Assembly: GCA_030068145.1 (NCBI GenBank)
Contig: JAPJBO010000941.1
Location: 23,139 to 87,138, forward strand
Reading direction: 5' to 3'
DNA: 64,000 nt
From: Diplonema papillatum
Lineage: Eukaryota > Euglenozoa > Diplonemea > Diplonemida > Diplonemidae
The notes beneath the pieces were generated by a model. The model saw only the letters and a program-made list of their open reading frames with translations, made no database searches and had not been told where the DNA came from. Shown here piece after piece: positions 1 through 64,000 of the stretch. Position 1 is the first letter of the stretch. Each line of letters begins with the position of its first letter. Both the position numbers and the translations under genes were made by a program.

Positions 1-1290
1 GGGAGACCCAACTTCAGCGTGTTTGCGATTCGTTTGCAACACTATACAGTCGTCTGGTCTTGGAGCACTTGAAGGTCGTATTTTCCCGTCTTTTTTCCAA
101 GTTTTTCGCCGACTGTCTTTCCGACTTTTCCCGGGTTTTACACGCTCTTTTTCGCTCGCTTTTCGTTGATTCATAAGATCTCTGTTTCGTGTGTACAAAG
201 TCGGATTGGGTGGTTGCGCCTTCGCCGCTTGAATCTTTTATTAAGAGAGATCGCTCAGGTTGTTCTCAGTCGATTTCAGTGTGTGGGGTCCCGATCTCAG
301 CGTGTTTGCGATTCGTTTGCAACACTATACAGTCGTCTGGTCTTGGAACACTTGAAGGTCGTATTTTCCCGTCTTTTTCCAAGTTTTTCGCCGACTGTCT
401 TTCCGACTTTTCCCGGGTTTTACACGCTCTTTTTCGCTCGCTTTTCGTTGATTCATAAGATCTCTGTTTCATGTGTACCAAGTCGTTTTCGGTGGTTGCG
501 CCTTCGGCGCTTGAATCTTTTATTGAGAGAGATCGCTCAGGTTGTTCTCAGTCGATTTCAAGCGTTATTTCAGTGTGTGGGGTCCCAACTTCAGCGTGTT
601 CGTGATTCGTTTGCAACACTAAACAGTCGTCTGGCCTTGGAGCACTTGAAGGTCTTTTTCCCGTCTTTTTTCCAAGTTTTTCGCTGACTGTCTTTCCGAC
701 TTTTCCCGGGTTTTACACGCTCGTTTTCGCTCGCTTTTCGTTGATTCATAAGATCTCTGTTTCGTGTGTACATAGTTGGATTGGGTGGTTGCGCCTTCGG
801 CGCTTGAATCTTTTAGCGTTTATTGTGGTTTAGAGGTTCGGTGTTTTAGGGTCTCCGGTTGACCATTGAGGCTGTGAGGCGGGTGGTATGAGGGTAGTAG
901 GTATGCTTATACACTTTAACTACGGCTAGCCATGTTTGTAAGTGTTGCGCTTTTATTAAGAGAGATCGCTCAGGTTGTTCTCAGTCGATTTCAGTGTGTA
1001 GGGTCCCGATCTCAGCGTGTTTGCGATTCGTTCACAACACTAACAGTTCGTCTGCCTAGGAGCACTTGATTTCAGTGTGGGAGTCCCAACTTCAGCGCGT
1101 TTGCGATTCGTTTGCAACACTACAATCGTCTGGCCTTGGAGCACTTGAAGGTCTTTTTCCCGTCTTTTTTCCAAGTTTTTCGCCGACTGTTTTTTCCGAC
1201 TTCCTCCAGGGTTTGTAAACACTCTTTTTTGCTCGCTTTTTCGCTGAATCGTAAGATCTCTGTTTCGTGTGTACATAGTTGGATTGGGTG
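1..1290 (+). repeat. Tandem array of ~287-bp repeat units (family A)
   Basis: Units recur with the landmark GTTTGCAACACT near 32, 318, 612, 1034 and 1119, giving a period of about 287 bp in the first copies. Each unit has a pyrimidine-rich stretch, then TTCATAAGATCTCTG, then a hairpin GCGCCTTCGGCGC (or near variants), then TTTTATTAAGAGAGATCG. The short ORFs across it are artefacts of the repeat. The third unit is interrupted at 815-949 by another repeat. The same family recurs at 15190-16465. Role unknown; no transposase or other domain is visible. Confidence 0.9.
815..949 (-). mobile_element. Small inserted repeat (element B), unoccupied copy
   Basis: This 135-bp segment interrupts family A inside its otherwise continuous AATCTTTTATTAAG string; CTTTTA is present on both sides, suggesting a short target duplication. 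Its reverse complement matches 49551-49597 plus 50005-50100 with about two mismatches. Here the sequence runs straight through ATAAGCATAC, whereas the 49.6-kb copy has a 403-bp MITE at that spot. A more diverged relative is at about 41893-41975. No clear terminal inverted repeats and no ORF. Confidence 0.75.
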
Positions 1291-1660
1291 GTTTCGGATT
1301 TTTTTTTTGGCCCAAAAAAATTTCGGAAAATTTTCGGATTTTTTTTTTGGCCCAAAAATTTTTCGGAAAATTTTTGGATTTTTTTTTTGGCCCAAAAATT
1401 TTTCGGAAAATTTTTCGGATTTTTTTTTTGGCCCAAAAATTTTTCGGAAATTTTCGGATTTTTTTTTTTGGCCCAAAAATTTTTCGGAAATTTTTCGGAA
1501 TTTTTTTTTTGGCCCAAAAATTTTTCGGAAATTTTTCGGATTTTTTTTTTTTGGCCCAAAAAATTTTCGGAATTTTTTCGGATTTTTTTTTTTTGAAATT
1601 TTTTTTTGGAAAATTTTCGGATTTTTTTTTTGGCCTGAAAATATTTTCGGGAAAATTTGG
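1290..1660. repeat. AT-rich ~40-bp tandem array
   Basis: The landmark TTTTGGCCCAAAAA recurs at about 1309, 1349, 1389, 1430, 1470, 1511 and 1552, a period of 40-41 bp, followed by degenerate copies. Each unit has a T-run, GGCCC, an A-run and TTTCGGAAA, so it is self-complementary and can fold back. Open frames on both strands (FFFGP/KKKNP-type translations) are low-complexity artefacts. Confidence 0.9.
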
Positions 1661-1668
1661 TCACAATC

Positions 1669-1965
1669 CCAAAAAAGGTAGAGATAAGGGCGCAACCCCC
1701 AAAAAAGGTCGAGATAAGGGCGCAACCCCCAAAAAAGGTCGAGATAAGGGCGCAACCCTCAAAAAAGGTCGAGATAAGGGAACAACCCCCAAAAAAGGTC
1801 GAGATAAGGGAACAAGCCAAAAACGGGCCAAAAAGGTAGAGATAAGGGCGCAGCTCAAAAAGGTAGAGATAAGGGCGCATCTCAAAAAGGTCGAGATAAG
1901 GGCGCAACCCAAAAACGGGCCAAAAAGGTCGAGATAAGGGTGCAACCCAGAAATGGGCAAAAAAG
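1669..1965 (+). repeat. 30-bp tandem array (GGTCGAGATAAGGG core)
   Basis: GAGATAAGGG starts at 1681, 1711, 1741, 1771 and 1801, an exact 30-bp period, then continues with variable spacing to about 1965. The spacer is an A-run plus CGCAACCCCC or close variants. It abuts the AT-rich array directly. Confidence 0.9.
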
Positions 1966-1977
1966 GTTGTGATAAGG

Positions 1978-2172
1978 TCTCATGAGACGGTATCGGGACC
2001 GCCGCCGGTGAGCAGCCCCGTCTCCCCAGCGATCCTGGTGCCCCAAGCCGCGACGGGGCGAGGTTGCTCCAACCGAAGGGGTCCCGAGTGGCGACCGTTT
2101 TCCCTGCCGAGAGGCCTTTTCCACCCCCGAGGGACCTCGGAAAGGCCCCCGAAACCCGAAAAACAAGAAACA
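1978..2172 (+). repeat. Single arm related to the 3.1-kb palindrome
   Basis: The section around 2110-2160 (GAGAGGC, CCCGAGGGAC, AAGGCCCCCGAAACCCG) is a diverged relative of the right arm of the inverted repeat at 3239-3325, including the CAGTG-G stretch that follows. The upstream GC-rich part (1978-2100) is unmatched elsewhere in the window. No coding support. Confidence 0.5.
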
Positions 2173-2307
2173 TACACACAGTGGGGATTTTTCCCCAATT
2201 TTCGACCACATTTGACCAGTGAGAGACTTTTTTTCTCTCACAATGGAAGCTTTTTGAACTGGCAGGTGCCAGGTTTGCCACACCACCAGATAGTGCTGGT
2301 TTGGTAG

Positions 2308-2518
2308 CATGCAGGGTCAAAACCTTGTGTCTTTTTGGAAATGGCCAAAAAAAAAATTCCGGAAAAAAATTGGGTTTTTTGAATTTTAAAATTTTGGAAC
2401 AAACTCTGCGGTAATTTTTGAGGAAGTTGAGCAATTTTTTTTTTTCCAAAAATTTTTTTTGGGGTCCATCGGCCCCGCGGGAGCGTTTTAAAAAGACACA
2501 AGGTTTTGACCCTGCATG
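2308..2518 (+). mobile_element. MITE copy 1 (211 bp, terminal inverted repeats)
   Basis: The element starts CATGCAGGGTCAAAACCTTG and ends with the inverse (CAAGGTTTTGACCCTGCATG); the inverted ends extend over about 28 bp to a shared GTGTCTTTTT. The interior has A/T homopolymer runs, a segment containing AACAAACTCTGC, and a GC block CCATCGGCCCCGCGGGAGCG near the right end. Related copies are at 3986-4187 and 49602-50004, with a fragment at about 3757-3926. No ORF, so non-autonomous. Confidence 0.8.
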
Positions 2519-2659
2519 GTAGTGTGTTTGGGTGGGGGGGGCGTGGTTCAGCATGATTTAGCCGGGGCAGCCAAAACTGCATACAACTGCACTTTTGACC
2601 TGTTCTTGACCACTTTCAGCCAAAAAAATGGGGAAAAAAAAAAATTGGCACCAGTGAAA

Positions 2660-3080
2660 AAAAAAATTTTTTTTCACTAGTGAAGAAAAAAAGTTTTTCT
2701 CTCACTCCCAGCAGTTTTTCTCACTACCAGTGAGTTTTTCCCTTTTTATCTCACTCCTTTGTAGCACTGGTAAACCAGTGAGTTGTTAAAAGTTTCTCTC
2801 ACTGCTACCAGTGAGAGAAACTTTTTTCTCTCACTCCCAGCAGTTTTTCTCACTACCAGTGAGTTTTTCCCTTTTTATCTCACTCCTTTGTAGCACTGGT
2901 AAACCAGTGAGTTGTTAAAAGTTTCTCTCACTGCTACCAGTGAGAGAAACTTTTTTCTCTCACTCTGAGAAGTTTTTTTCACTGGCAGTGGGCAAAAAAC
3001 CAATTTTACCCACTGTGTTTTTTTCACTAGTGAAAAAAAACACCCAGTTTTTTTTTCACTAGTGAAAAAATATACGTTCT
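2660..3080. repeat. Hairpin-rich direct repeats (CTCTCACT / AGTGAGAG)
   Basis: A unit of about 129 bp beginning CTCACTCCCAGCAG at 2701 is repeated at 2830. Both contain CTCTCACTGCTACCAGTGAGAG-type inverted repeats. Further CACTAGTG-centred hairpins flank them (about 2660-2690, 3025-3070). Strong secondary structure would be expected if transcribed. No ORF of interest. Confidence 0.75.
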
Positions 3081-3130
3081 CTCACTGGTCAAAATGAGAG
3101 AAAAACGGAAAAACTCACTGGTAGTGAGTT

Positions 3131-3328
3131 TTTTTTTATCGGGTTGAGGGGGCCTTGTGTGAGCCCCGAGGGGCTGGGAAATGCCTCGAGACAGAAAAAA
3201 ACGCCCCGAGGGACGTCGAGCCGGAGCGAAGCGGAGGCGAGACGTCCCGAGGGGCGTTTTTTTCTGTCGAGAGGCATTTCCCAGCCCCGAGGGGCTCACA
3301 CAAGGCCCCCGAAACCCGATAAAAAAAA
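3131..3328. repeat. Large near-perfect inverted repeat (~87-bp arms)
   Basis: The left arm, 3131-3217, is the reverse complement of 3239-3325 with only a few mismatches, around a 21-bp spacer (3218-3238). Landmarks: ATCGGG, GGCCTTGTGTGAGCCCC, GGGAAATGCCTC, ACAGAAAAAAACG and GACGTC next to the spacer. This is a cruciform-capable palindrome. A diverged single arm lies at about 2110-2160. Confidence 0.9.
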
Positions 3329-3639
3329 AACGAACGAACAGTGAGGTTTTTTTCTGAGTTTCGAGCATTTTTACCAGTGAGTGACTATTTTTCTCACACA
3401 AGCAGCAGTTTTTCCGAACTACCAGGTTTCCACACCACCATAGAGGTACTGGTAATGGCGCGTTTTTTTTAGAGTGGTTTCCCCATGAGGCCTAATCCAC
3501 TGGCAAGTCTTTTTTTACTAGGGCAAGTTTTTTTTCTGGGGCAAGTCTTTTTTTTACTAGGGCAAGTTTTTTTTTCTGAGGCAAGTCTTTTTTTGGCTTT
3601 TTTGGCCGCCACTGTACCAGTACAGTACCATTGAGAAAA

Positions 3640-3760
3640 AAACTGGGACCAGTGAGTTGTTAAAAGTTTCTCTCACTGGTAGCAGTGAGAGAAAAAAGTT
3701 TCTCTCACTGGTAGCAGTGAGAGAAAAAAGTTTCTCTCACTGGTAGCAGTGAGAGAAAAA
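3640..3760. repeat. Tandem hairpin units (CTCTCACTGGTAGCAGTGAGAG)
   Basis: Three consecutive copies of a ~33-bp unit, each a short inverted repeat CTCTCACT...AGTGAGAG separated by an A-run and GTTT. This is the same motif family as 2660-3080. The stretch 3328-3640 before it holds T-rich GGCAAGTC repeats and no gene. Confidence 0.75.
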
Positions 3761-3926
3761 AAATTCCGGAAAAAAATTGGGTTTTTTGAATTTTAAAAGT
3801 TTGGAACAAACTCTGCAGTAATTTTTGAGGAAGTTGAGCAAAAATTTTTTTTTCCAACTTTTTTTTTTGGAGGCCATCGGCTCCGCAGGAGCGTTTTAAA
3901 AAGACACAAGGTTCTGACCCTGCATG
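3757..3926 (+). mobile_element. MITE fragment (right half and right terminal repeat)
   Basis: Matches the interior and right end of the MITE family: AATTCCGG, TTGGAACAAACTCTGC, CGGCTCCGCAGGAGCG, then GACACAAGGTTCTGACCCTG and CATG at 3926. The left terminal repeat is absent, so it is truncated. The small 11-bp array follows directly. Confidence 0.65.
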
Positions 3927-3927
3927 A

Positions 3928-3985
3928 TATGACCCCTATATGACCCCTATATGACCCCTATATGACCCCTATATGACCCCTATAT
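3928..3985. repeat. 11-bp tandem array (ATATGACCCCT) x5
   Basis: Five head-to-tail copies of ATATGACCCCT lie exactly between the right end of a MITE fragment and the left end of a complete MITE. The unit resembles the junction ATATGACCC made where CATGATA meets GACCC at MITE ends, so the array may have grown from a MITE-MITE junction (inference). Confidence 0.8.
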
Positions 3986-4187
3986 CATGCAGGGTGTCTT
4001 TTTGAAAATGGCAAAAAAAAAAATTCCGGAAAAAAATTGGGTTTTTTGAATTTTGAAAGTTTGGAACAAACTCTGCAGTAATTTTTGAGGAAGTTGAGCA
4101 AAGTTTTTTTTTTTTCAAAATTTTTTTTAGGGCTCCATCGGCCCTGCAGGAGCGTTTTAAAAAGACACAAGGTTTTGACCCTGCATG
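3986..4187 (+). mobile_element. MITE copy 2 (~202 bp)
   Basis: Starts CATGCAGGGTGTCTTTTTG (the inner part of the left inverted repeat is deleted) and ends CAAGGTTTTGACCCTGCATG. The interior matches copy 1, with CCATCGGCCCTGCAGGAGCG near the right end. ATA flanks the right end. A further partial, diverged copy begins at 4196 (CTGCAGGGTCAAAAC) and fades by about 4390. Confidence 0.75.
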
Positions 4188-4394
4188 ATACGACCCTGCA
4201 GGGTCAAAACTTTGTGTCTTTTTGGTTTACTAAGGATTTCATTCGAAAAAAATTTGGCACCAAAAATTTCCAAAATTTTTTGGGTTTTTTTTTCCAAAAA
4301 AAATCTGGAACAAATACTGTGGTGCTTTGTGAAAAAGTTGAGCAATTTTTTGCCGAGAATTGTTCTTGGGGGGGGCTTCTCAGCGACAACTATT

Positions 4395-4895
4395 TCGTGT
4401 CACCCGCGTCCTGCCCGTCACACGTGACGTCACGCCCGTCACGCGTGACGGGCGTGACGTCACGCGTGACGTCACACCTGTCACGCGTGACGTCACGGTC
4501 TGTCACGCGTGACGTCACGGTCCGTCACGCGTGACGACACACCCGTCACGCGTGACGTCACACCCGTCATGCGGTCCGTCACGCGTGACGTCACACCCGT
4601 CACGCGTGACGTCACAGTCCGTCACGCGTGACGTCACACCCGTCACGCGTGACGTCACGGTCCGTCACGCGTGACGTCACGCCCGTCACGCGTGACGTCA
4701 CGGTCCGTCACGCGTGACGTCACACCCGTCACGCGTGACGTCACGGTCCGTCATGCGACGTCACGGTCCGTCACGCGTGACATCACACCCGTCACGCGTG
4801 ACGTCACGGTCCGTCACGCGTGACGTCACGGTCCGTCACGCGTGACGTCACACCCGTCACGCGTGACGTCACGGTCCGTCACACGTGACGGCCAA
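4395..4895. repeat. Palindromic 22-bp satellite with CACGCGTG and TGACGTCA
   Basis: About 20 copies of a 22-bp unit in which GTCACGCGTGACGTCAC is followed by GGTCC or ACCC. Each unit joins two palindromes, CACGCGTG and GTGACGTCAC; a few are decayed (for example TCATGCG near 4568 and 4750). TGACGTCA is the consensus cAMP-response/bZIP site, present about once per unit. The array is self-complementary in both orientations. Whether anything binds it is unknown. Confidence 0.92.
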
Positions 4896-5388
4896 AAACC
4901 GGGCCCAAAAAAAAATTGAAACAATTGATACATTTTGACACACGTTCCGCATGTACATTGAATATGAGCCGAAAAACTGCGGAAACCATACCTACATGCA
5001 GGCCAGTGTGAAACGTACAGGCGTGCAGATTCATCTGGGGAATCAACGACCCGAAGATTGCCACTCCGGTGTCGCTTTTCAACGAACCGTGATCCAGGAG
5101 GGCGGTGAAGGGGTGAAAACCGCAAGTTTTAAGCCCGCCCACCCATCCCCCTGTGACCTTGTTCTCCACAAGGCTTTCTTGTTTCTTCCACAACGTTTGT
5201 CTAAGATCCTGAGCTTGTTTCTCATTTGCCTTCTTCTTATTTCTACGTGGCTGAAAGCGCAGGGAAGACGATTCCCCAAATGTCGAAAAAAACCAGTCCA
5301 TCCTTCTTCCTCTCAGGTTGCAACGATGAAGGGTGAACCCACATAGGGACGGAATGCCGTATGGGTGCTTCTCGTGCACAGGGACGGA
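4896..5388. other. No gene seen; leader of the next gene
   Basis: No convincing coding sequence. A polypyrimidine-AG string (TCCTTCTTCCTCTCAG, about 5302-5317) resembles a splice acceptor. A 34-bp direct duplication (GGGACGGAATGC, about 5346 and 5380) spans the likely start of the next ORF. Confidence 0.5.
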
Positions 5389-7038
5389 ATGCTGTATGGG
5401 TGCTTCTCGTGCCGCCTGCTGGCCGGTGCTATCGAGCTGCACGCTCTCCCGCGAAGCGTGCGGCCACACTTCCAGGCCGTGGTCGATGCTTTTTTGGCTG
5501 ATTGTCCGCACTTGTCCGACCGGCCGCCCATGTTTTGCATCGCTTGTGTGGAGACAATAGCGCTGAGGTCGGATGCATGCTCTGCATGCAACACCTCCCG
5601 CGTCCCGAAGCGCCCTCTTCGGGCGGCCCTGAAGAAGGATGCGGAGGGGGTGAAGGAGGTCAGCAACGCGATCTTCGCGAAGAACGACTTCATCGCGTTG
5701 CTTGCGCTGCGGTCGACAGCCCCAGTTGTCTGCAATCCGTGCTATCAAAAAGTACGGCATCTCCTCCTCACCCCAGTGTCCCCGGATACCAACACAACAC
5801 CGCCGACTCTTCTCCCGTCCCCGGATACCAATGCAACACCGCCGACTGTGGCAGCAAGGTATCGCCCTCGCGGCCTCGTGCTCGACGCTGAGCAGCGCCC
5901 GGCGGAGCCCCCCACTGTTTCGCGGAAGAGGCGGGCACCTTGCCCTTCTCCACATCCTCCGAAGAAGAGACGTGCCTACCCGGCCGAGGCCTTGGCCGCC
6001 CTGTGGCACGAGAATCACGGACGCAACCGGGCCGTGCTCATCTCTTTCGTGCGCAAGTCGTGTGGATCCCGCCCCCTTCCGGCCGCGGTCGCTGACCTCT
6101 TTCCTCCTTCCAAACGAGAGCGGAAGACCGTCATGCAAGAGGTGAGAAGGCACGTGAACGAGTTTGGGAAGAGTCGGAAGTGTTTTCTTCGCACCTTGGT
6201 GTCTGACGGCGTGGAGCGCGTGTCGGTGATGCGCGTGATATCCTCGTTCTGGGAGGTAAATGCCGTTCCGATTGTGGGCGGAGTCAGGCTTCGGCTGCAT
6301 GACGCGGAAACAGGCGAGAAAGCCCCGACAGACGAGAAGGATCCCCAGAAGGGTTGGGTCCTCAAGCACTTCTGCCCCGTTCCATTTGGCACCCTGTACA
6401 GGGACTTCGTCAACTGGTGGGAAGCGGAGGCAGCTGCCAAGGGCTGGTGTAACCTGAGAATCGCCAGCAGGACCACCTTCTTGCGGCTTCGTCCCCACTG
6501 GGTCTGCCAGACACCGAAGGATCCCCGGATTCGGTGCCCCAGGCACCACGAAGCCCAACTCTGTCTCGACGGGTTCGCGCGCTGGGACAAGTTCTCAGAG
6601 CACACCGCCGTCTGTGACTCATGCGCAAACGCGGCCAGGGACGTGCACCAACTGGATGACGGGGCATTACTTCCCCTCCTCTGTCTCGACAATGTGCCAG
6701 ATGTGAGTCGGGTGCTGGCGTTCGGAGACGACGACAATGAAGGAGAAGACAAGCAAGAAGAAGAGCAAGAAGAAACCATCACCCCCCGCTCCCTCTCACC
6801 ACCGACCTCTCCAGAAGAACACGACAATGATACAACCCCAGTGCTCATCGGGAAGGGAAACGGGGCTTTTGCACCTGCCGATGAGGAAACAGTGACATAC
6901 AAAGTCCTCGTTGCCCAAAAAAAAAAGGTAAAGAACAAAACAACTGGGAAGCCACAGGACGTAACTGTGTGGGAAGTTGAGGAGAGGTGCGCCTCTCTGA
7001 TTGAGTACCGGATGATCTTGAAAGATCAGGGAGCCTAA
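5389..7038 (+). CDS. Putative transposon-associated zinc-binding protein
   Basis: Open reading frame of 549 aa from ATG 5389 (a GTG-initiated frame opens at 5365). Near the N-terminus is a cysteine cluster (FCIAC, CSAC, CNPC), then a Pro-rich linker with a basic run (PPKKRR). The central region contains FLRLRPHWV followed by RCPRHHE. That layout resembles the LRP/C-x-HHE module of uncharacterised proteins linked to transposons in animals and protists (from memory of the family, not a search). The C-terminus has an acidic segment and a Lys-rich stretch. The stop codon falls inside a sequence identical to the 3' end of the LINE downstream, read in a different frame. Either a LINE 3' end landed in this gene, or the gene belongs to a non-autonomous element using the LINE tail. 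The long minus-strand frame opposite (4879-6558) is a shadow. Confidence 0.5.
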   Translation: MLYGCFSCRLLAGAIELHALPRSVRPHFQAVVDAFLADCPHLSDRPPMFCIACVETIALRSDACSACNTSRVPKRPLRAALKKDAEGVKEVSNAIFAKNDFIALLALRSTAPVVCNPCYQKVRHLLLTPVSPDTNTTPPTLLPSPDTNATPPTVAARYRPRGLVLDAEQRPAEPPTVSRKRRAPCPSPHPPKKRRAYPAEALAALWHENHGRNRAVLISFVRKSCGSRPLPAAVADLFPPSKRERKTVMQEVRRHVNEFGKSRKCFLRTLVSDGVERVSVMRVISSFWEVNAVPIVGGVRLRLHDAETGEKAPTDEKDPQKGWVLKHFCPVPFGTLYRDFVNWWEAEAAAKGWCNLRIASRTTFLRLRPHWVCQTPKDPRIRCPRHHEAQLCLDGFARWDKFSEHTAVCDSCANAARDVHQLDDGALLPLLCLDNVPDVSRVLAFGDDDNEGEDKQEEEQEETITPRSLSPPTSPEEHDNDTTPVLIGKGNGAFAPADEETVTYKVLVAQKKKVKNKTTGKPQDVTVWEVEERCASLIEYRMILKDQGA

Positions 7039-7194
7039 ACCAAACGAGGCTGCAGTTTAGATCAGAGCGTGGCCACCACGAGCAGCCGGCAGGACCATCA
7101 GCTGTGACGTGAGGATGTTGACAACGTGGGCTATACTCCGCTTCAGGGGTTACCCGAAATTGAATTCCAACACACACACACACACACACACACA
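7027..7194 (+). repeat. Upstream copy of the LINE 3' end plus (CA)n
   Basis: 7027-7170 appears identical to 14780-14922, the last ORF2 codons and 3' UTR of the LINE, and is likewise followed by a (CA)n tract (7170-7194). The complete LINE begins immediately after. Identity over ~145 bp points to recent, related insertion events. Confidence 0.9.
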
Positions 7195-7236
7195 GGGGCT
7201 GGAAGAAGATCAAATTATTAAATTATACAAAACATC

Positions 7237-9048
7237 ATGCCTGCACCTCCACGTGGTGGCCCCGGGCAACGCGGCGACTCTGCTGGGCCGCCGCGGCCGA
7301 CGCAGGCCAACGACGCGAAAGCACCTGGCACTGGCTGGGTGCTGGCGGGAAAACGGCGAGGCCAGCTGGCACAGCTCAGGCCAGAGGACTGGCCCGTAGC
7401 GGTCGTAACGGCCAACGACATCAGGAAGCCGGAGACGACACAGGGCGTAGCCCTGGTCACATGGGCGGACGCCACTGAGTTGGCGAAGAAGAGCCGGAAG
7501 GGACGACTGGCCGTGGTCGTCCTCGGGGCCAAAAGGCGGGAAGGCGAGGGGGTGGAGACGACGGTGGTGACGCGCAGAGGTCCGCGAACTGAAGTCCGCC
7601 CGGCCGTCCTGCTGCAGCTTGGCGACGAGCTGGTTGGGACGCTGCTCCGAAGGACAAGCGCACCCCTGCCGCCCGCGGACGAACACAGGGTGTCCGTGGT
7701 AGTCGCGCGCCGGTACGCGACGGTGGAAGGGTGGACGGGCTGTGGGGCGGACGCCAGGGCCTGGCTTACGGGCCATTTCGTGGGAGAGGGCGTACCCCGG
7801 GAGGACATCAAGTCGCTTACGGGGATCGAGACGCGCGGCACCCCCGGCCCCACGGCCCAGATCCGCGCACTACTGCGAGTCGCTGGACGCAGCAAGGAGG
7901 GCGCCTTGGCGGCTTCGGGGAAAGGGGGCGTCTTCACAACGCTGAAAGGGGACGGAAGAGGCGCGCTATGGCTGAGGGACGACCTTACCCTGGACGAAGC
8001 GAGGAAAGCCGCTGCGCGCGCGAAGACGAGCCTCATCGTCAGTGTGCGCGGCATGGGCGTACTAAAAGGGGAGGGGGAACAGGCCGAGGCGGCTATGAGA
8101 GCGTTGCTGGGGACGGCGGCTGCGCAGGAGGAGGAGCAGCCGGGACAGCCGGGCCAGATCTGGGACGTAGCCGGGTTTCCGCGGACGATCTCGCCGGTGC
8201 AGGTGGCAGCGTTTCTCCACGCGGCCGGATGGACGGGCGTCGAGGTGATCCGCGTGATCCCGAAGCGCAGCAAGCGCCTCGCCGTCGTCCGCGGCCCGGA
8301 GCCACCGGCCTGGATTTTCCAGGTCGAGACGACTGGGGAACTGGTCACCGTGTCGACGGTCAGGGAGAAGGACGAGGCGCAACCGAGATGGGTGCAGACA
8401 AAGGGGACGGAAGAGACCCGGACAGACCCGGCCGAAGACGGAACAGAGCGTCAGGGAATGACCTACGCCAAGGCCGCTTTCATCGGCCTGTACGGAAGGA
8501 AGCAGGGCTTGAAGGCCTGGAGTGACGGCAGACCGCAGACGACCCAAGCGGCGCCAGCAGAAACAGGACAGCAGAGCGGGCCCCCGGGGAACCCCGGCGC
8601 CGACATCCCGCAAACCTCGGACGCACCACCGCCGAACGCCGGAAAGGGGGGCAAGAAAGGAAAGAAAGGGGGGAAAGCAGGAAAGCACCAGCCGCAGCCA
8701 GCCGAACAGGACGCGCAGCGACCCGACGAGGTGAGGGCAAAGCTCGAGAGGGAGGTGTCCGAGCTGCGCGCCCAGAACGCTGACATGTGTCGGAAGATGG
8801 AGGAGCTGGGGACGCTGGTGCAGGCCTTGCGTGCGCAGCTCCAGGCACGGACAGGCGACCCCCAGAAGACGACGTCACCCTCGCCGAAGCGGCAGTCGCT
8901 GGCGGAGCCGGACAAGGTCAAGAAGCGGCCGAGGTCGCTGACCAAGTCCAAGTCGCGGTCACCGGAGCCCCCGAAGCAGCCACCGTCAAAGGCGACGAGG
9001 ACCCTGAAGCAGATGGGCTTCGGGAGCACGGCGCCGGCCCGTAAATGA
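7237..9048 (+). CDS. LINE ORF1, gag-like nucleic-acid-binding protein
   Basis: 603 aa from ATG 7237, the first ATG after the (CA)n tract. The N-terminus is Gly/Pro-rich. Two central segments (about residues 50-290 and 300-380) look like compact alpha/beta domains; the second begins GFPRTISPVQVAAFL, reminiscent of RRM-like modules in ORF1 proteins (inference). The C-terminal third is very basic (KKGKKGGKAGKH near 470), then a predicted coiled coil (KLEREVSELRAQNADM), then an SR/KS-rich tail. This is typical of ORF1 proteins that coat retrotransposon RNA. The reading frame ends at TGA 9046-9048, after which the same frame stays open through ORF2. Confidence 0.85.
   Translation: MPAPPRGGPGQRGDSAGPPRPTQANDAKAPGTGWVLAGKRRGQLAQLRPEDWPVAVVTANDIRKPETTQGVALVTWADATELAKKSRKGRLAVVVLGAKRREGEGVETTVVTRRGPRTEVRPAVLLQLGDELVGTLLRRTSAPLPPADEHRVSVVVARRYATVEGWTGCGADARAWLTGHFVGEGVPREDIKSLTGIETRGTPGPTAQIRALLRVAGRSKEGALAASGKGGVFTTLKGDGRGALWLRDDLTLDEARKAAARAKTSLIVSVRGMGVLKGEGEQAEAAMRALLGTAAAQEEEQPGQPGQIWDVAGFPRTISPVQVAAFLHAAGWTGVEVIRVIPKRSKRLAVVRGPEPPAWIFQVETTGELVTVSTVREKDEAQPRWVQTKGTEETRTDPAEDGTERQGMTYAKAAFIGLYGRKQGLKAWSDGRPQTTQAAPAETGQQSGPPGNPGADIPQTSDAPPPNAGKGGKKGKKGGKAGKHQPQPAEQDAQRPDEVRAKLEREVSELRAQNADMCRKMEELGTLVQALRAQLQARTGDPQKTTSPSPKRQSLAEPDKVKKRPRSLTKSKSRSPEPPKQPPSKATRTLKQMGFGSTAPARK
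9046..9048 (+). other. Lone in-frame UGA between LINE ORF1 and ORF2
   Basis: ORF1 and ORF2 are in the same frame and this TGA is the only stop between 7237 and 14863. Frame-1 codons 9049-9183 are open and read ...VTILADERWVRAATREML before the first ORF2 ATG, which looks like genuine protein. An ATGA overlap at 9045-9048 exists, but that ATG opens a different 82-aa frame. Confidence 0.75.
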
Positions 9049-9183
9049 AGGCAGAGCCCCCTTGGCGGGGCGGGGGAGGAACACGGACATGCCGGCTACG
9101 ACACGACGGGAAGGAAGCTCGTTGGGGGGGGACCTGTAACTATCCTCGCCGACGAGCGGTGGGTACGAGCTGCGACCCGCGAG

Positions 9184-12100
9184 ATGCTTGGCCGCGCATG
9201 CCCGGTGCCGGGAGACGGGAACTGCCAGTTCTCAGCCATCGCACAACGGCACGGGACAGTGGATGCAGAGCGACTGCGACAAATGGTAGTTGATGAGATG
9301 GAGGCGCGCCCGGCTGACTACCGTCCGTACATGGTGATGGAACCGGGGCCGGACAGTCGAGGGCTCACGGTGGCGGAAGAGTTGGCCAAGTGGCAGGCTT
9401 ACCTGGCGGCCATGCGGAGGAACGCCACGTACGGCGATGAGCTGACACTACGGGCAGCGTCGCGAGTGCTGCGCTGCGACATCTGGGTGCTGAACGCGAC
9501 GAGCCGGGAGGCCCTACGTGGATGCAGACAACCGTCGCCGACCGCGACCATTGTTCTTACGTACCGGCCGGAGCACTACGACACCGTGATTCTACCGCTG
9601 CCGAGCCAGCGCCTGCTGGAGGCGACGACAGGCGACACGGTACCCTTGGCGCGGCTCGCTCTGATTAATGCTGGCCCGGTTGCTGGCACAGACGCACCGA
9701 CCCACCACCTACCAACCGGCGTGCCCGCCGCTGCGCGGACCCGGCAACGGAACACGCGCCCCCGCGCGCCCGAACCAAGGTTACCCAGCATCGCCGAGGC
9801 GAAGCAGGATCGATCATGGAGCCCGCACGACGACGATATAGTGATCGTCACCATAAACGTGACATCCTTGGACACGGAGAAGCTGTTGGTGGTGGCCCTG
9901 CTCAAAGCAGATATAGTCGTACTGCAAGAGACCCGGGTAACCAAGGCAGAAAAGGCGTACATGGGTTCATTTCTCGCGGCGTACGGATGGAACGTGCACT
10001 GGGGCGACGACGTAACGATGGTGGAAGGTGGAGACGGGAGAAGCCAAAGAAGACCTGGTGGAGTGGCAGTGCTAACCCGTCAGCACCTCACAGCGCAACT
10101 AGTGGCAGCGGTTGAAGACTCAGAGAAGAGAGTGGTGGCATCGACGCGCGTTGTGCATGTTGTCGTAGCCCTGGGGGACGGCAGAACAGCATTACACATA
10201 TTCTCGTTGTACGGGCAGAGCGGGAACAGCGTGCAGGTGCAGGGGGAAAGGGAGCAGTTGATAACAGAGGTGTTGGGTATAGCGGCAGGCCTGGGGCAAG
10301 TGCCGACCCTTGTAGTGGGTGACTTCAATTGTTCGACAGAGACCAGTTCAGTACTAGCCGCAGCATGCCGGTCGGGAAGATGGGCAGATGCGGCAGCCGC
10401 TTACGCGGTAGGCCAAGGCGAAGAACCACCGTGCACGTGCTGGGCGCCGAATGCGACAGGAGGGAGCAGGATAGACTTGTGCCTCGCCAATGCCTGTGCG
10501 GCACCAGCCATCAGCAAGGTCTGCACAGTGGAAAGGAAAAACAGCGAGTTCCACACGCATGCACCAATGTACGTGACGATGCGCCAGCAAGTGTTCCGAG
10601 AGCGCCACAGGCGCGCAATACTCCCGACAGCATTTCCTCGGGCATATCCGTTGCTCAACCTGAGTGAGAAGAGTCTTTTAGAAGTGTTCGCCAACGAGGC
10701 AAAAGAGGCCATGACGGGAGCTATGAGTCTGAAACAGCTATCGCAACACGCAGAAAGCTATCTGCTCATGTTGCACAGGCGCGAGCTCGCATTGCCGTCC
10801 AGGGCGTACAAGGGACGCGGGAACCAAGTGGTCAGCGACTCGCGACTAGCCACCAAATTCCAGCACTCGTCAACAAGGGGTGCCTCCACGAAGCAAACTC
10901 GAGCACGAGACGAGCTGTTGGGGCACCTGCGGACATTGGTACAAGCAGCCCGGGAGCGACTGAGATCTGACATACCGTATCCGCTTACAAGACGAGAGGA
11001 AAAAGCGAGAGAAGCCGCACGGAAGAGGGTAGGAAGAGGCCACATCCCGGAGGCAGTCGCCAACATCGTGATGTCAGGCGATCTCTCCGAGTTACAAGCG
11101 CTTCAAAGCGCCTTGACGAGCCTGGAGGGATCCCAGAGGGCAGCATTCTCCGCGCTCAGACGGCACAGAAAGGCGCAGTGGACGCATAAGATGCAGGAAG
11201 CATGGGCGCATGGAAGGGGCTTAGTGTTCAATTTCATCGCCGATAAATATGCCTCGCCGTTGACGTTCCTGCGACGGGACGACGGAACCCTGACGGCGAA
11301 CGCGGCGGAAATTGACGAGATCTTGAGGGGCGAGAAGGCGTGGGGTGGAATCTTTCAGCGATACACGACGCGGGAGGAACCGTGCTGGGGGCGGTTTCTG
11401 CGGATGTACAGCCCCGTCCTGCCAGACAGGGCCGAAATGGAGTGCGAGGCGATAACGGTGGGTGACGTGAAAGCAGCGCTTGCGAAGATGAAGAAGTCAG
11501 CCTCAGCTGGGATGCACGGGTGGAGGATCCACGAGCTGCAACAGCTGCCGAACTCGCTTCTGGAAGGGTTCGCACGAGTACTAAATGAGGTGGAGGAAAG
11601 CGGAGAATGGCCGGAAGAACTGATGCACGCTCTCGTCTCGCTGATACCGAAACCGAAGAGCACAGGAGATCCCTTGTCCCAACGACCGATCTCAGTGGCA
11701 CCGGTGCTGTACAGGATATGGGCTGCTGTCAGGGCTAAAGACGCGCAACGCTGGATGGACGAACTGGCTCCAGAGGGGCTCCACGGCTGCCGGCCTAAGC
11801 ACAGCACGGAAGACCTTTTCTGGCATCTGGCAGCCGAGATCGAAGAGGCGCACCTCATGGGGCGCCCGCTGTATGGCATCGCGTTCGACTTTAAAAAGTG
11901 CTTCGATTCGGTGCCCATCAACGTCACCCTGCAACTCGCAAAGAAGCTGGGATTCAACCGAAAGGTACTTCGGGCATTAGAAGCCGCATACCGACAAATG
12001 CAACGGCATTTCAAGGTAAACGGGACGGTCGGAGGTGGGTTTATCCCAACAAACGGGATCATGCAGGGCTGCGCAATCAGTGTGATACTGATTGGGCTGT

Positions 12101-14865
12101 TGATCAGCGTGTGGATGAGGCACGTAGCGCAAGAAGGACGTCCACGATCATACGTGGATGACATAACAGCCACGGCCAGAGAAGCAAGTCACCTGCAGAC
12201 GATAGCGAACAAGACGGTACAATTCGAAGAAATGACCGGCTTATGGATTTGCCTAGCGAAATCCCACTCGTTTGGAACGACGTTGCGCCAACCAGCGGTC
12301 GAAATCATGAGCTGGCAAGAAGACACTGATGTTTTCGTCTCGGAAGACCCCCCGCGATTCTACAAACGGACGGACAGCTTCGATTGCCTTGGGGTCATGG
12401 TGCACGCACGTGGGCATGGACGCCAGCTGTCGAGCAGGATCCGACAACGCAGAGAAGGAGCAGTACTAAATTTGCAACGAATAAAAAGAATACCAGTACC
12501 GGCAACGGCACGTGAGACGCTGGTTTCAATGACCGCGTGCGCAAAAATGTACTACGGCATATCGGTCATGCCGTTAGACAACAGGACGTCGAACACCATG
12601 CGCCAGGCCGTCATGACAGCCCTATGGACCGGTCCCAGCAGACGTGCAGTTGAAGTGGTGATGCAGGTGCTTCACCACGGGCACCGGCTGGACCCTTACA
12701 CTGCCCCGGCTTACATACGGATCCGGACATGGGTGCGACAAATGCGGAAGTGGCGGCACATCAGGACACTGGCGGGTGTGGCTTGGGCGCACAAAGAGAC
12801 GTTACCGGATGGTTCTCCGCACAGGTTGATGTGGGATGCTCTAAGCCAGGCGGAGTGGGCGTGGACAACCCCTGACACCATCGGGTATACCAATGAGATC
12901 GGAGAGCAGGTCGTTTTTAACACGGACGATGCGAACGAGAAGCAAACGACAATCATGCTGCACGACTTGCGCCAGGCGCTACGACGCCAACAATTGGCAA
13001 AGATGTGCAACAGAAGGGAAGACTTGCGAGGATGTGCGCACGGGGTGGATGGAAGCGTAACCCGACATCTCCTCGAAGCTCTCGATAATGGATTGACAGG
13101 ATACCAACAGGGGATGTTACGATCAATAATAGCTGGGGCCGTGGCAACTACAGGCAGAACGGGGAAAAACGAGACTTGCCCATATTGCAACCAGGACGAA
13201 AGGGAAACTGTGGCGCACTTGTGGTGGGAGTGTGAGGCTTGGAGGGGTATACGGCAGGAGCACGGCATGGGCACCGTGGACAGGACAACATGGCCGAATT
13301 GCCTGAGCATGTGCGGAGTCGCACCCATGCACAGACACAGCACGGACCCCGCCCTGCAGCCAGTACCACTCGACCATGGTGAAGCCTGCCAATTTGTAAG
13401 CAGGCTACAGCGATACTACCTGGCTGTACTGCGTGCAAGGCAGATAAGGGATGAGAGAGAGCAGGAGACAAGTCGCCACCATCGACTGACCCAATACCCG
13501 TGGGGGTGGAGAACAACGAGTCCAAGGCGGGTCTGCATTCCAAAGATTGAGGCCGAAACAATCACGCAGCAGTGGAAGCACGGCGGCGAATTGTGGAACG
13601 CCATGCACTGGTGGCTAAACAGACTTCGATGGGCGCACGTTGGATCGGAACACGCAGTGACTTTCTTGGAGTTGGCCATAGACTTCGAAGTCACAACGGG
13701 CGTGCGGCTGCCGATAGTGGCAAATCGGCGAATCCAACCGCCGGCAGCCTCGAAAGCCAAGGCGACGTCGGCCCGAGCCGTACTCCCCCCCAGAGAAACC
13801 ACCGAGGGCCTATGCATGTACTTCGATGGCGGCTCAAGGCAGAACGGAACTGCACTGGCGGTGGCTGGGGCCGGAGCAGTCATCTACAAGGATGGGCTGA
13901 AGCTGGCGGAGACAACAGTTCCCTTGGGTCGGACCACCAACAACGTGGCCGAGTACAACGGCCTGATAGCGGGGATACGACTGCTCGGGGAACAGCCGGG
14001 CGACGTTGAAGGGCCGGTAAAAGTCAGGGGCGACTCACAAGTTGTAATAGGACCAGTAAACGGGACGGCCATGTGCAAACCCAACTTACGACCGTATTTT
14101 CTGCAGGCGAGGGCGAGCATGGCCGACCTGACACCGCGGTTTGAGTTCAGTCTGGAACACGTACCGCGGAGTAGGAACGTCGATGCGGACGCGTTAAGTA
14201 ACGCGGCCATGGACAGGGTGCAAGCAGAGACGGGCGCGCAAGTAGGATTGATACGGGCGCAGTATGAGGAGTACAAGGGCAGTGCACTGGCGAAAGGTCA
14301 GTCTTTCCGAGCGGTCACCAGCGCGGTAGCACGAATCTGTGGCGTAGCGTGGCACTGTGGGCACGTCTCCAATGTCACCAGCGTCACAGCGCTAGGCGGA
14401 GGGGTAATGCTAGGCCTCTCGTGCCGAGCCGAGCTAGCCCCGCAGACCGAAGCAGTGTTGCAGGAAATGAGTCAGCCGCGCCCTGGCACACACACAGCTG
14501 CGACGGCACCCGCGAGCCCATTCGTCAAGGCACATGAGGCATGGGCAGCGAGCAGGCACCCGGAACACTTTTACAGTACAACATGGAAGGAGGAGGCGGA
14601 GTGGAAGGGAAGAGAGCAGGAGAGGGGCGCAAGCAGCCAGCGATCCCGACCAACAGCAAGGAAAGCGAGGAATGCGACGGCACGATGCGCGAAACATGAT
14701 GAACCCCGCTGCACCGCGTGTAAGAAGAGGCGATTGCCCCCAGATACGTGTTGCGACCAGCAGCACATGGGACATGGAGCAGGGAGCCTAAACCAAACGA
14801 GGCTGCAGTTTAGATCAGAGCGTGGCCACCACGAGCAGCCGGCAGGACCATCAGCTGTGACGTGA
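9184..14865 (+). CDS. LINE ORF2: OTU protease, APE endonuclease, reverse transcriptase, RNase H
   Basis: 1,893 aa from ATG 9184; the true N-terminus may be upstream (frame open from 9049). An OTU cysteine-protease domain comes first: PGDGNCQF at about 9-16 with the catalytic Cys, and EHYD with the matching His near 131. Next is an APE-type endonuclease: INVTSL near 224, QET, LYGQSG, GDFN near 380, SRID near 429, HTHAP near 457. The reverse transcriptase has SLIPKP near 819, FDFKKCFDS, GIMQGCAIS and YVDD near 990. A CX2CX9HX4C knuckle starts CPYC near 1332. RNase H has YFDGGS near 1548, NNVAEYNG, RGDSQV and NVDADAL. The C-terminus is Cys-rich. The protein would nick target DNA, prime reverse transcription and remove RNA; the OTU role is unknown. 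OTU domains are known in a few LINE and LTR lineages. Confidence 0.93.
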   Translation: MLGRACPVPGDGNCQFSAIAQRHGTVDAERLRQMVVDEMEARPADYRPYMVMEPGPDSRGLTVAEELAKWQAYLAAMRRNATYGDELTLRAASRVLRCDIWVLNATSREALRGCRQPSPTATIVLTYRPEHYDTVILPLPSQRLLEATTGDTVPLARLALINAGPVAGTDAPTHHLPTGVPAAARTRQRNTRPRAPEPRLPSIAEAKQDRSWSPHDDDIVIVTINVTSLDTEKLLVVALLKADIVVLQETRVTKAEKAYMGSFLAAYGWNVHWGDDVTMVEGGDGRSQRRPGGVAVLTRQHLTAQLVAAVEDSEKRVVASTRVVHVVVALGDGRTALHIFSLYGQSGNSVQVQGEREQLITEVLGIAAGLGQVPTLVVGDFNCSTETSSVLAAACRSGRWADAAAAYAVGQGEEPPCTCWAPNATGGSRIDLCLANACAAPAISKVCTVERKNSEFHTHAPMYVTMRQQVFRERHRRAILPTAFPRAYPLLNLSEKSLLEVFANEAKEAMTGAMSLKQLSQHAESYLLMLHRRELALPSRAYKGRGNQVVSDSRLATKFQHSSTRGASTKQTRARDELLGHLRTLVQAARERLRSDIPYPLTRREEKAREAARKRVGRGHIPEAVANIVMSGDLSELQALQSALTSLEGSQRAAFSALRRHRKAQWTHKMQEAWAHGRGLVFNFIADKYASPLTFLRRDDGTLTANAAEIDEILRGEKAWGGIFQRYTTREEPCWGRFLRMYSPVLPDRAEMECEAITVGDVKAALAKMKKSASAGMHGWRIHELQQLPNSLLEGFARVLNEVEESGEWPEELMHALVSLIPKPKSTGDPLSQRPISVAPVLYRIWAAVRAKDAQRWMDELAPEGLHGCRPKHSTEDLFWHLAAEIEEAHLMGRPLYGIAFDFKKCFDSVPINVTLQLAKKLGFNRKVLRALEAAYRQMQRHFKVNGTVGGGFIPTNGIMQGCAISVILIGLLISVWMRHVAQEGRPRSYVDDITATAREASHLQTIANKTVQFEEMTGLWICLAKSHSFGTTLRQPAVEIMSWQEDTDVFVSEDPPRFYKRTDSFDCLGVMVHARGHGRQLSSRIRQRREGAVLNLQRIKRIPVPATARETLVSMTACAKMYYGISVMPLDNRTSNTMRQAVMTALWTGPSRRAVEVVMQVLHHGHRLDPYTAPAYIRIRTWVRQMRKWRHIRTLAGVAWAHKETLPDGSPHRLMWDALSQAEWAWTTPDTIGYTNEIGEQVVFNTDDANEKQTTIMLHDLRQALRRQQLAKMCNRREDLRGCAHGVDGSVTRHLLEALDNGLTGYQQGMLRSIIAGAVATTGRTGKNETCPYCNQDERETVAHLWWECEAWRGIRQEHGMGTVDRTTWPNCLSMCGVAPMHRHSTDPALQPVPLDHGEACQFVSRLQRYYLAVLRARQIRDEREQETSRHHRLTQYPWGWRTTSPRRVCIPKIEAETITQQWKHGGELWNAMHWWLNRLRWAHVGSEHAVTFLELAIDFEVTTGVRLPIVANRRIQPPAASKAKATSARAVLPPRETTEGLCMYFDGGSRQNGTALAVAGAGAVIYKDGLKLAETTVPLGRTTNNVAEYNGLIAGIRLLGEQPGDVEGPVKVRGDSQVVIGPVNGTAMCKPNLRPYFLQARASMADLTPRFEFSLEHVPRSRNVDADALSNAAMDRVQAETGAQVGLIRAQYEEYKGSALAKGQSFRAVTSAVARICGVAWHCGHVSNVTSVTALGGGVMLGLSCRAELAPQTEAVLQEMSQPRPGTHTAATAPASPFVKAHEAWAASRHPEHFYSTTWKEEAEWKGREQERGASSQRSRPTARKARNATARCAKHDEPRCTACKKRRLPPDTCCDQQHMGHGAGSLNQTRLQFRSERGHHEQPAGPSAVT

Positions 14866-14936
14866 GGATGTTGACAACGTGGGCTATACTCCGCTTCAGG
14901 GGTTACCCGAAATTGAATTCCAACACACACACACAC
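14780..14936 (+). repeat. LINE 3' end and (CA)n tail (direct repeat of 7027-7194)
   Basis: Contains the last ~28 codons and stop of ORF2 (14863-14865), a ~57-bp 3' UTR ending TTGAATTCCAA and the CA tract. It appears base-for-base identical to 7027-7170. The shared segment may include the RNA structure recognised by the reverse transcriptase, since LINE 3' ends usually do (family knowledge). Confidence 0.9.
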
Positions 14937-15190
14937 ATACTAGCAAGCTTGCTTGAGCGCCGAAGGCGCGTCTAGTGGAATCCCATTTTCCGTTTCCACC
15001 ATTTGACGTACGCGATGCCTCCTATTTCCACTCTCTAAGAGGTTGGACAGGGGTAGTATTACGCAAACATCCAGGCCGTTACCCTCTCCGCTGTTTGTAC
15101 TCCCCCTTCCCACACACCCTCAAAACCCCAACTCCCCCCCCAGTCTTACACTCCCCGCGACCCCTTTTCCCTTATCCCCTTTTCCCTTTT
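14937..15190. repeat. Repeat with GCGCCGAAGGCGC hairpin and pyrimidine-rich tract
   Basis: TAGCAAGCTTGCTTGAGCGC followed by CGAAGGCGCGTC and GGAATCC is the inverse of about 57330-57365. The rest (15000-15190) is pyrimidine-rich (CCCCCCTTCCC-type runs) with no gene. This looks like host repeat into whose (CA)n part the LINE inserted. Confidence 0.6.
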
Positions 15191-16465
15191 CTATTGCTAC
15201 TGTGAGTGTTGCAAACGAAACGTAAATGAACTGAAATAGGGACCTCATACGCTGAAATCGACTGCGAACAATCTGATCGATCTCTCTTAATAAAAGATTA
15301 AAGCGCCGAAGGCGCAACCACCCAATCTGACTTTGTACACATGCAACAGAGATCTTATGAATCAACGAAAACACGCAATTGCGACTGTTCGGCAGACGGC
15401 TTTTTAGTGTCGCAAACGAAACAGGAACACGCTGAAATGGGTCCTTTACTCACAGTTCGTCTGCTTAGGAGCACTTGATTCCAGTGTATGGAAGACCCAT
15501 TTCAGCGTGTTCATGTTTCGTTTGCAACACTAAACGGCCGTCTGCCTTGGAACAGTCGCAATTGCGTGCAAAGTTTGATTGGGTGGTTGCTTTAATCTTT
15601 TATTAAGAGAGATCGATCAGATTGTTCGCAGTCGATTTCAGCGTATGAGGTCCCTATTTCAGTTCATTTACGTTTCGTTTGCAACACTCACAGTTCGTTT
15701 GCTTAGGGGCACTTGATTTCAGCGTGTGGAAGACCCATTTCAGTGTGCTCGTGATTCGTTTGCAACACTAAACAGCCGTCTGCCTTGGAACAGTCGCAAT
15801 TGCGTGTGCAAAGTTTGATTGGGTGGTTGCGCCTTCGGCGCTTAATCTTTTATTAAGAGAGATCGATCAGATTGTTCACAGTCGATTTCAGCGTATGAGG
15901 TCCCTATTTCAGTTCATTTACGTTTCGTTTGCAACACTCACAGTTCGTCTGCTTAGGAGCACTTGATTTCAGTGTGTGGAAGACCCATTTCAGTGTGCTC
16001 GTGATTCGTTTGCAACACTAAACAGCCGTCTGCCTTGGAACAGTCGCAATTGCGTGCAAAGTTTGATTGGGTGGTTGCGCCTTCGGCGCTTTAATCTTTT
16101 ATTAAGAGAGATCGATCAGATTGTTCACAGTCGATTTCAGCGTATGAGGTCCCTATTTCAGTTCATTTACGTTTCGTTTGCAACACTCACAGTTCGTCTG
16201 CTTAGGAGCACTTGATTTCAGCGTGTGGAAGACCCATTTCAGTGTGCTCGTGATTCGTTTGCAACACTAAACAGCCGTCTGCCTTGGAACAGTCGCAATT
16301 GCGTGCAAAGTTTGATTGGGTGGTCGCGCCTTCGGCGCTTTAATCTTTTATTAAGAGAGATCGATCAGATTGTTCACAGTCGGTTTCAGCGTATGAGGTC
16401 CCTATTTCAGTTCATTTACGTTTCGTTTGCAACACTCACAGTTCGTCTGCTTAGGAGCACTTGTA
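15190..16465. repeat. Family A repeat array, ~249-bp units, with one inverted unit
   Basis: From about 15430 on, GCGTATGAGGTCCCTATTTC recurs near 15641, 15889, 16139 and 16388, a period of about 249 bp. Each unit holds TTCGTTTGCAACACT, CAGTCGCAATTGCG, the hairpin GCGCCTTCGGCGC and TTTTATTAAGAGAGATCGATC. 15190-15425 is the same sequence in reverse, giving a head-to-head junction near 15400-15430. It is related to 1-1290 but a distinct subfamily. Confidence 0.9.
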
Positions 16466-16710
16466 CGGATGTAAATTTTACGCGAGTGGGGGGTTTAGGT
16501 TGAATTGGCTTCACACTTTCCCTTTTTGATGTCATGCGTGTTGTGCCTCAGCATTTGGTGAAATCTGACCAACCAAGCAAAGGACAAGGAGAGTTCGTGA
16601 CAATTCCCCCCCGACCTGCTCCACCTCCCTTGGCCTTTGCCTTCGTTTTTACTAAGACAACTCTGAAAGGTTGGGAGGGCTTCTGGGGAGTCAAGGGTTA
16701 ACTTGACATC

Positions 16711-17631
16711 ATGCCGGATCGTCGCATGGGTCAGGTGTATGTGAAAACAGGCAAGGGCAAGACGCCGGGTGAGATGCTTCGATGGCACAAGCGCTTTCTG
16801 GTTGCCGCTCATGATGTAGGAGAGCTGCAGCTCTTCAAAAACGACCAAGCTTTGTCGCCGAAGGAGGTGATCGATATCCACCAAATACTGAATGTCGAGG
16901 CACTTGATCGAAATAAAGCGCCCTATCTCGTCATAAATATAAAGGGTGGAAAGCAGGCCACCGTTAAAGTGCAATCTGCAGAGGTTCGTGACGCCTGGCT
17001 TGAGACCATCAATGACATGACGCTGGGCTGTTCTGGAAGCCACGAGAAGGGATCAAACATGCGGCTTGTAGTGGAGGGTTGGAAAGCTGCCCTTTCGCAA
17101 CGTCTTGGATATGAAGCGAAGTTTTTTGTTGACGAAGCTTCTTTTACAACAGCTATGCCTCCAGCCGAATCCCAAAAGTGCCTTGCTGCCATCAAAGAAG
17201 GACTATGGTTTGCAGCCCTCTTGCAAGTATCCCAAGAACTAGCATCTGGCCGACACGTTGCTCACGTTGTGAACAAGGTCGTCTTACGAAAGAGCAAACC
17301 GGGATCGACATCATCGTTTGACAAGGTAACTGGCGGCCTTGTTCTCCGTTTGACGTGGGATGCGAATGAGTCGTGCATTCGGACCCCTGATCCTGCTGCG
17401 ATATTGCGCCTTGTCACAGCAAACACGTGGCAGAAAGGCCTCGACGCGTCTCTCGAACACTCCGGTGATTGGATTGATGGCGTCCAGAGGCTACGGCATG
17501 CAGTCGGTATGTTGCTGAGAGGGGAGTTTTATCATTTTCTGTACCACGCGAATTTTGGTGTCATGGGGGGGCCTTCACGTGGCGACGCTGTTGACCGCAC
17601 CTTAATTGAGTCGCGGTCGCCGATCCCCTAA
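16711..17631 (+). CDS. PH-domain protein, 5' part
   Basis: Open frame from ATG 16711 to a TAA at 17629, 306 aa. Residues 1-105 look like a pleckstrin-homology domain: GQVYVKTGKG, WHKRFLVAAH, LQLFKNDQ, an IDIHQILNVE strand, LVINIKGGKQATVKVQS, and the C-terminal helix RDAWLETIND with the conserved Trp. PH domains bind phosphoinositides or proteins at membranes. The rest is mainly helical and unrecognised. The final ~25 residues (after FYHFLYHANF) look less protein-like, so a splice donor probably lies near 17550-17580 (for example GTGTCATG) and the gene likely continues at about 18074. The exact junction could not be set. Confidence 0.7.
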   Translation: MPDRRMGQVYVKTGKGKTPGEMLRWHKRFLVAAHDVGELQLFKNDQALSPKEVIDIHQILNVEALDRNKAPYLVINIKGGKQATVKVQSAEVRDAWLETINDMTLGCSGSHEKGSNMRLVVEGWKAALSQRLGYEAKFFVDEASFTTAMPPAESQKCLAAIKEGLWFAALLQVSQELASGRHVAHVVNKVVLRKSKPGSTSSFDKVTGGLVLRLTWDANESCIRTPDPAAILRLVTANTWQKGLDASLEHSGDWIDGVQRLRHAVGMLLRGEFYHFLYHANFGVMGGPSRGDAVDRTLIESRSPIP

Positions 17632-18073
17632 CCGCCAGCATCATGTACTTGATGCGACGCGGAACAAGTGCTGACAGCACCGCCCGGCGAATAGAGCCGT
17701 AAAAGTGGCAAATCGACCGGTCGGGGGTGCTTAGCAGCCAATGGCCTGATGGCTGAGTGCACACCTAAGCAGGGCTGCATCCTCGTGTTGTAGCCGTATT
17801 GTGTATAAGGCTTCGTGGGGGCCTGGTCAACCACCTCATCACAATAGGCGCAAACCTTTCTCGACAGTGATTGGACAGTCGGGGATGAAGAAGAGAAAAG
17901 TAAAGCAAGACCTGCCCCCTGCGCCTGCTGTCTCCGGCTGCTTCGGCAGACGACACATACTACTACTACTACTACTACTACTACTGTACCATGCGAAGCG
18001 GTCAAAATCAATTCCGAAGCCCTTGAAAGGTTTACGCACCACAGTCGAGAAGGCTCCAACGGCGCGAGCTTGA
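17632..18073. other. Probable intron with (TAC)n microsatellite
   Basis: Both reading frames of the flanking coding blocks are closed here. It contains a (TAC)n run at about 17957-17985. A TGA at 18071 in the downstream frame means the second coding block must start after it. Likely an intron of the PH-domain gene, with the donor just upstream of 17580. Confidence 0.45.
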
Positions 18074-19228
18074 AGTATTGCCAATGAGCTACTTTTCCCA
18101 CTCGAAGAGGTCAAACCCCGACAAAATACAGGAAAGGACGTACCGATTGTTCTCGATTGGGACGATTGGGACGGAAGTTTGCAGGAAGACACACCCGCGT
18201 TACGAGCATACGTGTCGCGTTGGGCTACCGGCGACTATTTGGATGCCGCAGCCGCAGCCATTTCGAGTGGACTTCACCGGGATCGAGTCGTATCTAGTGC
18301 ATCGAACGGCGAGTCATCGGCCACACCCATGGGTCCCCTTGCTGAGCTTCCTATCTGGCTTGGTGGGCTTTCCCTCTACATCTCGGTGGGTGGGGTAAAT
18401 TCTGGAGAACCTCCGTTGATAAGGCTCCACCGAGCCATGCTCAAACACGACGACGAAGCAGGAGCTTCAGGCTTGACACGAGCGGCCGTGAGCCTGTATC
18501 ACAAGTGTAAAGGCTCAGAAAATCTGATGCACGGGCTCTTGTGCGAAGCACCAGTCGACCGATTGGCAGATGAAATCGCCGACTGTGTTCGTCACATCAG
18601 CATGGTTGCCCTCATGCGACAAGCTGAGCGCATCACAGTCGGAACGGATAAGGCGATCCTGCACTTTGCTATCAATTGGGATTCGTTTCTTGCGACACTT
18701 CGGCAATTGGGAGCAACGTCCCAGGTTAGGTTGCGTCTAGCGCGAGCACTACTCGGGCAGTACCCTGGCAGGGTGGACAGCGCGGTACGATCCTTGGGGC
18801 CATCGGAGTGGATTGCTCTTTGCGCCATCGTGCAGAAAGTTAGCGTAGGGTTCGTTACCTCCTCCTCTGCAAACAAAACCAGTATTGACGACCAAGGCAC
18901 ACTAACAGATATTTGTGTTGTTGCCAGGCAAGAGAAATCTACAAGTTCGGGACAGTGCATTGTACTCTCTTTCGACGTCAAAGACTTTGGCTCGTTCTGC
19001 CGCGGCCTCCTTGTCATGGCTCTTCTCGACACGGGGTCTCCTGTGAACTTTCGCAAACGCTCCTTCACGCAAATGCGCCAGCCCGCCCGCTCTGAAAGCA
19101 GCGGAAATGGAAGCTGCTCCCTCGCATCGAGCAGCGACGCCGAAGACTCACCGCACCCGAAGCTGCTGCAAGATTCCACTCCAACGGGACCGACACAGTA
19201 CGTACAAGACGATCTCAGGTCTGTCTGA
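18074..19228 (+). CDS. Probable 3' exon of the PH-domain gene
   Basis: The frame is open from 18074 to TGA 19226-19228, about 384 codons. It has no good ATG near its start, and protein-like sequence begins at once (LLFPLEEVKP, DVPIVLDWDDWDGS), as expected for an internal or last exon. The middle is helical (RLADEIADCVRHISMVALMRQAERI; FAINWDSFLATLRQLG); the C-terminus is Ser-rich and polar (SSGNGSCSLASSSDAED). I recognise no domain. Its position and open start suggest it completes the PH-domain gene at 16711. Alternatively it is a separate gene whose 5' exon I cannot see. Confidence 0.55.
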   Translation, partial: SIANELLFPLEEVKPRQNTGKDVPIVLDWDDWDGSLQEDTPALRAYVSRWATGDYLDAAAAAISSGLHRDRVVSSASNGESSATPMGPLAELPIWLGGLSLYISVGGVNSGEPPLIRLHRAMLKHDDEAGASGLTRAAVSLYHKCKGSENLMHGLLCEAPVDRLADEIADCVRHISMVALMRQAERITVGTDKAILHFAINWDSFLATLRQLGATSQVRLRLARALLGQYPGRVDSAVRSLGPSEWIALCAIVQKVSVGFVTSSSANKTSIDDQGTLTDICVVARQEKSTSSGQCIVLSFDVKDFGSFCRGLLVMALLDTGSPVNFRKRSFTQMRQPARSESSGNGSCSLASSSDAEDSPHPKLLQDSTPTGPTQYVQDDLRSV

Positions 19229-20470
19229 CGTTCTTATCACCTCAGCACACGGCGCGGGGGTATTCAGGTCAGCGGAGTCCGGGCTAGTCGCTAGGTTTCC
19301 GGTCTTGTCGCGGCCCTGGGTGTGTCGGTACGGTGATCAAGCGTGCCAAAAGATTAAGGAGTGAATAGTGTCCGTGAAGTAAACACGAGGACGAGTTTGT
19401 TCTTGCGAAACTGACGTTGTTGACACTCAAATGTGGCAGACAACTGAAAACCCACCATGAGTGGCATGCGGGTTTTCGTCTATCGCAGTAAGTATTAGCG
19501 TAGCGTAGCCGAAACAGCTTTGCATCTACGGCCTGTTCATGCGCGGCGATGCAAATAGTTTAGGGGGTCGACTTACGATGACGGTCCAGTTTTCCTAATC
19601 TTCATAAAGTTGGGGGGGCGACTCATTATGCAGCCCCACCATGTAGCCTTGTGCAGTTCTTTATCAGTGCCTCTGCAACCGTGGGTTGTTGTGGCGAGCG
19701 CAATTAGTTCCACCCAACAAGACATTCTAACATTGTAAACCTCTGGACGATGCAAACGAGACAAGAAGTTCCCGCTTCAATTGGTGTTGACGAGCAAGAC
19801 AACGAGCCTGAAGTGGTTGCCAAAGAAGACAGTGTGGACTCGGACCGACAGTGATGGTGTGGCCGTTTTAGAACGTTCCTGCATCATCAACGTTGATGAG
19901 GAGTCGGAAAATGCAGAACTGGACGTTGTCGAGGAAAAGCGTCTGCAACACAAACAGAGGCAAGAGAGGCGCACCGATGACCCAGAAACAAAAGTGCCCC
20001 CTACACTTCGCAAGTTTACTTAGGTTGCCGATAGTTTATCTCACTTCCCGTTTCTGCTCCAGTACAGATAGCTCGAAAGCGGGTTCCCACTGGCTCCTGT
20101 TTTTTTTTTCCTTCTTTTTTGCAAAAGCGAATAGCCACACCGCTCAGGGTCGGAATGATAACGGGGTCCACGCACCTAAATGTACACTGCATAGTGGCTC
20201 GACCAAGCGGTCAGAAATCTTTTTATCCCTTTAGCTATGTCCATCGAGCAGTGGGAGCTAGTAAGTACAGGCACCATGAACCATGGGCCCACCGTGGCCT
20301 AGGCCACCGGTTGTGTCATTGGACCTCCTGAAGTTCATAAAGCACCCCAAATTTGGGTCCGGATCGGTGGGTTTCCATGTCGTTCTTACTGGTGCACCAG
20401 CCATTTTGTCAACCTTTTTCACTAGTAAAGCGACTAAATTTAGTCAACGCACCTTTTTTCACTTTTCCTA
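19229..20470. other. Intergenic, possible small upstream exons
   Basis: Mostly non-coding. Around 19750-20023 there are two acidic/charged, protein-like open stretches in different frames (starting MQTRQEVPASIG at 19750; INVDEESENAELDVVEEKRL near 19890). They could be 5' exons of the EF-hand gene, but no consistent splice model emerges. The rest shows nothing recognisable. Confidence 0.35.
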
Positions 20471-21022
20471 GTGCACCGTGTCCCGAACTTTACCATCACC
20501 GCTCCATCCTCGCATGCAGGCCTTCAACCTGAGCTTGAAGTCTCCCTGCCGGCAAGTGTCCGCCAAAGTCTAGGTCCCCGAACACTACATTTTCCTACAC
20601 CCCGCAGTGACGCACAGCTACCTCAAGCCATCCTCGCTGAGCTTGAGAACTCCGAGCACAACGAGCGGTATCCCATCTCAGCCGCTCTGCTTCGGTCGAC
20701 GATATCTGCACTCAACAAGACCTTCTCCGATGGCGTCATCGACCCAGGTGACAAGTTGATAATCATCCAACATGCGGTACGATTTTTGCTATGTAATTAA
20801 GGAAGTCAAATACCAACCCACCTTTCTCCACGAAACACCGCCGATTTCATATTTTTATTGCTGAGTTTTCCAACAGTGTCATGCATATCTGCTAGCATTC
20901 CTTTCCACTCACAGGTTCAGAAGCTGCGGCACATCTTCTTTCATCTCGACAAAAATAATTCGGGCGCCATCAACGCGCCTGACGTGTCTACCGTCGTTAG
21001 CAACTTTCAAGAGTACAAAGAG
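20471..21022 (+). CDS. EF-hand-containing exons (two exons)
   Basis: The first coding block runs to GCG at 20776 and is followed by a donor GTACGA. The second, 20915-21022, follows the acceptor CCACTCACAG and ends ...EYKE before the donor GTGTGT; both junctions are phase 0. The first block reads like a folded helical segment (LPQAILAELENSEHNERYPIS, IDPGDKLIIIQHA). The second has an EF-hand loop D-K-N-N-S-G-A-I-N-A-P-D flanked by helices (KLRHIFFHL, VSTVVSNFQEY): D1, N3, S5, the central G6 and I8 are present, with D rather than E at position 12. Only one EF-hand is visible. A phase-0 acceptor at 21502 would join it to the Arf-like domain. The 5' end is uncertain. Confidence 0.6.
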
Positions 21023-21501
21023 GTGTGTTACCTGTTCTACCCGTCTATCCGGTGTGTTCGTTACGGTACGGTACGCGGCGCTTCAGTCTCTGTCTTGTTG
21101 GAACCTGAAACAGGAAGCTAATCCGGCTACCGGCCTCCGGTGAAAATAAGAAATCTTGCAGTTAGTTTATAGGGGAGTCTAGGAGGCATCGCCCCCTGTG
21201 TGTCAGCGTGTAAAGCTCAGCCTCACACGTGCCATCCTTCGAAAAACACCTAGACCACTGGTAGTTCGAAAAACTACAAATGCCAGCAGGCTGCCATCTA
21301 TTCCATATGGTATCTCCTAGTGACACGTGCTCTTTCCTAGGATGAGCTTGCAACAAGACCCCTGCCTCAAAAACCATGAAGGCATCGGTATTGGCGGGCT
21401 CATGCTGTCCATCTCTGCATCCGCCAGGCACCCGAAATCCGAAAGTCCTGAAAATTGGGGACCCACGTAAAGCCATGAACTTTAACACACACTCGCAACA
21501 G
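21023..21501. other. Probable phase-0 intron between EF-hand and Arf-like exons
   Basis: Starts GTGTGT at 21023. The acceptor candidate CGCAACAG at 21494-21501 leaves a phase-0 exon start (PGTDPVPEL). It contains a 35-bp exact, out-of-frame copy of downstream coding sequence at 21383-21417. If the Arf-like gene instead starts at ATG 21478 or 21376, part of this is a 5' leader. Confidence 0.4.
21383..21417 (+). repeat. 35-bp exact duplicate of coding sequence at 21750
   Basis: CATCGGTATTGGCGGGCTCA and the following 15 bases recur identically at 21750-21784. There they encode IGIGGLMLSIS of the Arf-like protein; here they lie in another frame within the probable intron/leader. Spacing is 367 bp. 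Confidence 0.9.
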
Positions 21502-22170
21502 CCTGGCACTGATCCAGTTCCTGAGCTGCAAATGGAGATAGCGCAAAGCGACGCGACGGTGTCATTTCCCCGCGTAGCAGCAGTGCTGTTGACGAAGCTT
21601 TTCCCCAACGATGTCAAGAGAAGTCTGTTGTGCAAGCGACGCTGTCTCTTGCTAGGTCTGGAGTCAACGGGGAAAACCCGCCTGCTGAACCTTTTGAAGC
21701 AGAAAGGGGAAGAAGTCACGACGCCGACAATAGGCCAGCGGACAGAAGTCATCGGTATTGGCGGGCTCATGCTGTCCATCTCTGAAGTTGGAGGAAGCAC
21801 TGATCAGAGGAAGAATTGGTCAATGCACTCGAAGCATCTTGAATGTGTGCACGGCATCATCTTCTGTATCGACGCCGCCAAACCGAACATCGAGTTGTCC
21901 AAAAAGTACCTCAAAGACATCCTCGGTAGCAGGCACCTAAAGCACGTACCGCTTCTTGTGGTCGTGAACAACATTGCCGCGACCGACATCAACGCCATCA
22001 CCGATACCATGAAGTTGAACAAATACTGCAAAGCCGGGAAACGTGCATACCGTGTTCTTCCCCTCGACCGCTCGGCTCCGTCCACCGCCACTTCCGAGTT
22101 GCACTCGGCTCTGTTGTGGCTGGTCAACAAGCCGGAATCTTCGTTTGCTGACTCGAAGCGGTACGAATGA
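21502..22170 (+). CDS. Arf-like small GTPase with degenerate G motifs
   Basis: 222 residues from 21502 if spliced to the EF-hand exons; ATG 21478 would give 230 aa as a separate gene, ATG 21376 would give 264. The P-loop GLESTGKT (about residue 52 from 21502) is intact. The switch-I Thr is in TTPTIGQ, and the strand IGGLMLSISEVGGS replaces the usual WDxGGQ with SEVGGS, losing the catalytic Gln. The G4 position reads NNIAATD instead of NKxD, so guanine specificity is probably weakened. RVLPLDRSA sits where the G5 loop is expected. No N-terminal myristoylation Gly is seen. Arf-like proteins act in membrane and ciliary traffic; which ARL this is cannot be said. It may bind nucleotide without switching normally. 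Confidence 0.75.
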   Translation, partial: PGTDPVPELQMEIAQSDATVSFPRVAAVLLTKLFPNDVKRSLLCKRRCLLLGLESTGKTRLLNLLKQKGEEVTTPTIGQRTEVIGIGGLMLSISEVGGSTDQRKNWSMHSKHLECVHGIIFCIDAAKPNIELSKKYLKDILGSRHLKHVPLLVVVNNIAATDINAITDTMKLNKYCKAGKRAYRVLPLDRSAPSTATSELHSALLWLVNKPESSFADSKRYE

Positions 22171-24439
22171 ACGACGGTACTATGTCGTATTCATGACCGC
22201 TTTTTCTTCGAACACACAAACGACGGGAAACGTAACCTGAGCGCCCTATACGGTGGGTATTGCGGTAGGTAGATAGGTCAGTCCAACACACCCGTCGAGA
22301 TGTGCCCATGGTGCGACCCCGGACCCACATCATAGTGGAAACTGTCCGCGGGGTTTCACTCTCAGTGGGACGCCACATGCAGCCGTCGAAGCCCTAGGAT
22401 TCATTATTTGTTGCGAAAGTCATAATTATTGCTTATCGGTGCAAAGAAGCCCCGTATCTGTGGCTATGTGTGACATACGCGAACGTAGTGTGGAAACTAC
22501 CATTATTCGCGTGCGAAAGTGTGCTCCCTTCCAGGCTGCGGCCTGCCACGAGGAACCACCAACGCAAGCAACACCACCAGACGCGAATCGTGTGCAAAGT
22601 CTAATCGTTTCCCCACGGCCTTCTTCCTCCCTCACGGACAAAGTCTGCGAAGTTCTGCCTCGCCGATGCATTCCCAACCCAATAGGTAGCAAACGAGAGC
22701 TTCAGCCCGCAGTCCAACGGAATACCAGTCTGGAAATAAACCTCCTTCCCCTTGCCGCCAGTAGTACCAACCAAAGAACAAAACCTACGCTTTTTGCACG
22801 CACCATACGAATAGGTAGTTGAGTCGGAAGAAGTCAGTGCTCGACTGACCGTCGTTCTGTTTTTGTCAACGTCAGACATGGATTTGCAAGACTCCGTCTT
22901 ATCGGGCGACCATCGGAAAAGACCAGCCGGAAGGTCAGAAACCTACTTGGAAAATGGAGACCGTGAAGCTGGCCGAAACCACAGCGAACCAAGCACGCGG
23001 GTGATTGGCCTTGCTCGTGCCTCATGCTCCAAAACACAACAAAAGAAAACGTTTAACCGAGACACTCAAATCCGCGTTTCAAGGGGGCTTGACCTTTTTG
23101 CCATAGGCGCCCGGCACTACTACGGTTGCGTCCACCATGAGCTCACACCGCGGCGGAAATAGGTGTCATGTTCTGCCAAATCTGTTTCTTTGCCGAAGGG
23201 AAGAACATCCCGACCTACCGGCAGAGGCCTTCCCACGGAAAACCTTGGTTTGAAGTGGCGGTTGAACCGGCTTGAAGAGTAGACGTCAATCTTGGACTTG
23301 GCGTTCAGTGCGCCAGCGACTTGAAAGTTCTCTGCAGCGACATCGGAGCGAACAGTGTCCAGAACCTGAAACTCAACCCTTCTTTATGTTTGCAACGAAA
23401 CCATTTCAAGTACCACGCGCCCTTTGAAACAACGAAACAAGCATTTGTGAAAAAAAATGAATACCCACGGCAGACCTCAAGGAAACAATAAAAAGGGCCT
23501 GGCACACACTGCGGCTAGCGAAGTGGATGTGCTCTCCCCTGGAGAAACTGATGCAAGTCAATGTTCAGGCTCGCCTCGGTTGATTAGCACTGTGGATAAT
23601 ACGGTTTTTGTGAAACTGTGCCCCTGTACTCTGTTGGAATGCGCACGATCCGAAGTTCTTGCCCAGTGCTTTGCTCCTAGCTTCCTCTCTCCCTTCACTT
23701 CCCGAAACAAATGGAAGCCTAGTTCGAAATCTGCAGTTGCTTTGGCTGCCCCGTCTTGTTGCAGCGTTGTTTGTCCTTTTGAACACCGCCGCGTCGCGTA
23801 GTTCTCGATACGTCTTCGTCCGATCTGCTGTTCTATTCTACAACTGTTGTCGCGAAAGGTCGCGTTGCACTCCACAAGAGCAGGACGAGGGCGTGTTAAG
23901 TGCGAGGGTGCTAGACGGAAGTCGTCATCGGTCATTTTCTCTTGTCATTACCAAATTCTATGCAAGAACAAGGAGGCCGTATTGTGTGCTGGCTTGTCGC
24001 AACGCTGTGCAGCACTGCAGATCGACAGCAAGAGCAGCCCCTCAACAAGTCAGCAAGGCAACGCAAGTTGATGCATCGACGTGTCTTCGCCCAAGTTACA
24101 AGCAGCCATCAGTCATTTCAGAACGCTAAGCTCCTGCTCGCTCTGCGCTGGTCTGCTCGATGGTCATGAAGGCTCGGCCGCCTTTCGGCCAGCTTTCGAG
24201 CGATCCACACAAGCATTCTGCAGATGACGTCACTCGTGTTCCACGTGATCGACAGCTGAAAGAGGCGTGAACTACGACTCCATACCACCTACTGCACGGT
24301 CGGCTGCAGTCGGCTTTTTTTTCCGGGTGGAGTTCTGGTGTCATAAAAGGCCGGTTATCTCCTTACTGCAGGAGTGTAGGTTTTCAATATCGATAAGGTA
24401 TAAATTCACTTCGGCTTTGGTTTTCGTTTGCGCCACTCA
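22171..24439. other. Intergenic; no supported gene
   Basis: Short frames on both strands overlap one another and lack domain character. A polypyrimidine-AG string (TTATCTCCTTACTGCAG, about 24355-24371) lies upstream of the GlyRS start and could be a splice acceptor. Confidence 0.5.
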
Positions 24440-24532
24440 ATGCCACAGAGTCAAGTTTTAATCTACAGGCACGGGGCAGGGGAAGGTTTTGGGAAAATCG
24501 CGTTTCGTCGGTCTTTGATACGGTACGTCGCA

Positions 24533-26726
24533 ATGTGGTCGGAGTCCAATCCACTCCCCCCGCAGATCCCGGACTTCACCCGGACTGAGTTTGAAGACAC
24601 ATGCAAAAGGAGATTCTTTTACGGTCTTGGGTTCGACCCGTATGGCGGTGTTGCGGGTTTGTACGACTTCGGTCCTGTTGGCTGCCAGATCAAGAACAAC
24701 CTCATCAACATGTGGCGGCAACACTTCATCATGGAGGAGAACATGCTCGAAATTGAGACAACGGTGATGACCCCCGAAGATGTGTTCAAGACCTCTGGCC
24801 ACGTTGCGAAGTTCACGGACGTTATGGTGACAGATGCCGTCACTGGGGACTTCTTAAGAGTTGACAAATATATTGAAGAGTGGGTGGAAAAGAAGCTTGC
24901 TGACCCGAAGGCCAACCTGTCAGACACTCAGAAAGATGAGCTCAAGTTGCTTGGCATCAAGGCCGACGGCATGAGCATCCCTGAGTTTGAACACGAGATC
25001 AAGAAGTGGGACATCAAGAGCGTGAAGGGCAACGCGCTCACCGCACCCCGTGATGTCAACCTCATGTTCCCGACTAAGATCGGTCCCGGCGGTGACAAGG
25101 TGGGCTACCTGAGACCGGAGCTGGCCCAGGGTATTATGCTCAACTTCAAACGCATGCTCGAATACAACGGCGGCCGCATGCCATTCGCCGGTGCTGCCAT
25201 CGGCACAGCGTTCAGAAACGAAATCGCCCCAAGGAACAACCTGATCCGCGTGCGTGAGTTCACGCTGGCGGAGATTGAACACTTTCTTGACCCGCTTGAC
25301 AAGACGCACCCGAAGTTCGCGAGTGTGGCCGCTACTACGCTGTGGCTTCGCCCGAAAGACAGACAGGAAGCTGGCGAGGAAGATGCAGTCCTGATGTCCA
25401 TCGGCGACGCTGTGAAGAACAGTGTCGTCAACAACGAAACTCTTGGCTACTTTATGACACGTGTCCAAGACTTCCTCTTAAGCGTTGGTGTGAAGTACCT
25501 CCGCTTCCGTCAGCACCGGAAGGATGAGATGGCGCACTATGCAGCGGACTGCTGGGACTGCGAGTGCCTTACCAGCTTCGGCTGGGTTGAGTGTGTCGGT
25601 ATTGCTGACCGGTCTTGCTATGACCTGACATGCCACGGGAAGGAAAGAAAGGTGGACTTCTTTGCTTACGAGAAGTACCCGTCGCCGAAGATCGAGAGGG
25701 GCCTCGACAGAAAGATTGTGAAGGGCATCGTCAACAAACAGTTCCATCGCGAGTCTCAGGGCGTGATGGCGTTCCTCGAAGGCATTGAAGAAGACGAGGC
25801 ACTGAAGATGGAGCAGGAGCTTGCTGACAAAGGTTCCGTCGAGATCACCTACGGCGAAGACAAAAAAGCGACCATCACGCGCAACATGGTTTCCTTTGCG
25901 ATGGCGGACAAGAAGGTCAGCGGCCGTAGCTACGTGCCGTCGGTCATTGAGCCGTCGTTCGGTCTCGGACGTATCATCTACGCTATGCTCGAGCAGAGCT
26001 ACTGGGTGCGCAGAGACAAAGACGCTGACGACAAGAAGAACGAGAAGCGAGCAGTCTTCTCTCTCCCGGCTCGGATCGCCCCCTACAAGTGCACCGTTCT
26101 CCCCCTCAGCCCGAGCGTTCTCAGGGTATGCGAACCGACTTCCAGGATTATTCAAAGTGGGTGGGAACGCGGTGCATGGTCACTGACCGTGCTCGTCAAG
26201 CGAGGCTCGAGCCATGCCAGGCAGGACACTCGCTGCCCGTATCATTGTCACCTACCTGATGCCGTATGAACGCCGGTGCACTTTTAGCTGCACATCGTAA
26301 TTATGCCACCAATGAGAGCATCCGATGGCTGATGCGTGGCGTTGATTGACACGTTCAAGACAGGTTACCTTGATTGAACAGACGAATGAACTGTTTTCGA
26401 AGTCGTTGACAAATAATTGTGCTGGCTCTGGTGTCCTGCGGGTTGTCTTTGACCCGGGAACGCCCTGCGCCAGTCGCATCCATTGCTTTTACCTTTTTCG
26501 ACGTCACCTTTACCCACAGGAACCGTGGTGCACGGATATCATCGCGAAGTGGCGATCTGCGTTCGCGGCAATGGGCATCAGCTACAAGGTCGACGACAGC
26601 TCTCAGGGTATCGGCAAGAAGTACGCTCGCTCTGACGAAATTGGTGTTTCGTACAACCTGACCATTGACCCTGACACGAAGGCGAGCCAGAAGGTGACCT
26701 TGAGAGAGCGGGATTCAACAAAACAG
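24533..26726 (+). CDS. Glycyl-tRNA synthetase (class II, eukaryotic type)
   Basis: Charges tRNA-Gly with glycine. Exon 1 is 24533-26125 and exon 2 is 26520-26726, joined in phase 0. The donor is GTATGC at 26126, the acceptor TTTACCCACAG; a second GTATGC donor follows exon 2. About 600 aa are visible. The start MWSESNPLPPQIPDF matches the core enzyme; an in-frame ATG at 24440 adds a basic 31-residue leader that could target mitochondria. There is no WHEP domain. Catalytic features: FYGLGFDPYGGVAGLYDFGP; the eukaryotic insertion around DKYIEEWVEKKLADP; YLRPELAQGI; motif 2 FRNEIAPRNNLIRVREFT (about 227); motif 3 EPSFGLGRIIYAML (about 477). The C-terminal anticodon-binding domain spans the intron and ends KVDDSSQGIGKKYARSDEIGV and LRERDSTKQ. 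The last ~30-50 residues of the family are not found, so a further exon is expected. Confidence 0.95.
26126..26519 (+). other. GlyRS intron 1 (394 bp)
   Basis: Donor GTATGC, acceptor CGTCACCTTTACCCACAG, phase 0. Both sides match continuous GlyRS anticodon-domain sequence (TVLPLSPSVLR then EPWCTDIIAKWRSAFAAMG), so the junction is secure. Confidence 0.9.
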
Positions 26727-28941
26727 GTATGCATTATCCCGGGACCATACCTCATAGTGTACGCCTATACAAGCAATTTCTGAGTATTCAGGTACACGGG
26801 CGGAACACGGGCTCAGAAATCCAAGATTCAGGGGGACATGTATGTCCGATACGGACCTTTCTCCTTTGATGCAAAAAGCTTCAGTGGCTACACGAGCAAC
26901 GGACCTGCTCCAAGCCCCGGCGAGGCGATCGCGCCCTGCCTTCAGAACAAGCGAGAGGCAGCGCTAAGCACGTGTTCACGGCCACGAGCACCACGTGCGG
27001 AGCTGCAGACGGGAAGCAGACCTAGCGAGACTGTATGGGCGATGCAAACGACCCCGTCTTCCTCCTGCACACGCCTCTACTCGGCCACTACCCAGCCCTG
27101 CCCGGAGCCCTGCCAGCCGTCCCGCGTCTGCCCGGACCCCGCGACTTCTCACCTGCAAGCCAAGCCCGTTTTCTGCACTTTTCGTGTTTGGTTTTTGAAG
27201 CTTGGTGGTCGGTGGGCGGGGCTAGAAAGCTTTACGGTCAGGCTACACCGCAACACATGTTGGGTCAGCATGCCTACTCCGCTGCCTTTCCGTTGGGCTC
27301 TTGGTGGCAAGCCGTTAGCATACGCACCTTATGACAGCGACGTTGCGCGCCGCAAAGTCGTCCTGGTTTGTGCTGTCAGGACTGCAGAGCAGTCCAGGTC
27401 AGTGGGCTGGGAGCAGGAGCGAGGCTGAACTGGAGCTGCTCACGCGGGGGTCGAGTACCCCACGCGCATGAACGACAAACGCGGCCAATTTTCGTACTGC
27501 AAACACGAAAATTGAAAAAGAGAACGCTGGCAGCGTGTTTGGGAGAAGATTAGCCTAACGATCATATTCACTCACTATCATTCACTAACAGGCTAATCCC
27601 CCGAACAAACACACGCCTATTCTTTTTTAGGACTAACAATCTTGCGGGTTGCCCTTCAATGTATTGTGCAGGCCAAAAAGACGTAGGCAGCGTGTTTTGG
27701 AGGTTGATCAGAATTCCTTACCTGAATATACACAGGGTAAATACAAGTGGGAAAAACGATCAACCGGCACGCACAAAACCACCTTCCCCGTGCAACCAAG
27801 AACCCAGAACATTTTGAAAGCCACCGAGGGACCACTGGCTCTGCCCAGACAGGCGTACGTCTATTTTAACTCGTCCTTCCCTCTCTCGTGTGCATAAAAG
27901 TTCGATTCACATCCAACAACAACACAGATTACCCTCACCGTCGATCAGGCTCCGGGAGTTTTATGCGATTTGTGCACCGAGCGCCTTACGTGGGAAGCTG
28001 CTACGAGTCAGTACTGAAGACTTGGAGCCCACTACTACAGCTCGCGCGATCAATGCGAGAACCGTGTGCGGCAACACGTTTGGTGAGCACGCGGGTTTGT
28101 TTTCGCCTGCCCCTTCACCCTACTATCCCCAGCTGGAGGTGGACTTCTTCGTTCTTTTTCGGTGCCCAGTCGATTGGAAGGGTTCTCAGATGATCGCGCT
28201 GTTGAAAGTAGTCACTAACCTTCTTAATCCAGACAGACACTTTTGATGCCACGCTTGCGTGACTTGTCCCTGCTCAGAAACGTGTTTAGCGGCTTGCAGA
28301 GCGGAGTTCTTTTGTTAAAGACAGGCCACACAAGATCCCTTGAAGTGCCCGCTTTTTCTTCACTACGTTTCTTGATCCGCTCTTTTTCTCCGTTCACTCA
28401 TGCTTCTTTCGTTGCATCCTTTCCTGGATTCTAAATGCAGACGACGAACTTCATTCCCTTTTTTGTTTTTGTTTTCAACAGAAGCGATTTCCAGACTGCA
28501 ATCAGCGAACGTCTTTTCGTGGCATCAAGTGCGTCGTGCACGGTTCAGTGCTCTTGCCCTCCGTTCTGTTCGTTGTTTTGCCCTTCGACGTTCTCCGGTT
28601 GAATATCGTGCCAGTATTGGCAAGAGGGTTCGTGCCGAGTGCAAATGGACGTGAATCGTTGCTGACGCATTCAACGGGACACGCTTGTCCCGTTGAAAAG
28701 CGTGCCAACCCGGTAGCAATACTTCGTCCCAATACTTATGCAATACAGCCAAATTTGTAAACAAACGCTTGCTCAGGCGCAAGCCCGAACAGAGGGGGAT
28801 CGGATTTTGCGGAGAGCCACAAGGCAAGTCCACTGTTTACCGATCGGCAGTGTTGTTTAGTGCTTCTTTCAGTTCAAACTGACAGGGGTGTGTGAAGGCT
28901 ACAATTCGCCTTTCGTGCGCACACATGACGACGTGCCTGAC
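26727..28941. other. Downstream of GlyRS; no supported gene
   Basis: Begins with the GTATGC donor of GlyRS intron 2, so it should contain the final GlyRS exon, which I could not identify. The open frame at 26838-27428 is Pro/Ser/Thr-rich without domain signs. About 27518-27570 (GAGAACGCTGGCAGCGTGTT) is a dispersed repeat shared with about 54537-54590. A polypyrimidine-AG (TGCTTCTTTCAG) at about 28860-28871 precedes the next gene. Confidence 0.5.
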
Positions 28942-30261
28942 ATGTCGGGAACCATCAAATCCCGCCGGGCCACATCACAAAGTGTGCAATGGATACAACG
29001 AATGAGCCGCGCTGACTGTCGTGCAGCCAATGCATCGGAGGCAAAGTCTGCGGGACTCACGCTAGCGGAGTGGACCCGCCTCCGCGCGTATTACAAAGAG
29101 ATGATATTCGACCTGACCCGAAGAGTAAGCAGGCCTTCATCGTCCGGCCAACACGCCCGGGCGAAAGTGCCCGGAGTCCACGTGTCCGTAGCGGCGACGG
29201 CGAGTGTGTTTTTCTCTTCGTTCACACTGCAACCGCTGGTTTCCGACTCCTCGCCCCTCCCGTCCGGGTACAGCATTCTCCGAGATGTCCACCCCGAAGT
29301 TCTGGTGTGCGCCTGCGTTTCCTTTGCATCCAAGGTAGAGTACACCCTGCTGCCTTCCGGTCAATTGGTGAACGTCTGGAGGCGGCTCCTGCTCGAATTC
29401 GACGCAGGCGCCCTCCCACCCGGCCCCTCGCGGAACCCAGAAACCGCCGCCCGAGGGGATCCTGCCGCGGGGGAATCCCATGGCGGCGAGGCTCCTCGAG
29501 GTACTGCCGAGCGCACCCTCGTCTCGCCCCCGCGCAAGTCCCCAGGGGACCCCTTTGTGGATGGCAAGGAAGCGGCGCTTCCCGAGTCGGCGGGCATGCT
29601 GCGGTACGTCCGCGAGTTCTGTGACAGCGGCACAGTCGCAATCGTGGAATACTACCTGGTGGAGAAGAACGCGCTGACGTTGCACGTGGTGCACCCGTTC
29701 GCTGCCGCAGAGGTGCTGCTTCGTCGATTGCGGCAACACGACAGCGGAGGCAACGACGAGAGAAGCGAACGCCGGCTTGCCGGAACGAAGCGGTTGCTGG
29801 AAGGCGCACCCGATTTCGGGCAAAGCGAGAAGCGGCTGAAGGGGTCTGGTGCCCATGATACTGGTCCCAGGACAGCTGAAACGAAGATGCCCGGCGGTTG
29901 TTCGGATCAGCAACGACGCGCGTTGAGACATGACACAGACAAGATCTTCTGCCTGCTCGAGGCGATGGCAAGTGAAGAACTCCTGTTCTTGCAGCTGTCC
30001 GACCTGCCATTGTACGTCCCCCCTTCGTTATTGGCTTTTGCCGCATTGGAGAGAGCGGGCGCCTCCGTCGGATTCAAAGTCGATCCGGTCACGCTCCTCA
30101 GGGAAGTAGAGAGTCTGCAGGACGTGGCGACTGTGCGCGCTGACATCGAGCAGTTTTACGAGCTGCTGAGCGCAGCGGGAGCGTCGCCTCCCCACGTACT
30201 AGCTCGCAGGGTTCGTCAGATGATTTGCGACGCTGCTCCGGATCCGCTGCGTGCAAAATGA
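28942..30261 (+). CDS. Cyclin C-like protein (Mediator kinase module type)
   Basis: 439 aa from ATG 28942. SQSVQWIQR near the N-terminus matches the cyclin C start region. The first cyclin fold has LRAYYKEMIFDL, ATASVFFSSFTL and VHPEVLVCACVSFASKVEY, where the cyclin-box Lys (ASKVE) is kept. YVREFCDSGTVAIVEYYLVEKNALTLHVVHPFA corresponds to the E-(F/Y)-YL-E-L-(V/H)HP segment typical of cyclin C. The second fold is at the C-terminus (DLPLYVPPSLLAFAALERAG). Two low-complexity, Gly/Pro/Arg-rich inserts (about residues 155-215 and 265-325) make it longer than the usual ~280 aa. Cyclin C binds CDK8 and regulates RNA polymerase II through Mediator. A cyclin H or K assignment is less likely. Single exon. 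Confidence 0.75.
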   Translation: MSGTIKSRRATSQSVQWIQRMSRADCRAANASEAKSAGLTLAEWTRLRAYYKEMIFDLTRRVSRPSSSGQHARAKVPGVHVSVAATASVFFSSFTLQPLVSDSSPLPSGYSILRDVHPEVLVCACVSFASKVEYTLLPSGQLVNVWRRLLLEFDAGALPPGPSRNPETAARGDPAAGESHGGEAPRGTAERTLVSPPRKSPGDPFVDGKEAALPESAGMLRYVREFCDSGTVAIVEYYLVEKNALTLHVVHPFAAAEVLLRRLRQHDSGGNDERSERRLAGTKRLLEGAPDFGQSEKRLKGSGAHDTGPRTAETKMPGGCSDQQRRALRHDTDKIFCLLEAMASEELLFLQLSDLPLYVPPSLLAFAALERAGASVGFKVDPVTLLREVESLQDVATVRADIEQFYELLSAAGASPPHVLARRVRQMICDAAPDPLRAK

Positions 30262-30970
30262 GGACGTTCCGTGCCTCACACTCTCGGAGTGCTCAGATCT
30301 TCAGCATCTCACTACCTCAGTCGCGACCAGAGACCGGCTGATTGAGCGAAGTGAAGAACCTACATGCATGCAAGTTCATGAGTCAACGTGGCTCCCAACG
30401 TTCGCCAAAATGATTTGTGATGGATCCGTTGCACACACTGAGTCCCGGTCCGCACATCCCGAAGCCTCAACTCAGTCATGCACTTTTTCTTCTGCAGGTG
30501 CCCGAGACTGGCAGTGGACGGATTCGGCTTGCGAAAAGGTTGACAAAGCGCGTGCTGTGTGAAGGCCTGCCCCTAGCCAGCCGGTCGAGCCAGCACGCCT
30601 GCCAGACAGCCAGCTAAGCCCCTAGCCAGTCAGCCAGTTAGGAAGCCTGCCGACCAAGCCCAAGCCAAGGCCAAGTCAGCCAGCCTATCCAGTTACGCCC
30701 CAAGCCAGACAGTCAGCCAGGAGCGTCCACCTTGTCAGACACCAGAGTCGGCGGCTGAAGCCGATCCTCTGCCTTGATCGAAGGAGAGAGATAGCCCGTT
30801 CACTACCCTTCTCTAGCCACACGAACTGTGAACGTCATGAACGGGTGAACGTCATGAACGGGTGAATGATCAAGGGCTTCCCCCCTCTCTCTTTCTCTCT
30901 CACTCGTTTGCGTATTGATTTCCTTAGGCGAGGGGGTGAAGGACGTGTTAAGAGAGCGAAGTGCCGCAGC
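30262..30970. repeat. Intergenic with CCAG/CCAGT simple repeats
   Basis: About 30560-30760 is built from CCAGTCAGCCAG-type words. Two GTGAACGTCATGAACGG copies lie at about 30828-30860. A strong polypyrimidine tract (CCCTCTCTCTTTCTCTCTCAC, then TTTCCTTAG, about 30882-30928) precedes the SET gene. No gene. Confidence 0.6.
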
Positions 30971-31558
30971 ATGTTTGCAGCCTTGCTCGTGTCTCTGTTG
31001 CTGGCCAACAATGATTTTATGCTGGGCGACAAGTACTACGCCGAACCCCAGCGCCCCGCCGAGGCCACAGATGAGATGTGGACTGCCTTGAGTTTGATGT
31101 TCCCGATTCAATATTACCTCGGCAAATCGAGCATTCACGGCGTCGGGCTCTTTGCCGGCCAAGCGTTCCAGAAGGGCGACACTGTCATGTCGTTCGAGTA
31201 CTCCAACATGAAGATGACATGGGTGCCCTACTCAGTGATCGATATGGTCCTCCGGCGGCGGCCCGCAGAAATGATGCGGTGGCATTGGGCCACCAACGGC
31301 ACTCACGCGTTCTTACCGACAACTACCAATATGGGACACGTGACGTCGAGGTCTACAATGTGGGTGCATTACCTGAATCACGGTGAGGGCGAAGCAGTCA
31401 ACATCAAATACAGCCACGCGGACGGGCGCTACACTGCCGTCCGCGATATCCCGGAAGATGAGGAAATACTGATTAACTACAGGTGTGCATCGTTTCAAAG
31501 GCACGGTGAGGGCCCTTTTTCCACGAGTAGGACTCCCTGGTATTCAGCTGCGCAGTGA
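30971..31558 (+). CDS. Short SET-domain protein with possible signal peptide
   Basis: 195 aa from ATG 30971. The first ~20 residues (MFAALLVSLLLANNDFMLG) look like a signal peptide or anchor. The remainder is a compact SET domain: the N-terminal strand and turn SSIHGVGLFAGQAFQKGDTV (about 52-71); the central motif HYLNHGEGEAVNIKY (about 131-145) in place of the usual NHS-x-x-PN; and EEILINYRC (about 163) in place of GEEL-x-x-DY. The Asn-His core and terminal Tyr are retained, so S-adenosylmethionine binding is plausible. There are no pre-SET or post-SET Cys clusters. SET proteins methylate lysines; a predicted secretory N-terminus is unusual. It could also be an organelle-targeted rubisco-LSMT-like or virus-like short SET enzyme. 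Confidence 0.75.
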   Translation: MFAALLVSLLLANNDFMLGDKYYAEPQRPAEATDEMWTALSLMFPIQYYLGKSSIHGVGLFAGQAFQKGDTVMSFEYSNMKMTWVPYSVIDMVLRRRPAEMMRWHWATNGTHAFLPTTTNMGHVTSRSTMWVHYLNHGEGEAVNIKYSHADGRYTAVRDIPEDEEILINYRCASFQRHGEGPFSTSRTPWYSAAQ

Positions 31559-33359
31559 CAGAACGACCAACCGAAAGAAGAACGATCAATGCTGGATGAT
31601 TCTCGAGGAGACGACACTGCACTGCAGTGCTTTGTAACCACGTTGCCCTGCAATACACGCTACCTTACACCTTGCTCTGCACCGGCACGTTGCCATACCG
31701 ATCCTCTACGCACGCCACCTACTCATAATTCTATAACTATTTTCCGTTATCGCTCCAAACTTGCTGGCACTGCACGTTTCACTGACACGTTGGGCTGCAT
31801 GACACCGGTTTTTCTAGCAATTTGCTCTACACCCACTTACACCCACAGAGAGTATTGCGGCAAGTTGTGCTTTGAACACCAGATTCAACCGTACGCCGCT
31901 TCAGCCAACATCGATGATGATGAACTATGATTGCTGTTCCCATTCCGCCTCATGCATGCTTTGCCCCAAGGATGGAACACACGTTGTGGCACCGTTGCGT
32001 CTGAAACGCACCTGCGCAAGCCTGGAAGATGGGACCTACGGCCGTTCCTTCCGCAGTCCGTTCAGCCAATAACGCTAATAAGCGCTATCTCCCTCTCCGC
32101 CTCAACGCTGAATCTGCCAATCTTGGCACGGAACTTAGCCTCCTGAACCACCGAAGTCGGTACCAGCATCAGCCACCGATAGACGACGGCATTTGCTTCC
32201 TCGTGCCAGTCGCCTCAAAACTTAGTTCGGCGTGCGGTTGGGCTGTGTTAGTTCTTCCTTGTGAAGTCGAAGTCCTGCTTGGGCAGGACTTCGACTTCGT
32301 TGCCGACAAGACGATAGACACCGGTTAGTTTTCCAGAACGTGATCCAACCGGCGGTCGCTGTTCTGTCTTTGCACAGTCATAAAGCATGGAGGTTGGGGC
32401 GAAACCAGTGATAGCAGTCATATACTTTCTTCGAAGCAGGAAGTTGAGTTTCGTGGGTTGCTCGGCACGCAAACACGAGTGAATGGACTGCCTTCGACTT
32501 CGCAAACAAACGATGCGCAGCAAACACAGAGTTACCTAGCACATGTGGAAGGCAGGCTACCGTGGCCCTGTCGCCGGAATCATGGCAGAGGTGTGGTATT
32601 CGCACAGCCTAGCACATGTGCAAGGGCCGAGAACGGGTAGGCCTAACGAAAAGTGCTCACCCACCCCCCTCGCGCTATCTAAAAGATGCGTGTGCCGCGA
32701 ATAGCGGATTAACGACCTTTCTGTTTCCCCTTTACTGCAGTCCGGAAACTCGGCGAAAGCCACTGCCGATACATCCATCCCGCCAGTCGGCGCATCGCCC
32801 ATTAAATGCTGCCGCGCCGTTCGCTTTCAGAGCGACGCTTTCCCGCAAGCTACCGATTCAAGAAGAGGGATGCCGATTAGAATGAGTATGGATGACATAC
32901 CACATGCTCGAAAGACATAGAGGGAATGCAAAATGAATCGGTCATGTGCCAATGAAAATGCAAAAGTCAAGACCGTTCCTCTCCCATGGATTCGTTCCAG
33001 ATCCGAGTTAGCATACTCGTATGCGCTCGATCAAATGGTCAAGGTAATCGGGAAGACACGATGGTGAAATATCACTCCAACTGCGCCCGGCCCTCACCCG
33101 CCGCATTTGGTGATCCGCAGCGCACCTTTGTTTCACTCGGGCGACTCCATGGTCTGTACCAATTCATGACACCCGACGACTGCATCAATGGCTACTAAGC
33201 TTAGGCTAGTCGGTCTGTACAAAACAGGATCACAGGACCGGTTGACGGACATTGATTCGACAGTCTCAAGTCTCCGCGCCCCAGGAACCCACATCTTTGC
33301 CAGGCCACCGCGTCCAGAGCTTCCAAATCAGGGAGAATGCGCCACCGACGAACACCGCG
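31559..33359. other. Intergenic; repeats and a hairpin, no supported gene
   Basis: Short frames only. It holds a 16-bp-arm hairpin at 32263-32298 and one copy of a ~74-bp dispersed repeat (about 32533-32615: CCTAGCACATGTGGAAGGCA) found twice more at about 34680-34830. Confidence 0.55.
32263..32298. repeat. Perfect 16-bp inverted repeat, 4-bp loop
   Basis: GAAGTCGAAGTCCTGC, loop TTGG, then GCAGGACTTCGACTTC. No U-run follows, so it is not a classical terminator; function unknown. Confidence 0.9.
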
Positions 33360-34508
33360 ATGCTGACGACCGCACGCTTTCAGAGGCGCGCGTTGCACAG
33401 CGCGAACAAGGATCTTTATGTCGTGAAACGGAAGAAAAACAGCGTCTCGCACCTTCGCAGTTCCGGCGTCAGCATGCGAACGCAAGTGCCCGGGTCAGCT
33501 GCTGGTAGGGAGGTGCGGAGGGGAGTCGCAACGTGCAGTTGCACCGCAACCCTGTTGCAGCTCGGCCTTGAAAATAGTCACGACGCGAGCACGCTGGGAA
33601 AGATACTGCAAAGGCTCGGGGAGCTGCCGGCGCTGGAAGGGAGGCCGCAGCCCTGCGAGGCGATCGAAGGGCTGCTCGCCAACAGAAAGGCAGGCTGGAC
33701 GGCAGTCCTCAGCAGCCTGTCGCTCATGGCGCTGCACCGCAGCGGCGCCGAGGCCAGCCTCCGCCGGAAGGTTTGGGAGGCCCTGCCGAAGCGGGTGGTC
33801 CGTGCTCCCGAGGTTCTCGCCGCAGCCATGAACTGCGCCTCCGCGGATCCTCGTTGGGCGACCGAGCTTTGGTCTATTGCAGTAGAAGAAGGCCTGGGGA
33901 CGACGTACAGCGCTATCAAGTCGCCGTACCTGTTGTCGATGGCCCGGTCCGGCTCGTGGGACGCCGTGTGGTCCGTCGGCATTAACCAGCACGTCGTCGC
34001 TGGGCTCTCGCACATCTCGATCTTGCAGAACAGCCCGCTCGCCGGCTGGCGGGTGTGGCGCACTGCGCGGCAATTGAAGTACACCCTCGCCTCTTGCGAC
34101 GTAACCGCTCTTCTGCAGTTTCTCGTGGCCTTCGGTACACCGAAGGATCTGGCTTGGGGCTACCGTGAATCCTTGCGCCACGACGTCGTCACCGATGCGC
34201 GCCTTTTGCTGTGCCAAGCTTCCGTTTCCGCGTTCCTTTACGCAACCACCGGTGATGCCCAATGGCAGAATCGCTTCGCCCAACACGCCGCCGCCATGCG
34301 CAAGGTCGAGCCGCACTTGCAGCTCGTCAATTGGGAAACGGTGCGCATGCACAATCTGTCAGCTGCCATGTGTGCCGCGTCGTATGCTGTGTCGCAAAGA
34401 GGACCGCAGCCCGCGCTGTCGAACATGGTCGCCAAAGCAATTGGACGGCCGGTAGAGCAGCCAGCAGATCTGGTCGTTGACAGGCTTCGTCAGGTCTTCG
34501 AGGCGTAG
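33360..34508 (+). CDS. Probable mitochondrial helical-repeat (PPR-like) protein
   Basis: 382 aa from ATG 33360 (upstream frame open but without ATG). The N-terminus MLTTARFQRRALHSANKDLY is Arg/Ser-rich without acids for 16 residues, like a mitochondrial presequence. The body is almost all helix with a rough ~35-residue rhythm (GWTAVLSSLSLMALHRSG; PEVLAAAMNCASADPRWATELWSIAVEEG; DAVWSVGINQHV; DVTALLQFLVAFGTPKDLAWGY). This is reminiscent of PPR/OPR-type RNA-binding repeats, but no strict PPR consensus can be shown. The last codons (LRQVFEA, stop) seed a tandem array just downstream. The minus-strand frame opposite is a shadow. Confidence 0.6.
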   Translation: MLTTARFQRRALHSANKDLYVVKRKKNSVSHLRSSGVSMRTQVPGSAAGREVRRGVATCSCTATLLQLGLENSHDASTLGKILQRLGELPALEGRPQPCEAIEGLLANRKAGWTAVLSSLSLMALHRSGAEASLRRKVWEALPKRVVRAPEVLAAAMNCASADPRWATELWSIAVEEGLGTTYSAIKSPYLLSMARSGSWDAVWSVGINQHVVAGLSHISILQNSPLAGWRVWRTARQLKYTLASCDVTALLQFLVAFGTPKDLAWGYRESLRHDVVTDARLLLCQASVSAFLYATTGDAQWQNRFAQHAAAMRKVEPHLQLVNWETVRMHNLSAAMCAASYAVSQRGPQPALSNMVAKAIGRPVEQPADLVVDRLRQVFEA

Positions 34509-34668
34509 CGTGAACCTTCGTCAGGTCTTCGAGGCGTAGCCTTCGTCAGGTCTTCGAGGCGTAGCGTGAACCTTCGTCAGGTCTTCGAGGCGTAGCGTGA
34601 ACCTTCGTCAGGTCTTCGAGGCGTAGCGTGAACCTTCGTCAGGTCTTCGAGGCGTAGCGTGAACCTTC
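34484..34668 (+). repeat. 31-bp minisatellite grown from the gene's last codons
   Basis: CTTCGTCAGGTCTTCGAGGC plus GTAGCGTGAAC, which encodes LRQVFEA and the stop, is repeated about six times with one 24-bp variant. The first copy is the coding end of the upstream gene; the stop codon is copied in each unit. Confidence 0.95.
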
Positions 34669-34679
34669 TCCCACAGAGT

Positions 34680-34830
34680 TACCTAGCACATGTGGAAGGC
34701 AGGCTACCGTGGCCCTGTCACCGGAATCATGGCAGAGGTGTGGTATTCGCACAGCCTAGCACATGTGGAAGGCAGGCTACCGTGGCCCTGTCACCGGAAT
34801 CATGGCAGAGGTGTGGTATTCGCACAATGT
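34680..34830 (+). repeat. 74-bp repeat, two tandem copies
   Basis: CCTAGCACATGTGGAAGGCA...GGTATTCGCACAG occurs at about 34683 and 34757, and once at about 32536 upstream of the neighbouring gene, so it flanks the 33360-34508 gene on both sides in direct orientation. Short frames starting in it are not supported. Confidence 0.85.
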
Positions 34831-35636
34831 CAGCGTACTGGACTGCGTTGATAGCTCCCATCCGCCGCTCGACAAGTGCCGCATTGACCTCTCAACGCCA
34901 GCACTTCTCGAACGAAGACTCGTCGAAATCTCTAATTCAAAATGGAAGAAAATCGGGTGCCATAAGCTGTCGGTACTCCTGGGCAAGTACTGCAGAAAAT
35001 ACGTCGTCGCTCAACCCATTCCTTCAAGAGCTGCCCATTTTCACGAACAGCTTGTACACTACGACGTTCTCCTTCCCAGAACGACCGGTATCCTGTACTT
35101 TACAAACGCGTTTTTCCTCTTCGAGACGGACAAGCCCTCAGCCTACCGCGCAGGAAATTCCGATTACTGCAAAGCATAACACTTCGATTGCCGACCCGCA
35201 TCCGCGCCCGCATGATCTTGCGATGGTGGTCCGCCCACCACCCTCTACCACAATCCGGGAGTTCCGCAAGGAATTCCAATTCGGGCTTATTTTCTGCCCT
35301 GTTCAACCTAGGAGCATCACTTTTGCTTCTTGTCTTGTCCTGCTTGCTAGGAAAGATTGCTTGGGTGTGTTCAAGCTCCAGTTCTACATCAGCTTTCTAC
35401 ATCAGCAGGCGCGTGTGTTCTGGCGCTCTGTCTGACTGTGCAGCTACTGCAATGCAAGCCCTCTCTCTGAGTGTTCCGTGGTGGTTGGCCTCTCTCGGCG
35501 TTACACTTCTGCAATCCAGGCGAACACCCGGAAAGGAATTCACGGGGGTGCAGGGGAAGAAGTAAAGTGGGTGACCCACCCCACCCGCGCCCAAAACGCG
35601 GGTGCGCGTCAGTAGGTTTGGGCTGGCCGCTGTCCA
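34831..35636. other. Intergenic; no supported gene
   Basis: Overlapping frames in all phases (for example 34802-35179, 125 aa) have mixed composition and no recognisable motif. Confidence 0.45.
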
Positions 35637-36983
35637 ATGGAGCGGGAGTTCAGGTTTCCAAACCGGGGCAGAAAACGGCTGTTGTCGCCGCCAGCGAAGG
35701 TTTCGATTTGCGCTGCATGCGGCGCCGCGGAGGTGGCCACGAAGTACTGCATCGTAACCGGAAAGCAACACGGAAAGAGCTCGTTCAGTGTCGCCGAAGT
35801 GCTGCGGAGGGTCGACTTCGACGACGAGGGCAGCGCCACCAGCGACGGCAGCGCGCCCGATGCGCAGCATTCGGCCGGGGTTGAGTCGAAGCTGCGCAAC
35901 GCCGCCGAACTGGCGCCGTGGGCACCGCAAACGGGCAGCCTCGAGGCAAGGCAATCGATACTGCAAACGGACGGACTCGAAGCGAGGCAATCAATCCCAC
36001 AAACGGGCAGACTCGAGGCAAGGCAATCGATACTGCAAAGGGGCGGACTCGGTGCGAGGCAATCGGTGCCTCGAACGGACAGGCTCGAGGCGAGGCAACC
36101 GGCGCCGCAGGTGGCGACGGATCGCGAAGTTGACGGGCGGCGAGCGGAGGCGAAGACCCTCCCTCAGCAGCGCGGAGAGGCGCGGCAAGAGCGGGCGCAG
36201 GAATGGCGGGCGTCGGGCCCGCGCCGGAGCTCCGTGCAAGAGCTGCAAAGCGCGTCCTACTACTCCTCACAAGGCGCCGCGCCGGGCGGAGAAGGAGGAG
36301 AATGCGACGGAGACGAGGACGAAGACGAAGACTTCGACAGTTTGTTCGGCCCAAACCGTGTCTCCGGCGGCTTCGGCGACCTGCCGAAACAAGCGCTGTT
36401 TACGTCCGCTGCGCGGGAAGCACTCAAAGTGGACCCACCTTCCGCCCCGCGTCCCGGTCGGAGGCCGGACGACGCAAAGCGGAGGAGGCGAGAGCCGCCG
36501 GCGGAGCCGCCCCTGCCAATCCCGTCTCCCCCGCCGCCGCAGTCGGCGCCCGCCGCCGCGCTCGGTCCGGGCGCGGGGGGCGGCCTCGAGGAGGCGGCTG
36601 CCGGCAGGAGTCTCGGCTGCGGCGGGCCGCAGTTCTCGCTTACGAGTGGGCCGCGGCTCTCGTCTCCCGTCGCCCCGGCGCAGGGCCCGCCGCCACCGCC
36701 CCCCGCCGCCGCCGCCGCGGCGTTGCTTTCTCCCGAGCCCCGCGGGCTCGAGCTGTTCCAGCTTCTCATGAACACGCCGCAGGCGCCGTCCCTGCCGTCC
36801 TTCCCCGTGAGGAACACCCCGCACCACAAGCCGAACGAGTCCCCGTACGACGAGGCCGAACAAGTGCCCTGCACACCTCCCGACAACACCGACGACCTGC
36901 TCCGGCAGCTGCAGCAAACTGAGACCGTGGGTGCCATCCTTCCTCAGCCGAAAACTGAAGGGCACGCGGTGTGTGCTTTTTAA
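35637..36983 (+). CDS. Low-complexity protein with internal 13-residue repeats
   Basis: 448 aa, ATG 35637. The N-terminus has a basic start (MEREFRFPNRGRKR) and a short Cys cluster (CAACGAAEVATKYC). Residues ~97-155 are tandem 13-residue repeats of the form LEARQSILQTDG / LEARQSIPQTGR, mirrored by a 39-bp DNA repeat at about 35930-36100. Then come Arg/Glu-rich and Asp/Glu-rich segments (ECDGDEDEDEDFDSLFG), a basic RRPDDAKRRRR signal-like stretch, and Pro/Ala-rich runs (PPPPPPAAAAAA). The C-terminus (LELFQLLMNTPQAPSLPSFPVRN; DDLLRQLQQTE) is the best-ordered part. Composition suggests a disordered nuclear regulator, but I do not recognise it. It is the only frame covering the region that starts with ATG and keeps repeat phase. 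Confidence 0.6.
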   Translation: MEREFRFPNRGRKRLLSPPAKVSICAACGAAEVATKYCIVTGKQHGKSSFSVAEVLRRVDFDDEGSATSDGSAPDAQHSAGVESKLRNAAELAPWAPQTGSLEARQSILQTDGLEARQSIPQTGRLEARQSILQRGGLGARQSVPRTDRLEARQPAPQVATDREVDGRRAEAKTLPQQRGEARQERAQEWRASGPRRSSVQELQSASYYSSQGAAPGGEGGECDGDEDEDEDFDSLFGPNRVSGGFGDLPKQALFTSAAREALKVDPPSAPRPGRRPDDAKRRRREPPAEPPLPIPSPPPPQSAPAAALGPGAGGGLEEAAAGRSLGCGGPQFSLTSGPRLSSPVAPAQGPPPPPPAAAAAALLSPEPRGLELFQLLMNTPQAPSLPSFPVRNTPHHKPNESPYDEAEQVPCTPPDNTDDLLRQLQQTETVGAILPQPKTEGHAVCAF

Positions 36984-37583
36984 AACAACTTTTCTTCTTT
37001 CCTACTTCTTTCATCATAGATGTCACGGCCAGTTTTGGCAGCCGCTGCTTAACAAAATTTCAGTGCATGCTAATCCATGTGGTTCATGTACTTACAAAAG
37101 AACTCAATGCTTAACAAAATTTGACGTGGGCGGCTTTAGATTTACATCTGAATGACACCTCAACACAAAACAACTAACAAGTAAAAGAATAAAACAAAAC
37201 TACGCACTTCTTTCCTTTTTACTTGAGTTGAGTGGTACAACGTGACCCTTGCCAAGAGTGGTGAGTTCCGCTAGTCCGCACAAGCAAACGGACGAGCGTC
37301 AGCGGGCGGGTTCGGGGAGGCCTCACCGTGAGCTTCAGACGCTGACACAGGGACTCCAACAACTGGTGGAGCTCAGATGACATTTCTTCGCTGTCGCTAA
37401 AGCACACACACACACACCGGCGTTTCAGGCTACCATTCTCCATGGGGGGCTTCTTGTTCTTAAGGTATCTCCAAGTGCACACTTTCCTACACGGAGACGC
37501 AGAATTGCGCGCTACGCAGAATTGCGTGGTTAACGTCGAAGCCGAAGCGCACGAACCAGCCCAAACCCCGGTTCCACACACAG
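36984..37583. other. Intergenic, includes dispersed repeat C
   Basis: 37028-37135 (GGCAGCCGCTGCTTAACAAA, then GTGCATGCTAATCCATGTGG, CATGTACTT) matches 55516-55640 with small differences. A (CA)n run of about 8 repeats lies at 37402-37417. No gene. Confidence 0.6.
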
Positions 37584-38654
37584 ATGAACGTCATTTCGAT
37601 ATTCAGCACGGCCAACATGGAAACGCCCGAAAAGAAGCACGCGCCGCCGGCCGAGGACAAGAGCCCCGCCGACGAGTCGCCCGAAAAGGAGGACAGCCGC
37701 CTGGACGCGATCTTCAAAGCGAACCGGCAGTTCACGCCGGCGCAAGTGCTCGCTTCGCTGGCGGCCCACGAGGCCGGGTCTTCCCTGCAGGCGGGGCTCG
37801 CCCGGGGCGTGTCCAAGTCGCAGGCGAGGCGGTACCTGCAGCGCCGGCTCGGCGACCGCGCCGCCTCCTGCGCCACCGCCGGAGCGCTGCTGCTGGCGAA
37901 GAACAGGCCGCCGTCGCTGCCCCCGCTGAGCACGCACAGCGCCGAGCTCGACGCGCTGCTGCGCGGCGGGGTGCAGCCGGCGGAGGTCACCGCCGTGCGG
38001 GGGCCCGCGAACGCCGGGAAATCGCTGCTCGCGCACCTGCTGTGCTGCAGCGCCGCGGGCGGGGCGGAAGCTGGCCCGCGTGCGGTGTACGTGGACCCGG
38101 CGAGGGGGTCCTGCCACGCCTCGCTTCTGCTCGGGCTCCTGGCGAACCCAGCCGTCTTCGACAACAGCTCGTGCACAGAGGGCGACCTGCTGAGGGGGGT
38201 TTTGAGGGTGCCGGTTGACGCCGGGGAGGGGATGAATTCGCTGCTGCGGGCCGTTCTGACGGTCGAGCACGCGGCGGCCACGTCGGGCGAGTGTCCGCGG
38301 CTGCTGGTGGTGGACCAGCTGTCGGCCGTCGTCGCCGCGTCGGCGCACGGGTCGGGGGATCGGTTCCAGCAGACGAGTGCCGCGTGCGTGGCGCGGCTGC
38401 TGACGAGCATCGCGCTGCGGGGGACGGCGGTCGTGCTCATCTTCGACGACGATTCCGGGGCGGACGGCGTCCCGCGCTGCTTCCAAGCCATCCCGTCGTC
38501 GACGCTCGTCTTGGCCCCGGTTGCGGGCTCGCCGATGACGACGCCGTCGGCGGGCCTTCCGCTCACTGCCACGTTGCTGGCGTCGCCTCTCCATCGACAG
38601 GCGACTTCGGCGATCTCGCTGCCCGTCCCCCCTCCGGTCACCTTCGTACGGTAG
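37584..38654 (+). CDS. RAD51-paralogue-like (RAD51D type) ATPase
   Basis: 356 aa from ATG 37584 (a second in-frame ATG at 37617). After a charged ~35-residue tail and a short helical N-domain (FTPAQVLASLAAHEAG), the RecA core begins: STHSAELDALLRGGVQPAEVTAV, Walker A GPANAGKS (about 140), a YVDPARGSCHASLL strand where RAD51D/XRCC2 have YVDSxGG, Walker B RLLVVDQLSAVVA (about 239), and GTAVVLIFDDD where RAD51 has VVITNQV. The order and spacing match RAD51 paralogues used in homologous recombination. RAD51D is the closest by eye; XRCC2 or RAD51B cannot be excluded. The last ~20 codons (ISLPVPPPVTFVR, stop) are repeated downstream. Single exon; very GC-rich. Confidence 0.65.
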   Translation: MNVISIFSTANMETPEKKHAPPAEDKSPADESPEKEDSRLDAIFKANRQFTPAQVLASLAAHEAGSSLQAGLARGVSKSQARRYLQRRLGDRAASCATAGALLLAKNRPPSLPPLSTHSAELDALLRGGVQPAEVTAVRGPANAGKSLLAHLLCCSAAGGAEAGPRAVYVDPARGSCHASLLLGLLANPAVFDNSSCTEGDLLRGVLRVPVDAGEGMNSLLRAVLTVEHAAATSGECPRLLVVDQLSAVVAASAHGSGDRFQQTSAACVARLLTSIALRGTAVVLIFDDDSGADGVPRCFQAIPSSTLVLAPVAGSPMTTPSAGLPLTATLLASPLHRQATSAISLPVPPPVTFVR

Positions 38655-38990
38655 CGTGCGCGGGTACATGGTGAACATGGCGAACCTCGGGGCCGCAGGG
38701 TGCGTCCCGCGTCGAATTGTACATTTGTGCTGGGCTTTCGAAGCAACGCCGTTCGGCTTGCACGGCTCGCGGCCAGCTTCTCGCAACCGACGCTGCTCGG
38801 CCATCTCGCTGCCCGTCCCCTCGTCCACCTTCGTGCGCCAGCGCGCGTGGGTGCATGGCGAACCTGGGGCGGGTTTGCGGGCGCGCCCTGCGTCGTATTG
38901 TGCACTCGAGCCGGTGAACCCTCCCCGCTGGGCTCGAAAAGCAACGCCGGTCGGTTTGCCCGCTTCTTGCGCGTACCGAAGGCTGCTCGG
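38610..38990 (+). repeat. ~190-bp tandem duplication of the RAD51D-like gene's 3' end
   Basis: CTCGCTGCCCGTCCC followed by CACCTTCGT recurs at about 38617 and 38805; the downstream landmarks GAACATGGCGAACCT and AAGCAACGCCG recur at about 38670/38850 and 38742/38938. The copies are diverged and lack the downstream stop in the same frame, so the duplicated codons are not part of the gene. Confidence 0.85.
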
Positions 38991-39902
38991 CCGTTCCCCC
39001 GGACCGGTCAGCCGGGGCATTGACCGTTTGTCCCGGCGGCTACTGTTCGAAGGCCCGCCTGTTGCTGGCTGTGTCGGCACTCACGTCTCGCGGCCGCAGA
39101 CACGGTCGTGCCCGTCCAACTCCCTGGTTCTCGGGACTTGGCGAGTTGTGCTGCAATAGTCTCGAAGGGGATCACGCACTCAAAACTTCGATTTGTATGC
39201 GTTCCGCAGTGAAACTGTTAATCCGTAGTAGCCACTCTTGTCGCTTGTTCTGCTACCCTAAACAGCCTGGCTGGTTTCGAGAGCTCAACTGAGTTTCGAG
39301 CCCTTAAATGTGTCACATTGCTCATGTGTAGCAGAGCCTCCCGGCCGGCTCCTAGGCTGGAAAATTAGAACGAACAGGCGTGAATCTACTCACGCCGCCC
39401 ATCGCCGCTGGCTCTCCCACTCTTACCTATCTGAGCGCAGCCTATCTCTCACCGGCTTTGCTGTAATACCTGACGATTTCCGTTCAGCCGACATCTTCCA
39501 CCTTCATTAGCATTCGCCACCCTCCGTTTTGCGCAGCCATTGAGCAACCCCTCGTAATTACAAGAGTCCCAGGACCATGACACCAATCACTGTTGGCTTC
39601 CACTGATCGCTCGGCCAGCAGCAGGTGAGTGCCGTCACCACGCTATACACGGCCTACTGTATGAGGTTTAGCATGTTTTGCACCATGTGGCATACCATGT
39701 GAAAAGACACAACATGTGATCATGATAATACAGTTGCGACCACATGTTATTGTCACATCATCAAGCATAGCATATTTAGTCACAAGCTATTTCCACAACA
39801 AGTCGGTTCTGCAGTCAGCTGGCTCGTTATGAGGTGCTCATTACCTCATTCGTGCCGCGCCCCAAACACGAATTCTGCAGGTGGGGGTGTGTGTATGAAG
39901 AC
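38991..39902. other. Intergenic with the left arm of an inverted repeat
   Basis: Apart from the arm at 39194-39369 nothing coding is visible. About 39670-39790 is AT-rich with ACATGTGA/TCACATG words. Confidence 0.55.
39194..39369 (+). repeat. Left arm of ~177-bp inverted repeat around SPRING
   Basis: TGTATGCGTTCCGCAGTGAA through CCTCCCGGCCGGCTCCTAGG to AAAATTAGA is the reverse complement of 40603-40780 at roughly 92% identity. Inner distance is about 1.23 kb. Confidence 0.93.
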
Positions 39903-40391
39903 ATGCGTGTGGCCGTCGGCCCCTCCCGCGCCGCCGTGCGACTCACCGTGACACTGCTTCTGCTGTCGGCGGCGAGCGATGCCGTGCAGGCGCTCGGGTG
40001 TAGGAACACGAAGCAAGGACGGCACCTGGTCTGCGACAGCGAAGGGATCGTGTGCGATGCCGAGATCACGGTGGACGGGTGCTGCCCGCAGGAGGAGGAC
40101 AGGCCGATGAGATACGTCTGCGACTCGTGTCTGGATAGCGCGAAGTGCTGCGAAGTGTACGAGCACTGCGTGTCGTGCTGCATGTCGCCGCAGCAGCGCG
40201 CCACGCGGGCCAGCGGCTTCGCGAAGAGGAAGGCGGTGTTCCCTTATTTCCGAGACGTGATCCGGAGCGGCGAGTTCAGCTACTGCGCGGCCCGCTGCCG
40301 GACGTCGTCCCGCTCGGTCTACCACCAAAACCGATATAGCACGCCGGACCATGTCTTCTGCTTCGGGTCGGCGCTCGACGACGGCGGGTGA
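39903..40391 (+). CDS. SPRING (SREBP-regulating gene protein, DUF2054)
   Basis: 162 aa from ATG 39903; a longer frame opens at 39834. A basic N-terminus precedes one membrane segment (VRLTVTLLLLSAASDAVQAL, about 12-31). The rest is Cys-rich and aligns by eye along its length with the SPRING1/C12orf49 family: CRNTKQGRHLV, a C-D-x-x-G-x-V-C start, VDGCCP, YVCDSCLDSAKCC, YEHCVSCCMSP, the FSYCAARCRTSS motif, YHQNRY and a final HVFCFG. In animals SPRING is a Golgi single-pass protein needed for SREBP cleavage through site-1 protease; its role in this organism is unknown. The gene lies between two inverted repeats. Single exon; the possible acceptor TTCTGCAG lies just upstream. Confidence 0.87.
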   Translation: MRVAVGPSRAAVRLTVTLLLLSAASDAVQALGCRNTKQGRHLVCDSEGIVCDAEITVDGCCPQEEDRPMRYVCDSCLDSAKCCEVYEHCVSCCMSPQQRATRASGFAKRKAVFPYFRDVIRSGEFSYCAARCRTSSRSVYHQNRYSTPDHVFCFGSALDDGG

Positions 40392-40602
40392 CCCCGTTTC
40401 CCGGGACGGAAGGCCACCCGTACAGGGCGCACCCCTTTCGTTGTGTGCAGCGCCGCTCGCCCGTCAATCCACGAACAGCAGCCGAGCGCATAAACAGTCT
40501 GCGTGAATGCCGCGTGCGGCGGCGGCTTGTCTTGCATATTCGGGAAAGGCTGATGCGGGCTGTGGAGGGAGGGACCGTTCCGAGAATGTGAGGCGGGGTA
40601 GA

Positions 40603-40780
40603 TCTAATTTTCCGGCCTAGGAGCCGGCCGGGAGGCTCTGCTACACATGAGCAATGCGACACGTTTAAGGGCTCGAAACTCCCAGTTGAGCTATCGAAAC
40701 CAGCCAGGCTGTTCAGGGTGGCAGAACAAGCGACAGGAGTGGCTACTACGGATTAACAGCTTCACTGCGGAACGCATACA
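40603..40780 (-). repeat. Right arm of ~177-bp inverted repeat around SPRING
   Basis: Inverse partner of 39194-39369 (TCTAATTTTCC, GAGCCGGCCGGGAGGCTCTG, GAGCAATGCGACACG, ending GAACGCATACA). Outer flanks do not match, and no obvious target-site duplication was found. Confidence 0.93.
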
Positions 40781-42089
40781 TCTCAGAGCCTGCGGTAGAG
40801 AAACCTACCCCGACTGGAGTAGCCTCGGAGTGCACCTTTGAGGCAACCAGCACCTGCTCCTTCTTGTTACAGCTTAAATGAAGGTCGGCAGCGGTTTAAC
40901 CTGAAAGTAATACACGCAAACAATTCACGAACGAGACAAACTGGTCAAAATGTGATGATGCGTGCTCGAAAGTATCCTCTCGTTGCTCTTTCCAGGGAAC
41001 GAAACCTGCTCTTCGCAGGCTTGGAACAAGTCGGGTTTGACACTAGTCTGACAGCATTCCAGGGTACGAGCATTTCTCGCTTGGAGGCAGTCGACTCCGT
41101 ATCTCTCGTGGGCACAGGAAGACTAGCACCTCTGCAACAAACCATTGGATCTCCATGGGAAGAACGCCTATTTCGAAGCAGACTTATGAGACGGCTTCCT
41201 ATTGCCCCTCGCACTTCTTTACCAGTGCCAGATCCTGTTCCGGCTAGGCTCACTACTTTGCGCAAGCTGTCGGTGGCAGGAACACTGCTCCAGGCATTCA
41301 TCGGAGACTGCACTCCTTTCCGTTAGTTGAAATGTCCTGACGCTTCGCGGTCGTCGCACAGCTGGCGCCGCCTCTAGCTCCTGCTTCCGAACCATCTTGG
41401 TCGAGCTTTTTTTGCATGTCCTTCGTTCGTTGCTCCAAATCGCCCAGCCGTTGCCAAATGATCTCGAGTCCGAGACAGGAGGCGCGAATATTGCCTACAC
41501 TCAAGATATCCAAGACTCAACCAAACCCTGCTCTTGATCACCCTCAACACTCAATGAACGCTTCAAACCGGATCGACTCGACCGATATACAATGGTAAGC
41601 AAGTCAATCATCGTCGAATCGAGCGTCGAACAGCAGTCTGAGAGATTCGATTTTCAGCAACACTCCGGGCATGGGCGAACCCAGCCCGCTAATGCAGTCG
41701 ACGACCTGATGAGTGTCATGCTTCTGCAATCCCATTGACTATCGTATCTGACAGCGGTCTTCGTCGTTCCCAGAGCCAAGACATCCACCGATAAGTGCAC
41801 GAGGTGACAAGGGCGAAAGTGCACACAGCAAAAGGCGAGAACATGCAATCATTCGGAACACTCAGACGGCACGCTAACAAAACGGGAAGCAATGTACTTG
41901 GTGTCGGTCACAAACAGTCCCGCACACTGGCTAGCCATAGCCCATAACGAAAGTGTACACCAAAGAAACAACCCGCACTCATATAGCCCTTCATATTTCT
42001 GCCGGCTGGTGCAGGGCAGGATATGGGAGCTGATATGTGCTGATAAAGCGCTGCATATCGGGGTCACCATCCGCTCCACCATCCACTAG
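40781..42089. other. Intergenic; no supported gene
   Basis: Frames at 40838-41326 and its complement lack domain features. About 41893-41975 (CTTGGTGTCGGTCACAAAC, CTGGCTAGCCATAG, GAAAGTGTA) is a diverged copy of element B and its left flank at 49541-49590. Confidence 0.5.
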
Positions 42090-45000
42090 GAGGTTGGTGT
42101 TGGTGTACACAACCACATACCAATACGTAGTACCACCACGTAGTACCACACGGTACTACAGGGTACTCTGTAGGTAGTATGTAGGTAGTATGTATACCAC
42201 CATACTACGTATGTGTGTATAACACCACCACACCATGCTGCTGAGGACCTCGGTATGGGTACAGATCCACCCCAGGACCTAGTATCCACCCACCTCAGCA
42301 GCTCCTGAGGACGAGGTAGCAGACCCCGTAGAATACCACCTCACCTACGTAGCACCTTAAGGGGCGCTAAGAGGTGATATGGTGGTATATACGGTGGTAT
42401 GTAGATACCACATACTGCGTAGGTGTGTATACTAGCTACCGATAGACCCTCAGGATGACCTCGAGGTCCTCGTGACGAGCTCGGGATGCAATCCTCAGCT
42501 CCTCCGTGCACCCACGAGGTGTGGTATCTACCACCATACCACCACATACCACCACACGTAGTACCACAGGCACTACAGGGTGTATGTATAGGTAGTATGT
42601 AGGTAGTATGTATACCACCATACTACGTATGTGTGTATACTACCACGATACCGTAGCAGCTACAGGATGCAGGATGGGATATCCACCCACGCGGTGCTAT
42701 ATCCACCCACCTCCTGATGCTACGTGTTATCACATACCACCACATGCACCTACGTAGTACCACCACGTAGTACCAACATGGTACTACAGGGTACTACAGG
42801 GTACCATGTATGGTAGTATGTAGGTATGTATGTATCCGTAGTATAGGTAGTGGGGCGACCGGATACTCCTCGGAGAGATGGTCCCTGCACTCTAACTCGT
42901 CTCTCTCTCTCTCTCTGTATCCACCACCTACGTAGGTGTAATACTACGTCCTCATACCATCCACAGGATGACCTCGAGGTCCTGAGGACGAGCTCGGGAT
43001 GCAATCCTCAGCTCCTCCGTGCACCCACGAGGTGTGGTATCTACCACCATACCACCACATACCACCACACGTAGTACCACAGGCACTACAGGGTGTATGT
43101 ATAGGTAGTATGTAGGTAGTATGTATACCACCATACTACGTATGTGTGTATACTACCACGATACCGTAGCAGCTACAGGATGCAGGACGGGATATCCACC
43201 GCTGCGTGGTGTATCCACCGACCTCCTGATGCTACGTGGTATCACATACCACCACATACCACCACACGTAGTACCACAGGCACTACAGGGTGTATGTATA
43301 GGTAGTATGTAGGTAGTATGTATACCACCATACTACGTATGTGTATACACTACCACGATACCGCTGCTGCTGAGGACCTCGGGATGGGTACAGATCCACT
43401 AGTATCCACCCACCTCAGCAGCTCCTGAGGATACGGTAGCAGACCCCGTAGAATACCACCTCACCTACGTAGCACCTTAAGGGGCGCTAAGAGGTGATAT
43501 GGTGGTATATACGGTGGTATGTAGTTACCACATACTGCGTAGGTGTGGTATACTAGCTACCAATATACCCTCAGGATGACCTCGAGGTCCTGAGGACGAG
43601 CTCGGGATGCAATCCTCAGCTCCTCCGTGCACCCACGAGGTGTGGTATCTACCACCATACAACCACGTAGTACCACCACGTAGTACCACAGGCACTACAG
43701 GGTACTCTGTAGGTAGTATGTAGGTAGTATGTATACCACCATACTACGTATGTGTGTATACTAACGATACCGTAGCAGCTACAGGATGCAGGATGGGATA
43801 TCCACCCACGCGGTGCTATATCCACCCACCTCCTGACGCTACGTGGTATCACATACCACCACATGCACCTACGTAGTACCACCACGTAGTACCACATGGT
43901 ACTACAGGGTAGTATGTATGGTAGTATGTAGTAGTATGTAGTACGTATGTATACACAGGTGTACATACTACGTCCTCATACCACCCAGGATGTGCCACCA
44001 CGAGCTCGTGGTTGCTAGGTACCGGGATACGATGCAGCACGGATGCATCTATCCATCCACCTACCATCCTAGGTAGCAGCATACCACAGGTAGTACATAC
44101 TACTACGTGGTATACATACACCTACGTATGCATAGGATGCTACTACGTATGTATGTACTGCTACTAGCACCACAGCTGCTGCTGGTATCCCGTGGTTGGT
44201 GTACTCACACACACCGCGTAGGTATCCACAGCACCTCGGTGTACTGCTACGTGGTATCACATACAGTACGTAGGTATGGTATATACATACCACCTACTAC
44301 GGTGTATAGCTACGTAGCATCCTCCTCTGCTAGTACGTATGCACTGCACAGCATGCAGTAGCACTACACAGCAGCGGATGGATATGCTGTTGATGCTCAG
44401 CAGAGCGGTGCGTAGGTATCTACCACCACAGCTGCTAGTGCTCTACACAGCAGTACCACATGTAGTACTGCATGTAGGTATGTACGTAGTACTCCTACCT
44501 ATGCATACGTAGGTGTATACCCATGGTACACTGCTACGTGGTGTGTGCATACACTACACCATCAGCAGCATGTGGTATGCAGCACGTAGTACTACTAGGT
44601 GTACCACCACAATACCACCTCCTAACTAGTACACTAGGACGGATGTGCAGAGGACCCGTACGGTGCCCTCAGCATGCTCCTAGATGCACTGCTGGTAGGT
44701 GGTATGCAGTGGTGTGGTGTACACAGTGCACTGCTACGCGTATACGCAGTAGCACATGCGCTGATGCACAGGTGCGTTGATGCCGGTATCTAGTGATATG
44801 GCATACACCGTACCAGTACATGTACACCTACATGCGTAGTGCATGCGTGTAGCAGCACAGTGCGTATACGCAATACCTAAGCCCGCAGGAGGAGCGTGGT
44901 ATCGGTACACAGCACGTGTGCACACTGTACACTGCAGTACGTAGGTAGCACCCTAGTATTGGTCCCAATACTGGCATATGAGGATGGATATGCAGAGGAC

Positions 45001-45362
45001 CGTCACGGTGCCCTCAGCATCCCCGCATAGTGCCATATTGCACCCATACGTGTAGGTGTATTGCACCACGCAGCGTACGTTGCTCTGCAGCAGCAGATGC
45101 ACGAGCTCGTGTAGAGGTTGCTGATGCCGGTATCAGGTGATACCAGCACATAGCATCCCTCTGTGCATACGTGGTGGTACAGTGTACACGTGCATGCATG
45201 CACACGTATACACGTAGTACCTAAGTATACAGCATGTAGCTACTACTCGTAGTGCACACGTGCTGCTGCTAGGTGGTGTATGCAGACAGCGTACTGGTCC
45301 TCAGGAGGTGGTCCAGGACCGGATATCCCCGATATCAGGGTCTGAGGTCCCAACCCCGGGGC

Positions 45363-46222
45363 CAGAAACGCTTGTGTCTGCGGCCTACGCGCGCGCGCGT
45401 AGTATATATACACCGACCTGCTACCCGGGATCTGACCCCGAGCATGGACCAGGTCCTAATATGGCCCAAAATGGACCCGGTAATGCGCAGGTGGATGCAC
45501 GGTGGTATACACACCACACACCGTATACCCCTCTATACGGGATCAACCGTGTAGTGGTGTGTGCACGTGGTGCTGTGTAGGTGGTATATACAGGACGCAG
45601 AAGGGGTCTCTGGAGGGGCCATATTGGGGTCCAGAGGGTCGATACCCCGGATCCCAGGTCCCACCTCCAGAAACGCTTGTGTCTGCGGCCTACGCGCGCG
45701 CGCGTAGTATATATATACCAACCTGCTGGGGTCGATATCGGGGGGTCAGATCGGGGATATGGGGTATACCGGGGTAGGGATATGCACAGGGAATGCATCC
45801 GCTGTACACCACCACATACCACCACCACACCACGTAGGTACTGTATCATACGGTGTAGGTGGTGTGTACATACGCACTCCACAGCGAGTGCATACTGTGT
45901 GTATAGGTGACCCCATTATGGTCCTCAGGTGCTGAGGTGGGTAATCACCCCATGTACCGGTATTGGGACCACCTGTGGAGCAGGAATGCACCACCTACGT
46001 ACACTGTGGTATGCACTACAGCATACCGTATCCCCTCTATACGGGATCAACCGTGTAGTGGTGGTGGTATGTAGTGCACTGCTACGTGGTGTGTATAGGT
46101 CCCAATACAGGCCCCAATATGGCCCACATACCGGGATCCAGCTCCCAGACCCCAGATCCCAGGACCGCGGACCAAGAAACGCTTGTGTCTGCGGCCTACG
46201 CGCGCGCGCGTAGTATATATAC
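45363..46222. repeat. Three copies of a 48-bp block with a CGCGCGCGCG core
   Basis: AGAAACGCTTGTGTCTGCGG followed by CCTACGCGCGCGCGCGTAG and TATATATA occurs at 45363-45410, 45666-45716 and 46166-46222. The TACGCGCGCGCGCGTA core is strictly alternating and palindromic. Confidence 0.95.
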
Positions 46223-46429
46223 AGAGATATAGGGGGGTCGATCCAGGACGGGGTAGGATATCGGGGGTAGGACCAGGGTATACAGGGGGTCAGCAGGGAT
46301 CCACCAGCAGGGATCCACGGTACCAGCAGCACACCCCGGTAGATGGGCTGTATGCCTATACCCTAGTGCACCCCGCAGCACCCGCTGTACCTGTAGGATG
46401 CCCCTGAGAGAGTGAGGTGAACGACGGAG

Positions 46430-46650
46430 GAGAGAGCCGCCGAGAGCGCGCACTGAGTGCGCGCTTGCGCGGAGTCGCGCGCCCAGCGCGCGGAGCGTTA
46501 GCCCGTAGGGCTTCCACCCGCCCGCGGGTGGAAGCCCTACGGGCTTCACCTGGCCTGGAGCGGGAGTGCGCGCATGCTGCGCACGCACACGCTTACCTTG
46601 CCTGGAGCAGGGAGTGCGCGCGGGCTGCGCACCCACGTGCTTACCTTACC
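46430..46650. repeat. GC-rich cluster of perfect palindromes
   Basis: Two exact hairpins: 46445-46454 with 46456-46465 (AGCGCGCACT / AGTGCGCGCT), and 46501-46521 with 46524-46544 (21-bp arms, GCCCGTAGGGCTTCCACCCG plus C, 2-bp loop). They are followed by two GGAGTGCGCGC...GCGCAC repeats (about 46562 and 46611). Sharply different composition from the surrounding island. Confidence 0.9.
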
Positions 46651-46989
46651 GTACGGAGTACCACACACAGAGAGTACTGCGTAGTATCAGCACGTGCCTG
46701 CTGCTGCTGCGTAGTATCACCTGCACCTACGGAGTACCACACACAGAGAGTACTGCATAGTATCAGCACGTGACTGCTGCTGCTGTGTAGTATCACCCGC
46801 TGCTGTGTCCTCTACCACATACCGAGGAGGTGCTGTGTATGCATACACATACGTTGCTGCTGCTACGTACACCTACTACGTGTGGAGAGGATAGCAGTAC
46901 GTGCTACTGCATGGTGGTGTATGCATACACTACGTGCTGCTGCTACGTGGTATCACATACCACTGCATGCTGCTACGTGCACCGTGTAG

Positions 46990-47300
46990 ATGCTACGTAC
47001 GCATACGCTGCTGCTGCTACGTGCTGCTGCTACGTGGTATCACATACCACTGCATGCTGCTGCTACGTGCTGCTACACCGTGTGCTGCTACACGCAGTAC
47101 GCATACGCTGCTGCTGCTACGTGCTGCTGCTACGTGGTATCACATACCACTGCATGCTGCTGCTACGTGCTGCTACACCGTGTGCTGCTACACGCAGTAC
47201 GCATACGCTGCTGCTGCTACGTGCTGCTGCTACGTGGTATCACATACCACTGCATGCTGCTGCTACGTACTGCTACACCGTGTGCTGCTACGCGCTGCTA
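46990..47300 (+). repeat. 100-bp tandem repeat x3 (CTGCTGCTACGT-rich)
   Basis: GCATACGCTGCTGCTGCTAC starts at exactly 47001, 47101 and 47201. Units contain TGGTATCACATACCA, an inverted repeat. The long open frames here are artefacts of CTG/TAC codon-like words. Confidence 0.93.
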
Positions 47301-49260
47301 CTGCTAGTGATGCACCGCTGCATGCTGTACTGCTAGTACGTGCTGCTGGTGTATGCATCTACTACGTGTAGAGGATGGTAGCATGTATCCTACGTGCTGA
47401 TGCACCGCTGCATGCTGTACTGCTAGTACGTGCTGCTGGTGGTATGCATCTACTACGTGTAGAGGATACGTATACGCTGCTACGTGCTGCTGCTACGTGG
47501 TATCACATACTACTGCATGCTGCTGCTACGTGTAGAGGATACAGTGCTGCTGCTGTGCTGCTGTGTGGTGGTGTGTGCATGCATACACATACGTGCTGCT
47601 GCTACGTACACCCACTAGCATGTACTGCTACATGCACCATGCTGCTACTGCTGATGCACCGCTGCTGCTACGCTGCTACGCGCTGTACTGCTAGTACGCA
47701 TGCACCACCTGCTGCTGATGCACAGCACGTGCTGCTGATGCACCGTAGTATGGTGTGGTGGTATCTACTACCTACTGAGGATACGTAGCTGCGTGCTGTG
47801 GTATCACATACACACACCGTGCTATGCTCTACGTAGGTATGTACACCACCTGCTGTGGATGGATACACCGTATGATGCTACGCCCATCGTGGTATGGTAT
47901 CCACTGCTGCTGCTGGTATGCTATGCTCTGCTGCCACGCTGCACAGTGCATCGTGCATCCACAGCTGATGGTATGGTATGAGGACTGCTGGTGGTATCCA
48001 TCCACCGCTATCCATCTACCTAGCATCTACCAGTGGTTGGTGGTAGCTCTACGCCTACACGCGTACTCTCTATATATAGTACTACGCGTGTGTGTATGAG
48101 GACCCACATCACCATGGTATGCCACGACGGCTGCTCTGCGTAGTCACGTAGACACAGCGTAGCCCTTCGTGGGCGGACGCTACAGCGCTCCGTAGTCCTA
48201 GCAGGACATCGATAGCAGCGTCCTGGTGATGGTGACCTGTCAGGACACAGTCCACATGTTCCACCAACACCTACCGAAGGACTGAGCATACACAGAGAGC
48301 ACTGTGCTGCTATCCCGTAGATGCACCTCCTAGGTATCACCACGAGGACGGTGCATGCACAGCACGAGCTCCTCTGCTAGCTACTACGAGTACTGCACCA
48401 CGCAGCACGAGCTCATCCTCTAGTGCACCAGCTACGTAGCTACGTAGTATCCTCTACCGGCTGTAGGATGGTATGTGGTATCCACCACACACAGTCCTCT
48501 TGTAGTATACACACAGCCACGTAGTATCCTCTACGGGTGTACTGTGGTGTGCATGCACAGCGCATCAGTGCCAGTGTGTACACAGCGTAGTGAGGTCATG
48601 GTATCAGCTGTGGTAGCAGTATCCTCTACCGGCTGTAGGATGGTATGTGGTATCCACCACACACAGTCCTAGTGTATGCATACACCCAGCTACGTAGTAT
48701 CCTCTACGGGTGTACCACACAGTGGTAGTGGATGCATCCACCACAGCGTAGTAAGGTAATGTCCTCCGCTGCGTAGTACGCTGTACGGTAGATGGTATGC
48801 TATCAGCAGCCACCAACCACTCAGCACCACCAGCAGTATCCTCTACGTGCTGTAGGACGGTATGTGGTAGCACCAGCAGCCACTACACATCCTACGTTGT
48901 ATGGTATCGTGGTATGCATCAGCAGCCACTGTCACTATACAATGCACCGTAGTGCTACGAGGACGCGGTAGAGTGTGTGGTGGTTGCTCCCACCCTCATT
49001 ATACCCACCTACGTAGTCACCGGCGTAGGCAGTAGCCTCCCATCCTACGGGCCTAATGCGCCCTGAGGAGGTGGCTAATATGGCCAAGTGTGTATGGGTC
49101 CAGGGATCCATGCCATATTGGGCCATTCTGCACTAGCCACTATGGTACACCAACCACGGGGTGGATGTAGGTGCGCCATACCTCCTAGTTACGAGGGTGG
49201 GAGGTCCACCATCCTACCTACCATAGGGCAGGTAGGTGTGGTATGGACAGACCCATCCAC

Positions 49261-49550
49261 TGTACGCACGTGCGAGGAATGCTCCGGTCGAATGCATAGG
49301 TCCGTGCGATCTTTTTATGGATCGGGACGTCACGCTTGTGGCAGGACACCGAGCAAGTACGGTATCGAAGCAGAAAGAGGGGAAGACCAGCTGGAGGAAG
49401 GCGCTGCGAAGGGAGACTTGGGCCGCCGCCCCTTCGCGGCCGTTGCTCTAAGAGAACCGATACGAGCTGCATGGCAACCCCTGCTCAACATGCATGCGCG
49501 TGGGGGGCCCAAGACTAAATTCAAAGCGAATTTCTTCTTGGTGTCGGTCG
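49261..49550. other. Boundary sequence; no gene seen
   Basis: Normal-composition sequence between the island and element B. Short overlapping frames only. Confidence 0.4.
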
Positions 49551-50100
49551 CAACACTTACAAACATGGCTAGCCGTAGTTAAAGTGTATAAGCATACATA
49601 ACATGCAGGGTCAAAACCTTGTGTCTTTTTGGTAAATGGCCACCCATTTTTTTCGGAAAAAAATTGGGGGTTTAAAAATTAAAATTTTGGAACAAACACT
49701 GCAGTAATTTTTGATGAAGTTGAGCAGTTCTTTTTTTCCAATTTTTTTTTACCAAACATTAAATGTTGGAGGAAATGAGAAGCTCGTCGCCGCAAACCGT
49801 GGCGTTTTCACTTGCGTCCTGAATCCAGCTTTACGTAAAAAACGATCAGGCACGGCGTTCAACGAAAACAACTCTCTCTTCACATCATCATCATCATCAT
49901 TAGTTTTGTATCAGCCGCGGTTGTGCGAGTGACGAGCTCTTATTTTGGGGGCCATCGGCCCCGCGGGAGCGTTTTAAAAAGACACAAGGTTTTGACCCTG
50001 CATGATAAGCATACCTACTACTCTCATACTACCCGCCTCACAGCCTCAATGGTCAACCGGAGACCCTAAAACACCGAACCTCTAAACCACAATAAACGCT
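49551..50100 (+). mobile_element. Element B, copy split by a MITE
   Basis: 49551-49597 and 50005-50100 together equal the reverse complement of 815-949 with about two mismatches. The MITE sits at the internal ATAAGCATAC, which is present on both sides here but only once at 815-949. Confidence 0.85.
49602..50004 (+). mobile_element. MITE copy 3 (403 bp) with an internal insertion
   Basis: Ends CATGCAGGGTCAAAACCTTG and its inverse. The interior matches copy 1 up to TTGAGCAGTTC and again from GGGGCCATCGGCCCCGCGGG. Between them about 193 bp (49751-49943), absent from copies 1 and 2, contain (CAT)n at about 49881-49898. Flanking duplication ATAAGCATAC, 8-10 bp depending on where the ends are drawn; compatible with hAT- or Mutator-like cut-and-paste elements (family knowledge). 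Confidence 0.85.
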
Positions 50101-50351
50101 AGAACCCATTTTAACAACGGTCCCACCGAGACCCTAAACCCCCGGAATCTCAAGCGAAACTTTTAACTCTAAACCAACTCTCACACCAACACAGGGAGAG
50201 CCCCCGTCCCTCTCCCCCTCCCCGCCCTGACCCACCACAGCCACCCGAACCTTCCTCCGCCCGGGGGAGGCGACGAAGAACGAACAGAAAGAGAAAATAA
50301 GCGGAAGAACCGCAGACCCCCCCTGGCCCCGCCGCGCCCGCCCGGCCGACG

Positions 50352-52682
50352 ATGGAAGTAGAGCAGCGGAGGCGGCAGCTGCTGCACAGCCCGATGCAGC
50401 ACGGGCTGGACCCTGTCAGGCCGGCCAGCGCTGGGCAGCCGCGCCCGCCGAGCGCGGGCCTCGGGGGCAGGCAGGCGCGGCCGACGTCGGCGTCGAGCCG
50501 GGCGACCTCGTCGGTGATGCGGAGGGTGCGCACGAACAGTCCGCAGTTCCTTTGCAACGCCGATGAAGAAGACACCATCCTTCCCCGACCGCTGCCCACC
50601 GGCATGGCATACGCGGCATCGTACACAACATTCGACGAACTCGTCGACAAGCAGATTCTGCAGCAGGACGAGGAAGACAAAGTCCGCATTGGTATGGCAG
50701 ATGTCTCGCAGCTGTACCACTGCAAGTGCGACGATCAGGGTCTGCAGCCTAACCGCGAACGAGAGTCGCGGTTCGTGCAGCTCCTCTCCCGCAACTGCCG
50801 CGGCATCCACTTCGCTTTGAGGGAAAACGGGCTCGGCGCGAAGAGTGCTGCGTGCATCGCGTCGATGCTGGCGGAAAACTCGCACTTCGCCGTGCTCGAC
50901 CTCTCCGGCAACCGATTGAAGGACGCGGGCGCCGCGCGGATAGCCGAGCTTCTCTCGATCAACGATTCGCTGGTCCACGTCGCGCTGAAGAGCAACGACA
51001 TCGGGTACCTCGGGGCCGAGAAGCTCGCGGAAGCGCTGCAGTGCAACGTCACGCTCACTTCCCTCGACCTCAGCGGCCTCTCCGGCATCAACCGGAACCA
51101 CTTGGGCACGTACGGGGCGCAGGCCATGGGAAATGCGCTCGCCGCCAACCGCACTCTGGCCGCCCTCAACCTCGGCGCGAACGGCCTTGGTAATGAAGGG
51201 CTGTCCTTCCTCGCGGCCGGGCTCGAGTATAACCAGACGTTGACGGACCTCAACCTCTCCAGCAACAACCTGGGCTGGGAGGCTTACACTGTCATCGGAC
51301 CGTTGCTGAACTCGGCGCATATTTGCAGTCTCGACCTCGAGAGAAACGACGCTCGCGACAAAGGGATCGCCGCGCTGTCGCAGTCATTGAAGATGCCGAG
51401 CCCCGTCTCGGAACGGCTGGAAGTCCTGAACTTGTCGTACAACGGGATCCGGTCGGCGGGGTTCCAGTGCGTCTCCTCGATTATCCGGTCTGTCAAGTCC
51501 TTGAAGGTGCTGAAGCTGGAGGGAAACGAGTGCGGCGACGCTTTCGGGGAGCTGGCCATGGCGGTGAAGGACTCGCGGTCCATTACCCACCTGACGCTGA
51601 GCCGGTGTGAGTTGGTGGCTGAGGATGGGGAGAGCCTTGGCGAGATGGTCCGCGCGCAGACGAGTCTGACGAGGTTGGACCTGCCGGACAATCTCTTGAG
51701 AGATGAGGGAACCGCGTTTCTGATGAAGGCGTTGAAGAGCAACGACGTGCTGAGGCACTTGGACCTGGCGAATAACAAGATACGGGACAGTGGGGGGATG
51801 GCGATCGCGGAGATGCTGCAGGAGAACAACAGTTTGCAGCACCTCATCATCCGGCAGAACAACCTCAAAATCTCCGGCGACAACGTCGCCGAGGCCCTGC
51901 GCACCAACTCTTCGCTGCTCGAGCTCGACTTCTCGTACAACGACTTCTCCTTCAGAAGCTACACCGCTGTTGGACAGCATCTTCAGAAAAACATGAAGCT
52001 CTGGCGCAAGCAGGCGACGCCGCGTTTAATGCAGCAGATCGACGCCCTCAAAGTCGACGAAGGCACCCTGCACGGCACCCACGAGGAAATCGTGCAGGAA
52101 ATCAAACGTCGGGAAGTGACGCAGGAGAACCTGTCGCACAAGCGGGAGCACGTGAAGCAGCTCATCCATAGCTTCAGCGGCAACATCAAGAAGCTCGAGG
52201 AGGAACACGCGCACATCGCCATGAAGCGCGCGAAGGAAGAAGAGGCGATGGCAGCATTTGGAGACGACTTGCAGCGGGACAAGCAGAAGCAAGAAAACGC
52301 GCGCCGCAGGCTCGAAGGCAAGATCAAGAGCGAAGAAGAGCGGATCAACCGCATCCGGAAGGACCAGCACCGCATAGACGCCGAGGTGAAGGCCCTGCAG
52401 GAGCGCAGCCTCGTGGAGCTCGCCCCGCAGCGGGCGGAGCTGGAGCGCGAGCAGGCGCTGCAGAAAAAAGCCGAGTCCCGCGCGAAGGCTCTGGCGGAGG
52501 TCCTCAGCCGCGCCGAGCTCCGCGTCAAGGAGCTCGAGAAGAAGACGGGCGCCGGCGCCGCGGCCGCCACCGGCAAAGACCGGAAGCCCAGCTCGGTGCC
52601 ACCCGTCGGCGGCAAAGTGTCCATCGGCAGGCCTTCGTCGGCAACCCGCGGGAAACGCGTGTCGGCGGCTAGGCCGAAGTGA
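50352..52682 (+). CDS. Leucine-rich repeat / coiled-coil protein
   Basis: 776 aa, ATG 50352. The N-terminal tail has RPASAG, RPPSAG and RPTSAS motifs, common in cytoskeletal/flagellar proteins of protists (inference). Residues ~150-560 are ribonuclease-inhibitor-type LRRs of ~28 residues, for example FAVLDLSGNRLKDAGAARIAELL, LTSLDLSG, LTDLNLSSNNLGWEAY, LRHLDLANNKIRDSGGMAIAEML and LLELDFSYNDFSF. Residues ~590-730 are a long charged coiled coil (EEIVQEIKRREVTQENL; KKLEEEHAHIAMKRAKEEEA; RRRLEGKIKSEEERINRIR). The basic tail GRPSSATRGKRVSAARPK ends the protein. It is probably a structural scaffold, possibly axonemal; orthology to any named LRR protein is not claimed. The last ~30 codons and 3' flank are duplicated downstream. 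Single exon. Confidence 0.87.
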   Translation: MEVEQRRRQLLHSPMQHGLDPVRPASAGQPRPPSAGLGGRQARPTSASSRATSSVMRRVRTNSPQFLCNADEEDTILPRPLPTGMAYAASYTTFDELVDKQILQQDEEDKVRIGMADVSQLYHCKCDDQGLQPNRERESRFVQLLSRNCRGIHFALRENGLGAKSAACIASMLAENSHFAVLDLSGNRLKDAGAARIAELLSINDSLVHVALKSNDIGYLGAEKLAEALQCNVTLTSLDLSGLSGINRNHLGTYGAQAMGNALAANRTLAALNLGANGLGNEGLSFLAAGLEYNQTLTDLNLSSNNLGWEAYTVIGPLLNSAHICSLDLERNDARDKGIAALSQSLKMPSPVSERLEVLNLSYNGIRSAGFQCVSSIIRSVKSLKVLKLEGNECGDAFGELAMAVKDSRSITHLTLSRCELVAEDGESLGEMVRAQTSLTRLDLPDNLLRDEGTAFLMKALKSNDVLRHLDLANNKIRDSGGMAIAEMLQENNSLQHLIIRQNNLKISGDNVAEALRTNSSLLELDFSYNDFSFRSYTAVGQHLQKNMKLWRKQATPRLMQQIDALKVDEGTLHGTHEEIVQEIKRREVTQENLSHKREHVKQLIHSFSGNIKKLEEEHAHIAMKRAKEEEAMAAFGDDLQRDKQKQENARRRLEGKIKSEEERINRIRKDQHRIDAEVKALQERSLVELAPQRAELEREQALQKKAESRAKALAEVLSRAELRVKELEKKTGAGAAAATGKDRKPSSVPPVGGKVSIGRPSSATRGKRVSAARPK

Positions 52683-53125
52683 GGCTGTTTCGAGCAGCCT
52701 CTTCAGCTCCCCACATAGGACAGCCGGTGCACATGCTCGTTGTACGCCCAGTCACCAGCTCGGTGTCCCCCGTCGGCGGCCTTCGTCGGCAATCCTGGAA
52801 CTCTGCGTAGTATTGCCTGCACCTGTATTCTTCGGCCTATCACGGTGATCTGGATGCGGATTCTCGCCGCAATAATATCCAGAGCCGTTTGGACCGGCGG
52901 GAAACGCGTTGCTTGGCCGAGGCGAGGCTGTTTCGAGCAGCCTCTTCAGCTCCCCGCATGATGCCCGTTGCACGCCGAATGGCCAGCTCAGTGTCCCCCG
53001 TCGGCGGTAAAGTGTCCATCGGCCTTCCTTAACCCGCGGGAAACGCGTGTCCAGCCGTTTCGAGCAGCCTCTCCAGCTCCTTACTTAGACGTTGTGTGCC
53101 GGAGCATATGCTCGTTGTACGCCAT
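52590..53125 (+). repeat. Three tandem copies of the LRR gene's 3' end
   Basis: Units start AGCTC(G/A)GTG at 52590, 52757 and 52985. Each contains GTCGGCGG, CGGGAAACGCGT and TTTCGAGCAGCCTC. Units 1 and 3 end near GCTCGTTGTACGCC and unit 2 ends in a shorter variant of it. Unit 1 is the coding C-terminus plus stop (52680-52682). Unit 2 carries an extra ~75 bp in the middle; unit 3 is shortened. Confidence 0.93.
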
Positions 53126-54536
53126 CTATCGCTACCGACCGACGATTTTGGTAGCGTGTCGTGCACAGCGTTTCCTCTGTCGCTTATAGCCGTGATGGCA
53201 CAGTGTACGCAAACTGTTAATGATCGACTATTGGCAGCGTACTATGCACAGCGTTTGTCGTGTCGCAAATAGTCGCGGTCGCGTTGAACGACTGAATACG
53301 GCAGATAAATAGATCCAACGCAAAACTTCGTACCCGCAAGCGCGAGCTTCTCGCCCACCCTGGTGCGCGCCCGTTGCAGAAAAACCTGTCCGAAACGAAT
53401 GAAAAATGAACAAGCTTCCGTCTTGGAAGAAATGCATGGGAGGGGGGAAACACCGCCCAGATGAGGCCCCTCATTGCGGCCCGTCGTTTTTCTTCTCTAT
53501 TTGGTGCGCCCTCGCGGCAGGGCAGTACTCGGTCCTCAAACAATCTGAGCGATGTGACACCGCACCACAAACACGCGCAAACCTTTATAGAGCGCCAGCG
53601 TCTGAAAAAGACGCTTGAAGTCACCGTAGAAGAAGGGAAGACGGAACCGTGCCCTCCCACCTGGCAGCCAGCAGGGTACTTCGCGATTGCGACGTGCCGC
53701 CCTCGGCTCGCAGGATTGCTTCACTCTTTTCTTTTTTAATCGTAACCGACGGGAACATTTCCGGGACAACGGTTTGCACATGAAAGAGAAAACGAAGCCA
53801 ACGAAAAAGTGCTAATGCAGGAACCCCCCCGCAGAAAGGTTTATACCCTGTACACGCGAAGAGCAATAAAACTTTTGCCTTATCATTTTCATCACCTTTG
53901 GTCAGTTCGGTGCTGATCGTCCGTTACTTCGTTTATCAGTGCAAACCCCAACTCCGGAAATAATCCTGCCGCACATGGCAACCTCACGTCCACCGGCTCG
54001 CTGGAATTCACTTCGCATGCTTGCCACTGTAAAAAGAAGACAAGTCATTCTCAGGCATCGCAATTCGCACGTTGGGTGACGCTTTGCAGTCTTTTAAGCT
54101 GATACTGTAGGGTTCGCTCCCAGAAAGGGATTGACTGTGCTGCAACAACGGTCGCCAAAGCTGGCTCACTGTTCGTGGGAGACATGGGTCTCAGAATTCA
54201 CATGAGACAATGCCCCACAACCCAAACCTGAACCGCCCAGTTTCACTGGAGTGCCCTTTCAACTACAAGGGAACTCAACAGAACTTCTTTCTACACAGTA
54301 CTCAGTTCACAAAACTAAATACGTATAATAGGTGTCACGAGAGAAGCCGGCAGCCGCTGCTTAACGGCTTTACTTCTCCCCCTCGAGCCTCCGCCGAAAT
54401 AAGCACCGGGTGGCCCTACCTGCCCACCGCTTTCGCAAGGACTCGGGGGTGGGTCCCCCCGATGCAACGTTTATAACAAACTACCGAATGAAGATTTTTC
54501 GGACGAACAATTAATTAAGAAAAGAGTAAACTCGAA
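53126..54536. other. Intergenic; no supported gene
   Basis: Short frames on both strands only. GGCAGCCGCTGCTTAAC at about 54348 is a fragment of dispersed repeat C. Confidence 0.5.
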
Positions 54537-54840
54537 AGAGAGAACGCTGGCAGCGTGTTTGGGAGAAGATTAGCCCTAACGGTGCATGTGCACTCACGGA
54601 CAGACTATGCTCCTCCCCGGCACGTACAAACAAACAACGCGCCGATTCTTTTACATAAGCGCCAGCTTGAAAGGAAATGCTCGACAAAAGCTGCCAGACA
54701 AAGAACCGAAGGAATCCCAAGTGCTGTACCTACCGAACCACGTTTTGAACGGACGGGAGGTCATGCGGGGTCTACCCCGACAAGACGCACAAACACAACA
54801 GGTCAAAGTCCTGAGTGACACGGTGGTACAAGCGAAGAAA
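54537..54840 (+). repeat. Dispersed repeat D, copy 1
   Basis: GAGAACGCTGGCAGCGTGTT at the left also occurs at about 27518. AGCGCCAGCTTGAAAGGAAA, AAAGAACCGAAGGA, CCGAACCACGT, TTGAACGGACGGGAGGTCAT and AAAGTCCTGAGTGA recur at 61866-62125. Open frames here are not conserved between copies. Confidence 0.7.
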
Positions 54841-54943
54841 AAAGCAGATTTTGTTTGTACCTCTATATTATTTCCTTCCTTCCATTCGGAGTCAAAGAAG
54901 TTACGTCGAGTATTTCCCGCCCAACCAAAGGTTGTTGAACCTT

Positions 54944-55087
54944 GGAGCCGGGTTGGCGGAGTGGCGGCTCAAGAACAGAATACCGCCCCCGAAGAACAGT
55001 CACCCTGTATGTAGGTTCGATTCGCAGATCCCCTTGGAAATCCGTGAAAGGTCCAAGGGTCGATCCCCGCCGGGAGCATTTTTTTTG
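54944..55087 (+). ncRNA. Possible Pol III-type tRNA-related transcript (SINE-like)
   Basis: TGGCGGAGTGG fits an A box and GGTTCGATTC, about 60 bp on, fits a B box. A perfect 8-bp stem CCCTTGGA/TCCAAGGG follows, and T8 at 55079 could terminate Pol III. A canonical tRNA cloverleaf does not form (poor T stem, no clear anticodon stem), so a tRNA-derived SINE or a decayed tRNA is more likely than a functional tRNA. Confidence 0.35.
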
Positions 55088-55515
55088 TTGTAGGATACGC
55101 ATCTGCTTTGTAGGAAATACTTGAGGAGGCTGCCAGCTGCAAAGATCACAAAGGAGGTAAATGTGCTGTAGCCCACACGAAACACAGGTGAATCTGGGTT
55201 TAGTGGCGGGCGTAAGCGTTCAACAAAAAAGACCCACTCTGTAGTTGTATTGTTTCTCCCCCGCTAGCCTCCTTCGAAGTAAACACAAGGCAGCCCCTCG
55301 AGTATTTTTCAGCCACGTGCAATGTGTGAGGAAACTGAACCGCCCGAGTAGGACCTTCTGTTTGTGATCATGACGCCACATCCAGGAATTGGGTTAAGGG
55401 TAGTGCGGTCAACGAAAACTCTAGTTTTCGTTGACCGTTTTCTTCTTTCTATATTTCTATCAAAAGCAATCGAAAATAAAACAAAAGAGCGTTTTACCAC
55501 CTTGCGCGGTGTCGC

Positions 55516-55640
55516 GGGATGTTTGGCAGCCGCTGCTAAACAAGTTTAAAGAGCTCGATGCTAACCAGTGCATGCTAATCCATGTGGTTCATGTACTTGA
55601 AAGAACTCAATGATAAACAAACATACCGTGGGCGGCATAC
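55516..55640 (+). repeat. Dispersed repeat C, copy 2
   Basis: GGCAGCCGCTGCTAAACAA, CAGTGCATGCTAATCCATGT, GGTTCATGTACTT, AAAGAACTCAATG and the CGTGGGCGG end match 37028-37135. Confidence 0.85.
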
Positions 55641-57109
55641 CAGCTTCGGCTGACACCATCTGCGCACTTAACCATGGTTAAGAAGACGACTGAAAGCATA
55701 GACACAAAGATAGCTCAAAGCATCTGCAGAATAACACGAAAAGCCTCTAGGCAAAAACCCGTTTTCACATTTCCTACTCTCGCGGTGTACGGGTTCTAAC
55801 GTTTTCCCTTCGGACACTTCCCTTCGGGTACTTTTTGAGTAGGCGACCTGCAAGCTTGCACTCTTTGCTTGGGGAACGAGGTGTCCGCATCTCGTACAGA
55901 AGCCGGTCAATTGAAGTCACCAGTGGTGGTGCTTTTCAGTTGGGCCTGAGTCTGGAACTTTGAGGCGGTTTAGCCCCGGTGCGTTTGGGGGGGGGAAGAA
56001 GAAGGGCGGAAGGCCACGCGCTAACATTTTGGAACCAACGGTACCAGAAGAAAAAGAAGAAATAAAAAGGCCGCTCCTGGTCCAGGAACGTGACGGTCAA
56101 CCACAGCTTGCAAAGCTTGAGTCGGAGGCAGCACAGTGCTACAACCCCGTCCGCTCTGCCCTGCGGCTGACCGTCTCGACGAGCTTGTGGTCAGCGCGAG
56201 CGCCAAGCCCCAAGGTGCGCCACGCCTTGATGCTTTAGTTTGGGAAATCGGTAACCACTTGACCCGTAGGCCCGTGGCTCTGCAGTACCGCCGAACACGC
56301 GAAGTTTGGCTCCCGTGTAGCAGGCTTTCTCTGGTACCACAGGCTGTCAACGGAACCAAAAAAAGGTAAAGTCTTGCCAATACACTTTGGCAAAATGCTC
56401 CACCTCGTCCGAGAAGTCTTGGGCCGAATGCCGGATGGAGAAGCTGGAAACATCCGTGCTCTTTCCGTCCCCGCCCTTCGAGGAGTCACAGAGCCGTAAT
56501 CTCGAAGCCGAACAGTGAAAGTGACCAGTGGTCTATGCTTCAGACGTTACCTGCATAACTTCAACACATACACGCACACTCTCAACACTCTCTCTTTTGC
56601 TCTTTCGCTCCTTTGTTTACTACGCACGTGATTGGCCTAATGACTCCGTTATCAACCGGACTCACTGCCTTTCCAGTCGTTAGGCTTCTTGTAGGGCTGT
56701 CTACTTGATGAGACGACGACAGCCTTCCACTCAAATCATCGATCACCTCAATCCAACAGTGCACAAAGAGGCAGTTGATCAACAGGCAATGAAACTTCAA
56801 ATACCTATTGCCCACGTTTCTCCTTGCGCTAACCACCGAGTTCAGTTCCATGTTTGTTTGTTCATAACGCTTTCTTCTCTGTTGATGTACTCTCTTCGTT
56901 GCTTCGTCTTTTTCTTCTTTTTCATCTTTCTGCTTCTCCGGAACGACGGTGCAATGCGCACACCTTCTTGGCGGCACGAAAGCCCCAAACACACCTGTGT
57001 CCACACCTTCGTGGTACACTTTCGCAAGAGGGGTGCCACGGTAATCGGGTATTCAACTCAACACACATCTCCTCACACAAACGGAGCACCGACCGACGAA
57101 GGTGTCACT
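55641..57109. other. Intergenic; no supported gene
   Basis: Only short, overlapping frames without domain signs. Confidence 0.45.
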
Positions 57110-57417
57110 TTCTAACTTGCCGCGCCGAAGGCGTACAAGCTAGATTTGTGTGTGTAATCCTGTATGTGTGCATGTATGTGAGGGTTGGAATCCCTTCTGT
57201 TTCTTCGCTATTCTTGGGAAGCGCCGGACCTTTTCAAAGGGGGGGGGCAACCGGTGGGGCCTGCGTTTGCTTACCCCTCCAACCTCGCTTTTGGGGAGTG
57301 GATATGAGGAGTTCGCTCAGAAACGTAAGGATTCCAACTTGACGCGCCGAAGGCGCTCAAGCAAGCTTGCTAGGTGTGTTTTACGGACCTGGTGCCTCCC
57401 TTCACGAAAGTACGACC

Positions 57418-57456
<39 letters not shown>

Positions 57457-57460
57457 ACGC
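57110..57460 (+). repeat. GCGCCGAAGGCGC repeat, two copies, with (TG)n
   Basis: CGCGCCGAAGGCG then CAAGC(T)AG and TG-rich sequence occur at about 57120-57180 and 57340-57453. The second copy has a (TG)n run at 57425-57453. GGATTCCAACTTGACGCGCC through GCTCAAGCAAGCTTGCTAG at 57331-57372 is the inverse of the sequence flanking the LINE at 14940-14985. Confidence 0.8.
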
Positions 57461-57777
57461 GCGTACGCGTCTCCCAAGATTTCATACTGGAGGGCGCGTG
57501 CGCCATATTCCCATGCGTGCACAGGGCACCGAGATCCTGTGCCTTACGCCTAAGGCCTACATCCAGAATGGTTTGCGTTTCGCCATGAACGCTTGGCTGC
57601 CACAAGCCAGTTGCTCCTGGGGCATTTCTTCTGTCACCATGCTTCTTCCCAAGGTCCCAAAGTCGTTCGGCAAAAGCCCTGTTCTAGCAGCTGCTCCGGC
57701 ACTGCAATATTTCCACCACCTTGAAACACGGACACGCGCGAGAGTGCTCAGATGAAACCCTGAGGAACAAAGCCCGA

Positions 57778-57995
57778 CTATTCCTAACGATAGCGACTGG
57801 TCACCCCAAAAACTTCATTGCGAATAGCAATGACATCCGCAGATGTCCGCAGAAACGCGGAAGGAAGGTGGCTTGCAGTTTAGGGAGAATTACAAACACG
57901 AGACTCGCCAACCATTCTTAACGGTAGCGGCTGGTCACTCCAGAAGCTTCATTGCGAATAGCAATGGCATCCGAAGAAACAGTCTGAAAAGGAAC
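57778..57995 (+). repeat. ~134-bp imperfect tandem duplication
   Basis: TTCATTGCGAATAGCAATG with flanking TAACG(A/G)TAGCG(A/G)CTGGTCAC occurs at about 57786-57830 and 57920-57966. No gene. Confidence 0.8.
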
Positions 57996-58639
57996 GGGCG
58001 GTTGCATCAGTGTCGCCGCCGTCCTCTCAATCAACACCAACTAGCCGACATCGCAGCGCAAATTCAATGTGCAGTCGATGTGCTAGGCGGGGCAGTCACA
58101 CGTGAGAGTTCACCCGCCACCCTCGAAGCTTCGTCCGCAGGCGCAGCAGTGTGCTGGTGAAGCGCGCAACTTTTCTGGGAGTGCCTTTGAGTTCTGACGC
58201 TGCTTTCGTTTCGTCCGCCGCATAGTCCAGCCGGACACATTTTGGGAACACCTCGCACACGAGAAGTCGAACGAAGCCAACCCAACGTTCCCGGCCGGCC
58301 CCCATTCCAGGAGACTTACATCAACGCCACTTGTGTCCCCAAGCAATTTGCGCGAGCACGGTTCAGGCTTGGGCTCTGCCTTGTTCACTCTCCGTTATCG
58401 GAGCAAGATGACTACGTACTCTTACTTGGTACCGTTGAGCGATCAGTCAGCCCCCTTCCTTCCCCTTCTTCCCTCTCAGAGCCCCCGCCATACTTGTCCT
58501 CCGCTCTGTTCTTTCCTTCGATTTCGCAATTCCTGTGCGATGCGTTCAAATAGCTTCTTACGTCTGTGCCTTTTCGCTGATGGTACCCCCTCGTTCCTCC
58601 TTCCCTGTCTTTAAGTAGTTATCAGCAGATGAGTGACCC
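57996..58639. other. Intergenic; no supported gene
   Basis: Short frames only (for example 58242-58553), with no recognisable motif. Confidence 0.45.
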
Positions 58640-59030
58640 ACGGGTAATCACACACGCCAGTATGAGTACGCTGTGTACCAGACCGTGCAGTCCGTAGAGG
58701 ATACTGCGTAGCTACGTGGTGTGCTATTGGGTGCTGATAGCATCCCGTAGACCATCTACAGGACCTCGTAGGACTACGCTGCGAGGTGGAGAGCTGCTAT
58801 GGTGTTAGCATACCACATATAGTGTGTAGTAGCTGTGTACCACACGCTATACCATCCCACAGCCCGTAGAGGATACTATGTGGTGCTACGTGGTGGTGTA
58901 CACAGGTCCTCGTAGGACTGCGTTGCTAAGTGGATGTGCTGCTATAGCACACCGCATACCATCCGCCGTAGTGTGTGTAGTAGCTGCCATAGCCCGTAGG
59001 GATACTACGTAGCCACGTGGTGTGGTGGAC
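58640..59030. repeat. Second, small island of GTAG/CTACGT words
   Basis: Uses the vocabulary of the 42-49-kb island (CCGTAGAGGATACTGCGTAG, GTGGTGTGCTAT, CTACGTGGTG). Semi-repeats of about 150-190 bp begin with CCGTAGAGGATACT (58695, 58865) and, in diverged form, CCGTAGGGATACT (58995). Confidence 0.75.
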
Positions 59031-59212
59031 AGCAACCGAGGCCTCTGGAGTCCTACCTCCGCCTCTCTTTATTTGGAAGCGGCGCCATTCGTCGCACATT
59101 CGTTCAATTGTATCGGCACAAACAGGAATACAGGTGGTCTACAACGCGTCTGGTATTCTGACGCGGCCGCCTGTGTGGGAAGGGGGAGGGAGGTGGAGGG
59201 TGGGATTGCCGT

Positions 59213-61806
59213 ATGGCGGGGTACAATGACGGGCGGCCGGTGGATAAAGGGTTCAAGTGGAATGAGCTGTCGAGCAACGTGCCGACCCAGCGCCGCGCGA
59301 GCGAGAAGGATGGCAGGAGGGACGGTAACGAGCTGCAGCAGGCAGAGCAGCAGAGCAGCATCAGGGGAAGGCGACTGGTGAGACCGCAACTGAATTTGAG
59401 CGGCGGTGACAGTGTCGGTTTCAGCCAAGATACGGCGGCGACGAACCGGTCGTCGGCGGCAGTCCAACACCGCTCGTCTTCATTGAACAAGCAGAAGGGC
59501 AAGCGGACTCCGTCTCCAACCGCCAGCCAACACCCGCAGTCCCAGCAGCAACCACCCGTATCCACTATCGCAAGCCGTCCCGGCAACCCTATGCAGCAGC
59601 ACTACGACAGCAACCAGTTGCCTCCTCCTCGCCCACCCGCACCCCAGCAGCCCTCCCAGCGATCCGTTTCTCAACGCGCAGCAGACCCCGAGTCTCGGGC
59701 GTCGACGGATGCCGGCGCGAAGGAGACCGGCGAGTCAATCCCTCTAAAACGGGGCCAGCCGCTGACCTGCATCGGCAGGGACATCCGACTCACCAAGCGA
59801 CTCTTGCAACACGCCACGCGGCTCGCCCTAGCGGACAATGACCAGCAGGTCGAAGTCGAGCGCTGGAATCTTCGACAGGTGGGTCCTCTTTTTGTACTTG
59901 CAATACACGCTAATAAGCCTTGCAATACACGCTAATAAGCCTTGCAATACACGCTAATAAGCCTTGCAATACACGCTAATAAGCCTTGCAATACACGCTA
60001 ATAAGCCTTGCAATACACGCTAATAAGCCTTGCAATACACGCTAATAAGCCTTGCAATACACGCTAATAAGCCTTGCAATACACGCTAATAAGCCTTGCA
60101 ATACACGCTAATAAGCCTTGCAATACACGCTAATAAGCCTTGCAATACACGCTAATAAGCCTTGCAATACACGCTAAAAAGCCTTGCAATACACGCTAAA
60201 AAGCCTTGCAATACACGCTAATAAGCCTTGCAATACACGCTAATAAGCCTTGCAATACACGCTAAGAAGCCTTGCAATCTGGCAGGCTGCCCCGCAATGC
60301 TTTGCGAAGGCTGAAAACGCACCGGAAGCGTTTTTTGTTTGGGTTACCAGTGCAGTACTGGTACAAAACAGTAGTAGTCAGCAGTGCATAGCATAGGCGA
60401 GTCTCGGTGAGAGCAGGCGAGTTCCTGGTGCGCACGAACAAGAGAAATCACCACGCTAACCTCATTTTCTGGTCGTCGGTCCACGTAATAATGTAAGATG
60501 ACGGTCATAAACGGGGTAGTACTGAAGTATACGCGACGGAACAGGCACACGTTCTCTTAGTTTCATAGGGGTACGGAATTGTTCCTGGCTTCTTCTGGCA
60601 TCTCCACACCCGTTCTGAGCCGCGGTCTACAGCAGAGGCAGGCGCTACTCTCTCCACTCTTTCTCGGCCGGGGCTCTTACCTACCCTGCTCAAATGGCTA
60701 GCCTACTTCGTTTTCCTTGCCTTGCATAGTGCACTGGCAACCCAGGCACATTATCCCTTTAAGTTCATAGGGATGCCGTGGGTCTAGTTTTTCTAGTCGT
60801 ATACAATCGCAGAGTCTTTAGAAGATTAATATGTCGGACGAATACCCAACACTTGTACAGCGTTACTAACCCCGTCGCTATCCCGAAACCATCGTAACTT
60901 CATCCCTCGCTTGTCGGGTCCAGCGACCCTGGTAGCTGGATCCAGCGTTGGTCGCTGGGTCCATACCCGCCTCCAAGGGGTCCAACAACCTTCCAGGTTT
61001 TAGCTCTCAGAAAACTTTGTGTTGTACCTCCGTTATACCCTGCGTGCTTCTTTGCACAGAGCACAAAATCACAACAACACCCACACCTCTTTGGGTGATA
61101 CAATCAACCATTCTACCGGTGATAGGTTTCGCCACCGTTCGTCTGCACGTTTCGCAGTCCGCAACATGATAGCGACAACCCCCCCCCCCCCCATCTTCCC
61201 ACCTATTCTCTCCGCGTTTCTGTCGCGGGGTCTTTCTCGCAATCGAATACATACCCACAGGTCGAACAAGCGATGCGGGAGAAAAAGAGCTCAGCGGTCG
61301 ATTTGCAAGGCGACCCGGAGGAGTACATCCACCGGGAAAGGGGCTGGTGGGACCGCGAGCTGGCTGGGTGGAAGGACAAGCGGGAGAAGATGCGGCAGGA
61401 GTTCGAGCGGAAGGCGCTCGAGCAGATCCTCGCCGGCCAGAGCCCGGAGCAGCTGCGCGAGCTGCAGGACCCGGAGGCAGCGAAGCAGTGGCTGCAGCTG
61501 ATGGAAGCGTCTCTCCACCCCTTCATCTCGGAGCTCAACCGGAACATAGCAGCCGACGGGCCACCCTCGGTGCCGCTGTCCCCGCCCGGCCTGCAGCAGG
61601 TGCCGAACGAAAGCTCGTGGCATCCGCGGGAGTCCAGGAGCGGGCTGTGGTCCACGGTGCCGAAGACGACCGAGGAGTACGTCGAGGCCCGGCGGCAGAA
61701 CCTGCTCCGCGCGGACTGGTGCAACAGCTTCGCGCGCGGCGAAACGGGCGCCCACGGCGACCCGGAGGATCGCTACTGGAAGCCCTCGCAGCTGCCACCG
61801 GGAAGG
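59213..61806 (+). CDS. Unrecognised Gln/Pro-rich protein, two exons visible
   Basis: Exon 1 is 59213-59878 (ATG 59213) and exon 2 is 61261-61806, both junctions phase 0. Donors are GTGGGT at 59879 and GTATGC at 61807; the acceptor is ATACCCACAG. At least 404 aa are visible, and a further 3' exon is implied by the final donor. Exon 1 is disordered (Arg/Gln/Ser, then PPPRPPAPQQPSQ) until a well-formed segment, LTCIGRDIRLTKRLLQHATRLALADNDQQVEVERWNLRQ. That segment continues across the intron (VEQAMREKKSSAVD) into charged helices (WWDRELAGWKDKREKMRQEFERKALEQILAG; AAKQWLQLMEASLHPFISELNRN). No known domain is recognised. The continuity of helical sequence and phase supports the splice. Confidence 0.7.
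59897..60282 (+). repeat. 22-bp intronic minisatellite, ~17 copies
   Basis: TTGCAATACACGCTAATAAGCC in tandem, nearly invariant (TAAAAAG and TAAGAAG variants near 60175, 60195 and 60265). It begins about 18 bp after the 5' splice site at 59879. Confidence 0.96.
60283..61260. other. Rest of the intron; no gene seen
   Basis: Lies between the minisatellite and the acceptor at 61260. It holds a small GGTCCAGCGACC/GGTCGCTGGGTCC inverted repeat near 60920-60960 and a C10-type run near 61183. Confidence 0.5.
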
Positions 61807-61860
61807 GTATGCTTTGCTGCCTCGTGCGCTTCCGTCTGGCGCGCGCGCTGTTCCTTTAGC

Positions 61861-62160
61861 ACAAGCGCCAGCTTGGAAGACAATGCTCGACGAAGCTGCG
61901 AGACAAAGAACCGAAAGGATCCGCGTCAGTGCTGCCACTACCGAACCACGTGAACCGAAAGGATCCGCGTCAGTGCTGCCACTACCGAACCACGTGAACC
62001 GAAAGGATCCGCGTCAGTGCTGCCACTACCGTACCACGTGTTGAACGGACGTGAGGTCATGCGGGTCTACCACTACTACCGGACTAGACACCCAAAACAC
62101 AATAGGGGGAAAAAGTCCTGAGTGAAAACACAACACGCGGTGATGTAAGCGAAGAACAAA
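61861..62160 (+). repeat. Dispersed repeat D, copy 2, with a 44-bp triplication
   Basis: Same family as 54660-54840. One segment (CCGAAAGGATCCGCGTCAGT...CCACGTGAA) is present three times, at 61911, 61955 and 61999. It lies after the GTATGC donor of the preceding gene, so it is intronic or intergenic. Confidence 0.85.
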
Positions 62161-62588
62161 CTGACACCATTTGCGCACCTAACCGTGGTTCGGAATACGT
62201 ATAAAAACCTAGACCCAAATCTAGCTCAAAGCATCTCTCTCATCAACGCAGCATAACACGAATTCCTCAAGGCAAACCCCGTTTTCAGACTTCTTCGGGG
62301 CTCGCCTTCGCATCAAGGGCGCAGTGCCCGTCCCAAGATTAAGCCCCCCCTCCCACATTCTTTTTGCTTTGGTGTTTGTCGAGGATTACAACGAGGGGGT
62401 GTGCGCAAGAAAAGGCGAAGCGGCAAACGCGGCCTTTCGCTTGCGTGTGGCCACGGTGCAAAGGTGCTATCCCCACGCAGAAGGGCTGTTTATGACGAAT
62501 TCGACAATTCAAAAGTCTGTTGGGTAGTTTCTTTGCGCTGTTGCGGTGGTCCGAATCCCCGTGTAGCTAGACACACTCTGGAGCTGAA
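62161..62588. other. Sequence before the terminal satellite; no supported gene
   Basis: A 67-aa frame at 62324-62527 is the longest; no motif recognised. Confidence 0.45.
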
Positions 62589-64000
62589 TGTCGGATGGTG
62601 AAGTTGACACCCCACAACCTACCCCTTCGAGTGTCGGATGGTGAAGTTGACACCCCACAACCTACCCCTTCGCATGTCGGATGGTGAAGTTGACACCCCA
62701 CAACCTACCCCTTCGAATGTCGGATGGTGAAGTTGACACCCCACAACCTACCCCTTCGAGTGTCGGATGGTGAAGTTGACACCCCACAACCTACCCCTTC
62801 GATGTCGGATGGTGAAGTTGACACCCCACAACCTACCCCTTCGAGTGTCGGATGGTGAAGTTGACACCCCACAACCTACCCCTTCGAATGTCGGATGGTG
62901 AAGTTGACACCCCACAACCTACCCCTTCGAATGTCGGATGGTGAAGTTGACACCCCACAACCTACCCCTTCGAATGTCGGATGGTGAAGTTGACACCCCA
63001 CAACCTACCCCTTCGAGTGTCGGATGGTGAAGTTGACACCCCACAACCTACCCCTTCGAGTGTCGGATGGTGAAGTTGACACCCCACAACCTACCCCTTC
63101 GAATGTCGGATGGTGAAGTTGACACCCCACAACCTACCCCTTCGAATGTCGGATGGTGAAGTTGACACCCCACAACCTACCCCTTCGCATGTCGGATGGT
63201 GAAGTTGACACCCCACAACCTACCCCTTCGAATGTCGGATGGTGAAGTTGACACCCCACAACCTACCCCTTCGAATGTCGGATGGTGAAGTTGACACCCC
63301 ACAACCTACCCCTTCGAATGTCGGATGGTGAAGTTGACACCCCACAACCTACCCCTTCGAATGTCGGATGGTGAAGTTGACACCCCACAACCTACCCCTT
63401 CGCATGTCGGATGGTGAAGTTGACACCCCACAACCTACCCCTTCGAATGTCGGATGGTGAAGTTGACACCCCACAACCTACCCCTTCGAGTGTCGGATGG
63501 TGAAGTTGACACCCCACAACCTACCCCTTCGCATGTCGGATGGTGAAGTTGACACCCCACAACCTACCCCTTCGAATGTCGGATGGTGAAGTTGACACCC
63601 CACAACCTACCCCTTCGAGTGTCGGATGGTGAAGTTGACACCCCACAACCTACCCCTTCGAGTGTCGGATGGTGAAGTTGACACCCCACAACCTACCCCT
63701 TCGAGTGTCGGATGGTGAAGTTGACACCCCACAACCTACCCCTTCGAATGTCGGATGGTGAAGTTGACACCCCACAACCTACCCCTTCGAATGTCGGATG
63801 GTGAAGTTGACACCCCACAACCTACCCCTTCGCATGTCGGATGGTGAAGTTGACACCCCACAACCTACCCCTTCGAATGTCGGATGGTGAAGTTGACACC
63901 CCACAACCTACCCCTTCGAGTGTCGGATGGTGAAGTTGACACCCCACAACCTACCCCTTCGAGTGTCGGATGGTGAAGTTGACACCCCACAACCTACCCC
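62589..64000 (+). repeat. 43-bp satellite array (runs off the window)
   Basis: About 33 copies of a 43-bp unit (GTCGGATGGTGAAGTTGACA, CCCCACAACCTACCCCTTCG plus 3 bases). The copies differ almost only at one junction position, CTTCG followed by AGT, AAT or CAT; one unit near 62802 is 1 bp short. A continuation beyond 64000 is certain. Confidence 0.98.

Follow-up and report, generated by a model that had tools for sequence, protein, structure and literature searches.

Organization of the LINE in the window

The window analysed here, the whole stretch of 64,000 nucleotides, carries a full-length LINE at 7195..14936. The element, its parts and the flanking features given next lie on the + strand. 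The LINE opens with GGGGCTGG and ends in (AC)n. An (AC)12 run at 7170..7193 forms the 5′ flank or target microsatellite, and an (AC)7 run at 14923..14936 forms the tail or target at the other end. Directly upstream, at 7027..7169, is the 3′ end of another, 5′-truncated copy of the same LINE family, with the sequence of 14780-14922.

ORF1 (7237..9048) encodes 603 amino acids from its ATG, and its stop is the TGA at 9046-9048. No Pfam domain in it exceeded the cut-off. The ORF2 frame runs from 9049 to 14865, stop to stop, with 1938 codons in the same frame as ORF1, and is closed by TGA at 14863..14865. In order, it contains an OTU domain (9133..9678), an APE endonuclease (9883..10494; Pfam Exo_endo_phos, 1.7e-12), a reverse transcriptase (RT; 11644..12393; Pfam RVT_1, 2e-18), a CX2CX9HX4C (CCHC) knuckle (13177..13233) and an RNase H (13813..14241, Pfam core 13864-14208; RVT_3, 8.7e-8). 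A preliminary description had placed an OTU domain directly before APE, RT and RNase H, and Pfam matches to all four in ORF2 agree with that order.

APE and RT are found in one frame that is present in many copies, which makes the element an APE-type LINE. The nearest solved structure to its RT is human LINE-1 ORF2p. The RNase H is of the archaeal type, with Arg in place of the active-site His (HVPR...DAD). Its best PDB matches are 3hst (Rv2228c), 3u3g, 4e19, 4h8k, 2ehg and 3aly, which we take to be archaeal or bacterial-type RNases H.

Among the best 24 of 6422 candidate matches to ORF2, at least 15, including that of the window, cover residues 1-1938 with 100% (rounded) identity. The element was described earlier as intact, and these near-identical full-length copies indicate that it is young. 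We rejected the idea of a decayed copy because the same stop between ORF1 and ORF2 is found in each subfamily examined and at least 15 full-length ORF2 copies are nearly identical.

Elsewhere in the window, a 563-codon frame with cysteine pairs occupies 5347-7038; its end runs into the LINE 3′ fragment, and it has no Pfam domain over cut-off. At 62459-63961, 59809-60344 and 4416-4937 there are tandem arrays of 43-bp and 22-bp units and a field of GTCACGCGTGAC palindromic repeats.

Related subfamilies in the genome

We examined the ORF1-ORF2 junctions of 15 LINE subfamilies in the 271 Mb genome, and the OTU domain comes first in ORF2 in each. In a genome OTU search, the best 150 of 656 candidates were all over cut-off, many of them in frames of 1500-2130 codons. 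Further subfamilies came from two OTU-protein searches (best 150 matches each) and one RT search. No full-length member of the RT group without an OTU was found among the members named here. The preliminary description stated that OTU domains are reported in only a few LINE lineages. This needs amending for the present genome, where the domain is not rare and is carried by each relative whose junction was examined.

The subfamilies are named by the codon length of their ORF2 frames: 1938, 1966, 1876, 1528 (L022), 2130, 2135, 1972, 1887, 1909, 1901, 1907, 1909b (L040), 1945, 1925 and 1950/1903. The grouping is our own, each subfamily rests on few copies, often one, and the 15 are related and so are not independent trials. 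L022, which is related to the 1876 subfamily and carries a deletion, was counted as a subfamily. Eight subfamilies (L035-L041 and L046/L047) were examined at the junction and OTU only. The 1945 subfamily has at least 38 copies with exactly that stop-to-stop length.

L042 and L043 were dropped because their ORF1-OTU junctions are not intact, the 5′ part being broken or recombined. In L019 the ORF1 stop is present, but a G run after it is one base shorter, which puts the OTU out of frame, and this copy was left out of the junction count. L044 is among the 15 aligned OTU sequences described below, though not among the 15 subfamilies. Of 40 pattern matches in viral contigs, none was confirmed as a relative by tblastn, and phage records gave none at E 1e-5.

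L020, L021, L025 and L026 were left out as other elements. L020 and L021 (G000 C966, C1249) belong to another LINE, in which a frame with OTU and Q-rich stretches ends in TGA CTA, the strong form of leaky context. In phase behind it, a second frame contains an AlkB-type 2OG-Fe(II) oxygenase, a 2A-like DVEQNPGP, APE and RT; in L020 the OTU lies in a different frame from the one before the stop. L025 and L026 (G000 C45, C734) are copies of a repeated frame in which GIY-YIG and OTU lie towards opposite ends. No Pfam RT match was found in the part of L025 examined.

ORF2 begins with an OTU domain

The first domain of ORF2 is a genuine OTU domain. Pfam OTU (PF02338) matched ORF2 residues 54-157 (9208-9519) with E=9.8e-10 and 39.5 bits against a cut-off of 23.3. 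An AF2 model of residues 24-210, built on an alignment of eight sequences from the window and the genome, reached pLDDT 83 and pTM 0.81. Its best PDB matches were OTUD3 (E 1.3e-7), DUBA/OTUD5, Otu1 and yeast Otu2 (TM 0.77 by target length). A profile match to OTUD5 at 8.9e-12 aligned the Asp, Cys and His. A chance match was rejected on these four results together. The preliminary description had read PGDGNCQF and a downstream EHYD as the Cys and His of an OTU fold and had proposed a profile search and a structure prediction. Both returned an OTU domain, with a papain-like fold, and agree with the conserved Cys-His-Asp set (DGNC 9214-9225; HYD 9574-9582).

DG.C and HYD are invariant in all 15 aligned OTUs, which include L044, a divergent 347-codon remnant, and leave out L046/L047. 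When pairs were taken as measurable only at dS < 3 and dN < 0.5, 18 of the 105 pairs qualified, and dN/dS was 0.10-0.29 in all of them. In the reading preferred below, the OTU domain would be a working cysteine peptidase.

The first in-frame ATG of ORF2 is codon 46 (9184..9186), 24 nt before the Pfam match. It corresponds to residue 23 of the model and follows the first helix (6-22), so that a start there would lose this helix. The earlier statement that the OTU begins upstream of the first ORF2 ATG, and is thereby tied to the question of the stop codon, was right in substance.

A single in-frame stop separates ORF1 and ORF2

In representatives of all 15 subfamilies, ORF1 ends in a single stop and ORF2 follows in the same frame. 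The stop is UGA in 12 subfamilies, UAG in three and UAA in none. TGA was present in 16 of 16 rechecked copies, and the seventeenth, L019, also has TGA. The distance from the stop to a downstream glycine motif, [LM]xGGG, is 4, 7, 10, 18, 23, 36 or 91 codons across subfamilies; since the spacer varies in length while the frame holds, insertions and deletions have kept the frame. Coding constraint in this spacer was not found when six pairs were summed (Nd 25.6/123 sites, Sd 6.4/42); a UAG pair in the same analysis gave 0.54.

No frame of ORF1-ORF2 fusion length was seen among the frames listed from the OTU and RT searches, the longest being 2177 aa. A few frames exceed the norm of their subfamily, and the three of these examined (L019, L042, L043) are shifted or rearranged copies. 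ORF2 itself ends in TGA, TAA or TAG, for which reason we rejected a generally altered genetic code.

The stop in the window is TGA AGG CAG (9046..9054), a putative readthrough site overlapped by an out-of-frame ATGA at 9045. Its context, UGA AGG, is not a known leaky one. UGA AGG or AGC, not typical of leaky stops, is found in six UGA subfamilies (1938, 1966, 1876, 1528, 2130, 2135), and the other six have UGA CUG or CUC. UGA C is treated as leaky, with CUA as the strong form (PMC11166343).

Three approaches were used to look for RNA structure downstream of the window's UGA, and the z-scores (-0.35 to 0.91) were not beyond those of shuffled sequences. The other UGA subfamilies gave no consistent structure: the sister L014 had z -0.9 to -2.4 and the others were scattered. 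Their downstream frame is in phase, but in-frame ATGs exist. UGA subfamilies are the weaker case for programmed readthrough. In the window, readthrough is suggested by the relatives together with the lack of a suitable start, as the ATGA is in another frame and the earliest in-frame ATG lies inside the domain.

A Tudor-like stretch was seen by eye at the end of ORF1, up to the UGA, in L027/L028 and L035; L028 gave no Pfam match.

A stem follows the UAG stop

In all three UAG subfamilies the downstream frame is in phase and has no start before or within the OTU. No in-frame ATG occurs after the UAG in the 286 (L036), 265 (L046) and 263 (L047) codons examined, and in L037 the first is at codon 236, past the OTU.

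A GC-rich stem starts exactly 7 nt after the UAG, with 13 bp in L036, 11 bp in L046/L047 and 10 bp in L037. Covariation is seen at pair 5 (U-G or C-G), pair 6 (G-U, A-U or C-G) and pair 11 (A-U in L036, G-C in L046/L047). When each sequence was shuffled 300 times, the longest stem within 100 nt after the UAG was reached by 0 (L036), 0 (L046) and 1 (L047) shuffles. For L037, the 100-nt limit cuts the 10-bp stem, and another stem of 9 bp was reached by 3 of 300. Over 150 nt the duplex z-scores were -2.7 to -3.9, and over 500 nt they were -0.8 to -2.4; the fold of the whole L036 segment had a z of only -1.07. A stem behind a leaky stop at a spacing of about 7 nt is described as a stimulator (PMC11166343). 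The stem of the UAG subfamilies is of this readthrough type and is good evidence that their stop is read through by programme; among the LINEs compared here, they make the strongest case.

A candidate cut site ahead of the OTU

The motif LVGGG at 9118..9132, which includes an eight-G run, lies just ahead of the OTU. Motifs of the form [LM]xGGG were found in 13 of 15 junctions, namely all 12 UGA subfamilies and the remnant L044, at 30-36 residues before the catalytic DGxC, and at 31-36 residues when the UGA subfamilies are taken alone. Six pairs gave only 2 nonsynonymous changes in 63 sites of the motif, while the glycine codons vary. It is unique within ORF2 in five of the six subfamilies scanned. 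In the AF2 model the tail ahead of the OTU is unordered (residues 1-7, pLDDT < 50). The UAG subfamilies are without [LM]xGGG; roughly at its position they have PTPAESGD.

The OTU protease of maize rayado fino virus, a marafivirus, cuts LVGA in cis, and marafivirus junctions resemble the LRGG of ubiquitin (PMC8348309). By this likeness to the cut sites of viral OTU proteases, LVGG|G is a candidate site for cleavage by the OTU of the LINE. The preliminary description proposed that the protease could process the polyprotein or strip ubiquitin; of these two, the first appears to agree more closely with the layout and with [LM]xGGG.

In L019 (G000 C1630), the G run of the motif is one base shorter than in L014, and its OTU is thus out of frame with its ORF1. 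The short run may be a mutation, an assembly error or a hint of slippage.

ORF1 and OTU are exchanged against APE-RT-RNase H

The window copy and L014 are 88% identical in ORF1 and 89% in the OTU, with 37% in APE and 40% in RT. Compared with L029, the window copy shows the reverse, with identities of 38% (ORF1), 49% (OTU), 92% (APE) and 92% (RT). L011 and L023 share 65% in ORF1 and 70% in the OTU, with 37% in APE and 40% in RT. Since the similarity of ORF1 and OTU is opposite to that of APE and RT, ORF1 and OTU were inherited together and exchanged against APE-RT-RNase H. The recombination breakpoints lie near the OTU-APE linker.

The 2130 subfamily (L023, L024) has two OTUs, and in L023 both keep DGNC and HYD. 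Its inner OTU groups with the OTUs of the UAG subfamilies (98/99), and the beginning of its APE has 69-71% identity with the APE of those subfamilies. The outer OTU has [LM]xGGG, and the inner OTU is without the upstream PTPAESGD of its relatives. Such a two-OTU layout is as expected if ORF1-OTU and APE-RT were exchanged by recombination.

CA-rich flanks were present in 7 of 7 copies examined of the window, 2130, 1972 and 1909 subfamilies. A run of five AC units was present in none of eight loci of the 1966/1876 group. Target choice seems to follow the APE-RT part. A literature search on AC-repeat LINEs returned nothing useful among the matches listed.

Expression of ORF2 and its alternatives

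We consider it rather probable that the order ORF1-stop-OTU-APE-RT-RNase H reflects readthrough followed by self-release of the OTU from the ORF1 protein, in the manner of a gag-stop-pro-pol element. In this model, a young LINE inserted in AC repeats would be translated to give ORF1 protein, and some ribosomes would continue past the single stop and produce a fusion of ORF1 with OTU-APE-RT-RNase H. The OTU would most likely cleave this product at LVGG|G, immediately upstream of the domain, and free the ORF1 protein from the OTU-polymerase part. Cleavage and readthrough would then set a ratio like that of gag to gag-pol, and the OTU may also remove ubiquitin. For the window, the model supposes that its UGA would behave as the UAG of its relatives is thought to. 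The wider statement, on which we stand close to evenly divided, is that a LINE lineage independently evolved a retrovirus-like expression, with a programmed leaky stop, either UGA or a UAG followed by the stem at its constant 7-nt distance, a self-cutting OTU that recognizes LxGG and was recruited from the ubiquitin system, and then the endonuclease and polymerase.

An alternative that we regard as unlikely, yet as a serious one, keeps the readthrough and makes the OTU a deubiquitinase, which would shield the element's proteins from the proteasome or alter target repair, with [LM]xGGG as a linker. The nearest folds are indeed cellular and viral deubiquitinases, the nearest sequences are OTUD5/DUBA and Otu1, and the OTU is kept in the UAG subfamilies that have no [LM]xGGG. 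A role in the ubiquitin pathway has also been proposed for OTU and Ulp1 in other transposons (PMC2836005). However, a deubiquitinase leaves unexplained why [LM]xGGG is conserved in a fast-changing spacer, and why the OTU is the leading domain behind the stop and is passed on with ORF1, not with APE-RT. The two-OTU subfamily also speaks against it, as the inner OTU there lacks PTPAESGD and the outer one has [LM]xGGG.

It is improbable, in our judgement, that ribosomes terminate at the stop and re-initiate at a start behind it, often the codon that opens [LM]xGGG, to make ORF2 with neither fusion nor processing. A coupled form of re-initiation is known for SART1 (PMC5972666). The motif opens with ATG in 7 of 13 junctions and with CTG or TTG in 4 more, and stop and ATG overlap as ATGA in 7 of 14. 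But this codon is CTC in the window and in L014, the overlapping ATGA is in the wrong frame, and in five junctions further ATGs in other frames come before the in-frame one. In the UAG subfamilies the frame has no ATG up to the end of the OTU, and a start codon does not need the invariant glycines.

For the window lineage only, ORF2 might start at the out-of-frame ATG at 9045 and slip into the OTU frame at the eight-G run. By eye, the frame of that ATG stays open from 9045 to beyond the G run, and in L019, which is one G shorter, the OTU lies in this frame. We hold this to be very improbable: L014 has GTGA, not ATGA, at the stop, the glycine codons of other subfamilies have no such unbroken run, and L019 is a single copy that may be a mutation or an assembly error.

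Decoding of UGA as selenocysteine or by a suppressor tRNA, or removal of the stop by splicing or editing, can be given hardly any credence, although the host has tRNA-Sec genes (G000 C505:23666-23751, 76 bits; C30:319405-319490, 70 bits), because three subfamilies use UAG and ORF2 itself ends in UGA in the window copy, L023 and L029. The tRNA-Sec genes indicate that the host probably makes selenoproteins; 5S rRNA was also located in the genome.

Readthrough with self-release, the reading we prefer, bears on a question that has been worked out in few cases, namely how LINEs make their second protein. Re-initiation is described for SART1 and proposed for L1 (PMC5972666). With near-identical full-length copies, at least 15 subfamilies and two types of stop, the present LINEs offer a comparative system for LINE readthrough. 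If the OTU does cut at LxGG, a peptidase of the ubiquitin system would be acting as a retroelement protease.

Comparison with known systems

OTU domains in LINEs as such may be known already. In the open-access literature, no paper on OTU in LINEs, and none on ORF1-ORF2 readthrough in LINEs, was found among the matches listed.

Dualen (RandI) shares APE, RT and RNase H with the window LINE. Dualen also carries a cysteine protease, and [RK]PD is a motif of restriction-like endonucleases. The window ORF2 has no Pfam match to a restriction-like endonuclease, and an [RK]PD pattern was not conserved between knuckle and RNase H in six subfamilies. Dualen is described as carrying both APE and a restriction-like endonuclease (PMC4640811). 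By its absent restriction-like endonuclease motif, the window LINE does not appear to be a Dualen element on the evidence here. NeSL and Utopia show that some LINEs have an N-terminal cysteine protease, but theirs is of the Ulp1 type and is accompanied by a restriction-like endonuclease (PMC4640811). Plant and oomycete L1 LINEs have an archaeal-type RNase H too; the text of that source on these L1 elements contains neither the word OTU nor the phrase stop codon (PMC5348765). In Ginger and Helitron the OTU is also part of a mobile element, but these are DNA transposons, and the OTU of Ginger1 is C-terminal (PMC2836005).

The OTU peptidases and deubiquitinases OTUD5-DUBA, OTUD3, Otu1 and Otu2 have the same fold and the same DGxC and His motifs. 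Unlike these proteins, the OTU of the LINE stands behind a stop as part of a fusion, with ORF1 on one side and APE on the other, and is preceded by an LxGG-like site. The OTU proteases of tymoviruses and marafiviruses process their own polyprotein, in marafiviruses at LVGA or LRGG-like sites (PMC8348309, PMC3968130). They belong to plant RNA viruses, whereas here the host of the domain is a LINE and the peptidase role is predicted.

Tca2 is built alike, with gag-UGA-pol, but is an LTR element; its junction alone gave no readthrough in a yeast reporter (PMC2194720). In the gammaretrovirus MuLV, gag and pol are in one frame around one stop with a structure close behind (PMC5009743, PMC11166343). 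The LINE differs from MuLV in having an OTU cysteine peptidase, and in its UAG subfamilies the structure found is a plain stem. The window element belongs to the APE-type LINEs and has an OTU peptidase domain, and it would work like a gag-stop-pro-pol element with an OTU protease.
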